Of a DNA stretch of 39,958 nucleotides, positions 1-39,958 are shown in pieces; position 1 is the stretch's first letter, and each line of letters begins with the position of its first letter. The stretch is from assembly GCA_016280595.1 (NCBI GenBank), contig JAEEHB010000021.1, positions 1 to 39,958 on the forward strand, written 5' to 3'. The DNA comes from Clostridiaceae bacterium. Its GTDB lineage: Bacteria; Bacillota; Clostridia; Oscillospirales; Acutalibacteraceae. The translations under genes and the position numbers were made by a program. Below the pieces are notes generated by a model, which was not told the origin of the DNA, made no database searches, and saw only the letters and a program-made list of their open reading frames with translations.

Positions 1-107
1 CGTGACGCCGCTGCCGGTGGCAGATAAAGGCGTTACGCTGAGATGAAGAAACAAGGAGTATCACGACGCGAACCAGCGAGTGAGACGACTATGTTTCTGA
101 GGGGAAA

Positions 108-138
108 GTCGAGGAATCTCACTCATAGATCCTTCGAC
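108..138. repeat. Imperfect hairpin repeat, 12-bp arms
   Basis: Arms GTCGAGGAATCT (108-119) and AGATCCTTCGAC (127-138) pair with one G-T wobble and one mismatch around a 7-base loop. An outer CTGAG/CTCAG pair (about 98-102 and 151-155) could extend the stem. From memory, similar sequence is a common dispersed intergenic repeat in gut Clostridia; no search was made. No gene overlaps it. Confidence 0.5.
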
Positions 139-257
139 TCGCTCTGCTCGCTCAGGATAACAGTAGGGCACGGGTTTATCCGCTCCTATGGGATAAAAAA
201 ACACCCATCGAATACGATGAGTGATGAGCGGTGCTGCGCACGGCAAGCAGATTTTTT

Positions 258-323
258 GTGTGCCTAATCGTAAAGGCCGAAGGAATACTTTGTGTATTCC
301 GAGGAGTTTCCGCAACGGCACAC
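258..323. repeat. Nested hairpin element N1
   Basis: A perfect 7-bp outer stem, GTGTGCC (258-264) with GGCACAC (317-323), encloses a perfect 7-bp inner stem, GGAATAC (282-288) with GTATTCC (294-300), across a TTTGT loop. The two stems are separated by unpaired or weakly paired internal loops of about 17 bases. The central palindrome AATACTTTGTGTATT also occurs in element N2. Confidence 0.55.
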
Positions 324-407
324 GGATACCGGAGTGCTGTTAAAGACAAAACGATAGGGGCGCCACGGCAGAGTTGACATGCTCAGATTGGCGAGAGGAT
401 TTTTTGC

Positions 408-469
408 CCGCTGAAGTCGAGAAATTGCAGTAATACTTTGTGTATTGCAAGATTTCGAGACGATAGCGG
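408..469. repeat. Nested hairpin element N2
   Basis: Outer CCGCT (408-412) pairs with AGCGG (465-469). Inside, GAAAT (421-425) pairs with ATTTC (452-456), TTGC (425-428) with GCAA (47 bases downstream arm, 447-450), and AATAC (432-436) with GTATT (442-446) over a TTTGT loop. The nested layout matches N1, and the centre is identical, while the outer arms differ. Confidence 0.55.
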
Positions 470-526
470 ACGGAAAATAGTCTGTCAAGATGGGTATGGT
501 AATTCTGCCGGGGCGTCCCCCTAAAT

Positions 527-567
527 GGTAAAATGCGCAGAACGACTGGCATTCTACGCATTTTACC
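527..567. repeat. Perfect 11-bp inverted repeat
   Basis: GGTAAAATGCG (527-537) and CGCATTTTACC (557-567) are exact inverted copies. The 19-base interior can form a further AGAA/TTCT stem. There is no T-run after the 3' arm on either strand, so it is not a typical intrinsic terminator. It lies about 105 bases past the end of the minus-strand gene at 673. Confidence 0.55.
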
Positions 568-672
568 GGATGGCTTTTCATTTGTTGCTCACAAATACAA
601 GTTTAGCACTTGCAAGATTATTATAGCATATCTTTGTCTGTTGTCAAGTTTTTTTTGATAGTTGACTCTGCG

Positions 673-1908
673 TCAGCCCTGCGCGGCGCCCGATACGGCT
701 GAATCCGAAGACTCGGGAACAGCCGAAGTTTCAGTCGGAATTTCGCGGATGTAATCCGCGCTCACCCAGCCGGAAGCGGAGTTGTAGGTGGTGTATGCCC
801 AGCCGTCAACGGACTTCGTAACGGTGATCACGGTGCCGTTGGGAATGCGCGCGAGCACTGCGGATGAAGTGTCCGCCGTAGCCCTCAGGTTGAGCGAACT
901 GCCCGCAGTCACAACCTTGTAATTCCCTTGTACCACAAGGTTTTCGGGCTTCGTTGTGGTAGTGGCTGCGGTGGTCTCCGCGTCAAGGATATCCTTGTTT
1001 ACGGTGATAAGCCCCCAGGCGCTCCCCTTTTTGGCAATAAACTTGCCGCCGGAGCCCGGCAGTATCATATCAAACTCAAAGGCTACCACTGCCTTGCCCT
1101 TGCGGTTTATGATGCCGCACATACCGTTTTTCTTCACGGGAGCGAGTCCGTCCGCAAACGGAAAAGCGCCGCTCTCCCCTGCCGGTTCATACTGGAAATC
1201 CACCGCGGTGACGCCGTTTTCATTGATGTAGCCCCATTTGCCGTTTCTCATAACGGGGGCGAGACCTTCCGAAAAATCGAGTGCGCCGTCATAGAGCAGA
1301 GCGATTTCAAGACTCAGGTTTTCGTTTATGAAGCCGAATTTTTTGCCGTCTTCGGGCGCTGTCTGCACGGGGTAAAGCCCGTTTTCGAGGCTCACTTCGT
1401 TCTTAACCACTTCGCCCGCGTAGCCGAGTTCGTCATACCAGGCAAGGTGGTTGCCCGTGCTGCTCCAGTATGCCGTTTTTTCGGGCTCTGTGATGCCGTG
1501 ATACTGGCGCGAGGTGACTGTTGCAGTTTCGGGGTCAATCAGCAGGCGGTATTCGGAGAGGGGGCCTTCGCACACATATTTCACACTGCGCCAGGCGTCG
1601 CTGACGGTATATATTTTATCCTGCCTCGCCTCTTCGGTAATAGTGCCGTCGGGTTTCATGATTCCCATTTTGCCCTGCTTGTCGGTGAATACGTTTATGT
1701 CACCGCCGAGGTATTCGACGTTTGCAACTTCGGCAAAGCCGTCGGTATCAAAGGTGCAGCCGAGCTGCTCAGCGGCTTTTCTTGCCTTTGACGCCCTCAC
1801 GGCTGAGACTGCCGCGCACAGCACAATCACGAGGATTAGAATTGCCGCAACGGCAATCACAAACCTCGGAGCAAGCGTGTATTTTCCTATTTTAATACCC
1901 TTTTTCAT
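673..1908 (-). CDS. Membrane-anchored WG-repeat and SH3-domain protein
   Basis: A 411-residue protein with a short basic N-terminus and one membrane segment (about residues 15-40), so the bulk should lie outside the cell. Residues about 75-310 carry WG-type repeats, seen as KMGIM, KFGFINEN, KWGYINENG, MCGIINRKG and AWGLI units. After a Thr-rich linker comes a bacterial SH3 domain (about 325-390; pattern LNLRATADTSS...GWVSADYI), a fold that usually binds peptidoglycan. A Ser/Glu/Ala-rich tail ends the protein. The start has an AGAGGAT ribosome site. It lies 17 bases after the GH5 gene stop and is probably cotranscribed with it. Likely a wall-associated surface protein; ligand unknown. Confidence 0.85.
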   Translation of the reverse strand: MKKGIKIGKYTLAPRFVIAVAAILILVIVLCAAVSAVRASKARKAAEQLGCTFDTDGFAEVANVEYLGGDINVFTDKQGKMGIMKPDGTITEEARQDKIYTVSDAWRSVKYVCEGPLSEYRLLIDPETATVTSRQYHGITEPEKTAYWSSTGNHLAWYDELGYAGEVVKNEVSLENGLYPVQTAPEDGKKFGFINENLSLEIALLYDGALDFSEGLAPVMRNGKWGYINENGVTAVDFQYEPAGESGAFPFADGLAPVKKNGMCGIINRKGKAVVAFEFDMILPGSGGKFIAKKGSAWGLITVNKDILDAETTAATTTTKPENLVVQGNYKVVTAGSSLNLRATADTSSAVLARIPNGTVITVTKSVDGWAYTTYNSASGWVSADYIREIPTETSAVPESSDSAVSGAAQG

Positions 1909-1925
1909 TATATTTATATCCTCTG

Positions 1926-3392
1926 TCAGAATACAATCGTGATTTTGTTTTTGCCTGCTTTTGTTTTGAGTTTAAGCACATCGCCCTCGATTTCATACTT
2001 GCCGCTCGCCTCAATGCTCGTCGGCTCGGCGTGCAGGTAAATCTCGGTGGGCTTTGTGAATTTGCCCTGCTGGGTGTATTCGAGTGTGTAGGTCTTTGTG
2101 TCTCTGCTGTAGGAGTAAGAGTCGATATCGCCCGTGACGGCCCTCGCGTAGGTTCTGCGCAGTTCGCCCATAATCGGAGCGTCAAGCAGGCCGTCGTAGT
2201 ATGCCCAGTAAGTCTGGCTCCACTGGAAGGAGTCAAATTTATCAAGCAGATATCTGATATGATGCAGCCAGTCCGTGCCGTCGCTCGTGCCGCCCCATTC
2301 GCCCACAAGCAGGGGCACATCAAGGCGCTGCTGGCTTCTTCTGTGCTCATCGAATATGCCGCCTACCCTGCCGTTGCTCGCGTATTTGTAAGCGGGCGTG
2401 TCAACCATCAGGTCATAGGCGTGCGGGGCGAAGCAGAGTTTCGCCTCTTTTTCGCCGTTAACGGTGACGGCGGGAGTGGAGTAGGGAATACCGAGATTGG
2501 AGTAATAGCTGTTTTCCATCATTATGATGCCGTTGTCAGTCACCTCGCGGATGGCGGCGGCTGTGGCGTTGAGGAAATCGGAGTAAACGCCGGTATCGAA
2601 TTTCTTAATAATGTCGTCCGCGCCTGAGGTCGCCTTGCGGAAAAGAGTGAAATCGTCAAACGGATCGAGGCACTTGATTACATCTTTGTTAAGCAGATTC
2701 TTTGCCGCCTGCTTCACGCTGAAGCGCTTGTCAAGAAGACCTGTTTTCACTGCGCCGGCTATGAGTTTTTTGAACACCTTACCGCCGTCAACACCGGGAT
2801 ATGGCTCGTTGAAAAGGTCAAAACCGAAGAGAGCGGGATGATCTTTAAAACGCTCGGCAACGTGCTTCCACATATTGCGGAAATAGGTCTGAAGGGGCAC
2901 GCCCTTGTATTTCTCGTTGTTCCAGAACGCGGTGAAGGAATTCTGTACCGCCTTGCCCCAGAAATAGCCTTCCGCCCACACGAAGCGCGCAGGCTGAAAT
3001 TCGGCGCCGCCGGTCATACACGCCCAGTTGGGTGCGCCGTCGCCGCCCGCGCCGTTGTCGCGGCCGCTGAAAAGATCCTGATGCATATCAAGGTAAAAAT
3101 AAATGCCGTATTTTGCGCACAGGTCGGCAACCGCCTGCACTTTGTCGATATATTCTTCGTTGTATTTGCCGGGCTGCGGCTCAATCGCGTCCCAGATTAT
3201 GCCGAGACGCACGATATTGAAGCCGTTGTCGGCAAGGCGCGAAACGGTGCGCTCGTCAAAATCGAGGGAGTATATTCGCTGCTTGCTGCCCTGAGGGTAA
3301 TCGCCCTTGTCGCAGAGATTTACGCCGTTGAACAGCCTCTGCCTGCCGTATTCGTCGGTGAATTTTCTGCCTTCGGTTCTGATTTTTTCCAT
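1926..3392 (-). CDS. GH5 glycosidase, endoglycoceramidase-like
   Basis: A 488-residue glycoside hydrolase of family 5 (clan A TIM barrel). The order of motifs resembles endoglycosylceramidases: RLFNGVNLCDKG near the start, a YLDMHQD strand (about 99-106), the acid/base Glu in FDLFNEPYPG (Glu196) and the nucleophile Glu in LLVGEWGG (Glu365). The last ~75 residues look like the beta-sandwich that ends this group. Endoglycoceramidases cut the whole glycan from glycolipid ceramides. No signal peptide is seen, so a cytoplasmic enzyme is suggested, which is unusual for a glycolipidase; the true substrate could be another lipid or aryl glycoside. Ribosome site GGAGAG precedes the ATG. The downstream partner is the WG/SH3 protein. 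Confidence 0.78.
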   Translation of the reverse strand: MEKIRTEGRKFTDEYGRQRLFNGVNLCDKGDYPQGSKQRIYSLDFDERTVSRLADNGFNIVRLGIIWDAIEPQPGKYNEEYIDKVQAVADLCAKYGIYFYLDMHQDLFSGRDNGAGGDGAPNWACMTGGAEFQPARFVWAEGYFWGKAVQNSFTAFWNNEKYKGVPLQTYFRNMWKHVAERFKDHPALFGFDLFNEPYPGVDGGKVFKKLIAGAVKTGLLDKRFSVKQAAKNLLNKDVIKCLDPFDDFTLFRKATSGADDIIKKFDTGVYSDFLNATAAAIREVTDNGIIMMENSYYSNLGIPYSTPAVTVNGEKEAKLCFAPHAYDLMVDTPAYKYASNGRVGGIFDEHRRSQQRLDVPLLVGEWGGTSDGTDWLHHIRYLLDKFDSFQWSQTYWAYYDGLLDAPIMGELRRTYARAVTGDIDSYSYSRDTKTYTLEYTQQGKFTKPTEIYLHAEPTSIEASGKYEIEGDVLKLKTKAGKNKITIVF

Positions 3393-3445
3393 AATAACTC
3401 TCCGTTTCGTGTATATGATAATTCAGATTGTTTTATATTTAATAA

Positions 3446-3518
3446 GGGGCGCATAGCGCCGATTGTATTATGCCCCGCATATCCTGTGCGGCTGGCGGAT
3501 GGTATCCGCCCCTACGGG
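3446..3518. repeat. REP-like repeat, copy A (full length)
   Basis: Three palindromes in a row: GGCGC-ATA-GCGCC, ATGC-CCC-GCAT, and GGCGGAT-GGT-ATCCGCC, ending in CCTACGGG. Copies C and D share the second and third palindromes, copies E and F the first and second. The loops differ while the arms are kept. It lies 51 bases beyond the 3' end of the RAYT gene. Confidence 0.75.
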
Positions 3519-3569
3519 ATACTACGTTTACTAACAGGCATTGTCCAGTTTCACCTGCTTGACTAATTG

Positions 3570-4052
3570 TTAATCCGGATAATACTCGTCTTTCTTCATA
3601 ATCCAGCTGACGGGATTGTCATTTATATAATTCCATTTTATTTCAAGGTCTTCCTCATCACGAATCACGTGGTCATAAAAGCCTTTCTGCCATATACTTT
3701 TACCGCATTTATGCGAAACCCACCGCTTTAATCCGCCTATTATTACGGAAACAGATTTGCAGTTTTCGCCATACATATGAAGCAATAAATGAATATGATT
3801 GGGCATTATAATATAGTTATCAACCGAGACGTTTTCATAATGCTGTTCGATTTGCAGAATTGCATTTTCAACAATTTTGCCATATGGTTTAAGAACTATA
3901 TCGGGCATATAGTTTTTGCCTGAGCCGGAAACAACCGAAGAAAGTAACTGCTTATGGTTTTCCGTGCATAACGTAATAAAATAAATGCCGTTTTCTTTAT
4001 ATTCAATTGTTTTCAGCCTGTTGGGCTTTCGTTCCGGCAGTTTTTCTTCCAT
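3570..4052 (-). CDS. REP-associated tyrosine transposase (RAYT, Y1 family)
   Basis: A 160-residue protein of the Y1/IS200-like HUH transposase superfamily, RAYT branch. It begins with the typical RLKTIEYKENGIYFITLCT stretch. The HUH metal-binding pair is in MPNHIHLLL (His86, His88). The catalytic Tyr is most likely Tyr126 in the WQKGFYDHVIRDE motif, followed by the usual YINDNPV. The length is normal and the frame intact, so the enzyme may be active. RAYTs nick and join single-stranded DNA at REP hairpins. Copies of a REP-like repeat lie on both sides of the gene, one inverted, as expected for such pairs. The ribosome site is not obvious. The gene looks richer in A/T than its neighbours, consistent with mobility. 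Confidence 0.9.
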   Translation of the reverse strand: MEEKLPERKPNRLKTIEYKENGIYFITLCTENHKQLLSSVVSGSGKNYMPDIVLKPYGKIVENAILQIEQHYENVSVDNYIIMPNHIHLLLHMYGENCKSVSVIIGGLKRWVSHKCGKSIWQKGFYDHVIRDEEDLEIKWNYINDNPVSWIMKKDEYYPD

Positions 4053-4079
4053 TTAATCCTGTTATAAGTAATTCTGTTG

Positions 4080-4130
4080 CCCCGTAGGGGCGGATATTAT
4101 CCGCCCGGAATGGCGGCTCTGCCGTCATTC
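4080..4130. repeat. REP-like repeat, copy B (inverted, partial)
   Basis: CCCCGTAGGGGCGGAT-ATT-ATCCGCC is the reverse complement of the 3' end of copies A, C and D, so this copy points the other way. It is followed by a second imperfect hairpin, GAATGGCGG (4108-4116) with CCGTCATTC (4122-4130). It begins 28 bases upstream of the RAYT start codon. Confidence 0.7.
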
Positions 4131-4150
4131 GCCGTGAGGCAAACTGTTTT

Positions 4151-4200
4151 TTATGCTTCGCATATCCTTGTAAGGCGGGCGGATGGTATCCGCCCCTACG
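4151..4200. repeat. REP-like repeat, copy C
   Basis: Contains the palindromes ATGC-TTC-GCAT and GGGCGGAT-GGT-ATCCGCCC followed by CTACG, in the same orientation as copy A, but without the first GGCGC palindrome. Lies between inverted copy B and copy D. Confidence 0.72.
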
Positions 4201-4263
4201 AATTACTACGGTCGTTTTTCTCGTTTGAGACTGCAAAGTTCAATCGTGATTGACAGACTCCGT

Positions 4264-4314
4264 TTTATGCTCCGCATATCCTGTGCGGCGGGCGGATGGT
4301 ATCCGCCCCTACGG
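4264..4314. repeat. REP-like repeat, copy D
   Basis: Contains ATGC-TCC-GCAT, then GCGG and GGGCGGAT-GGT-ATCCGCCC, ending CCTACGGG. It is nearly identical to copy C and to the right part of copy A. The rest of the gene-free stretch 4053-4439 holds only copies B-D and the hairpin at 4396-4422. Confidence 0.72.
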
Positions 4315-4395
4315 GATGCGGTGCATCTTATCGGCTTCTGCATTGTTCAGACAGCCGATGATATCAGCATATACTTACTTCTCTTATTATACATT

Positions 4396-4422
4396 CGGGC
4401 TGCCGCTATGAGCGACAGCCCG
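4396..4422 (-). terminator. Hairpin at 3' end of lipoprotein gene
   Basis: CGGGCTG (4396-4402) pairs with CAGCCCG (4416-4422), with a GCT/AGC inner pair. It begins 17 bases past the stop of the minus-strand lipoprotein gene. There is no clear T-run after it, so it may be a weak terminator or only an end-stabilising hairpin. Confidence 0.45.
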
Positions 4423-4439
4423 GTGTGAGTGATTTAATA

Positions 4440-5393
4440 TCAGTATTTGATATTGTAGATGTGCATGTAGTCGATGAGTTCCTGCTTGTCAACTACCATC
4501 TGCAAGCCGGCGACCTTGCCCTGACCCTTGATTGTGGTGTGGGTGGTCTGGTCGAGGGAAACAACGTGGTTATCCTTGGGGTTATAAACCAGCACTGTTT
4601 CGCAGTCGTGATAGGTGATGTTGTAGGAAATCTCTTTTGCAACTGCGGAAACGAAGCCGCCGTTGAGGTTTTCATCTATCTCCGCTCTGGACAGGGGGCT
4701 GAACACGGCACCGTGCTTGCTGGGTGCGCTTGTGCCTCCGTCGGGGGCGGGCTCGGGGTTATCCTCTGCTTTGAGGACTATCGTAATCTTATAATTGCCG
4801 TTTGAAAGTTCCTCGCATTTCGCGCTCTTGATACCGCTGGTATCGGTAAGCATGCAGCCCTTCGGGGTCTTGCATACGGGCCAGGAGCGCATATTGTTGC
4901 CCTTCTGCTGAACTTCGGGGTCCGCTTTTGCGTCTGCCTCGGTGGTCATGAAGTGGTCGGCGAGTTTGAGAGCCGCGTTGACAACTGTGCCGCCCTTTGA
5001 AACCTGCCTTGAAGCGCTGTCGGAGGGAAGCTCCTGATACTCAACCTTGGTAAAGCCGGGGGCATCCTTCTTGGCCTGATCCATAACCTCTGTGTAAGCG
5101 GCGAGAATTTCAGCTGTGGTTTCGGGTTTCTTAGCCGCTTCGGTTGTCTCCTCTTCGGAGGTTGACTCTTCTGAGGCGCTTTCGGAAGTCTCGGCCGCCT
5201 CGCTTGTTTCGGCGGGCGCGCTTTCGTCTGTTACCGCTTCGGTGGATTCCGCCTCGGCGGAGGTGCTTTCCGCTTCATCCGTAGTTTCCCAGGGAGCGGG
5301 CTCTGTTTCTTCGTTGCCGGCGGATTTGCTGCCGCAGGCGGCAAAAGCGAAGAGGATTGAAAGGGCTAAAAGAACTGCGAGAAGTTTTTTCAT
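4440..5393 (-). CDS. Lipoprotein with Ser/Thr/Glu-rich linker
   Basis: A 317-residue protein with a type II signal peptide: MKKLL, a hydrophobic core, and the lipobox FAAC with Cys at residue 20, so it should be tethered to the membrane outer face. Residues about 25-92 are a low-complexity Ser/Thr/Glu/Ala linker. The remaining ~225 residues form a compact domain I do not recognise, with four Cys (in VCKTPKGC, AKCEE and YHDCET) and a C-terminal half rich in beta-strand patterns. Good ribosome site GGAGGA. The gene follows the CxxC-repeat protein by 17 bases and is likely in its operon. No function is assigned. Confidence 0.8.
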   Translation of the reverse strand: MKKLLAVLLALSILFAFAACGSKSAGNEETEPAPWETTDEAESTSAEAESTEAVTDESAPAETSEAAETSESASEESTSEEETTEAAKKPETTAEILAAYTEVMDQAKKDAPGFTKVEYQELPSDSASRQVSKGGTVVNAALKLADHFMTTEADAKADPEVQQKGNNMRSWPVCKTPKGCMLTDTSGIKSAKCEELSNGNYKITIVLKAEDNPEPAPDGGTSAPSKHGAVFSPLSRAEIDENLNGGFVSAVAKEISYNITYHDCETVLVYNPKDNHVVSLDQTTHTTIKGQGKVAGLQMVVDKQELIDYMHIYNIKY

Positions 5394-5410
5394 AAGATTA
5401 TTCCTCCGAA

Positions 5411-7603
5411 TCAGAAGTTAATCATATATTTGGTGAAGAAGCCTACAACCTTGGTGAAGAAATCACCGAAGGCTCTGGACATAATAACGCCGGCGTGAGT
5501 GGGCAGACCTACCATATAATGGAGCCAGTGCTGCCAGAATTTGAGTTCGGCGCCGCAGCCGTCGCAGAGGAAGTCGTAGTCAGCGTCAACGTGAGCAAGT
5601 GATGAGCCCAAAGTGTAGCCACATCTCTCACATTTTGCAATGTGGCCCGAGCCGTCATCGGTTGAGGAGTAAACGAAGCTGTGGCCGAGAGCCGCGCCGT
5701 AATCTTCGGTCTGGGTGTCGCCGCATCTCTGGCATGCGCGCTCGCGCTTGCCGGTATTGGTACAATCGGGATCCTTGGTTACATGCCACTCGCCCCAGTT
5801 GTGGCCGAGAGCGGGAGTGAAGTTGTCTTTCACTAATTGTCCGCACACATTACACAAAGTTTCAGTATAACCTTCCTCTACACATGTAGCAGGATGAGGT
5901 GTTCCTTGATTACCGGTAGTATCATGATTAGTAAGAGTAGTTTTTGTTTCTTCTTCAAAACATCTTCCGCAAACACGTTTTTCTATTTTAGGAGTGGTAC
6001 AATCACCTGCTTGAGTAACGAACCAACCTTCTTCATCTTTTCCGTCTTGTCCCCCGCCCCAATCATGACCTTTTGCAGAGCCAACATCGGGGACAGCATC
6101 CGAAACATGTCCGCATCTGTCACAGGGAGCGGTTCTGGTGCCGTCCTTGGTGCAGCTTGCATCTCCGTTGGGCTTGTACTTATCTCCTTCCACCCAGTTT
6201 CCGTCTTCATCCTGATAACGCATATATTCTTTATTTTCGTATTTATGACCAAGAGCGGCTTTCTCTCCGTCCTCTTTTTTAAGCTGACAAATAAAGCCTT
6301 TATCGTTCACATTGATACGAGGATCAAGCGGATTTTCTTCAATTGATTTCTTGAGTGTTGAGTTTGAATCCTTATCAATTTGATTTGCAATAGTATCTAT
6401 TTCCGAATCATCCAAGCCCATATCGACAATAATCTGTCCGATAGTGAAAATTGCATAGTAAGCTATTCCTGAGCCGGATTCACAATCCGGGTCAGCGTTT
6501 ACAGCAAGAGGCTTGCTCGTTTCCGAGTTGGCGTAAACAGCACCATTATCACTCGGGCTCGTGTAAACCGTATAAGAAACGGTATGGCCGCATTCGGGGC
6601 GCTTACATTTGAATGTCAATGTGCATGACTCATAATTAGAGCTGAATTCAAAATTAACATATTCTCTCTGTGCGCCATCAATTCCGGCATCGTTAAACCA
6701 ATAATGCCCGAGTGCAGGGATAGTGTTCTCTTGTGTTTCACCGCAAATTATACATGTATAAGTATCCAAACCGGCAGTAGTACAGGTTGGTTCGGTGTGC
6801 AGAGACAACTGCCATTTGTGACCGCAGAAGAATCCGCAGACATCACATTTTCCGTCTTTGTTATCATCTTTATGAAGCTTTGTTTCTTCCGGGATATCAT
6901 CCACAGAATCAAAAATCTCTTTTTCGTCGACGGTAACTTTGTCGCAGTATTCACAAACTTTCCAGTGATAGTAGTCATCATGTTCAAAGCCACCTTTAAA
7001 ACTGTGGCTGAAGTTTTCGCAATCATGGAACCCGCAAGCAGTACAATCGCCAAAAGCGTTCAACTTGTGAGAAACGGTATCTAGACAATATATACATGTA
7101 TGGGTGCCGTCTTTATTGTCTTCATAAAAATGATTATCCGTTCCGCAGCCTTCATACTCAAGACCGCATTCCGAACAAGCTCCCTCCACTACTGCCTTGC
7201 CGTCTCCATCCTTTGGAAAATCGTGAGGTCTTTCCCAAGTCTGACTGCACGCTTTACAAACAGTTGAGTGGGTTTTGTCATTACAAGTGCCTGAATAAAC
7301 ACCATATTCTCCGCCCCAATGACCCTTTGTTGAACAATCATAAATGTATCCGCACTTTGTACACTGGCCATTGGTACTGCCATCTGCGAATACGTGATCC
7401 TCTGTTTTTTCTCCGCAATGACTGCAAGTAAAATAATGGCTTGAAGAGTTCTTTGGCCTGTAAGAATCTTCAACAACTTCGTGACCGTCTGTTTCGCAGT
7501 TCCATTCGCCCTCTGCGAATGCGGGTACGGCAAGTGCCACACAGCCGAATACCAAAGCGATACTCAGCAGGATGGAAATGAGCCTTTTGTTCATTTTCTT
7601 CAT
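5411..7603 (-). CDS. Secreted protein with many CxxC (zinc-ribbon-like) repeats
   Basis: A 730-residue protein with a signal peptide (about 1-30, ending VPAFA). I count fifteen C-x2-C pairs, for example CSHC, CTKC, CKAC, CSEC, CIYC, CDVC, CIIC, CDRC, CGRC, CNVC, CQRC and CERC, most followed by Gly and alternating with GH motifs such as ALGHNWGEW and ALGHSF. Such C-x2-CG/GH modules are common in secreted Clostridia proteins and could bind zinc or form disulfides; their role is not known to me. The last ~40 residues are hydrophobic and aromatic (PTHAGVIMSRAFGDFF...), perhaps membrane-associating. DNA for roughly 5830-7480 looks clearly more A/T-rich than for 5411-5830, suggesting a mosaic gene. 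Ribosome site AAGGAA. The downstream partner is a lipoprotein. Confidence 0.85.
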   Translation of the reverse strand: MKKMNKRLISILLSIALVFGCVALAVPAFAEGEWNCETDGHEVVEDSYRPKNSSSHYFTCSHCGEKTEDHVFADGSTNGQCTKCGYIYDCSTKGHWGGEYGVYSGTCNDKTHSTVCKACSQTWERPHDFPKDGDGKAVVEGACSECGLEYEGCGTDNHFYEDNKDGTHTCIYCLDTVSHKLNAFGDCTACGFHDCENFSHSFKGGFEHDDYYHWKVCEYCDKVTVDEKEIFDSVDDIPEETKLHKDDNKDGKCDVCGFFCGHKWQLSLHTEPTCTTAGLDTYTCIICGETQENTIPALGHYWFNDAGIDGAQREYVNFEFSSNYESCTLTFKCKRPECGHTVSYTVYTSPSDNGAVYANSETSKPLAVNADPDCESGSGIAYYAIFTIGQIIVDMGLDDSEIDTIANQIDKDSNSTLKKSIEENPLDPRINVNDKGFICQLKKEDGEKAALGHKYENKEYMRYQDEDGNWVEGDKYKPNGDASCTKDGTRTAPCDRCGHVSDAVPDVGSAKGHDWGGGQDGKDEEGWFVTQAGDCTTPKIEKRVCGRCFEEETKTTLTNHDTTGNQGTPHPATCVEEGYTETLCNVCGQLVKDNFTPALGHNWGEWHVTKDPDCTNTGKRERACQRCGDTQTEDYGAALGHSFVYSSTDDGSGHIAKCERCGYTLGSSLAHVDADYDFLCDGCGAELKFWQHWLHYMVGLPTHAGVIMSRAFGDFFTKVVGFFTKYMINF

Positions 7604-7705
7604 CAGTTTTCCTTCTTTCTTTGTGAGCTTGTTATCTTATCCCCGGATTCCAAGCCGGAGAATTTTAACCAAGGTAATGAATTGATGACTGCATCATCAT
7701 AAATC

Positions 7706-7721
7706 GAATTGCATGCAATTC
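7706..7721. other. Perfect 16-bp palindrome
   Basis: GAATTGCATGCAATTC is an exact palindrome in the 130-base gap upstream of the CxxC-repeat gene (start 7603) and just past the stop of the dehydrogenase gene (7734). Its length and dyad symmetry fit an operator for a dimeric regulator, but no promoter could be placed with confidence beside it. Confidence 0.4.
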
Positions 7722-7733
7722 ATTTGTTCTGCA

Positions 7734-9257
7734 TTATTTCAGGTCTCCGCCTACGGAGCCGTCCCAGGTATCAACGTGCTTGGCTTTCATTTCTTCCTCA
7801 TCAAACCAGCGGGTTGTGACCGCTTTGGTCTCGGTATAGAAGCGGAAGCCGTCTTTGCCCAGGCAGTGCAGGTCGCCGAAGAATGACTTCTTGTGGCCGG
7901 TGAACGGGAACACGCCTACGGGAACGGGGATGCCGACGTTTACGCCGACCATGCCGCCATCGGTCCTCTTGGTGAACTCTCTGGCGTAGTAGCCGCTCTG
8001 GGTGAAGATGACGCTGCCGTTTGCGAAGGGATTTGCGTTCATAATCGCGAGGCCTTCTTCAAAGTCCTTAACTCTCTTGATGCAGAGCACGGGCCCGAAA
8101 ATCTCGCGGGTGCCGACTGTCATCTCGGGAGTGACATTGTCAAGGATGGTGGGGCCTACATAGAAGCCGCCTTCGTAGCCGGGCACCACGGTATCTCTGC
8201 CGTCAAGCACGAGGGTTGCGCCCTCTTCGATGCCCTTGTTAATCCAATCTATAACGCTCTTTTTGTGCTCCGCGGAAACAACGGGGCCGAGCTGGCTGTC
8301 TTTTTCATAAGCGGGGCCGATTTTGAGCTCGCTCGCGAATTTAACGAGATACTCAACGAGCTTATCGGCGATGCTCTCCTGAGCGACAATAACGGGCAGT
8401 GCCATGCAGCGCTCGCCCGCGCAGCCGAAGGATGAGTTGATGATGCCCCTGGCGCTTCTCTCGAGCGCGGCATCCTCAAGCACAAGGCCGTGATTCTTGG
8501 CTTCGCACAGGCACTGAACTCTCTTGCCGTTTTCGGCGGCTCTTGAGAAGATGTGAAGGCCTACGGAAGTGGAGCCGACAAAGGTGACGCCCCTTACATC
8601 GGGATGCTCAAGCAGAAGGTCCGCTTCGTGCCTGGAGCAGGTAACGATATTCACAACGCCGTCGGGGAGGCCTGCCTCCTGCCAGAGTTCGGCGATGCGC
8701 ATGCAGGTCATCGGGGTCATGGAAGCGGCCTTGATGACGATGGTGTTGCCGCAGGCGATGCACATAGGAGTCATCCAGCCCATGGGAATCATGCCGGGGA
8801 AATTGAAAGGAGCGATGCCGGCGAAAACGCCGACGGGCTCTCTGTAAAGAGTGGTGTCATATCCGGAGGAAGTATCGCGGATGCTTTCGCCCATCAGGAG
8901 CGAGGGAGCGGAAAGAGCAAGTTCAACGGGCTCTTTAACCTTGAGGATGTCGCCCTTGGCTTCGCCCCATACCTTGCCTTCTTCTCTTGCACAGAGCTCT
9001 GTGAGCTCATCCATATGAGCGATGAGGAGATCGCGGAAATCGTAGATTATCTGCACTCTCTTCATAACGGGAGTGTTGCTCCATGCGGGGAACGCCTTTT
9101 TGGCGCACTCAACTGCGTAGTCAACCTCTTCTTTGGTGCAGCAGGGAGTCTGGGCAATCACTTCGCCGGTGGAAGGATTGTAGACATCCATATATTTTTC
9201 GGTGGCGGAATCAAGCCACTGACCGCCTGCGAAATACTTGAGTTTTTTAACGGACAT
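7734..9257 (-). CDS. mmsA: CoA-acylating methylmalonate-semialdehyde dehydrogenase
   Basis: A 507-residue aldehyde dehydrogenase of the MMSDH branch, which converts methylmalonate or malonate semialdehyde plus CoA and NAD to propionyl- or acetyl-CoA with CO2 release (valine, beta-alanine and inositol breakdown). Seen: PFNFP (151-154), the catalytic Cys in GCAGERCMAL (Cys284), and EAKNH in place of the general-base Glu motif of ordinary ALDHs, which is the mark of CoA-dependent MMSDH. A GTG three codons upstream (9266) is in frame, but the AAGGAA ribosome site is only about two bases from it and about eleven from the ATG, so the ATG is preferred. No inositol or valine genes adjoin it. Also called iolA. 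Confidence 0.9.
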   Translation of the reverse strand: MSVKKLKYFAGGQWLDSATEKYMDVYNPSTGEVIAQTPCCTKEEVDYAVECAKKAFPAWSNTPVMKRVQIIYDFRDLLIAHMDELTELCAREEGKVWGEAKGDILKVKEPVELALSAPSLLMGESIRDTSSGYDTTLYREPVGVFAGIAPFNFPGMIPMGWMTPMCIACGNTIVIKAASMTPMTCMRIAELWQEAGLPDGVVNIVTCSRHEADLLLEHPDVRGVTFVGSTSVGLHIFSRAAENGKRVQCLCEAKNHGLVLEDAALERSARGIINSSFGCAGERCMALPVIVAQESIADKLVEYLVKFASELKIGPAYEKDSQLGPVVSAEHKKSVIDWINKGIEEGATLVLDGRDTVVPGYEGGFYVGPTILDNVTPEMTVGTREIFGPVLCIKRVKDFEEGLAIMNANPFANGSVIFTQSGYYAREFTKRTDGGMVGVNVGIPVPVGVFPFTGHKKSFFGDLHCLGKDGFRFYTETKAVTTRWFDEEEMKAKHVDTWDGSVGGDLK

Positions 9258-9363
9258 TTTAACCACTTTCCTTTGCTAATATATTGACGGAGATGCGCGC
9301 CGATGTAATTTATAAAATAAGAATTGCAAAAAGGGCGCAATCATCCCATAGTTTATCTGCTAT

Positions 9364-9392
9364 ATTATAATATGCATTTTTTATTTTGTCAA
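9364..9392 (-). promoter_or_regulatory. Sigma-A-type promoter for mmsA
   Basis: On the minus strand TTGACA (9392-9387), a 17-base spacer and TATAAT (9369-9364): both boxes match consensus. Transcription would give a leader of about 100 bases before the mmsA ATG at 9257. Confidence 0.75.
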
Positions 9393-9441
9393 TACCATAT
9401 TGAGTTCAATGCGAAATGCGCAATTCGCAATGCGGAATTAA

Positions 9442-9576
9442 GGGGCGCCAGGCGCCGATTATATTATGCTCACGCATATCCTTGAATGCGGGCGGATGGT
9501 ATCCGGTCTCACCTGTCGGTTCAGTCGGTGCTTTCGCTACGCGAAGGTGTCCACCGGACACCCGCACCCCTACGGG
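9442..9576. repeat. REP-like repeat, copy E, interrupted by an insert
   Basis: Starts with GGCGC-CAG-GCGCC and ATGC-TCAC-GCAT like copy A, then GGGCGGATGGTATCCGG, but the final palindrome is broken by about 55 bases before the CCCGCACCCCTACGGG end. The insert has its own hairpin GGTGTCC-ACC-GGACACC. The flanking sequence just left (9405-9440) is rich in short GCGCAATTCGCAA-type repeats, also seen beside copy F. Confidence 0.6.
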
Positions 9577-9656
9577 TCAAGTACTTGTTAAAAACATAAT
9601 TGTTTTTGATGTTGCTTCCTGAGCGGCACTTAGGGAGGCGAAGAGACGAGCAAAAA

Positions 9657-9712
9657 CGGAGCATTTGCGAACAAAGACAGTACTGAAGTACGGCTAGTGA
9701 GCAAAGGCTCCG
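9657..9712. repeat. Nested hairpin element N3
   Basis: CGGAGC (9657-9662) pairs with GCTCCG (9707-9712), TTTGC (9664-9668) with GCAAA (9701-9705), and the centre has GTAC-TGAA-GTAC (9680-9691). The plan is that of N1, N2 and N4, with other stem sequences. It lies between REP-like copy E and the terminator-like repeat at 9763. Confidence 0.5.
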
Positions 9713-9762
9713 AGAAAAGACAATAACAAAATATTCCTTATAGCAAAAAGAACAAACAAAAT

Positions 9763-9816
9763 TCAAGGACTGCAAGTTGCAAACTCGCAGCCCTTCTTAA
9801 CTATATTGTCTTTTCG
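9763..9816. terminator. Terminator-like repeat, copy 1
   Basis: A 54-base unit with hairpin arms AAGGACTGC (9765-9773) and GCAGCCCTT (9787-9795), one mismatch, then a T-rich tail. By my count 49 of 54 bases match the unit at 23558-23611. It lies 30 bases past the stop of the minus-strand repressor gene, so it may end that transcript. Confidence 0.55.
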
Positions 9817-9845
9817 TTTTTTGCCGTATATTCGCCGACCGAAGA

Positions 9846-10439
9846 TCAGATTTCGCGGCGGAGCTCCACTACCTTTCCGAAGAAAGTGACCGGCAGTTTC
9901 GCCACCTGCTCCCTCGTATAGAAAATCGAGTTATACTCCGGATTTTCCGCCATGAGCAGTATGCCGTTTTTGAGCACTTTGAGGCGCTTGAGGGTTGAAT
10001 TTTCGCCGCTCTCCATTGCAACGACGATGTCGTTATCCTCCACCTGGCTCTGGATTCTGACTACGAGAGTGTCGCCGCTCTGAAACATAGGATACATGCT
10101 CTGCCCCTTCACGGTAAGCGCACAGTATTCGCCGCGCCTCGCGAGTTCGGGTGAGATGGCGACAAACTCGCACACATCCTCGTCTTCTATAAATGTCATT
10201 TCGCCTGCCTGCACGAAGCCCTTTACGGGAATCATCACGGGGTCGTCGGGGGTGTCAAGCCCGAGAATCGCGCCGATGGAGCAGTGAAAAATCTGGCTCA
10301 GGGCGATGAGCATATCGGTATCCGGATTGGTCCTGCCCTTTTCCCACTGGCTGATTGCCGTCTGATGCACTCCGCAGAGTTCGGCGAGTTCGAGCTGGGA
10401 AAGGCTGGCCTTTTTTCTGAGTAATCTTATGTTATTCAT
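9846..10439 (-). CDS. XRE-family repressor with S24 self-cleavage domain
   Basis: A 197-residue phage-CI/LexA-like repressor. Residues 1-60 are a Cro/C1 helix-turn-helix (LSQLELAELCGVHQTAISQWEKG). Residues about 68-190 are an S24 peptidase fold: possible cleavage site Ala78-Gly79 in VQAGEM, nucleophile Ser114 in KGQSMYPMF, and Lys151 in STLKRLK. Such repressors cut themselves on contact with RecA filaments, releasing genes after DNA damage. It is transcribed away from the lysis operon at 10663 with divergent promoters 30 bases apart, so it most likely controls that operon and itself. It is not the housekeeping LexA: it has an XRE rather than a winged-helix N-terminus. Ribosome site GGAGGAAC precedes the ATG. 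Confidence 0.9.
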   Translation of the reverse strand: MNNIRLLRKKASLSQLELAELCGVHQTAISQWEKGRTNPDTDMLIALSQIFHCSIGAILGLDTPDDPVMIPVKGFVQAGEMTFIEDEDVCEFVAISPELARRGEYCALTVKGQSMYPMFQSGDTLVVRIQSQVEDNDIVVAMESGENSTLKRLKVLKNGILLMAENPEYNSIFYTREQVAKLPVTFFGKVVELRREI

Positions 10440-10532
10440 AGTGTTCCTCCGTTCTTTTAAGAGCAGATTTATTGACCTGCCCGGGGAATGAAAAAACAGT
10501 CCGATAATTCCGCGTGCTATTATTCAGCCTAT

Positions 10533-10561
10533 ATTATGAGGCATTCTATTGAAAAAGTCAA
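10533..10561 (-). promoter_or_regulatory. Leftward promoter of the repressor gene
   Basis: Minus strand TTGACT (10561-10556), 17 bases, CATAAT (10538-10533). It points at the repressor ATG at 10439. Confidence 0.6.
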
Positions 10562-10572
10562 GCGAAAATCGC
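10562..10572. promoter_or_regulatory. Candidate operator between divergent promoters
   Basis: GCGA-AAA-TCGC is a short exact inverted repeat placed between the two -35 boxes, where a CI-like dimer could block both promoters. Only one copy is seen, so the assignment is tentative. Confidence 0.3.
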
Positions 10573-10590
10573 AAAAAATTATTTTTCCTA

Positions 10591-10619
10591 TTGACAGACT
10601 CAATTTTCGGGTCTAAAAT
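10591..10619 (+). promoter_or_regulatory. Rightward promoter of the lysis operon
   Basis: TTGACA (10591-10596), 17 bases, TAAAAT (10614-10619). It lies inside a longer open frame beginning at 10549, which argues that the first gene starts at the downstream ATG 10663. Confidence 0.7.
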
Positions 10620-10662
10620 TATTAGTGGTGCTCGTATTTTTGCACGGAATCGAGGTGATTTA

Positions 10663-11268
10663 ATGAATATTACTATTGATAACGGCACTGCCGACATCTC
10701 TCTGCCGAGTGAGGAAGAGATGAAAGAAGCCGTTAAAATCTGCTGCGGAAGGTGCTGTCACGAGTGTGAAACGCCCGTTGAATACGCCTGGAGAAAGCGG
10801 ATGCTGGACCTCGCCGGACTGACCGGGAGAGCAGTTGAAGAGGTACTCAGCGAAGCGGAAAAAGCGTACATAAAGGCATACTATTATGAGGGCAGAAGCA
10901 CGGGTGAAATCGCCGGTGAAAAAGGAGTTTCACGCTCTGTTGTATGCGCGGCTCTCACAAGGGCAAAGGAAAAACTGCGCAGGGCTCTCGGTTACGCCGT
11001 AATCTACCAGAATTCGCTTGAAGGCGGGGCTCAGACGGAAGCGTTTACGGAATACGCCCTGCATATTATCGGGGCGCGGCACTGCAGGAGCGAAGATGTC
11101 GGCACACGGCTCAAAGAATTGCGAAGCGCGAGAGCCGTGAATACCTCTGCCGCCGCAAAAGCGCTCGGCATAGGCATAGAGCGTCTGCTGGATATTGAGG
11201 CAGGCAGGGTGGAACCGCTTGCCCGGGAAGTGCTCGGGCTTTGTGAAGTGTATGGTGTTATAAACTGA
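10663..11268 (+). CDS. Double helix-turn-helix regulator with Cys cluster
   Basis: A 201-residue protein. Residues about 61-110 read like sigma-70 region 4 (LSEAEKAYIKAYYYEGRSTGEIA, VSRSVVCAALTRAKEKLRRAL). Residues about 145-198 look like a second, XRE-type helix-turn-helix (VGTRLKELRSARAVNTSAAAKALGI, ERLLDIEAGR). Near the N-terminus is CCGRCCHEC (Cys 27, 28, 31, 32, 35), which could bind a metal. The ATG at 10663 has a GAGGTG ribosome site at 5 bases; a longer frame from 10549 runs over the promoter and is rejected. As first gene of the operon it may act as activator or late-gene regulator of the downstream lysis genes. The family is not known to me by name. Confidence 0.75.
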   Translation: MNITIDNGTADISLPSEEEMKEAVKICCGRCCHECETPVEYAWRKRMLDLAGLTGRAVEEVLSEAEKAYIKAYYYEGRSTGEIAGEKGVSRSVVCAALTRAKEKLRRALGYAVIYQNSLEGGAQTEAFTEYALHIIGARHCRSEDVGTRLKELRSARAVNTSAAAKALGIGIERLLDIEAGRVEPLAREVLGLCEVYGVIN

Positions 11269-11283
11269 AAGGATGATGATGTG

Positions 11284-11514
11284 ATGAAAGATCTTAAAGA
11301 ACTTGCCCTGAGTTATTACCGCGGCGCGGACATCGTGGCGCAGAGAATAGCCGAGAGGCGAAGAAGACTTAACAAACTCGGCAAAGGGAGCAGAGAAGCC
11401 GGCATACTGCGGGATGAACTGAATGTGCTCTACCGCGAGCGCAGGGACACGCTTGAGACGGCGGACCTGCTTTGGAACTATTATGGGGGTGACAGGCATG
11501 CACAGGTACATTGA
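11284..11514 (+). CDS. Small charged protein of the lysis operon
   Basis: A 76-residue, mostly helical, Arg/Glu/Leu-rich protein with no signal or membrane segment. An in-frame GTG at 11281 is an alternative start; AAAGGA lies 7 or 10 bases upstream. Its end overlaps the start of the next gene by 17 bases, so translation is probably coupled. No family is recognised. Small proteins of this kind occur between phage tail and lysis genes, but that is only context. Confidence 0.6.
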   Translation: MKDLKELALSYYRGADIVAQRIAERRRRLNKLGKGSREAGILRDELNVLYRERRDTLETADLLWNYYGGDRHAQVH

Positions 11515-12259
11515 GGGGAATATAGGTGAAAACAGGGCGCTCACCTTCGCCGCCTGCTGCGGTTACACCGGGGAAAACGATGCAAACTGCCTGAAAATCC
11601 GCCTTGAAAATACCGATATGCAGGGAGCGGGAAGATACTTTGTGACCTTTGAAATCTCGCCCGGAAACACGGTGGTTTCAAATGAAATCACAAACGAAAA
11701 CTGCCGCCCCGCCTTCATAAGCGAAGGATATATTTACTGCCCGCTCACGGCGTCTTTGACGCAGTCCGGAAACCTTGCGGTGCAGGTGACCGCCGTATAT
11801 ACGCAGGGCGAAGAAGAAAGGGAGGTTAAATCGGGCGTTGCCCGCCTGTCATTCGGCGAATCGCTCGGGCAGGCGTTTACCGTGATGAGTGAGGAATACA
11901 GCGGCGTTTTCTCCGCTCTTGACAGCATTGAAGCCCGCCTTGATATCGCGGAGGAAGCCCTGCTGAACACGGACTACGACCTGGTCGCGGCGGCGGTCTG
12001 CGCCTCGCTCGTATCAAAGCGCGACGGCAGCACAAGGCTCTACTGCCCCGCTTCGGCGGACGAAGCGGCGGGCCTTATAAATCACATAATCGAGAGCGTT
12101 GAGCCCGATGAAAATATTACGCATCTCGTGGTCACGCCTGCGGCTGAATTCACACGCGCCTGCCTTTACATCGTGAGGGTAAACTCCGGCTCGTGCACGG
12201 TTTCGGTGCACTCGGGTGCAGAGCTCATAAGGCTGTTGCTGAGCGAGGTAAGCGAATGA
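11498..12259 (+). CDS. Phage baseplate/tail-fibre-like protein
   Basis: A 253-residue protein. The first ~125 residues are beta-rich and resemble the N-terminal domain of upper-baseplate proteins of Gram-positive phages (LTFAACCGYTGENDANCLKI, YFVTFEISPGN, YIYCPLTASLTQSGNLAVQV, GVARLSFGESL). The rest includes a helical linker (about 130-160) and a beta-rich C-terminal domain. The start ATG 11498 is chosen for its GGGGGTG ribosome site; an upstream in-frame ATG lies inside the previous gene. Its stop overlaps the amidase start as ATGA. In phages, such genes lie just before the lysis genes. No other tail or capsid gene is present. The family call is tentative. Confidence 0.5.
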   Translation: MHRYIEGNIGENRALTFAACCGYTGENDANCLKIRLENTDMQGAGRYFVTFEISPGNTVVSNEITNENCRPAFISEGYIYCPLTASLTQSGNLAVQVTAVYTQGEEEREVKSGVARLSFGESLGQAFTVMSEEYSGVFSALDSIEARLDIAEEALLNTDYDLVAAAVCASLVSKRDGSTRLYCPASADEAAGLINHIIESVEPDENITHLVVTPAAEFTRACLYIVRVNSGSCTVSVHSGAELIRLLLSEVSE

Positions 12260-12999
12260 GAGGAGATATTGTAATATCCGTAGGTCACGGCAAAAACGCC
12301 GCCGGAAAATATGACCCGGGCGCTGTGAGCAGGGACAGGAAATACCACGAGCACCGCATAGCAAGGGAGATTGCACGGTATGCCGCGGAGTATCTGCAGT
12401 GCGATATAATCAACGAAAACGGAAACAGATGTCTCGCCGAAAGGATAAGGGATGTGAACGCGGGAAACTACGGCTTCGCGGCGGAAATTCACCTTAACGC
12501 GGGCGGAGGCACGGGCACGGAAACCTATTACTACCACGGCTCCCCCACCGGAAAACGCGCGGCGGACGAGGTGAGCAAAAGCATAAGCGGGGCGCTGAAA
12601 ATACGAAACAGAGGGCCCAAAATCAGGCTCAACTCCGCAGGAAGGGATTACTTCGGCTTTATCCGTCAGTCGAAACCCTGCGCCGTGCTGATTGAAACAG
12701 TGTTCATCGACTGCGACAGCGACCTTGAAAAAGTGAAAACTCCCGAAGGTGCGAAGGCCTGCGGCGAAGCGCTTGCGAAAGGGCTTGAAAAGGCGCTTGC
12801 GGAAAACACTCATTACGAGGTGACCGCCTGCAACATCGCCGTGAGAAGCACGGCTGATGCGGACAGCCCCGAAATAAGACGGCTCGCAAAAGGCGAAAAT
12901 TTCAAGGTGACAATCACGGCGAAAAACGGAAAATGGGGCAGACTGCCGGGCGGCGGCTGGGTAAACCTTGAAAAAGGATGCAGGAGGGCGAAGAAATGA
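12256..12999 (+). CDS. N-acetylmuramoyl-L-alanine amidase (endolysin) with SH3 domain
   Basis: A 247-residue amidase of the Amidase_3 fold, a zinc enzyme that cuts the bond between N-acetylmuramic acid and L-alanine in peptidoglycan. Seen: ISVGHGKN (His11), Glu32 in HEHRIAREIA, His79 in AEIHLNAGGG, and the catalytic Glu147 in LIETVFIDCDSD. A bacterial SH3 domain follows at about 188-240 (CNIAVRSTADADS...GGGWVNLEKG). There is no signal peptide, so release to the wall would need a holin, and holin-like genes follow directly. The ATG overlaps the previous stop and has a GAGGTAA ribosome site; a longer frame from 12193 lies within the previous gene. Confidence 0.92.
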   Translation: MRGDIVISVGHGKNAAGKYDPGAVSRDRKYHEHRIAREIARYAAEYLQCDIINENGNRCLAERIRDVNAGNYGFAAEIHLNAGGGTGTETYYYHGSPTGKRAADEVSKSISGALKIRNRGPKIRLNSAGRDYFGFIRQSKPCAVLIETVFIDCDSDLEKVKTPEGAKACGEALAKGLEKALAENTHYEVTACNIAVRSTADADSPEIRRLAKGENFKVTITAKNGKWGRLPGGGWVNLEKGCRRAKK

Positions 13000-13193
13000 A
13001 CTGGGAAATTCTGTTTTCTTTTCTGGGCTCGGCAACCGGCTGCATAGCGGGCATACTCGCGAGCCAGAAACTCACCAACTACCGACTTGAAAGGCTTGAG
13101 GAAAAGGTGAACAAGCACAACAATCTTGTGGAAAGAATGACCGTAAGCGAAATGAAAATACAGATGATGGAGGATAAACTCAATGAATCTTAA
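12996..13193 (+). CDS. Small membrane/coiled-coil protein, XhlA-like
   Basis: A 65-residue protein with one N-terminal membrane segment (about 4-24, ILFSFLGSATGCIAGILAS) and a charged coiled-coil tail (LERLEEKVNKHNNLVERM). The position between endolysin and holin and the topology resemble hemolysin XhlA-type phage proteins that work with a holin, although in XhlA the membrane segment is at the other end. ATG overlaps the amidase stop (ATGA) and has an AGGAGGG ribosome site at 7 bases. Confidence 0.7.
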   Translation: MNWEILFSFLGSATGCIAGILASQKLTNYRLERLEEKVNKHNNLVERMTVSEMKIQMMEDKLNES

Positions 13194-13437
13194 AGACGTG
13201 AGCGCGGGCACCTGGGCAAGACTCGCGGTGCTGATTGCGGCGCTTGTAAACACGGCGCTTATCATATTCGGGCGCAGCCCCCTCTCCGCTCTCGGAGACG
13301 GCGGAAACATTGCGGGGATTGTGATTGCGGTCGCTTCAGCCCTGCTCTCTTACTGGAAAAACAACTCCTTCACCCGCGCCGCACAGGCGGCGGACGAGGT
13401 GATGGCGGAGCTGAAAAAACTCCCGCGCGTAAAATAA
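13183..13437 (+). CDS. Phage holin, SPP1 type
   Basis: An 84-residue protein with two membrane segments (about 12-30 and 42-60) and a basic C-terminal tail. The motif SYWKNNSFTRAAQAADEVM is typical of SPP1-type holins. Holins open the membrane at a set time so that a cytoplasmic endolysin can reach peptidoglycan; the endolysin two genes upstream has no signal peptide, which fits. Start overlaps the previous gene by 11 bases; GGAGG at 9 bases. With the genes from 10663 it forms one overlapping operon. Confidence 0.88.
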   Translation: MNLKDVSAGTWARLAVLIAALVNTALIIFGRSPLSALGDGGNIAGIVIAVASALLSYWKNNSFTRAAQAADEVMAELKKLPRVK

Positions 13438-13511
13438 TTTTATAAGCGGTGCAACACTTTGCCCCGGAAGAGTCACATATAAGTGACACAAATAACCGGG
13501 AGGAAGAAAAA

Positions 13512-13583
13512 ATGACACTGCTTATCTGCGGAGTAACCGCCTTGCTTGTGGGAATTTTCGTGTATGCGGAACTCCCCTGCTGA
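13512..13583 (+). CDS. 23-residue membrane micropeptide
   Basis: ATG to TGA encodes 23 residues, MTLLICGVTALLVGIFVYAE and then LPC, which is one hydrophobic membrane segment. A strong ribosome site GGGAGGA (13498-13504) stands 7 bases upstream. It lies 74 bases after the holin stop, beyond a GTCAC-ATATAA-GTGAC inverted repeat at 13472-13487. It could be an extra lysis component or an antiholin-like peptide, or a chance frame; the ribosome site makes translation credible. The rest of 13438-13760 holds the rpsO promoter and leader. Confidence 0.5.
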   Translation: MTLLICGVTALLVGIFVYAELPC

Positions 13584-13625
13584 ATAGAGAAATAAAGAAA
13601 ATTACTTAAATAATAAAAAAAACTC

Positions 13626-13654
13626 TTTACAAGCCCTTTTTCTTGTGATATAAT
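13626..13654 (+). promoter_or_regulatory. Promoter of rpsO
   Basis: TTTACA (13626-13631), 17 bases, TATAAT (13649-13654). It gives a leader of about 100 bases before rpsO. Confidence 0.75.
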
Positions 13655-13669
13655 CCCGTTTGCAATCTG

Positions 13670-13756
13670 CCTCTGTCCCGGTCCGGGGGGTATGCCTCAA
13701 AGAGGATTTCACCTGCCCCGCACTGAGAAGACGGCAAATAATTAAACGAGGTGAAA
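13670..13756 (+). promoter_or_regulatory. rpsO leader with ribosome-site sequestering stem
   Basis: TTTCACCT (13707-13714) is an exact complement of AGGTGAAA (13749-13756), which includes the rpsO ribosome site GAGGTG. A competing upstream fold is possible: CCTCT (13670-13674) with AGAGG (13701-13705) around a CCC/GGG stem. S15 is known to repress its own mRNA through leader structures in many bacteria; that this leader does so is inferred. Confidence 0.5.
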
Positions 13757-13760
13757 AACA

Positions 13761-14024
13761 ATGACACAGGAAGAAAAACAGGCAATCATCAAAGAGTATG
13801 CAGCACACGAGGGCGACACCGGTTCACCCGAGGTTCAGATCGCTGTTCTCACCAAGAGAATCAACGACCTCAATGAGCATCTTAAGGTTCACAAGAAAGA
13901 CAATCACAGCCGCAGAGGCCTGCTCAAGATGGTCGGTCACAGAAGGAACCTCCTTGCATACCTTCAGAAGGTAGATATTGAGCGTTACCGTTCAATCGTT
14001 GCAAGACTCGGTCTGCGTAAATAA
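13761..14024 (+). CDS. rpsO: Ribosomal protein S15
   Basis: An 87-residue S15 protein of normal length, with the signature [15 protein letters not shown] start ([21 protein letters not shown]), [19 protein letters not shown] and [13 protein letters not shown]15 binds 16S rRNA early in small-subunit assembly. GAGGTG lies 7 bases before the ATG. pnp follows after a 186-base structured spacer, the common bacterial order. The usual upstream neighbours (truB, ribF) are absent, and the phage lysis module occupies that place. Confidence 0.98.
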
Positions 14025-14036
14025 TTCAACACACGG

Positions 14037-14066
14037 TGCAGGCAGAAAGTCTCTTTTCTGCCTGCA
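14037..14066 (+). terminator. Hairpin after rpsO, attenuator-like
   Basis: TGCAGGCAGAAA (14037-14048) pairs with TTTCTGCCTGCA (14055-14066) in a near-perfect 12-bp stem. Only a short T-run follows, so it probably slows or partly ends transcription, or protects the rpsO 3' end. A second hairpin, TTTCCCG/CGGGAAA, follows at 14067-14087. Confidence 0.55.
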
Positions 14067-14098
14067 TTTCCCGTATTAAGCGGGAAAATCGCAATCAT

Positions 14099-14183
14099 CG
14101 GGAATGCCCGGATAAGTTAGCAATGAATCGGGGGCAAAAGAGTTTTTTACTCCGGATTTATTGCTAAACGCCGGCATTACCCG
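14099..14183 (+). promoter_or_regulatory. Long stem-loop in the pnp leader
   Basis: The arms CGGGAATGCC-C-GG (14099-14111) and CCGGCATT-A-CCCG (14171-14183) pair over 12 bp with two bulges. GTTAGCAATGAATC (14116-14129) then pairs with GATTTATTGCTAA-A-C (14155-14169). The result is an ~85-base, mostly double-stranded hairpin ending 28 bases before the pnp ATG. In E. coli an RNase III-cut leader duplex allows PNPase to repress itself; the same logic here is inference. Confidence 0.55.
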
Positions 14184-14210
14184 TTGAAATAAATTAAACG
14201 AGGTAAAGAC

Positions 14211-16397
14211 ATGTTTTTTGAAGCGTTCAAAAAGTACGAAACAGAAATCGCCGGCAGACCTTTCGTAGTGGAAGTCGGCAAAATGGCTCAGCTTGCAGGC
14301 GGCTCCTGCCTTGTACGCTACGGCGAGACCAACGTGCTGTGCACCGCAACTATGGCTGACAAGCCCCGCGACGGCGTTGACTTCTTTCCTCTCTCCGTTG
14401 ACTACGAAGAGAAACTCTACTCGGTAGGCAGAATTCCCGGCTCATTCCAGCGCCGCGAAGGCAGAGCGAGCGAAAAGGCCACTCTCGCCTCCAGAGTTAT
14501 CGACAGACCCATCCGTCCCCTCTTCCCCAAGGATATGAGAAACGACGTGGGCGTTGTGGCAACCGTTATGTCGGTTGACCCCGACTGCGAGCCCGGCATC
14601 ACCGCTATGCTCGGCGTTTCCATCGCCATCTCCATCTCCGAGATTCCCTGGGACGGCCCCATCTCCGGCGTGGTAGTGGGACTTGTTGACGGCGAATACG
14701 TTATCAACCCCACCCTTGAGCAGAGAGCAAAGAGCGATATGTATGTGACCGTTGCCTCCACGAGCGACCTTGTTGCCATGATTGAGGCGGGCGCAAACGA
14801 AGTGAGCAACGACGATATGTATGAAGGCATTATGTTTGCTCATAAAGAAAACCAGAAGATAGTTGAATTCATCAACAAAATCAAGGAAGAGTGCGGCAAA
14901 GCCAAGGTTGACTTCCCCTCAAACGATCCCGACCCCGAAATGTACGAGGCAATCAAGGATTTCGCCATTGAGGATATCCGCCTTGCCCTTGACACGGACG
15001 ACAAGAGAATCCGCGACGAGAGACTCAAGCCCGTTTACGAAAAAGTTCACGAGAAGTTTGACGAAGTTTACCCCGAAATGGAAGTAAAAATCGACGAATG
15101 TCTCTACAAGGTACAGAAGTATGTCGTGCGCCGCTGGCTGCTTGACGACGGCAAGCGCGTTGACGGCAGAGGCATCAACGAAATCAGACCTCTCAACGCC
15201 GAAATTGACCTGCTTGACAGAGTTCACGGCTCAGGCATGTTCACAAGAGGCCAGACTCAGGTGCTCTCAATCACCACACTCGGTCCCATGAGCGACGCTC
15301 AGCTGCTTGACGGCCTCGATGAAGAGGAAAGCAAGCGTTACATTCACCACTACAATTTCCCCTCTTACTCCGTAGGCGAAACCAAGCCCTCCAGAGGCCC
15401 CGGCAGGCGTGAAATCGGCCACGGCGCCCTCGCGGAGAGATCCCTCATCCCCGTTCTTCCGAGCGTTGAGGAATTCCCCTACACGATAAGAGTTGTTTCC
15501 GAAGTTCTTTCATCAAACGGCTCCACCTCACAGGGCTCCGTATGCGGCTCCACCCTTTCGCTTATGGCGGCAGGCGTGCCCATCAAGGCCCCCGTTGCAG
15601 GCATCTCCTGCGGCCTCATCACCGAGGGCGATCGCTTTATGACCATGGTCGATATCCAGGGCCTTGAAGATTTCTTCGGCGATATGGACTTCAAAGTAGC
15701 CGGCACAAAGAAGGGCATCACCTCCATCCAGATGGACCTCAAGGTGCACGGCCTTACCCCCGCTATCATCAGAGAGGCTCTTGACAAAACTTACAAGGCC
15801 CGCTGCTATATTCTTGACGAAATAATGGCTCCCGTTATTGCAGAGCCCCGCAAGGAACTCTCCAAGTGGGCTCCCAAGATGGTCACCACAAAGATCGACC
15901 CCGAGAAGATCGGCGACGTTATCGGCAAGCAGGGCAAAGTTATACAGAAGATTCAGACCGAGTGCGACTGTAAGATTGACATTGAGGAAGACGGCAACGT
16001 ATTCATCTCCTGCACCGACCTTGAGCAGGCCAACAGAGCGAAGTTCATCGTTGAAACCATCGCCAATGACCCCGAAGAGGGCGCAATCTACAAGGGCGTT
16101 GTTACCCGCCTGATGAGTTTCGGCGCGTTTGTTGAAATCGCTCCCGGCAAAGAGGGCATGGTCCACATCAGCCAGCTCGACGTCAGGAGAGTTGAAAAAG
16201 TGGAAGACTGCGTAAACGTAGGCGACGAAATCATAGTCAAAGTTCTTCCCAAGGACGACCAGGGCAGACTCAACTTCTCACGCCGCGACGCTCTCATTGA
16301 GGTTGAAGGCCTCACCCCCGAAAACGATCCCGCTCCCCGCAAGGATTTCAGAGGCAGCAAGGGCAACAGAAGACCCAACAAAAACCACAACGGTTAA
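14211..16397 (+). CDS. pnp: Polyribonucleotide nucleotidyltransferase (PNPase)
   Basis: A 728-residue PNPase of normal length, degrading RNA 3' to 5' with phosphate. Two RNase PH domains are seen (N-terminal AGGSCLVRYGETNVLCTATM and FQRREGRASEKATLASRVIDRP; second VDGRGINEIRPL, GSGMFTRGQTQVLSITTLG, GRREIGHGALAERSL), with the helical domain between. A KH domain (IGKQGKVIQKIQTECDCKIDI, about 565-620) and an S1 domain (GAIYKGVVTRLMSFGAFVEI, about 625-695) follow, then a short basic tail. GAGGT precedes the ATG; the same TTAAACGAGGT string stands before rpsO. Confidence 0.98.
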   Translation: MFFEAFKKYETEIAGRPFVVEVGKMAQLAGGSCLVRYGETNVLCTATMADKPRDGVDFFPLSVDYEEKLYSVGRIPGSFQRREGRASEKATLASRVIDRPIRPLFPKDMRNDVGVVATVMSVDPDCEPGITAMLGVSIAISISEIPWDGPISGVVVGLVDGEYVINPTLEQRAKSDMYVTVASTSDLVAMIEAGANEVSNDDMYEGIMFAHKENQKIVEFINKIKEECGKAKVDFPSNDPDPEMYEAIKDFAIEDIRLALDTDDKRIRDERLKPVYEKVHEKFDEVYPEMEVKIDECLYKVQKYVVRRWLLDDGKRVDGRGINEIRPLNAEIDLLDRVHGSGMFTRGQTQVLSITTLGPMSDAQLLDGLDEEESKRYIHHYNFPSYSVGETKPSRGPGRREIGHGALAERSLIPVLPSVEEFPYTIRVVSEVLSSNGSTSQGSVCGSTLSLMAAGVPIKAPVAGISCGLITEGDRFMTMVDIQGLEDFFGDMDFKVAGTKKGITSIQMDLKVHGLTPAIIREALDKTYKARCYILDEIMAPVIAEPRKELSKWAPKMVTTKIDPEKIGDVIGKQGKVIQKIQTECDCKIDIEEDGNVFISCTDLEQANRAKFIVETIANDPEEGAIYKGVVTRLMSFGAFVEIAPGKEGMVHISQLDVRRVEKVEDCVNVGDEIIVKVLPKDDQGRLNFSRRDALIEVEGLTPENDPAPRKDFRGSKGNRRPNKNHNG

Positions 16398-16404
16398 TTG
16401 AGAT

Positions 16405-17322
16405 ATGTTAAGAAGTTTATGCAAAGGGGCAATAGCCCTGTTTATGAGCATCAGCACATTTTTCGCTTCGCTCGCCGGCTCGATAACCGGAAACCCGTAC
16501 ACTAAGGGAAATGAACTCGATATGAGCAAATTCACCCTCGTGTGGGAGGATAATTTCGACGGCGACAGGCTCGACACCTCAAAGTGGGGCTACTCCTGGT
16601 GGATAACCGAGCGCAAGGGCGGCTACTGGCACGAGGATATGGTGCGCGTGGAAGACGGCAACCTTATCATCAGCGCCGAATACAAAGACGAGCCCATGCC
16701 CTTCCGCTACCACGAATATGACTGGATTAAGCCCTACAAGCCCGGCTGGTATACCGGAGTAATCACCACCAGAGACAAGTATCTGCAGACATACGGCTAC
16801 TTTGAGGTCAGGTGCATCCTGCCCGCGGCAACCGGTATGTGGAGCGCCTTCTGGATGATGAACGACGACGGCGTTTACAATGTTGACGGCTCCGGCAGAG
16901 ACGGCACCGAGGTGGATGTGTTTGAATCTTTTTACTACAAGGATTACGCCTTCGGCGGAGACTATATCTCCACCGGCATACACTATGACGGCTACGGTGA
17001 AGGCCACAAGGGCGATTCGATAGGCAAGCAATACCTCGAAAACGACCCTTACAATGAATACAACACCTACGGCGTTGAGTGGAATGAGGATGAATACATC
17101 TTCTACATAAACGGCAAAGAGACGGGCAGGCTCGGCAAGGGCGACACCTCGCAGAATCCCGAATACCTGCTGCTCTCGGTTGAATTTGCAGGCGAAAACG
17201 GAGTGCAGAATTCCGACAGACACGGCACGGGTGAAATAAGCAAAACTCCCGCCGAAAACTGGCCCGCAGCATTCAAAGTAGACTATGTGAAATGCTATCA
17301 GTACACGGATAAACTTCAATAA
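16405..17322 (+). CDS. Secreted GH16 beta-glucanase (laminarinase-like)
   Basis: A 305-residue glycoside hydrolase of family 16. The catalytic motif ExDxxE is intact: Glu169 (nucleophile), Asp171 and Glu174 (acid/base) in GTEVDVFES. Other family marks are FTLVWEDNFDGDRLDTSKW, YGYFEVRCILP, GMWSAFWMM and HTYGVEW-like NTYGVEWNED. A signal peptide is likely in the first ~27 residues. It starts 7 bases after the pnp stop with no clear ribosome site, so translation may depend on pnp; an internal ATG at 16444 is possible but would cut the signal peptide. Substrates of this branch are beta-1,3 or mixed beta-1,3/1,4 glucans; which one cannot be told. Confidence 0.9.
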   Translation: MLRSLCKGAIALFMSISTFFASLAGSITGNPYTKGNELDMSKFTLVWEDNFDGDRLDTSKWGYSWWITERKGGYWHEDMVRVEDGNLIISAEYKDEPMPFRYHEYDWIKPYKPGWYTGVITTRDKYLQTYGYFEVRCILPAATGMWSAFWMMNDDGVYNVDGSGRDGTEVDVFESFYYKDYAFGGDYISTGIHYDGYGEGHKGDSIGKQYLENDPYNEYNTYGVEWNEDEYIFYINGKETGRLGKGDTSQNPEYLLLSVEFAGENGVQNSDRHGTGEISKTPAENWPAAFKVDYVKCYQYTDKLQ

Positions 17323-17332
17323 AGCACAGCAA

Positions 17333-17362
17333 AACGCCTGCCGGAATATTCCGGCAGGCGTT
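17333..17362. terminator. Bidirectional intrinsic terminator
   Basis: AACGCCTGCCGGAAT and its exact inverted copy ATTCCGGCAGGCGTT form a 15-bp perfect palindrome with A-runs before and T-rich sequence after. It lies between the converging GH16 gene and the minus-strand membrane protein gene, so it can end both. Confidence 0.85.
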
Positions 17363-17376
17363 GAATTTTGCCCTGA

Positions 17377-17880
17377 TTATTTAATGAATATACCGAGAAG
17401 GCCATAGGAAATAAGAGCCATCAGAGTGTCCGCTATAAGCACGCCGAGCGCGATAATCGGCAGCGATGTGCGCATACGAAGGTCCATAAGCGCGGCAACC
17501 AGTGCGCCGGTCCAGCCGCCTGTGCCCGGCAGCGGTATCGCCACGAGGGTAAGCAGGCCGATGTGCTTATATCTGAGCACCTGTTCCTCTTTTTTCTTTG
17601 AGGTGCTTTCGAGTTTTTTAACTATCTTTTCGCCCGGTTTCGTTTTTGAAAGCAGGCGGAAAATCTTTCTTATAAACAGCAGGATGAACGGTATGGGAAC
17701 TATGTTGCCCAGATAGCATATCACAAACGCCCTGCCGAGTGAAACGCCCAGCAGTTTGGCGGCAATCATTCCGCCCCTGAGTTCGAGTATGGGCAGCATT
17801 GATATGATGAAGATAATCAGTTCCCTGGGCAGAGTACCCTGAAACAGTTCAACCAAGCGGTCGGTCAAAGCTTCAATCAA
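17377..17880 (-). CDS. Small multidrug-export-family membrane protein (COG2426)
   Basis: A 167-residue membrane protein with about four hydrophobic segments. It resembles the Sm_multidrug_ex family (COG2426) by ELIIFIISMLPILELRGGMIAA near the start and VAIPLPGTGGWTGALVAALM in the middle. The cytoplasmic loop between is strongly basic (KTKPGEKIVKKLESTSKKKEE). The family name comes from old annotation and a transport role is not proven. It begins 24 bases after the stop of the DUF4474-like gene on the same strand. GGAGG lies upstream of the start, which is good evidence for it. Confidence 0.8.
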   Translation of the reverse strand: MIEALTDRLVELFQGTLPRELIIFIISMLPILELRGGMIAAKLLGVSLGRAFVICYLGNIVPIPFILLFIRKIFRLLSKTKPGEKIVKKLESTSKKKEEQVLRYKHIGLLTLVAIPLPGTGGWTGALVAALMDLRMRTSLPIIALGVLIADTLMALISYGLLGIFIK

Positions 17881-17904
17881 GCCTCCGGCACCTCCGGTTA
17901 ATTA

Positions 17905-19293
17905 TTAGGTATCCCACTCCAAGGTCACTTTAAGACCGTCGGTTTCATAAGTCACATCGTGGAAGAAGTTTCTGCTGACGGATGCGGTAAACGCGTTCAT
18001 CATTTCTTCGTTCGGGAAGGTGATGGTGAAGGTCATCTGAAGGGTGTGGGGACTGTAAAGCCTGCGGCCGAGTTTGAAGCCGTTTACCCACCAGTGAGTC
18101 TGCTCGGGGATATCTACAAGCAGTTCGCCGTCATGGCTTATCTGAAGGCTCATAGGCATACGCTCGGAATCGTCAACAACATTGTAGAATGTGCCGAAGG
18201 AGCCTGCCGGGCGGTTGTAAATACCCACTTCACCGCCGTTGGTAATCATATAATTGCCTTTCCAGATCTGGACCATCCACTCCCTGCCGTCATAATCGAA
18301 TCTGAAGCGGCGGGTGTTGTAGCAGTACATCGGGAGCACGTAGCAGAGCATATCATACTCAACGCAGAAGCCGAAATCTTTCATCCAGCAGTACATCGGA
18401 GCATAAACAAGCGCGTCATTGGCGTTGCAGTTGAAGCCGATTCTGAGCATACCCTTTTCGTCGGGGCCGAAGCACTCGCCGGTCTCGGGGTCAATATAGA
18501 TTTCGGGGTGGAAAACTTCGACTGAGCCGTCCATATAATGAACGTCAAGAATTATTTCGCTGCAGCCGGGATAAGCGGGGTCGTTGAGCGGCTCAAGGTG
18601 AATCTCGGCGCTCTCAATGCCGCCGATATACGCGCCCATAAGCCAGCAGATGTTGGCAAGAGCCTCGTTGCCCTCGCTGGAATACTTCTGCCTTGCCGCA
18701 TAGAGGTCGGCTTTATACTGAGCGGTATCGAGTTTGAGCACGTTGCCCGCAAATCTCGCGGGGTCGCTCATATCGGGAAGATTGGTGAAAAGTTTATAAA
18801 CATCGAGCGCGCTCTGGTCGCTGATGGCCTTGCACACGGCGATAACGTCTTCGTCCATGGTCACATCAAAGTGTCTGGGAGCGCCGCCGATAATTCTGCC
18901 GGTGAGAATAAACTTCACATATCTGATAGCGTCAACGATTCTGATGAAAGTGTCGGTAGTGAGGGTGGGCACGCCGTTTCTGAGCACCTTTCTCACGCCT
19001 GCAAGGATGCCGGCAATACCGGTTGCTTCGGGAGAATCGGGCACTTCATCGCCGTCACCTTCAGCCGACGGCTCTCCGGTCTGCACATCTTCGCCCTCGC
19101 CGTCTTCCACGCCGGGCTCCTGCTGGGCAGTCTGCCCGTCGGGATCATCAGGATTATTGTCTTCGCCGACAATATCCGTTTCGTTGGTGTCGTTCTGTGC
19201 TGCTTCATTCTCCTGGGCGTAGCATACGGTAAACACGCCGAAGAGCATTGTTGCCACAAGCAGCAAAGCGATAATTGAATTCAGTTTTTTCAT
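17905..19293 (-). CDS. Secreted protein, DUF4474-like
   Basis: A 462-residue protein. The start ATG 19293 follows a good GGAGG site; the longer frame from 19350 is not needed. Signal peptide about 1-26 (ending CYAQE). Residues about 27-85 are a low-complexity Asp/Glu/Gly/Pro linker. The C-terminal ~250 residues contain YDGREWMVQIWKGNYMITNG followed by GEVGIYNRP, which I associate with the DUF4474 family of unknown function, plus paired Cys/Tyr motifs (YAPMYCWMKDFGFC, MYCYNTRRF). The family is typical of Clostridia and often secreted. No activity is assigned. Confidence 0.7.
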   Translation of the reverse strand: MKKLNSIIALLLVATMLFGVFTVCYAQENEAAQNDTNETDIVGEDNNPDDPDGQTAQQEPGVEDGEGEDVQTGEPSAEGDGDEVPDSPEATGIAGILAGVRKVLRNGVPTLTTDTFIRIVDAIRYVKFILTGRIIGGAPRHFDVTMDEDVIAVCKAISDQSALDVYKLFTNLPDMSDPARFAGNVLKLDTAQYKADLYAARQKYSSEGNEALANICWLMGAYIGGIESAEIHLEPLNDPAYPGCSEIILDVHYMDGSVEVFHPEIYIDPETGECFGPDEKGMLRIGFNCNANDALVYAPMYCWMKDFGFCVEYDMLCYVLPMYCYNTRRFRFDYDGREWMVQIWKGNYMITNGGEVGIYNRPAGSFGTFYNVVDDSERMPMSLQISHDGELLVDIPEQTHWWVNGFKLGRRLYSPHTLQMTFTITFPNEEMMNAFTASVSRNFFHDVTYETDGLKVTLEWDT

Positions 19294-19435
19294 ACATTGC
19301 CTCCAAGTTTTCAGTTCTTTTATTTTACTATATAATATGCAAAAAATCAACCGGAAAAATCAAAGAAGCATCTCAACAAAACTCCGCTTTTGTCCGAATC
19401 GCTTTTCGCTCTCCCCCGCCCCGCTCAAATTTTAC

Positions 19436-19465
19436 TTGACAAAAGCACGGGGGCTAATATATAAT
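19436..19465 (+). promoter_or_regulatory. Promoter of tRNA-Val
   Basis: TTGACA (19436-19441), 18 bases, TATAAT (19460-19465), 12 bases before the tRNA 5' end. Both boxes are exact consensus. Confidence 0.85.
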
Positions 19466-19477
19466 ACCTGTGCAAAA

Positions 19478-19553
19478 GGTCGTTTAGCGCAGCTGGTAGC
19501 GCATCCGCTTGACGTGCGGGAGGTCACAGGTTCAAGTCCTGTAACGACCACCA
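19478..19553 (+). tRNA. tRNA-Val (GAC)
   Basis: A full cloverleaf: acceptor GGTCGTT with AACGACC, D arm GCGC/GCGC, anticodon stem TCCGC/GCGGG with loop TTGACGT (anticodon GAC), T arm ACAGG/CCTGT with loop TTCAAGT, discriminator A and encoded CCA at 19551-19553. Confidence 0.96.
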
Positions 19554-19555
19554 AC

Positions 19556-19587
19556 AAAAGAGGCAAGCCATTTGGCTTGTCTCTTTT
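19556..19587 (+). terminator. Terminator of tRNA-Val
   Basis: AAAAGAGGCAAGCC pairs with GGCTTGTCTCTTTT over 14 bp around an ATTT loop, ending in a T-run. It directly follows the CCA end. Confidence 0.85.
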
Positions 19588-19724
19588 GCTTTATGACCGG
19601 CGCGGAACCTGTGACCTCCAATCGAATCCGGGGCCCCCGGCAAGTCCAAAAGACTTGTTGGGGAAGAGGAGGAGCGGCGGAGCGGATGAGTTTTCGCGCG
19701 AGGCGGGGATTACGGGGCGCGTAA

Positions 19725-19775
19725 ACGATTAAGCGCAGCCCGTGACGACGCGGTTCAAGTCTGTAACGACCACCA
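19725..19775 (+). pseudogene. Decayed partial copy of tRNA-Val
   Basis: ACGATTAAGCGCAGC matches the acceptor/D-arm of tRNA-Val with small changes, then the anticodon arm is mostly lost, and GGTTCAAGTCTGTAACGACC plus ACCA repeats the T arm and 3' end with one base missing. Upstream at 19605-19619 a 15-base exact reverse-complement piece of the same tRNA (GAACCTGTGACCTCC) is present. It cannot fold as a tRNA. Confidence 0.65.
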
Positions 19776-19782
19776 AAAAAAC

Positions 19783-19809
19783 AGTCTGTCTGAAAGGACA
19801 GGCTTTTTT
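19783..19809 (+). terminator. Terminator after the tRNA remnant
   Basis: AGTCTGTC pairs with GACAGGCT around TGAAAG, with A6 before and T6 after. It has the same place relative to the tRNA remnant as the terminator at 19556 has to the intact tRNA, which supports a duplication. Confidence 0.7.
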
Positions 19810-19868
19810 GCTTTATGAGCGGGGGTGAGAACCCCTTATAATAAATTGCTTTCATACCTGCAAATATA

Positions 19869-19898
19869 ATCAGCCGCCTGAATTTTCAGGCGGCTGAT
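19869..19898 (-). terminator. Hairpin ending the lipase-FTR-trxA transcript
   Basis: ATCAGCCGCCTGAA and TTCAGGCGGCTGAT form a perfect 14-bp stem with a 2-base centre, 14 bases past the trxA stop. On the minus strand it is followed by ATATTT, a modest T-run. Confidence 0.65.
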
Positions 19899-19911
19899 CT
19901 ACTGAATAACA

Positions 19912-20220
19912 TTATTTCAGAAGTTCCAGGATTCTTTTTTTCGGATTATAACCGATTAACTTGTTAACGACCTTACCGTCTTTGAAATAAACAAGGGTGG
20001 GGATATTCTGAACGCCGAACTGATTTGCAAGATCAGGTGCTTCGTCAACATCAACCTTTCCTACCTTTATGTCGCTCCTCTCATCCGCTATCTCTGAGAT
20101 AATGGGGGCAAGGACTGCGCAGGGCCCGCACCAGGTTGCAAAGAAATCAACCAAAACAGGCTTTTCCGATTTGATAACTTCGCTTTCAAAATTATCGTTT
20201 GTGATTTTGATTTCAGCCAT
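19912..20220 (-). CDS. trxA: Thioredoxin
   Basis: A 102-residue thioredoxin with the WCGPC active site (Cys31, Cys34) in VLVDFFATWCGPC and the cis-Pro of NIPTLVYFKDG. The ATG at 20220 is 8 bases from an AAGGAG site; an ATG two codons upstream is too close to it. The start overlaps the stop of the FTR-like gene by 8 bases, so the two are translationally coupled, and the FTR-like protein is its most likely reductant. No NADPH-thioredoxin reductase gene is in the window. Confidence 0.95.
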   Translation of the reverse strand: MAEIKITNDNFESEVIKSEKPVLVDFFATWCGPCAVLAPIISEIADERSDIKVGKVDVDEAPDLANQFGVQNIPTLVYFKDGKVVNKLIGYNPKKRILELLK

Positions 20221-20431
20221 TTTCATTCTCCTTTTCAAGGGATTTATAATAAAGCATACAGTGACAGAATCCTTCAAACTCAGGGTCTTTTATTTGATCG
20301 CGGAATTCTTTGCACATACACTTTGTGTCAGGTGTCTGCTCGCGCCTGCAAGGGCAGTATCCGCCTTTGCGCTCAAGCCCTTCTTTTATGATTCTTACTA
20401 CTTCTTCATCAGGATTAAGAGTGATTTTCAT
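20213..20431 (-). CDS. Ferredoxin:thioredoxin reductase catalytic-chain-like protein
   Basis: A 72-residue protein with the three CxC motifs of the FTR catalytic subunit: CPC (Cys26, 28), CMC (38, 40) and CHC (56, 58). In chloroplast FTR, four of these hold a [4Fe-4S] cluster and two form the redox disulfide that reduces thioredoxin. Here the spacing is CPC-X9-CMC-X15-CHC rather than the plant X16/X8, but the total between first and last motif is the same, 27. This short form, without a variable subunit, occurs in anaerobes. The AAGGAGG site is strong. It overlaps trxA, so ferredoxin-driven thioredoxin reduction is the likely role. Confidence 0.88.
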   Translation of the reverse strand: MKITLNPDEEVVRIIKEGLERKGGYCPCRREQTPDTKCMCKEFRDQIKDPEFEGFCHCMLYYKSLEKENENG

Positions 20432-20465
20432 TTTCTGCCTCCTTTTTAAACTAACGGACTATCTT

Positions 20466-21551
20466 TCAGATTGAATTAATCATATCCATCCAATCTGCAA
20501 AGAACGGTCTTATATTGTTCGGGCGGAACAGGTCGCCGCAGAACGCCATGTGGTCGCCTCTGTAAACCGGAGCGACATTCCAGATGCCGGGCTCAATGCT
20601 TTCAATATCAAGATTGGTTGAAGGCGCGTTAAACGGCGCTCCTGCGGAAATGGTGTTGACCATACCGTCATTTTCCAGCCAGCTTTCATCCACAACATAA
20701 CCTTTCGGTGTGGTGCCTGTAAGGTTCATTATTCTGTCACCTGTGCTTCGCACGGGGAATTCAACATTTATGTTTTCGTCGAATCTCCAGCTGCCGTCTT
20801 CATTCTGAACGGTTGCCGAGCAGGGAATGGCAAAATAATATGTGTTTTCGTCAGTCGATATTCTTTCATTTATCGCGAGTGCGTTGTCAATAAACATATC
20901 GTAAGCGGCAGTGTCGTGATTATCATGTTTCTCCGGGTCGGAAAAACCGTATGCAGTAGTGCCGTTTGTAGGTGCGGCAAGAGTTGTTATGCTGTAAATC
21001 CAGTCCGCTTTACCGCCGGTAAAAAGCTGAGAAATATCAGCGGTTTCTGTAACGGCAAGTTCTTCCTCGCTTCCGTTTGCCATAAGTTCCGCAAGCAGTC
21101 TGACAGTCACACCTCCGAATGAGTGCCCGAGCAGGTTTATTTTATCCTCACTGCTCCAGGACTTTATCAGCGGATTCCTTGAAAAATCCTTTCCGAATCT
21201 GTTGTGACCGTATTTTTCGCTGTGCGCTTTTCCGTAATCGGTCTTTGTGCCGGTAAGTTGCGCATACAGCTCACACGCTCTGTCCCAGGCGCTGCCATCG
21301 GGGTCAACGGAGGCAGAATGGCATTTGAATCCAAGTGAATTCAGATTCTTAATCATATCTCCGCCGAACATACCCCAATACGGGAGCAGGTTGTTTTGAA
21401 AATCATAGCTTCCCCAGCCGCTGAGTCCGTGAACATAGACATAATCAAAATCAGTATTCCAATTTGTTTTGTCAACATTGATTTTTGACACATTGACTGT
21501 CGGGAATAAAAACATTATCAATGTCATTATAAAAGAAGTTAATTGAATCAT
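20466..21551 (-). CDS. Alpha/beta-hydrolase lipase with signal peptide-like N-terminus
   Basis: A 361-residue lipase resembling the staphylococcal/Geobacillus (I.5/I.6) type. Seen: oxyanion region VYVHGLSGWG, nucleophile Ser144 in LLGHSFGGVT, Asp295 in ENDGMVNTISAGAP, and His334 in YRGDHMAF. The N-terminal ~20 residues are hydrophobic and may be a signal peptide or anchor. Ribosome site GAGAGGG. The gene lies 34 bases upstream of the FTR-like gene on the same strand and may share its transcript, though a functional link is not obvious. The substrate is probably acyl glycerol or another ester. Confidence 0.85.
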   Translation of the reverse strand: MIQLTSFIMTLIMFLFPTVNVSKINVDKTNWNTDFDYVYVHGLSGWGSYDFQNNLLPYWGMFGGDMIKNLNSLGFKCHSASVDPDGSAWDRACELYAQLTGTKTDYGKAHSEKYGHNRFGKDFSRNPLIKSWSSEDKINLLGHSFGGVTVRLLAELMANGSEEELAVTETADISQLFTGGKADWIYSITTLAAPTNGTTAYGFSDPEKHDNHDTAAYDMFIDNALAINERISTDENTYYFAIPCSATVQNEDGSWRFDENINVEFPVRSTGDRIMNLTGTTPKGYVVDESWLENDGMVNTISAGAPFNAPSTNLDIESIEPGIWNVAPVYRGDHMAFCGDLFRPNNIRPFFADWMDMINSI

Positions 21552-21637
21552 TTATATTTTCCCTCTCAATAATAATCTGATAAAAGATTAATGGCTGATT
21601 TTTCTTTCCTCTGTAAGCTTTTTCCAAACCCGGGTAT

Positions 21638-21874
21638 TTATTTTACCCGGTTATCAAGAAACTTTTTTGCAAAATCGGCTGCCGCTTTGATATCTTCCGC
21701 GTCCGGTCTGCCTTTGTGGAGACCTTTGAACTCACCGCGGCAATGAAATTCTTTTTCATCAACGGGAATACCCACCTTGTCCGCCTGGGTTTTGACCTTT
21801 TTCCTGGTGGAATTCAGCATAGCCGCAGAACCGAAGTTGACAATTCTGCCGATCTTGCTTTTATCGAGTGTTGT
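21638..21874 (-). pseudogene. C-terminal remnant of a flavodoxin-family gene
   Basis: On the minus strand an open frame from about 21874 reads TTLDKSKIGRIVNFGSAAML, then EFHCRGEFKGLHKGRPDAED and IKAAADFAKKFLDN. This resembles the C-terminal ~75 residues of Clostridia flavodoxin-family proteins. The N-terminal FMN-phosphate-binding loop is missing because the sequence switches at about 21870 to an unrelated gene fragment on the other strand. An internal ATG at 21820 could be read but has no good ribosome site. Called a pseudogene. Confidence 0.6.
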
Positions 21875-22073
21875 GATTATAGGCCTTGAACTCGGATATA
21901 TTCTTGCCTACCGCAACGGCTGGGCGATGAAATCCGCTTCCGTTACGGCAAACATCACGCTTGCGGTTGCGCTTATTTTTGTGGCAATGATTTTCTATAA
22001 AAAAAAGATTACGGCAAAGCAGATTGCCGGCATTATCCTTTGCGGCGGCGGACTGGTGCTGATAAATATATAA
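21868..22073 (+). pseudogene. C-terminal remnant of an EamA/DMT-type transporter gene
   Basis: The plus-strand frame from about 21868 reads VVIIGLELGYILAYRNGWAM, then two hydrophobic segments (NITLAVALIFVAMIFY, AGIILCGGGLVLINI) and a stop at 22073. This matches the end of drug/metabolite transporters of the EamA type. The upstream part of the open frame (21777-21867) is antisense to the flavodoxin remnant and does not look like membrane protein, so the 5' end of the gene has been lost. Confidence 0.6.
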
Positions 22074-22127
22074 ATAAGTTTTTTCATTTTTTACCTCTTC
22101 GCATTTGTTTATTCGCGGATAAAAGCG

Positions 22128-23285
22128 TCAGCCCTGCGCGTTCATCATCGTGATAAGCGCCATAAGCACCATAGCCGAGTCAAAGCAGTAGAGCGGGTAT
22201 TCGCGTCCGGGGTTTACGCGCTGACCGTAATAATAAAGATAGGTGTTTACCCTTTCGGTGTCGCCCATTTTCGCGCCCGCGAGCGCGAGGGCTCCCCAGT
22301 AAAACACTTCAGCGCCACTGCGCACATATTCCATTGACTCCCATTTCCAGCTGCTGCAGAAGTTTTCATATACGAGTTTCGCCTGCGCGCTGTCCGGTGA
22401 AACCAGATCCCACAGCACGGGGTAAACCTGTGCGGCGGCATCGGGGTAGAAATTATCCCAGGAGAAAAGCGGGTCATAATCAATAAGACCGAAGGGCCCG
22501 AAAATGACCTTCTGATAGGTAAATCTGCCGTCGCGGTACCAGTCTTTCATAAAGTGCGCGCGGTAATAATCTGCGGCCTTTGCGGCTTTTTTCTGCATAT
22601 CGGTGTCACCGATTGCTTCACCGATTTTCTCCGCCGCGCACACGCCCGCATAGACCTCACAGTTATCCATAAGATAGAGATGAAGGTCGGAGGGCTTTGC
22701 GAAAGTGTAGCCGAAAACTCTTGTGGCGTATATTACATTAAGCACGGTCCTGATTTCGTCCGCGTGCTCTTTCAACAGAGAAACGTCTCCGTAACGCTCG
22801 GCGTAATCCCAAAGCAGACGAAGGAAAAACGCGCTGTAGGAATCGGTGGAATCATATTTGCCGGTGGACTCTTCCGAAACGATTTCGCCGTTTTGCATGG
22901 TGACCGTGTAATCGTAAATCGTGCCGGGAATTATATTGCCGCTTTTTGTATTCAGGTGGGCAAAATACCACTCGATAAAGCGCTTTATCCTCTCCCCTGC
23001 TTTGGGCGAGCCGTCATAGGCGGTCAGCGCAATCGCGGCAAAGGCGGAAAAATAAGGGTTGACGGTAACCTCGCCGTTATCGCGGTAATAAAACGCGATT
23101 GCTCCGTTGGGGAGCTGCTGTTTCCACAGCCAGTCCGCCTCTTCGGCGGCAAGCGCGGCGTAATCGGGCTGAGGAATATCGACCGGCTCAAGTTCCGGCG
23201 CAACGGGCCTCTGAGGCGCCGCCAGCCCGAGCACGGTGAGCAGGGAAAGAAACGCCGCCGTTAATTTCTGTAAAAACTGCTGCAT
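22128..23285 (-). CDS. Secreted (alpha/alpha)6-barrel-like protein
   Basis: A 385-residue protein with a signal peptide (about 1-23, LTAAFLSLLTVLGLAA). The rest is helix-rich with conserved aromatic and acidic motifs: ADWLWKQQLPNGAIAFYYRD, KYDSTDSYSAFFLRLLWDYA, SDLHLYLMDNCEVYAGV and FSWDNFYPDAAAQVYPVLWD. This pattern is that of six-hairpin glycosidase folds, and the Asp residues could be catalytic, but I cannot give a GH family. GGAGGG ribosome site before ATG 23285 and a promoter at 23317-23346. No partner gene adjoins it. It starts from its own promoter as a single gene. Confidence 0.75.
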   Translation of the reverse strand: MQQFLQKLTAAFLSLLTVLGLAAPQRPVAPELEPVDIPQPDYAALAAEEADWLWKQQLPNGAIAFYYRDNGEVTVNPYFSAFAAIALTAYDGSPKAGERIKRFIEWYFAHLNTKSGNIIPGTIYDYTVTMQNGEIVSEESTGKYDSTDSYSAFFLRLLWDYAERYGDVSLLKEHADEIRTVLNVIYATRVFGYTFAKPSDLHLYLMDNCEVYAGVCAAEKIGEAIGDTDMQKKAAKAADYYRAHFMKDWYRDGRFTYQKVIFGPFGLIDYDPLFSWDNFYPDAAAQVYPVLWDLVSPDSAQAKLVYENFCSSWKWESMEYVRSGAEVFYWGALALAGAKMGDTERVNTYLYYYGQRVNPGREYPLYCFDSAMVLMALITMMNAQG

Positions 23286-23316
23286 ACGAATTCCCTCCTT
23301 CCGTATTAATAAGATA

Positions 23317-23346
23317 ATTATAACCCGAAATAATATGGGCGGTCAA
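23317..23346 (-). promoter_or_regulatory. Promoter of the secreted barrel-like protein
   Basis: Minus strand TTGACC (23346-23341), 18 bases, TATAAT (23322-23317), about 30 bases before the start codon. Confidence 0.65.
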
Positions 23347-23436
23347 CAGGTTTTAAGTGTAATAAAATCAATGCGCAATTCGCAATTGAGGGGCGCGAAT
23401 TGAATTCAGAACTCAGAATGCAGAATGCAGAATTAA

Positions 23437-23480
23437 GGGGCGCACAGCGCCGATATGATTATGCTCTGCATATCCTGTGT
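23437..23480. repeat. REP-like repeat, copy F (truncated)
   Basis: GGGGCGC-ACA-GCGCCG and ATGC-TCT-GCAT followed by ATCCTGTG match the left and middle parts of copy A. The third palindrome is absent. It is preceded by three near-direct GCAGAAT units (23416-23435). The gene-free stretch 23286-23622 otherwise holds the promoter at 23317 and the terminator-like repeat at 23558. Confidence 0.6.
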
Positions 23481-23557
23481 TGTTTATATCGTCCACACCC
23501 GTCTTGCTCGTTTCACTCACAATCCAGCTTACCCTCAGAAACATAGCCAAGCAATAA

Positions 23558-23611
23558 TCAAGGACTGCAAGTTACTAACTCGCAGTCCTTTTTAACTCTA
23601 TTGTCTTTTCG
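23558..23611. terminator. Terminator-like repeat, copy 2
   Basis: Hairpin AAGGACTGC-AAGTTACTAACTC-GCAGTCCTT followed by TTT, a 54-base unit nearly identical to that at 9763-9816. It ends 12 bases past the stop of the desulfoferrodoxin gene on the minus strand and can act in either direction. Confidence 0.6.
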
Positions 23612-23622
23612 CTTTTCGCCTT

Positions 23623-24000
23623 TTATGCCCCGACCGTCTTTTTCCACAGGCCGTGGAGATTGCAGTATTCATATGCCGCGACGATTTCATCATCCATCAC
23701 GCTGAACTGCGCCTCGGGCTCGCCTTCCGGATCGAGATACTTCATCTGATAGCCGCTCTTCGTCTGCAGCACAATCCAGGCGATATGGTGCTCGGGTATC
23801 ATCGGATGGGCAACCTCGCTCACTTTTACCGTGACCTTGTCGTCGGCGGCAAAGATTACCGGAACGTGCTTTTCGACGGCGGCATCCACACTGCCGGGGA
23901 TGATTTCTTCCATTTTCTGACCGCAGCACATTACGGGAACGCCTTTGTTTTCAAGGTAAACAACTATATTTCCGCAGTGGGCGCATTTGTAAAACTTCAT
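23623..24000 (-). CDS. dfx: Desulfoferrodoxin (superoxide reductase)
   Basis: A 125-residue two-domain desulfoferrodoxin. Centre I, a rubredoxin-like Fe site, uses Cys6, Cys9, Cys25 and Cys26. Centre II, where superoxide is reduced to peroxide, has Glu43-Lys44-His45 in EKHVPV, His65 and His71 in AHPMIPEHHIAWI, and Cys113 and His116 in EYCNLHGLW. All ligands are present and the length is usual, so it should be functional. Superoxide reductases are typical of anaerobes and take electrons from rubredoxin. Ribosome site AGGAGA precedes the ATG. It follows mnmE on the map but is transcribed downstream of it with a 54-base gap. Confidence 0.95.
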   Translation of the reverse strand: MKFYKCAHCGNIVVYLENKGVPVMCCGQKMEEIIPGSVDAAVEKHVPVIFAADDKVTVKVSEVAHPMIPEHHIAWIVLQTKSGYQMKYLDPEGEPEAQFSVMDDEIVAAYEYCNLHGLWKKTVGA

Positions 24001-24054
24001 TTGTTCGTCTCCTTTTCATTTTTATGTTATGCCGCAAGTGTTTAATTTTTTTAT

Positions 24055-25428
24055 TTATTTACCTACGCAGAAGCGTGAGAATACTTCGTCAACCACCGCC
24101 GCGCTCGCCCTTTTGCCCGTGAGTTCAAGCAGGGCGTCAACCGCGCAGTCGGCGCATACATTTACAGCGTCAAGCGTCACGCCCGAGTGCAGCGCTTCGA
24201 GCGCTTCCTCAAGGTGCTTAACGGCCCTCTGACAGCAGTCCCTCTGCCGCTCTCCGGTGAGGTTTGCCGCCTCGCTGTCAAATCCGCTTGAAAGCAGAAG
24301 CGAGGTGAGCGCCTTTTCGAATTCATCTCTGCCCTCGCCCGTTTTGGCGGATATGGTAACCGTCCTGTCAAAGTATTGCTCGGTTTCCTGCGCCGTCACT
24401 TCGGGGGCAAGGTCGCTCTTGTTGAGAAGAGCAATGCTCTTTTTGCCTTTGCACAGCGCGATTATTTCGCGGTCTTCATCTGTCAGTTTTTCCGCGCCGT
24501 CAAACACGGCAATCACGAGTTCGGCGCGCTCAAGGCGCTTCTTCGCGATTTCAACGCCTATGTTTTCAACTTTGTCGTCGGTCTGCCTTATTCCCGCCGT
24601 GTCGGCAATTCTGAGCACGATATCGCCCACGAGCACCTTTTCCTCAACGGCGTCTCTCGTGGTGCCCGCGACATCGGTGACTATTGAGCGCTCGTAACCC
24701 GTGAGCAGATTCATCACGGTGGATTTGCCCACATTGGGTCTGCCGGCTATAACCGTTTCAATGCCTTCGGTCATCGCTCTGCCCGAGTCGTATCTGCCGA
24801 GTATTTCTTCGAGGGCGGTTTTCGTATCCGAAAAAACCTTTTCCATTTCGCCCGCGGTGATTTCTTCAATATCCTCATCGGGGTAGTCAACCCACGCGCT
24901 CAGCGACGCGCATACGCCCGCAACCGCTTTGGCGCACTCGTCTATTTTGCCCGAGAGCCTGCCGTCAAGGGTGTTGAGCGCGGCATTTGCCGCCTGCCTG
25001 CCGGAGGCGCCGATAAGAGCCATCACGCTCTCGCTCTCCGCGAGGTCCATTTTGCCGTTAAGAAAAGCCCTCTTGGTGAATTCGCCGGGCTGCGCGGGCC
25101 TTGCGCCCGCCTCTATCACGGCTCTGAGAATAAGATTTGTGATGAACAGACCCCCGTGGCAGTTAATTTCGGCAACATCCTCGCCCGTGTAACTGTGGGG
25201 CGCCCTGTAAACGAGGCAGACCGCTTCATCCGCCTTTTTACCTTCGGCAAAAGCGGAGCCGTAGTAGGCGCGGTAGCCCTTGCTCGCGGTGAGGTCTTCG
25301 CCGCTTATGGGAGTAAACACCTTCGCGGCAATTCCGAGAGCGTTTTCGCCCGATATTCTGATTATGCCTATGCCTCCCGGCGCACTCGGCGTCGATATGG
25401 CGGCAATCGCAGGTTCGCTCATTTTCAT
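24055..25428 (-). CDS. mnmE: tRNA modification GTPase MnmE
   Basis: A 457-residue MnmE (TrmE), which with MnmG modifies the wobble uridine of certain tRNAs. The N-terminal folate-binding domain (TIAAISTPSAPGGIGIIRISG-like, here AIAAISTP...IGIIRISG), the inserted GTPase domain (G1 GRPNVGKST, G3 DTAGIR, G4 NKSD) and the C-terminal FCVGK with the conserved Cys are all present. ATG 25428 overlaps the minD stop (ATGA); a second ATG at 25422 is possible, and neither has a good ribosome site, so coupling to minD is likely. mnmG is not in the window. Confidence 0.97.
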   Translation of the reverse strand: MKMSEPAIAAISTPSAPGGIGIIRISGENALGIAAKVFTPISGEDLTASKGYRAYYGSAFAEGKKADEAVCLVYRAPHSYTGEDVAEINCHGGLFITNLILRAVIEAGARPAQPGEFTKRAFLNGKMDLAESESVMALIGASGRQAANAALNTLDGRLSGKIDECAKAVAGVCASLSAWVDYPDEDIEEITAGEMEKVFSDTKTALEEILGRYDSGRAMTEGIETVIAGRPNVGKSTVMNLLTGYERSIVTDVAGTTRDAVEEKVLVGDIVLRIADTAGIRQTDDKVENIGVEIAKKRLERAELVIAVFDGAEKLTDEDREIIALCKGKKSIALLNKSDLAPEVTAQETEQYFDRTVTISAKTGEGRDEFEKALTSLLLSSGFDSEAANLTGERQRDCCQRAVKHLEEALEALHSGVTLDAVNVCADCAVDALLELTGKRASAAVVDEVFSRFCVGK

Positions 25429-26147
25429 TCACATACGAGGGGCACTTTTTCCCCGCATATTCTCCTTGATATTCTGTAAAACGCCTGTGTCGAGGGGCTG
25501 AATTCGCCCGTCTCCTCCCCCGTCACGCTCGAGAAAGTGAGGGCTCTGTCCATAGGAATCACGCCGAGCAGAGGGGTGAGAGTTTCGTCTATGCATTCGT
25601 CAATGTTGAGGAGCCGCCTCTTGACGGCGGGCTTCACCTCAAACATATTTATCACGAGTTTCACATCTTCAATGCCTGAGTTTCTCGCCTCCTGCACAGC
25701 CCTGCCGCAGCTTCTCACGCATACGGGATCGGGCGTGGTGATTGCGACCGCTTTATCCGCGCAGGCGACAGCCGCCGCAAATCCGCTGCCTATGCCGGCG
25801 GGAGCATCGAGGAAGATGTAATCATATCCGGGTTTCAGTTCATCAATCAGTTTTTTGAGATTTTCGCCGGTGAATTCCGGCTCGTAAAAACGCGGGGCGG
25901 CGATAAGGTCGCAGTCCCCTTTTACTATTAACTGCTCGGTGTCGCACCGCGAGAGAATATAATCGCCCCAGTCAAACACGGTGTCTTCGCTGCAGCCGAG
26001 CATAAGGTCAAGAGAGCGCAGCCCGATATCGCAGTCAACGGCGAGCACTCTTTTTTCCGCGAGCACAAGTTCACGCGCGATTCCAGCAACAAAGGTGGAT
26101 TTGCCCACACCGCCTTTGCCCGAAATCACGGCATATATCTGAGCCAC
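25425..26147 (-). CDS. minD: MinD-like division-site ATPase
   Basis: A 240-residue MinD/ParA-type ATPase with deviant Walker A KGGVGKST (11-18), VDCDIGLRSLDLMLG, and the Walker B stretch YDYIFLDAPAGIG. MinD placed downstream of mreBCD-mrdA is the usual Clostridia arrangement. It is shorter than typical MinD (about 260-270) and ends without an obvious amphipathic membrane-targeting helix, so membrane binding is uncertain. It starts with GTG, with AAGGAG 9 bases upstream. minC, normally just before it, is not here, nor is minE after it. Confidence 0.85.
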   Translation of the reverse strand: MAQIYAVISGKGGVGKSTFVAGIARELVLAEKRVLAVDCDIGLRSLDLMLGCSEDTVFDWGDYILSRCDTEQLIVKGDCDLIAAPRFYEPEFTGENLKKLIDELKPGYDYIFLDAPAGIGSGFAAAVACADKAVAITTPDPVCVRSCGRAVQEARNSGIEDVKLVINMFEVKPAVKRRLLNIDECIDETLTPLLGVIPMDRALTFSSVTGEETGEFSPSTQAFYRISRRICGEKVPLVCE

Positions 26148-26181
26148 CGGGCCTCACTCCTTTCGTTTTGATAATATTTAA

Positions 26182-28230
26182 TCAGGGTATGAATTCGCCG
26201 TCTGCCGGCTGAGTGTCAACAGTATCCGCCATACCGCAGTAGTATTCGACTATCTCCGCGATTACGGGCGCGAGATACTTACCGGATATCATTCCCTCGC
26301 CCACAGCCGCTATGGCAACCTGCGGGTCGTCATACGGAGCGAAAGCGATGAGGAAACCGTTGTTTATCTTTACTGAGTAGCCGTTTAACTTTCTGTATTC
26401 CTGGCTGGTACCCGTTTTACAGGCTATCTTCACGGGCACTTCGTCAAAGTACGGGGCGCAGTAGCCGACTGTGCCGACCCTGAGCATACCGCGCTTTACT
26501 ATATCGAGCGTTTCTTCGCTTATGCCCGTTTCGCACATAACTTCGGGCGTGTTTTCGAGTATGGTCCTGCTGTAGTCGGCGGTCTTTATGCTCTTTATGA
26601 AATGAGGCCTGTATCTTGTGCCGCCGTTTGCGATTACATTCACGTAATTCGCGAGCTGAATCGGGGTGAAGAGGTTGCCCGCCTGGCCTATGGCGGACTG
26701 AATTGTGTAGCCGGGCAGCCACTCCTGGTTGAGAGAGGCTCTGTATTCGGGTGAATCGAGCACGCCCGCCGCTTCGGGTAACTCACAGCCCGTCTTCGAG
26801 CCGAGCCCGAGCATAATGCGGTATTCGTTCATTTTTTCAATGCCGAGTTCTCTGCCCACTTCCATAAAGAAGGTGTTGCAGCTTTCGTCAATCGCGTGAA
26901 TAACATCAACAAAAGCGCTCGCGTGAGCCTGCTCGCACTTGAACGTCTGCCCGTAGTATGTATATGCGCCGCTGCAGTAGACGGTGAATTTTTCGTCAAT
27001 CAGCCCTTCCTCAAGGGCGGCAAGAGCGACGGACGGTTTCGCCGTGGAGCCGCAGGCGTAGGCGGACATCAGCGCTCTGTTCCACAGAGGCGAGCCCGAA
27101 GCCGTATTGAGTTTCGCGGCGTTTTCGGCATAGGTTGAAATATCGTAAGTCGGGTAACTCGCGCTCGCGAGCACGGCGGAATCCTTGCAGCTGAGCACAA
27201 CCACCGCTCCCGCATTGGGCACGCGGTTGCCGATTGTTCCGGCGTAGGATTCGAGCGCATCTTTGAGCGCGTCCTGAGCCACTTTCTGAAGACCCGAGTC
27301 AATCGTGAGCACTACGGCGTTGCCCTGCTCGGGCTCTTTTGTCACCTTCGCGGTGCGGTTGCCCTTATCGTCGGTATAGACGGTCATTTCGCCGTCTTTG
27401 CCTTTGAGTTCATCTTCAAGGGCGAGTTCGATCCCGCTTTTGCCGATATAGTCGCTCATACGGTAGCCCTTGTCTTTGAGGCGGGCGTAACTTTCGGCAT
27501 CCATCGCGCCGGTCATACCGAGCAGATGAGGAGCGAGTGTGCCGTCGGAATAAGTCCTCACGGGCACAATCTGATTGTCAACTCCCTGATAGAAGGTGCT
27601 GTTTTCCATAATCGCGGAGACGATTGTTTCGGGCACGTCCTTTGAAAATGTGTATGTGACACCCACGCCGAAGCCGATACGCATCATGCCGTATCTGACG
27701 GACGCGATTTTGAGGGCGTCGGCAAGGGGATATTTTTCGAGTGAAAAGAGTTTCACAAGCGCGTCGTAGCAGTTTTCGGCGCTCGCGTATTCGTTGAGGT
27801 TGAGCATATCCCTGCTCTTCATTTCGGCGATGAGCGCGTCACTGTCCTGCTTATATTCGAGTTTGCCGTTTCTTACTTCGAGCGGCAGGATGTCTTCCCA
27901 CTCGATTTTGTTCTTTTCGAAGAGTTTAATGAGTTTAATGATAATCTCATTTCTTCTCTCGCTCTCGGATGATGGCGGGAAAAACGAACCGTCGAAAATC
28001 ACGGCGTAGCCCTGCTCGTTATAGACGAGTTTGCTGCCGTTGCAGTCCAGCACTTCGCCGCGCGCGGCTGGGATAACGGAAGTGCGCGAGGAGACGGAGG
28101 AAACCGCCGCCTCGTATTTGTCTTTTTCAAAAATCTGGATTTTCACAAGGTCCCCGATGAGCACCGCTGCAAAAATCACTGTTATGACCACCGCGGCAAT
28201 CTGCCTTGCGCGGGATATTTTTTCGTTCAC
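26182..28230 (-). CDS. mrdA: Penicillin-binding protein 2 (elongation transpeptidase)
   Basis: A 682-residue class B PBP: a single N-terminal membrane segment, a dimerisation domain, and the transpeptidase domain with SxxK in ACGSTAKPS (Ser395), SxN in DESCNTF (Ser450) and KTG in CKTGTSQ (Lys605). It cross-links peptidoglycan during cylindrical growth with MreBCD and RodA. GTG 28230 is chosen because GGGAGG stands 8 bases upstream of it; the longer frame's GTG at 28239 overlaps that ribosome site. The gene follows mreD by 34 bases. rodA is not in the window. Confidence 0.93.
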   Translation of the reverse strand: MNEKISRARQIAAVVITVIFAAVLIGDLVKIQIFEKDKYEAAVSSVSSRTSVIPAARGEVLDCNGSKLVYNEQGYAVIFDGSFFPPSSESERRNEIIIKLIKLFEKNKIEWEDILPLEVRNGKLEYKQDSDALIAEMKSRDMLNLNEYASAENCYDALVKLFSLEKYPLADALKIASVRYGMMRIGFGVGVTYTFSKDVPETIVSAIMENSTFYQGVDNQIVPVRTYSDGTLAPHLLGMTGAMDAESYARLKDKGYRMSDYIGKSGIELALEDELKGKDGEMTVYTDDKGNRTAKVTKEPEQGNAVVLTIDSGLQKVAQDALKDALESYAGTIGNRVPNAGAVVVLSCKDSAVLASASYPTYDISTYAENAAKLNTASGSPLWNRALMSAYACGSTAKPSVALAALEEGLIDEKFTVYCSGAYTYYGQTFKCEQAHASAFVDVIHAIDESCNTFFMEVGRELGIEKMNEYRIMLGLGSKTGCELPEAAGVLDSPEYRASLNQEWLPGYTIQSAIGQAGNLFTPIQLANYVNVIANGGTRYRPHFIKSIKTADYSRTILENTPEVMCETGISEETLDIVKRGMLRVGTVGYCAPYFDEVPVKIACKTGTSQEYRKLNGYSVKINNGFLIAFAPYDDPQVAIAAVGEGMISGKYLAPVIAEIVEYYCGMADTVDTQPADGEFIP

Positions 28231-28264
28231 GGTCCTCACCTCCCTGTGTAAGAATCAAAAAATG

Positions 28265-28798
28265 TTAATCTTCGGAATACTGCCTGGGCATAAACTTTGA
28301 GTGAACAAACCTCACGATGAGGAAAATGACGGGCGAGAGCACCGTTGTGTAGAGAGCCATCGGCAGATAAAAGCCGATGAGCGTGAGAAAGGCTCTGTCA
28401 ACCCCGCAGATTATGAAATGGTAAAACCAGTAACCGGTGCAGTAAAGAAATGACGCGGCGCCCGAGAGGATGAGATGAGTCATAAAGTTGTTTCTCATCA
28501 GGGTGATTATCAGCGTGCCGCAGATGTAGCCGACAGCCACGAGATAGATTGAATTGAAGTTGTTGCCTTTGGCGAAAGCGTCCCACAGAGCGCCCGCAAA
28601 CAGGCCGTAAAAAATGCCGGCGACATCGCCCTCAAACATAGCGGCGGCTGTCACGGCGGGAATAAGAAGCAGAGGTCCCGCTCCGCCGATTTTCAGAAAT
28701 CTCCCCGCGCCGTTTTGTATCAGCGAGAGAGCGAGAATAATCAAGGCGAGCAGAGCCCTGCGGTATATCGTCTTTTTTCTGCCTGCAGTTACAGTCAT
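28265..28798 (-). CDS. mreD: Rod shape-determining protein MreD
   Basis: A 177-residue membrane protein with five or six hydrophobic segments (ALLALIILALSLIQ, GPLLLIPAVTAAAMF, AGIFYGLFAGALWDAFAKGN and others). The GLFAGALWDA segment is the typical MreD core. It is part of the elongasome with MreC and PBP2. The ATG overlaps the mreC stop as ATGA, so the pair is coupled. Confidence 0.92.
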   Translation of the reverse strand: MTVTAGRKKTIYRRALLALIILALSLIQNGAGRFLKIGGAGPLLLIPAVTAAAMFEGDVAGIFYGLFAGALWDAFAKGNNFNSIYLVAVGYICGTLIITLMRNNFMTHLILSGAASFLYCTGYWFYHFIICGVDRAFLTLIGFYLPMALYTTVLSPVIFLIVRFVHSKFMPRQYSED

Positions 28799-29640
28799 CA
28801 GTTTGCCTGTCCGTTAAAACTTGTAAGAATGAAAACATCGGTCAGCTGTGAAAAATCAACACCCGGCTCGATAATCGCCGAGGCGGAAATATCGAGGGTG
28901 GCGTCAACGATATCTATGACTGTGCCGATGATGAGGTCGGAGGGGTAAATGCCGCCAACACCCGCCGTGCAGACTATGCCGCCGTCGGTGACAGCGGTGC
29001 CCGCCGAAAGGTTGGTGAATGAGCAGTGCCCTTCCTTTGCAAGCTGCGCGGTGGTGGTAACGTAGCTTACCTCCCTTGTGCGTGATTCATAGGCGCTCAC
29101 GTTTACGGAAGGATTCATAAGCGTATTCACAACGCACTGCGTGGGGGTGACGCTCGCCACAACGCCCACAAGATATTTGCCGTAAATGACGGGGTCGTTC
29201 ACTTTTATGCCGTGAGTCGAGCCCCTGCCGAGAGTAAGAGTGCCGAATTTATCGGCGGAATCGCGCCCGATAACGGGAGCCTCCGCGAATTTATAATCCT
29301 CGTGCTCCTCTTTGAGTTCGAGGAATTCCTTGTAGAAATTGTTTTTGTAAACTACTTCCTCATAGTCCACAAGCTGCTCCCGCAGGCTGTCGATTTCGCT
29401 GCGCAGAGCCTTGTTTTCGCGCTTGAGGTAAGATGAGGAGCGGAAGGTGACGGGGATTTTCTTAATGTTGTTTGTCACGGCGCTCGCTACCCTTGAGGCG
29501 GGGCCGAAAACGATGCCCGTGACTTTGACAAGAGGAGATGAACCGCTTCTTGAAGCAACGGAAATAACGCTCCCCAGAAGGAGAGCGGCAATCACAACCG
29601 CGAATATTTTGAACCCTGCTCTTTTGTAGAAACGCTTCAT
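28798..29640 (-). CDS. mreC: Rod shape-determining protein MreC
   Basis: A 280-residue MreC: one N-terminal membrane helix (about 9-28), a coiled coil (about 63-105, KRENKALRSEIDSLREQL), and the extracellular double beta-barrel (APVIGRDSADKFGTLTLGRG, VIYGKYLVGVVASVTPTQCV). It links MreB to PBP2. The ATG at 29640 has a GGAGAT site; the frame from 29730 would run into mreB and is rejected. It follows mreB by 13 bases. Confidence 0.95.
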   Translation of the reverse strand: MKRFYKRAGFKIFAVVIAALLLGSVISVASRSGSSPLVKVTGIVFGPASRVASAVTNNIKKIPVTFRSSSYLKRENKALRSEIDSLREQLVDYEEVVYKNNFYKEFLELKEEHEDYKFAEAPVIGRDSADKFGTLTLGRGSTHGIKVNDPVIYGKYLVGVVASVTPTQCVVNTLMNPSVNVSAYESRTREVSYVTTTAQLAKEGHCSFTNLSAGTAVTDGGIVCTAGVGGIYPSDLIIGTVIDIVDATLDISASAIIEPGVDFSQLTDVFILTSFNGQAN

Positions 29641-29653
29641 CGGTAATCTCCAA

Positions 29654-30667
29654 TCAGATGTATTTATTCTGCCCGGTGAGCCCCTGCACGCCGTTAAGGC
29701 AGATTCTTGTGCCCTCAACCACGCAGTCAAGCGGGTTTTCGGCTACGACGACGGGAATCTTTGTCTCTTCGGAAATGAGTTTGTCAAGCCCTTTGAGCAG
29801 AGCGCCGCCGCCCGTGAGGTAAATGCCTCTGTCAACTATATCGGAAACGAGTTCGGGAGGAGTTTTTTCGAGCGCGTTCTTGATTGCTTCCACAATCTGC
29901 GCCACGGTATCCGCCATAGCCTCGCGGACTTCTTCGCTCGTTATATCCACGTTTTTGGGCAGTCCGTTGACGAGGTTTCTGCCCTTTATGTTCATCGTGC
30001 CCTCGCCGTCATAGGGGTAGGCGGAGCCGATTTTTATCTTGATGTCTTCGGCTGTCCTTTCGCCGATGAGAAGACCGTACTTTTTCTTGACATAGGCGAT
30101 GATGGATTCGTCGAGTTCGTCGCCCGCGATTCTGCACGAAAAAGCGGTGACTATGCCGCCGAGTGAAATTACCGCAACTTCACTCGTGCCGCCGCCGATA
30201 TCAACCACCATACTGCCTGTCGCCTCGGAAACGGGCAGACCCGCTCCGATTGCCGCCGCCATGGGCTCTTCGATAAGGCTCACGGAGCCCGCGCCCGCGC
30301 TCTTTGCGGCATCGTGAACGGCTTTTCTCTCAACCTCGGTAACGCCCGAGGGGATGCAGATGAGAATTCTTATCTGCGAGAAAGGCCTTTTCTTCGTTGT
30401 CTTTTTGATGAAAGACTCTATCATTTCGGCGGTTATGTCGAAATCGGAGATAACGCCGTCTTTGAGCGGACGCACCGCGACTATCGAGCCCGGGGTCCTG
30501 CCTATCATTTCTTTTGCCTGATTGCCTACCGCAACCACTTTCGGCACGCCGGATTTACGGTCAACCGCAACCACCGACGGCTCGCGGATAACCACGCCCT
30601 TGCCTTTTACATAAACGAGGGTGTTCGCGGTGCCGAGATCAATGCCGATATCCTGGGTTAAAATCAT
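29654..30667 (-). CDS. mreB: Rod shape-determining protein MreB
   Basis: A 337-residue bacterial actin of normal length. Seen: phosphate-1 [19 protein letters not shown], connect-1 [14 protein letters not shown], phosphate-2 [19 protein letters not shown], and the adenosine motif [15 protein letters not shown]. It forms membrane-bound filaments guiding lateral wall synthesis. AGGAG precedes the ATG by 8 bases. It starts 14 bases after the upstream lipoprotein gene, so that gene may head the operon. Confidence 0.97.
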
Positions 30668-30681
30668 TGCGAATACTCCTC

Positions 30682-31377
30682 TTATTTGAATTTGACGCTT
30701 GAGAAAATGGATGCGAAGGTGTCGATATCGTCAACTATATCCCTGTCACTCGTCACTCTCATAATGTAAGTGTAGTTTTTCACGGTGATATAGGTTTCGC
30801 CGTAATACATCGGCTTGTCGTTGGATGCTTTGGGCACATACACGCCGTTGAAGCCGCAGGTTTCGCCGTTGATGTCAACCGGGAAATTATCTTTTCTCGC
30901 GTCGGGGTACATCTTGATTATTGCCGCCCTGGCGGTTTCGTATTCCTCCCTGCAGGTGGGCGAAACTGAGCCCTTGCGGGGGATTATGGCGATTTTATCC
31001 TCGGTGCCGTCTTTCTTGAAGAACATATTGTCGGCAATGCTGTCGCTGTTGCTCCAGCCGTCGGGAAGTTCGATATAGAAATGCTCGAGTTCAATCAGGT
31101 TGCCAATGACGAGCGCCGTTTTGAAATCGTTGTACGCGGTCACGTTTTCGCCGTTTTCGTCGGTGTATGAGTTGCCGTCTTTATCTGTTGCGAGGATTAC
31201 GACGTTGCCGTCGCTGCCTCTGATATAGCCGCCGTCCTCTTTTGTGGCAACGGCGCGTTCGTTGCCCTCGTTGTCGGTGACAAATTCGCCGCCGTCAAGG
31301 TTTCTCTTTTTTCCGCAGGAAGCGAAAATGCAGAGAATGAAAGTAAGCACAAGCGCAAGCGCTGCAAATTTTTTCAT
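30682..31377 (-). CDS. Lipoprotein upstream of mreB
   Basis: A 231-residue lipoprotein: type II signal peptide with lipobox FASC (Cys20), an Asp/Glu/Gly/Asn-rich stretch with repeated [13 protein letters not shown]-like motifs (about 25-85), and a C-terminal domain of ~130 residues ([20 protein letters not shown] ... [15 protein letters not shown]) that recalls PsbP/LpqN-like lipoprotein folds. AAGGAGGAAT site before the ATG. The close spacing to mreB suggests cotranscription. Function unknown. Confidence 0.8.
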
Positions 31378-31413
31378 GAATATTCCTCCTTCGGAGATTA
31401 AGTGCGTGCCGTA

Positions 31414-33009
31414 TCAGCCGTTGAGAGCGGCAAACGCCTCTTTGTTGTTCTTGTAAAGGGTCTTGTAGACAGCGAAGTTTCTGTCATAAACCGCTTTGTT
31501 AGCGGGATTGGGTGTGAATGACTTTCTGACGGGTATGAGTTTCTTCGCCTGAGCCATATTGTCGATAACGCCGAGACCTACCGCCATTACAACCGCCGCG
31601 CCTACCGCGCCTACATTCTGCGGGCTGTCAACCGTTTCAACTTTTCTGCCGGTGATATCGGCGAGAATCTGGCAGGTAACGTCGCTCAGGGCGCCGCCGC
31701 CTACGAAGCGGATGGCATCGGAAGTCTTGATTTTATTCTCCTGCGTTTCGATAAACCAGCGCATATGGAAGCATACGCCTTCGATAACGGAGCGGATAAG
31801 TTCGGTTTTGCCTGTTTCAAGAGAGATGTTGAAGAACATACCTCTCGAATTCGGGTCCTCAAACGGACAGCGGTTGCCGTGAAGCCAGGGGGTGAATACC
31901 ACGCCGCCGCTTCCCGCGGGAGTTTCGTCGATAACTTTGGAAAGATAATCATAGAGCGAAGTGTAAATGGTTTCCTGAGATTCGGCAACGTGCTTTTTCT
32001 CGAGGTAGATGCCGATTTCGTCGAGGGCGAGATGATCCTTTACCCATTCGAGGCATTTGCCCGCCGTTTCGAGCTCGGCAAAATAATTGTATCTGCCGTT
32101 TTCAACGCCGACTACCGCCGCGATCATCGCGTTGATATCAACGAGGCTCTTGTCGGTAACGGTTGAAACCCAGCCGGATGTGCCCTGATAAATGTGAGTG
32201 TCGCCCAGTTCAACCGCGCCCGCGCCCACTCCGATAAGAGAGGCGTCCATGCCGCCGCCGAATACCGCCGTGCCTTCGGCTAGACCGAGTTCTTCAGCCG
32301 CTTTGGCAGAGAGGCCGCCGACCTTCGCTGTGGAATCGACTATCTCGGGCAGATGCTTCATATCAACGCCGAGCAGTTTGCATACCTTGGGGCTCCAGCA
32401 TCCGTGACCGTCTCTCACGTCATAGAGCAGGGTGCCGAAAGCGGAATCCCTGGTCATCACGAATCTGCCTGTCATACGGCTGATGAGATATTCCTTTACA
32501 TCGAGCCATTTGTGAACTCTTTTGAAATTCTCGGGCTCGTTGTCCTTTACCCAGTGATATTTCCATACGGGGTCCTTAACGCTGAGCGCCGCCGCCTTTG
32601 TGATAAGAAGAGAGGGAATGAGTTTGAAAATGTTGCCGCCCGAAATCTGCGGACCGTACTGCATACCTTTCTTAATCTGCTCGGTCGCGCGCTGATCCAT
32701 ATAACTGAACGCTCTGTGCACGGGCACACCGTCTTTATCAACGAGCACAAGGCCCTGCGCCTGTGAGCAGAAGGAGATGCCTTCAATCATATCGGGCGTG
32801 ATATCGCACTGAGAGAGCGCCGTCTTTGTGGTGGAGCACATTGCCGACCACCATTCGTCCGGGTCCTGCTCAGCGCCGCCGCCGGGCATAACATAGAGTT
32901 TGTAGCCCTCCATACCGGCGCCGAGAAGTTTTATTGTTTCGTCAATTTCGAAAATGCAGGTTTTTACTCCGGTGGTGCCTATGTCGTAGGATATAACGTA
33001 CTTTTTCAT
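31414..33009 (-). CDS. FGGY-family carbohydrate kinase, xylulokinase-like
   Basis: A 531-residue sugar kinase of the FGGY family. N-terminal ATPase fold YVISYDIGTTGVKTCIFEID, middle FGGY-type segments (GGGMDASLIGVGAGAVELGD, TSGWVST), and the C-terminal signature IRFVGGGALSDVTCQILADI followed by VETVDSPQNVGAVGAAVVMA. Xylulokinase or a related pentulose/gluconate kinase is likely; substrate cannot be fixed from sequence. The start 33009 is set by a GAGGA site; an in-frame start at 33045 is less likely. It is divergent from the aldo/keto reductase-GH127 operon, and a pentose kinase beside an arabinofuranosidase fits plant-fibre use. Confidence 0.85.
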   Translation of the reverse strand: MKKYVISYDIGTTGVKTCIFEIDETIKLLGAGMEGYKLYVMPGGGAEQDPDEWWSAMCSTTKTALSQCDITPDMIEGISFCSQAQGLVLVDKDGVPVHRAFSYMDQRATEQIKKGMQYGPQISGGNIFKLIPSLLITKAAALSVKDPVWKYHWVKDNEPENFKRVHKWLDVKEYLISRMTGRFVMTRDSAFGTLLYDVRDGHGCWSPKVCKLLGVDMKHLPEIVDSTAKVGGLSAKAAEELGLAEGTAVFGGGMDASLIGVGAGAVELGDTHIYQGTSGWVSTVTDKSLVDINAMIAAVVGVENGRYNYFAELETAGKCLEWVKDHLALDEIGIYLEKKHVAESQETIYTSLYDYLSKVIDETPAGSGGVVFTPWLHGNRCPFEDPNSRGMFFNISLETGKTELIRSVIEGVCFHMRWFIETQENKIKTSDAIRFVGGGALSDVTCQILADITGRKVETVDSPQNVGAVGAAVVMAVGLGVIDNMAQAKKLIPVRKSFTPNPANKAVYDRNFAVYKTLYKNNKEAFAALNG

Positions 33010-33079
33010 CTGTTTTCCTCCTCGCGGCGAAGCGGTCAGCCCCAATGCGCCGCATATATAGTGATATTAACACAAGCAT

Positions 33080-33108
33080 ATTATATATAATTAATCTTGA
33101 AAATACAA
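33080..33108 (-). promoter_or_regulatory. Promoter of the FGGY kinase gene
   Basis: Minus strand TTGTAT (33108-33103), 17 bases, TATAAT (33085-33080), in an A/T-rich divergent region. Confidence 0.55.
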
Positions 33109-33161
33109 TACCCGAAATAAAAATTTACAAACGCGCTACAGTAAAGAGACAAATAAAAATG

Positions 33162-33190
33162 TTGAAAAAAACGGGCGCTTTGGGTATAAT
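33162..33190 (+). promoter_or_regulatory. Promoter of the aldo/keto reductase operon
   Basis: TTGAAA (33162-33167), 17 bases, TATAAT (33185-33190), about 45 bases before the ATG at 33237. Confidence 0.7.
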
Positions 33191-33236
33191 TTAAGGTGAA
33201 ACCAAATCCGGCTCAGCCGGGAAAAGGGGAAATATA

Positions 33237-34346
33237 ATGGATAATTACAAAATCAGCGATAAAAAACTCGGCTTCGGTCTGATGCGCCTGCCCAAAAAGG
33301 GCATACATATCGACGTGGAGCAGACGAGCAAGATGGTGGATATGTTTCTTGAGGCGGGTTTCACTTACTTTGACACCGCCTATGTCTATGTGGGCAGCGA
33401 AGCCGCCACGGCGAAAGCGCTCGTGCAGAGATACCCCAGAGAGTCCTACACTCTCGCCACCAAACTCTTTGTAACGCCCGCTCACACCGAATCAACGGCG
33501 AGGAGAGAACTTTCCACCTCGCTCAGGCGCACGGGCGCGAAGTACATCGACTATTACCCTCTCCACTCGCTCAACGACAAGAATTTCGAGAGATTTGACA
33601 AACTCAACCTCTGGGATTTCGTAAAAGAGCAGAAGGAAAAGGGCATAATCCGCCACTACGGTTTTTCGTTCCACGCGGGCCCCGAACTGCTCGACAAACT
33701 TCTCACCGAGCATCCGGACGCGGAATTCGTGCAGCTGCAGATTAACTACGCTGACTGGAACGACCCGAAGGTGAGGGCGAGAGAAAACTACGAGGTCGCG
33801 CGCAAGCACGGCAAGATGATAGTGATTATGGAGCCGGTCAAAGGCGGCGCGCTAGCAGACCCGCCCGAGAAGGTGAAAGAACTGCTCAAGAGCGCCGACC
33901 CGGACGCTTCCTACGCCTCGTGGGCAATCAGATTTGCCGCCTCGCTTGACGGCATTCTCGCCGTGCTCTCGGGTATGTCAAATGTTGAGCAGATGGCGGA
34001 CAATCTATCCTATATGAAAGATTTCAGGCCCCTTGACGAAAAGGAGCGCGAAATCATAAGGCAGGCGGCGGAGATATTCCACGAAACGAATTCAATCCCC
34101 TGCACCGCCTGCAGATACTGCGTTGAGGGCTGCCCTGCGCAGGTGCCGATTCCCGATATATTCACCGCGAGAAACAAGCAGCTCGTTTTCGGCAAAATTG
34201 ACGAGGGCAAAGCGGATTACGACGCCCTTGCCGCCTCGGGTCCCTCGGCTGCGGACTGCATAGGCTGCGGTCAGTGCGAGGCTGTGTGCCCGCAGAAAAT
34301 CAACATAATCGAAAGGCTTTCGGAATGCTCCGAAAACTTCGCGTAA
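33237..34346 (+). CDS. Aldo/keto reductase with C-terminal 4Fe-4S ferredoxin domain
   Basis: A 369-residue protein. Residues about 1-280 are an aldo/keto reductase barrel (FGLMRLPKKG, TYFDTAYVYVGSE with the active-site Asp and Tyr, ATKLF with Lys, DYYPLHSL with His). The C-terminus has two ferredoxin-type motifs, CTACRYCVEGCP and CIGCGQCEAVCP, each able to hold a [4Fe-4S] cluster. This two-part form is common in anaerobic gut bacteria and may couple the reductase to ferredoxin; its substrate is unknown. The GH127 gene starts 29 bases later, and the two with copA read as one operon. Confidence 0.93.
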   Translation: MDNYKISDKKLGFGLMRLPKKGIHIDVEQTSKMVDMFLEAGFTYFDTAYVYVGSEAATAKALVQRYPRESYTLATKLFVTPAHTESTARRELSTSLRRTGAKYIDYYPLHSLNDKNFERFDKLNLWDFVKEQKEKGIIRHYGFSFHAGPELLDKLLTEHPDAEFVQLQINYADWNDPKVRARENYEVARKHGKMIVIMEPVKGGALADPPEKVKELLKSADPDASYASWAIRFAASLDGILAVLSGMSNVEQMADNLSYMKDFRPLDEKEREIIRQAAEIFHETNSIPCTACRYCVEGCPAQVPIPDIFTARNKQLVFGKIDEGKADYDALAASGPSAADCIGCGQCEAVCPQKINIIERLSECSENFA

Positions 34347-34375
34347 TCAAAGTATTCAGTAAAAGAGGTTATCAT

Positions 34376-36211
34376 ATGCAATATGTTCCTTTCAGCGCCG
34401 TTAAGCCCGAAGGATTCTGGGAGCGCAGAATCCGCATAAACAAAGAATCGACCATACCGACCATCTACAAGCGTTTCAGCGAAACGGGCAGATTTGCCGC
34501 GGCGAAATGCGTGCTCGGTGAAGGTATGCCTCAGCCCCATATTTTCTGGGACAGCGACGTTGCCAAATGGATTGAGGCGTGCGCTTATTCGCTCACCGTG
34601 AATCCCGACCCCGCGCTTGAAAAGCAGGTAGACGAAATCATAGACGATATGGCCGCCGCACAGCTTGAAGACGGCTACTACAACTGCTACTATATCCCGT
34701 GCGAACTTGAAAACCGCTTTACAAACAGAGACCATCACGAGCTTTACTGCGCGGGGCATCTGACAGAGGCGGCAGTCGCTTACTACAAGGCAACCGGCAA
34801 AGACAAACTGCTGAATATGATGAAGAAATACCTTGACCTGATTGAAAAGATTTTCATGGTTGAGGATTCCGCCGCTTTCTGCACGCCCGGTCACGAGGAA
34901 ATCGAACTCGCGCTCGTCAGGATATATGAACTGACGGGCGACGAAAAATACAAAAACCTCTGCGCCCATTTCATAAACGCCAGGGGCTGCCGCGAAAAAG
35001 ATGTGGCGCAGGGCCACTGGAGCGGCGACCACTCCTACGACCAGACTCATCTGCCCGTAAGAGAGCAGAAGGAAGCGAAGGGGCACAGCGTGAGAGCGCT
35101 CTACCTTTTCAGCGGTATGGCGGACCTCGCGAGGCTCACAGGCGACGAGAAACTGATTTCCGCCTGCAAAACGCTCTTTGAAAATATAAGCACAAAGCGT
35201 ATGTATGTAACGGGCGGCGTAGGCTCATCCTCGCACGGCGAAACGTTTACGCAGGATTACGACCTGCCCAACGATATGGCGTATTCCGAAACCTGCGCCT
35301 CAATCGCGCTCGAATATTTCTGCCGCCGCATGCTCGCGCTCGACATTGACTCAAAATACGCCGACGCGGCGGAGAGAGCAATATACAACTGCATTCTGGG
35401 CGGCGTATCGCTTGACGGCAGAAGCTTCTTCTATGTGAATCCGCTTGAAATCAATCTCTCGCGCCACGAAAGATATGAGAAATGGCACGATATAAAAGAA
35501 AACCTGCTCACGCAGAGAGTTGAAGTTTTCAGCTGCTCCTGCTGTCCGCCGAATCTCGCGAGGATAATCGCTTCTTTCGCGGGTGACGTTTACGGCTATG
35601 ATGACAATACAATTTACGCCCATCACTTTATGGCGGGCGAAGCCGGGTGGGACGGCATTAAGATAAAACTTGACACAAGATACCCGAATTTCGGCGACGT
35701 GCGCTTTACGCTCAGCGGAGCGAAAGGCAAAAAGTTTGCCGTGAGAATTCCCGGCTGGTGCAGATACGCCACACTTAACGGCGAAAAACTTCCTCACGCT
35801 CCCGTCAAAGGCTATCTATACCTCGATGTGACGGAAGATGAACAGGTGTTTGATTTCTACTTCGAAATGAAGCCGCGCTTCGTTGCCGCAAACCCCGAAA
35901 CCGACGGCGACAACGGCAAGGTCTGCGTAATGAAAGGCCCGCTCGTTTACTGCGCCGAGAGCGTAATCAACGGCGGTGTAAACCTCTGCACCGTTTCGCT
36001 CGATACAAGCGCGGATATCGGCAGCGTGCCGGATGAGGAGAGCGGCGGCATGCGCCTTACGGCAAAGGCCTTCATCGACAATCCTCACGATGAACTTTAT
36101 TTTGACTACAACCCCGAAGACAAAACCGGAATTAATCTCACCCTGCTCCCCTACTACGCCTACGCCAACCACGGCGAGAGCGATATGCAGGTGTGGCTCA
36201 GGGTAAAATAA
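34376..36211 (+). CDS. GH127 beta-L-arabinofuranosidase
   Basis: A 611-residue enzyme of GH127 (DUF1680). Family marks are seen: YCAGHLTEAAVAYYKATGK, HSVRALYLFSGMADLARLTG and VTGGVGSSSHGE. The zinc/thiolate catalytic residues of the characterised enzyme have clear counterparts: Glu305 and Cys307 in YSETCAS, and Cys389-Cys390 in SCSCCPPN, where one Cys is the nucleophile. It removes beta-L-arabinofuranose from plant hydroxyproline-rich glycoproteins or arabinans. No signal peptide, so it acts on imported sugars. Start 34376 is chosen for its AGAGG site; the frame from 34274 begins inside the reductase gene. Confidence 0.92.
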   Translation: MQYVPFSAVKPEGFWERRIRINKESTIPTIYKRFSETGRFAAAKCVLGEGMPQPHIFWDSDVAKWIEACAYSLTVNPDPALEKQVDEIIDDMAAAQLEDGYYNCYYIPCELENRFTNRDHHELYCAGHLTEAAVAYYKATGKDKLLNMMKKYLDLIEKIFMVEDSAAFCTPGHEEIELALVRIYELTGDEKYKNLCAHFINARGCREKDVAQGHWSGDHSYDQTHLPVREQKEAKGHSVRALYLFSGMADLARLTGDEKLISACKTLFENISTKRMYVTGGVGSSSHGETFTQDYDLPNDMAYSETCASIALEYFCRRMLALDIDSKYADAAERAIYNCILGGVSLDGRSFFYVNPLEINLSRHERYEKWHDIKENLLTQRVEVFSCSCCPPNLARIIASFAGDVYGYDDNTIYAHHFMAGEAGWDGIKIKLDTRYPNFGDVRFTLSGAKGKKFAVRIPGWCRYATLNGEKLPHAPVKGYLYLDVTEDEQVFDFYFEMKPRFVAANPETDGDNGKVCVMKGPLVYCAESVINGGVNLCTVSLDTSADIGSVPDEESGGMRLTAKAFIDNPHDELYFDYNPEDKTGINLTLLPYYAYANHGESDMQVWLRVK

Positions 36212-36227
36212 ACTGGCGGAGAAAACC

Positions 36228-38759
36228 ATGCAGCAGTATTCAATCACAGGTATGAGTTGTGATGCCTGCCGCGCTCACGTTGAAAAAGCGGTGAAGAGCG
36301 TGGCGGGTGTTAAAGTGTGCTCGGTCAATCTGCTCACCAATTCAATGGGAGTTGAGGGCACCGCTTCGCCCGAAGAAATAATCAAAGCCGTGCAGGGCGC
36401 GGGCTACGGAGCCTCGCTCAAGGACGAAAACCTGCGCGCAAGATACGAAAACGAATTCAAGGACACCGAAACGCCGAAAATCAGAAAGCGATTTATCGTG
36501 TCGCTCGTCATCCTGCTCGCGCTTATGTATATCACTATGGGGCACAATATGGCGGGCTTCCCCCTGCCCGGATTTCTCGCGGCAAGTCCCCTGCTTAACG
36601 GCATCACGCAGATGATTCTCAGCGGCGCGATTCTCATAATCAACCGCAGGTTTTTCATAAACGGCGCAAAGGGATTCAAGAACCTCGCTCCGAATATGGA
36701 TTCGCTCGTTTCGCTCGGCAGCGGAGTGAGTTATGTATGGAGTATATATATCATCATACTTATGATAACGGAGCACTCCGCAGGCGATATGCAGGCGCTT
36801 CACGCTCATCTGCACGGGCTGTATTTTGAATCCGCCGCGATGATACTCGTGCTCATTACTCTCGGCAAAATGCTTGAGGCAAAGAGCAAGGGCAAAACCA
36901 CGAGCGCACTCAGAGGGCTTATGGAACTCACGCCCGACACTGCCGTTGTGATAAGGGACGGCAAAGAGGAAGTAATCCCCGCCGAGGACCTTGTGCCCGG
37001 CGATATCTTCGCCGTTAAAGCGGGCGAAAAGATACCCGTTGACGGCGTTGTGATAAAAGGAAACGCGGCTGTTGACGAATCGGCTCTCACGGGTGAAAGC
37101 ATCCCCGCCGAAAAGGAGGAGGGCAGCGCCGTAAACGCCGCCACCGTAAGCAAATCGGGCTATATGCTCTGCCGCGCCGAAAAGGTGGGCGAAGACACCG
37201 CGCTCTCAAGGATAATCCGCCTCGTTTCGGACGCCACCGCGACGAAGGCTCCCATAGCGAGAATTGCGGACAGAGTGTCGGCGGTGTTTGTACCCGTTGT
37301 CACGGGGATCGCGCTGATCACTTTCATTGCCTGGCTTTTATCGGGCAGAGACGTCGCCTACGCGCTGCAGAGGGCTGTGTCGGTGCTCGTAATTTCCTGC
37401 CCCTGCTCGCTCGGGCTTGCGACCCCCGTCGCCGTGATGGCAGGCAGCGGAGCGGGCGCGAAACACGGCATTCTTTTCAAGACCTCCGCCTCTCTTGAAG
37501 AAGCGGGCAAAATAGAAATAATCGCCCTTGATAAGACCGGCACAATCACAAGCGGAAACCCCGAAATCACCATTATTATCCCGGCTCCCGGCTTTGACAG
37601 AAGCGAATTCATAAACTGCGCCGCCTCGCTCGAAAGCAAAAGCGAGCATCCCCTCGCAAAGGCCGTGGCGGCTGTTGAGGGCGCTCAGATAAGCGATGTG
37701 CAGAATATTGAAACCTTTACGGGCAGCGGAATAACGGGCTCGCTCGGCGGTGTCACTCTCTCGGCGGGCAACGCGAAATTCATGAGCGCGAAAACGGAAA
37801 TTCCGACGGATTATCTCGAAAAAGCGGATGAACTCGCTTCGCACGGCAAAACGCCCCTCTTCTTCTCACGCGGCAGCGAATTCGCGGGCATAATCGCCCT
37901 TGCGGACAGCATCAAACCCGAAAGCGTGCAGGGCATAAAAGAACTGAAAAATCTCGGCGTTAAGACCGTGATGCTCACGGGCGACAACGAAAAAACGGCA
38001 AAATCAGTCGCCTCGCTTACGGGAGTTGACTCGGTGGTAAGCGCCCTGATGCCCGACAGCAAGGCGAAGGCGGTGGCATACCTTCGTTCACTCGGCAAAA
38101 CCGCCATGGCAGGCGACGGTATAAACGACGCGCCCGCCCTCGTGAGCGCGGACACGGGCATAGCAATCGGTGCGGGCACGGATGTCGCGATTGACGCGGC
38201 GGATATAGTGCTGATGAAGAGCCGCCTTACGGATGTGAGCGCCGCGGTGCGCCTGAGCAGAAAAGTGCTGAGAATTATAAAGCAGAATCTTTTCTGGGCG
38301 CTGTTTTACAACTGCCTGGGCATTCCCCTCGCCGCGGGTGTGTTCATACCCGCCTTCGGGCTTGAGATTAACCCGATGTTCGGGGCGGCGGCGATGAGCC
38401 TTTCGAGCATATTCGTTGTGACAAACGCGCTTCGCCTCAACCTCTTTGACCCTGCGGACGCCTCACACGACAGAGCAATAAACAGCGGCACCGGAGATTT
38501 GACGGTACCGCCGGAAGTATATAACACAAATGATAAGGAGACTGTCGAAATGAAAAAGACAATATATATCACGGGCATGATGTGCCCCCACTGCGAAAAC
38601 GCCGTAAAGACCGCGCTCGAGTGCCTTGAAGGCGTTGAGAGCGCAGACGTGAGCCACGAGAGCGGAAAAGCCGTTGTTACTCTCAAGGCGGACATTGAAG
38701 ATTCGATTCTCAAAAAAGCGGTTGAAGACAAGGGCTACACGGTAACCGGCATAGAATAA
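36228..38759 (+). CDS. copA: Copper-exporting P1B-type ATPase with N- and C-terminal HMA domains
   Basis: An 843-residue Cu(+) pump. N-terminal HMA domain with GMSCDACRAHVEKAV (about 1-65); membrane helices; actuator loop DESALTGESIPAEKEEG; CPC metal site Cys391/Cys393 in VISCPCSLGLATP; phosphorylation Asp435 in DKTGTIT; SEHPLA; hinge GDGINDAPALVSADTGIAIG. After the last helices and a ~45-residue linker, a second HMA domain follows (775-843, TGMMCPHCENAV), an unusual C-terminal place. GGAG lies before the ATG. It is 16 bases after the GH127 gene, an odd operon partner. No copper repressor is seen nearby. Confidence 0.95.
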   Translation: MQQYSITGMSCDACRAHVEKAVKSVAGVKVCSVNLLTNSMGVEGTASPEEIIKAVQGAGYGASLKDENLRARYENEFKDTETPKIRKRFIVSLVILLALMYITMGHNMAGFPLPGFLAASPLLNGITQMILSGAILIINRRFFINGAKGFKNLAPNMDSLVSLGSGVSYVWSIYIIILMITEHSAGDMQALHAHLHGLYFESAAMILVLITLGKMLEAKSKGKTTSALRGLMELTPDTAVVIRDGKEEVIPAEDLVPGDIFAVKAGEKIPVDGVVIKGNAAVDESALTGESIPAEKEEGSAVNAATVSKSGYMLCRAEKVGEDTALSRIIRLVSDATATKAPIARIADRVSAVFVPVVTGIALITFIAWLLSGRDVAYALQRAVSVLVISCPCSLGLATPVAVMAGSGAGAKHGILFKTSASLEEAGKIEIIALDKTGTITSGNPEITIIIPAPGFDRSEFINCAASLESKSEHPLAKAVAAVEGAQISDVQNIETFTGSGITGSLGGVTLSAGNAKFMSAKTEIPTDYLEKADELASHGKTPLFFSRGSEFAGIIALADSIKPESVQGIKELKNLGVKTVMLTGDNEKTAKSVASLTGVDSVVSALMPDSKAKAVAYLRSLGKTAMAGDGINDAPALVSADTGIAIGAGTDVAIDAADIVLMKSRLTDVSAAVRLSRKVLRIIKQNLFWALFYNCLGIPLAAGVFIPAFGLEINPMFGAAAMSLSSIFVVTNALRLNLFDPADASHDRAINSGTGDLTVPPEVYNTNDKETVEMKKTIYITGMMCPHCENAVKTALECLEGVESADVSHESGKAVVTLKADIEDSILKKAVEDKGYTVTGIE
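38550..38759 (+). CDS. Possible internally started CopZ-like copper chaperone
   Basis: The in-frame ATG at 38550 (codon 775 of copA) begins exactly at a complete 69-residue heavy-metal-associated domain: MKKTIYITGMMCPHCENAV to the shared stop. AAGGAG (38535-38540) stands 9 bases before it, as good as the ribosome sites of real genes in this window. Translation from it would give a free CopZ-like chaperone besides the full pump. It is equally possible that the site is a relic of a former separate copZ gene fused to copA. Both readings are inference. Confidence 0.5.
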   Translation: MKKTIYITGMMCPHCENAVKTALECLEGVESADVSHESGKAVVTLKADIEDSILKKAVEDKGYTVTGIE

Positions 38760-38769
38760 AAAATAAAAC

Positions 38770-38798
38770 TTGACAAGAGGGAATACCTTTGTTATAAT
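38770..38798 (+). promoter_or_regulatory. Promoter of tRNA-Gly
   Basis: TTGACA (38770-38775), 17 bases, TATAAT (38793-38798): exact consensus, 13 bases before the tRNA. Confidence 0.88.
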
Positions 38799-38811
38799 TC
38801 CCCTTGCAGTT

Positions 38812-38887
38812 GCGGATGTAGCTCATCTGGTAGAGCGCCACCTTGCCAAGGTGGAGGTAGCGAGTTCGAGCCTCGTCATCCGCTCCA
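38812..38887 (+). tRNA. tRNA-Gly (GCC)
   Basis: Acceptor GCGGATG/CATCCGC, D arm GCTC/GAGC, anticodon stem CCACC/GGTGG with loop TTGCCAA (anticodon GCC), T arm GCGAG/CTCGT with loop TTCGAGC, discriminator T, encoded CCA at 38885-38887. Confidence 0.97.
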
Positions 38888-38888
38888 G

Positions 38889-38921
38889 AAAAAAGCACTT
38901 GCCTATGGCAGGTGCTTTTTT
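38889..38921 (+). terminator. Terminator of tRNA-Gly
   Basis: AAAAAAGCACTTGCC and GGCAGGTGCTTTTTT form a stem with one bulge and a TAT loop, ending in T6, right after the CCA. Confidence 0.88.
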
Positions 38922-38930
38922 CAACTGAAT

Positions 38931-39030
38931 AAATCCTTTGCAGGATTTGTGAAGTATGCTCCGCATGTGAAATGTGCTTCGCACGTGAAATACGCCTTCG
39001 GTATGTGAAATACGCCTGCGGCGTGTGAAA
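38931..39030. repeat. Tandem array of covarying hairpins with GTGAAA spacers
   Basis: Five small hairpins in a row, separated by GTGAA(A): AAATCC-TTTGCA-GGATTT, ATGC-TCC-GCAT, GTGC-TTC-GCAC, ATAC-GCCTTCG-GTAT and ACGCC-TGC-GGCGT; a last GTGAAA ends at 39030. Unit length is about 18-20 bases. Stem sequences differ between units but each keeps pairing, while the spacer is constant. No protein-coding frame fits. It lies between the tRNA-Gly terminator and the promoter at 39042. Confidence 0.7.
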
Positions 39031-39041
39031 CACTTCCGCAA

Positions 39042-39070
39042 TTGAATTTCCTTTGGATATTTGCTATAAT
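39042..39070 (+). promoter_or_regulatory. Promoter of the tyrosine phosphatase gene
   Basis: TTGAAT (39042-39047), 17 bases, TATAAT (39065-39070), 35 bases before ATG 39106. It begins 11 bases after the hairpin array. Confidence 0.65.
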
Positions 39071-39105
39071 ATTTCTATCATCATTACGAATCAAGGGCTT
39101 TGGGT

Positions 39106-39807
39106 ATGACTGTATATCAGACCGAAAACATAATAAACTGCCGCGCTCTTGACGGCTGCCGCACTCCGGACGGGCTGACAAAGGCGGGTATGATTGTGCG
39201 CTGCGGCATCCCCAAAACGCCGACGGAAAAAGACATCGCGCTTCTGCGCTCGCTCGGGGTGAAAACAATTATCGACCTGCGCGGCAGACTCGAGGTTGAA
39301 GCGATGCCGTCTTTCTTTGAGAAAAACGCGGAGTTTGATTATCACAACATTCCCCTGCTCGAGGCAGACCCCGCTCTCACGGGCAAGCCCTTTGACCTGT
39401 GGAAACTTTATGTTGCCTCGCTTGAAAACAACCCGGAGCGCTACGCTCAGGCTCTTCACCTTATCGCCTCGCTCACTCAGCCGTTTCTCTACCACTGCTT
39501 TCTCGGTAAAGACAGGACCGGGCTTCTCTCCGCCCTGCTCCTCTCGTGCGCCGGAGCGTGCGAAGAAGATATTTACCGCAACTATGAGTGCACCTATGAC
39601 CTGATAAAGCCCTTTGCCGAAAAAGAAATCGCGGCAAACACCGGGCTGATATGGGAAAAGGATGTTACCCGCCTCAAATCGGACAGAATAAACCTGATTA
39701 AAACCTTCGCCTTTCTCAAAGAGAAATACGGCGGCGCGACCGCCTACCTTGAAAGCATAGAAATTTCAGGTGAAGAGATAAACGCAATCAAAAAAATGCT
39801 GATATAA
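39106..39807 (+). CDS. Tyrosine-protein phosphatase (Y_phosphatase3 type)
   Basis: A 233-residue cytosolic phosphatase. The P-loop HCFLGKDRTG (HCxxGKDRT) with the catalytic Cys is that of the bacterial Y_phosphatase3/LipA-like family, which acts on phosphotyrosine and sometimes phosphoinositides. Other marks are FR-like NCRALDGCRTPDGLTKAGMI and LGVKTIIDLRG. ATG 39106 is preferred, with AGGG upstream; a TTG two codons before is in frame. It stands alone with its own promoter. Confidence 0.9.
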   Translation: MTVYQTENIINCRALDGCRTPDGLTKAGMIVRCGIPKTPTEKDIALLRSLGVKTIIDLRGRLEVEAMPSFFEKNAEFDYHNIPLLEADPALTGKPFDLWKLYVASLENNPERYAQALHLIASLTQPFLYHCFLGKDRTGLLSALLLSCAGACEEDIYRNYECTYDLIKPFAEKEIAANTGLIWEKDVTRLKSDRINLIKTFAFLKEKYGGATAYLESIEISGEEINAIKKMLI

Positions 39808-39869
39808 AAGAACGCCTGTCTTTGGGCGGAGAGTCGTAATCCAGTATTGGTTTTCACGGAAAACTAAAA

Positions 39870-39940
39870 CCGCAGCACATCGTCAGATTTGCTTACCATA
39901 CATACTCAGTATGCTTTCGCAAATCTTCCTTGTTCTGCGG
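39870..39940. repeat. Nested hairpin element N4
   Basis: CCGCAG (39870-39875) pairs with CTGCGG (39935-39940), AGATTTGC (39885-39892) with GCAAATCT (39919-39926), and CATAC (39901-39905) with GTATG (39909-39913). Internal loops of about 8-9 bases separate the stems. TTTTCACGG occurs on both sides (39851-39859 and 39946 on), like a direct repeat. The window ends 18 bases later, so the right flank is incomplete. Confidence 0.6.
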
Positions 39941-39958
39941 CTTATTTTTCACGGGAAA

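Follow-up and report, generated by a model that had tools for sequence, protein, structure and literature searches.

A putative host-owned, DNA-damage-triggered lysis operon of prophage origin in a genus of herbivore-gut Clostridia

In a 39,958-nt window, i.e., the whole stretch of DNA analysed, an S24 repressor gene is divergently transcribed from an overlapping lysis operon, and both lie upstream of rpsO-pnp. The question raised by this locus is whether it is a small prophage remnant or a kept (domesticated) programme for lysis upon DNA damage.

Gene content of the locus

The operon is ordered regulator, small protein, tail-type protein, amidase, XhlA-like protein and SPP1-type holin, and adjacent ORFs overlap by 4-17 bases from the 76-aa protein through the holin. 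The features are listed below with the evidence for each.

9846..10439, minus strand: S24/LexA-type repressor, 197 aa, Xre HTH and Peptidase_S24 (Pfam, alignment)
10533..10561, minus strand: repressor promoter-like site, TTGACT-17-CATAAT (consensus match only)
10535..10549, minus strand: putative S24 operator 1, ATAGAATGCCTCATA, overlapping the repressor promoter (sequence pattern)
10591..10619, plus strand: operon promoter-like site, TTGACA-17-TAAAAT, 11/12 matches (consensus match)
10622..10636, plus strand: putative S24 operator 2, TTAGTGGTGCTCGTA, directly 3′ of the operon -10 (sequence pattern)
10663..11268, plus strand: regulator, 201 aa, N-terminal Cys motif, sigma-70 region 4 and Xre HTH (Pfam, alignment)
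11284..11514, plus strand: 76-aa protein (adjoins the regulator in 39/39 mapped genomes)
11498..12259, plus strand: phage tail-type protein (profile similarity, predicted structure)
12256..12999, plus strand: endolysin, Amidase_3 (3.3e-22) with a weak SH3-type C-terminus (Pfam, PHROG)
12996..13193, plus strand: XhlA-like membrane protein, 65 aa (phrog_1863, 4e-9)
13183..13437, plus strand: SPP1-type holin, 84 aa (Holin_SPP1 PF04688, 1.3e-17; phrog_263)
13512..13583, plus strand: 23-aa hydrophobic micropeptide, 5′ of rpsO (peptide shared with relatives)

The divergent arrangement described in the first-pass annotation was borne out by Pfam and PHROG searches and an ORF check, every gene being present and open. 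As that annotation had also stated, no terminase, capsid, portal or integrase was recognised in the window, based on inspection of the ORF list by eye and on family searches of the cassette and eight other window genes. The neighbouring rpsO, pnp, aldehyde dehydrogenase, mnmE and mreB genes were confirmed by NCBIfam. The rpsO-pnp site had been read as a sign of long residence; the site is real, but it is common to only 7 of the 39 congeners mapped, and the operon is therefore probably older than this location. The micropeptide is identical in G060, G004 and G007 and occurs in a related version in G034, while its pattern is absent from five other genomes, one of which (G020) gives a weak tblastn match.

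Both repressor domains, HTH_3 (PF01381, 1.9e-16) and Peptidase_S24 (PF00717, 1.8e-22), exceed the Pfam cut-off, and a search of solved structures matched the protein to LexA structures; its score of 59.6 bits is below the NCBIfam LexA equivalog cut-off of 110.95. The regulator, previously called a double-HTH protein, is a DNA-binding regulator, but its two domains are a sigma-70 region 4 and an Xre-type HTH behind the N-terminal Cys motif. A pattern-seeded scan confirmed no relative of it in viral contigs, and no convincing Pfam or PHROG family match was found for its 76-aa neighbour.

The endolysin has, by eye, no hydrophobic N-terminus, and its residues H11, E32, H79 and E147, which we take to be zinc ligands, are invariant in 18/18 sequences. 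As a single query, the window amidase found no relative in viral contigs; the amidase alignment found nine viral loci, with a top identity of 52%. Strong amidase matches were obtained in 18 congeners; in four of these (G015, G019, G027, G035), the matched locus was phage-like or not the cassette. The XhlA-like protein is 59-84% identical in the congeners where it was found. For the holin, the Pfam score of 64.1 exceeds the gathering threshold of 27 bits, and the NCBIfam equivalog score of 38.6 falls below the cut-off of 47.3.

The tail-type protein of the window has no Pfam, PHROG or NCBIfam match, and its earlier "baseplate-like" label stands only as tail-type similarity: the profile matches a gene adjoining lysis genes in a prophage-like locus of a congener (L058, 5e-12) and the viral contig L210 (5e-8). 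The L058 gene itself has no PHROG match and lies downstream of an Ig-domain tail-type gene. Some of 18 tail-type relatives give weak, scattered family matches; a search of the phage collection gave no match, and the profile search of solved structures gave eight, the best with an E value of 0.047. The predicted structure comprises an N-terminal beta domain, a helix and a small alpha/beta C-terminus (pLDDT 85.6, pTM 0.48). A protein of this type has no obvious role without a tail.

Distribution, inheritance and selection

The regulator was found at E < 1e-40 in 39 of the 45 congeners searched, with a single strong copy per genome; it is full-length in 37, truncated in G007 and split across contig ends in G011. 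Contigs sampled at one genome per species held 38 regulator loci. Endolysin and holin occur together in 20 of the 39 mapped genomes. The cassette, being present in many congeners, is not confined to one strain. Only the repressor, regulator and small protein are kept in 13/39 genomes, mostly of one clade (in one of these, G026, the contig ends 866 bases further on). This retention of the trigger genes without lysis genes suggests that the regulator has a role besides lysis.

The cassette genes are under purifying selection: dN/dS was 0.02-0.43 for every gene where computable (14 species pairs, many with dS > 1), and 0.02-0.12 for the repressor, which speaks against neutral decay. The regulator and small-protein trees each share 8 of 13 splits with the RecA tree and the repressor tree 8 of 10, a level reached by none of 2000 label shuffles, and inheritance of the cassette thus appears to have been largely vertical. 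These results bear on the reading of the locus as a small prophage remnant that is being lost and was retained by chance. Such a remnant could account for the 13 genomes without lysis genes, the two without the amidase, the one with a truncated amidase and the one with a truncated regulator. Selection on all genes, with dN/dS well below 1 across species, and gene trees that largely track RecA argue against it, as do the retention of the cassette on either side of the deepest split when the regulator tree is midpoint-rooted and the recurrence of a similar design in other genera. We consider a chance remnant highly improbable; of the two possibilities offered initially, the kept programme is favoured.

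Decayed phage genes beside the cassette would also have pointed to a remnant. Among 114 flanking ORFs scanned at 25 cassette loci of relatives (122 were listed; six of >1000 aa, one of 824 aa and one of 102 aa were omitted), 10 PHROG families were matched at < 1e-20, none of them terminase, portal or capsid. Among the 10 are single matches to integrase, invertase, primase/helicase and tape-measure families. At 1e-5, the best 25 of 50 families included a minor head protein, to which two members matched, and several families of endopeptidases.

The operon might instead be a late-gene helper, supplying tail tip and lysis functions to tailocin or prophage particles encoded at another locus. This would explain why the tail-type protein stays with the lysis genes in many species, why three operons of other genera encode short proteins that by eye resemble PBSX XkdX, and why, on congener contig L046, a closely related lysis block (amidase 71% identical) adjoins terminase and portal genes. 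Against it, no HK97-type capsid was found in 8 of the 11 cassette genomes examined, among them G000 and G007 (listed as 100% complete); the other three have capsid genes elsewhere in the genome. In addition, the tail-type protein varies from 244 to 479 aa across relatives, and its gene is gone in three genomes that keep the amidase. We therefore regard a helper function as unlikely.

Promoter elements and DNA-damage control

A LexA-type box with at most two mismatches lies within or overlaps the -35/-10 spacer of 26 of 38 regulator promoters in congeners, the fragmentary G011 having been excluded from this count and from the regulator tree. By eye, a similar motif precedes lexA in five loci; it also lies 5′ of recA in 7/7 LexA-bearing genomes. 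No LexA-type box was found at the operon promoter of the window or of its own clade, in which canonical LexA was not found either. In the repressor, A78-G79 (the presumed cleavage site) and the catalytic S114 and K151, presumably in LexA-like spacing, are invariant in 11/11 aligned orthologues, from which RecA-dependent self-cleavage is predicted. The boxes of relatives and the invariant residues together support DNA-damage control of the operon, as proposed at first; at the window promoter, which has no such box, this control would fall to the S24 repressor alone.

Operator-like elements were extracted in 11/11 genomes of the window's clade, and putative operators 1 and 2 are spaced 87 bp in G000, G004, G060 and G007. 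The adjacent repressor is missing in 9 of the 39 mapped genomes without a contig edge as explanation.

Considering gene content, conservation, purifying selection, the LexA-type boxes of relatives, the invariant autocleavage residues and the largely vertical inheritance, all of which can be read from sequence, we think it probable that the cassette is a host-owned, DNA-damage-triggered lysis operon built from two parts of a prophage, its control region and its 3′ end with the tail tip and lysis genes. The S24 repressor, bound to two operators, would hold both divergent promoters low; upon DNA damage, activated RecA would promote its LexA-like self-cleavage. For the majority of relatives from other clades, LexA is probably bound at the operon promoter as well. 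The derepressed operon would then yield the sigma4-type regulator, which perhaps reinforces its own expression, the 76-aa partner, the tail-type protein, the cytoplasmic amidase and the XhlA/holin pair. The holin would give the amidase access to the cell wall, and cell content would be released; the benefit may come from enzymes, vesicles, DNA or tail-type protein set free in this way.

Damage-type control combined with a full lysis set would also suit abortive infection, in which DNA damage inflicted by a phage leads to early suicide lysis. PADLOC gave no specific match, returning for the repressor and regulator only hits to their HTH domains and for the holin a single weak hit, and the regulator occurs almost throughout the genus instead of in scattered members; we find this explanation very unlikely.

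An S24-operator-like site occupies the position of the LexA box at the recA promoter in 9/9 genomes of the window's clade examined, which, the genomes being related, count as one event. The best match lies at -32/-33 in 9/9 genomes with the regulator-side matrix and in 6/9 with the both-sites matrix; the repressor-side matrix places it there in 3/9 only, two of these not above chance. Two-mismatch LexA-like matches occur 245-290 bases 5′ of recA in 6/9 genomes. The site is suggestive of S24 control of recA in this clade.

We also considered a takeover of the whole SOS regulon by the S24 repressor. The strict operator pattern was no commoner than its reversed control in 5/5 genomes, and of 25 matches outside the cassette, 21 had an assigned locus, all 21 inside ORFs. 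By eye, a different palindrome, GGACAnnnTGTCC, is seen at the promoters of the Y-family polymerase genes in G000, G060 and G007; it resembles one 5′ of a second LexA-like gene (L171). A general takeover is thus unsupported.

Related operons and known lysis systems

Related regulators also stand first in operons of other genera of the family, where the endolysins are unrelated (GH25, NlpC/P60, M23 or M15). LexA-type boxes were found in 13 of 20 such operons versus 2.3 expected; these 20 remain from 24 regions after omission of L291, L292, L295 and L300, which encode short sigma4-like proteins in another setting.

PBSX of B. subtilis is under Xre/Xpf control, and its lysis genes are ordered behind tail genes. 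Passages of PMC5589764 place PBSX XhlA, holin and amidase in a mitomycin-induced late operon and report that xhlAB-xlyA expression released vesicles. The window operon shares the XhlA, holin and amidase set with this late region (xhlA-xhlB-xlyA). PBSX, however, encodes a head and contractile tail, whereas the window operon has few genes, its own promoter, no particle genes recognised nearby and a regulator that is near-universal in a genus.

The endolysin gene of explosive lysis in P. aeruginosa is part of the pyocin cluster. This RecA-regulated endolysin of a cryptic prophage region causes explosive cell lysis that sets free cytosolic content and vesicles (PMC4834629, as cited in a passage of PMC5589764). 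The window endolysin is likewise prophage-derived, but without recognised particle genes beside it. For solvent-producing clostridia, PMC10538166 describes domesticated R-type prophages (tailocins) as old, host-integrated and equipped with a lysis module. Those tailocins keep their tail genes, whereas the window locus has only the tail-type protein and lysis genes.

The uviAB genes of C. perfringens are under UV/SOS control. According to a passage of PMC9527704, UviA-UviB-Bcn5 is always associated with an N-acetylmuramoyl-L-alanine amidase, and, as far as that passage describes them, this and clostridial toxin loci resemble the cassette in grouping a sigma-type regulator, holin and amidase with a releasable protein. 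The same logic would underlie regulated cargo release (holin-dependent secretion or release of the bacteriocin type), in which the tail-type protein or distant products are cargo and lysis is partial. Such release would fit the dN/dS of the tail-type protein, which exceeds that of every other cassette gene in 4 of 8 pairs and is tied for highest in a fifth, and a Peptidase_M14 protein that takes the tail-type position in one operon of another genus. Nevertheless, no toxin or bacteriocin domain was found in the window tail-type protein (Pfam, PHROG, PADLOC, NCBIfam), and its dN/dS of 0.15-0.39, the cassette minimum in one pair, indicates overall constraint. The cassette, in which no bacteriocin or toxin was identified, also differs from UviAB-type loci in its regulator, with only sigma region 4 and an Xre HTH, and in the added S24 repressor. 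We find cargo release rather doubtful.

Where prophage lysis genes are known to release vesicles, DNA or toxins, they belong to phage, tailocin or toxin loci. The lysis programme described here seems to be standalone and to be inherited much as a core gene would be within a genus of Clostridia from the herbivore gut; most species of the clades other than the window's have host SOS boxes at the operon, and the design recurs with swapped endolysins in other genera. If the preferred reading of a host-owned lysis operon is correct, damage-triggered programmed lysis would count among the normal traits of a gut lineage and would affect the release of nutrients, the sharing of enzymes and the antibiotic response in rumen and colon, and the operon would offer a clean system for asking why bacteria retain cell-killing genes.

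We found no description of such a family-wide class of lysis operon in the literature. Tentatively, and with less confidence than for the genus itself, these loci may form a family of host-owned programmed-lysis operons, in which a sigma4-HTH regulator gated by S24/LexA forms the conserved trigger together with its small partner, unrelated endolysins (amidase, GH25, NlpC/P60, M23, M15) and changing tail-type proteins are plugged in, and the cassette repressor has also come to act at the recA promoter in the window's clade, for which no canonical LexA was found. Two of the plugged-in endolysins carry dockerin domains.

Gene content of the operon and its phage relatives

The window is the complete contig C27 of a 1.83-Mb genome with a completeness of 78%. 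The first-pass annotation had described a phage-type lysis cassette under an S24 repressor, and ORF and family searches bore out its genes, families and coordinates, with refinements. The operon order is regulator, 76-aa protein, tail-type protein, Amidase_3, XhlA-like protein and SPP1-type holin; starting with the 76-aa protein, adjacent genes overlap by 4 to 17 bases, and rpsO, then pnp, lie 3′ of the operon. All other window genes tested are bacterial, among them an aldehyde dehydrogenase, mnmE and mreB; a MinD-like ATPase matched below the family cut-off, and the remaining ORFs were judged by eye.

9846-10439, minus strand: repressor, Xre HTH plus Peptidase_S24 domain
3570-4052: REP-type transposase-like gene, match below the family cut-off

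Phages of the same hosts have a similar block. In the phage-type contig of locus L046 (G015:C113), a tail-type gene, an amidase with 71% identity to that of the window and a holin directly precede terminase and portal genes; the prophage-like locus L058 holds an Ig-domain tail-type gene, tail-type protein, XhlA, holin and amidase. A phage origin of the operon is most likely, with exchange possible in either direction. Strong amidase relatives (E < 1e-40) were found in 18 of the 36 congeners searched, four of them (G015, G019, G027 and G035) at a phage-like or non-cassette locus, and no match better than 1.7e-7 came from 23 further genomes of the order, each belonging to another family. When the regulator alignment was compared with viral contigs, 16 stretches fitted its patterns and none was confirmed as a relative.

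Structure modelling reached pLDDT 85.6 and pTM 0.48 for the tail-type protein and pLDDT 84.1 and pTM 0.73 for the regulator, and by sequence the two regulator halves matched sigma region 4 and Xre-type repressors. Our partly narrow searches of the open literature, including parts of PMC9527704, PMC10538166 and PMC5589764, found no description of such an operon, which is not the same as its absence from print.

Three further features were observed. A hydrophobic micropeptide of 23 aa (13512-13583), between holin and rpsO, is conserved in G000, G060, G004 and G007, with a more distant version in G034. A Cys-rich, secreted-looking 730-aa protein (5411-7603) has a homologue in G007, a 1317-aa ORF adjoining aldehyde dehydrogenase. 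A Gut-1 RNA (Rfam RF01706) lies at 38965-39036.

Distribution, descent and selection among congeners

Of 45 congeners, 39 gave a single regulator match each (E < 1e-40); 37 of these are full-length, that of G007 is truncated and that of G011 is split across contig ends. Thirteen of the 15 congeners that are at least 90% complete have the regulator. When each species was represented by a single genome, the regulator scan gave 38 loci, many from records with herbivore-gut titles and all from records labelled Clostridia, Clostridiales, Ruminococcaceae, Oscillospiraceae, Clostridiaceae or Bacillota. Among 394 sampled genomes of the order, with at most seven candidates scored per genome listed, only the window's genome gave a full-length match, and three genomes of the genus g39 gave partial ones.

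Cassette architecture at 39 congener loci
Repressor and all downstream genes: 11
Repressor and downstream set, XhlA-like gene not detected: 2
Full set, no repressor next to it: 5 (contig edge in two)
No tail-type protein: 3 (in one of these, G025, amidase truncated, XhlA and holin not found)
Amidase missing: 2
Contig ends at the tail-type gene or beyond it: 3
Only repressor, regulator and small protein: 13

The deepest split of the midpoint-rooted tree of 38 regulators has genomes with lysis genes on either side, and 12 of the 13 lysis-less genomes form one clade (support 95/80), G026 being separate. The simplest account is that the lysis operon was ancestral and was then lost at least twice. 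The RecA tree has a matching split, which separates nine genomes of the window's clade (the congeners grouping with the window's genome) from seven others (100/99). Splits were shared with RecA by the regulator and small protein (8 of 13 each, 16 genomes) and by the repressor (8 of 10, 13 genomes), a level equalled in none of 2000 shuffles, which indicates that the control genes were mostly inherited vertically. The cassette lies at rpsO-pnp in G000, G060, G004, G007, G011, G020 and G034 and near it in G026; contig ends leave the site undecided in G064. At the other mapped loci the host neighbours within 4 kb are different, e.g., S41 and M28 peptidases, a DUF554 protein or a phosphorylase.

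Nei-Gojobori dN/dS over 14 pairs, leaving out three values with saturated dS, was 0.02-0.12 for the repressor, 0.10-0.19 for the amidase, 0.02-0.21 for the XhlA-like protein, 0.09-0.29 for the holin, 0.06-0.33 for the regulator, 0.07-0.43 for the small protein and 0.15-0.39 for the tail-type protein; none is near neutral, and single values are rough because many dS exceed 1. The three genes retained in the lysis-less clade are also constrained (0.03-0.18, 5 pairs). All 18 amidase sequences compared have the same candidate zinc ligands.

Control of the operon and of recA

Repressor residues A78-G79, S114 and K151 are kept in 11 of 11 sequences. The divergent region has one promoter-like site per side, and each promoter carries one of two similar elements, spaced 87 bp apart in four genomes, which we regard as putative S24 operators. 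Of 38 regulator promoters, 26 have a LexA-type box (up to 2 mismatches) inside the -35/-10 spacer or overlapping it; the 12 without it belong to G066 and to 11 genomes of the window's clade. Canonical LexA (E < 1e-12) was found in all nine genomes tested outside this clade and in none of the seven tested inside it, where single absences are soft because the genomes are 78-100% complete. Matches of 1e-4 to 1e-7, weaker than this threshold, came from four of these seven, and the other three gave none; the one match read, at locus L171, is a different LexA-like protein scoring just below the LexA cut-off.

At recA (loci L215-L230), all seven genomes from outside the clade have a LexA-type box 35-39 bases before the start. 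None of the nine inside it does, and there AATAGTnnnAATAATATT or a close variant takes the place of the box. This sequence resembles the S24 site located after the regulator's -10. When regulator-side sites were used to build a leave-one-out matrix, expectations per 200 bp were 0-0.07 inside the clade versus 0.09-5.9 outside; other matrices supported the resemblance more weakly than the regulator-side one. The S24-operator-like site at recA of the window's clade amounts to a single evolutionary event and is no more than suggestive.

By eye, the palindrome GGACAnnnTGTCC was seen in the window's clade upstream of a Y-family polymerase gene (L233, L235, L236), of a second LexA-like gene (L171) and of recA of G020 and G034; it is probably the operator of a divergent LexA.

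All 17 sequences of the regulator alignment A1 keep C27, C28 and C32 of the N-terminal motif CCGxxCxxC (10741-10770). The motif is present in regulators of the genus g255 and absent from 18 other loci of other genera; metal or redox sensing is possible.

Related operons in other genera

Across the family, the sigma-domain profile gave many generic matches, with 128 of 300 genomes reaching E < 1e-10. From among the best, 24 regions were fetched, 20 with a regulator-type gene. Fifteen of these 20 carry endolysin genes; L288 has a holin only, a contig end cuts L287, and L286, L289 and L296 hold the regulator-type gene without lysis genes.

Endolysin types in other-genus regions
Amidase_3: g255 (own profile), g237 (Pfam)
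GH25: g244, g175 (Pfam); L301 of g237 (own profile); L302 (by eye, no NCBIfam match)
NlpC/P60: L282, L284; L283, L285 by resemblance
M23: L290; L298 by resemblance
M15: L294; L299 by resemblance

An S24-type repressor adjoins in seven regions. Within 451 bases around the start, 13 of the 20 loci have a LexA-type box versus 2.3 expected from shuffles; at one of the 13, L286, no promoter was found. In all three g39 loci a sigma-type gene is accompanied by XhlA-like and GH25-like genes (the latter by eye) and a holin, and in two also by a tail-fibre-like gene; one has a perfect LexA-type box after the -10, and the other two have no box. Two endolysins carry dockerin type I (L284:4974-5636 and L293:9669-10427), joined to NlpC/P60 in the first and to Amidase_3 in the second, a hint of a tie to cellulosome-type complexes.
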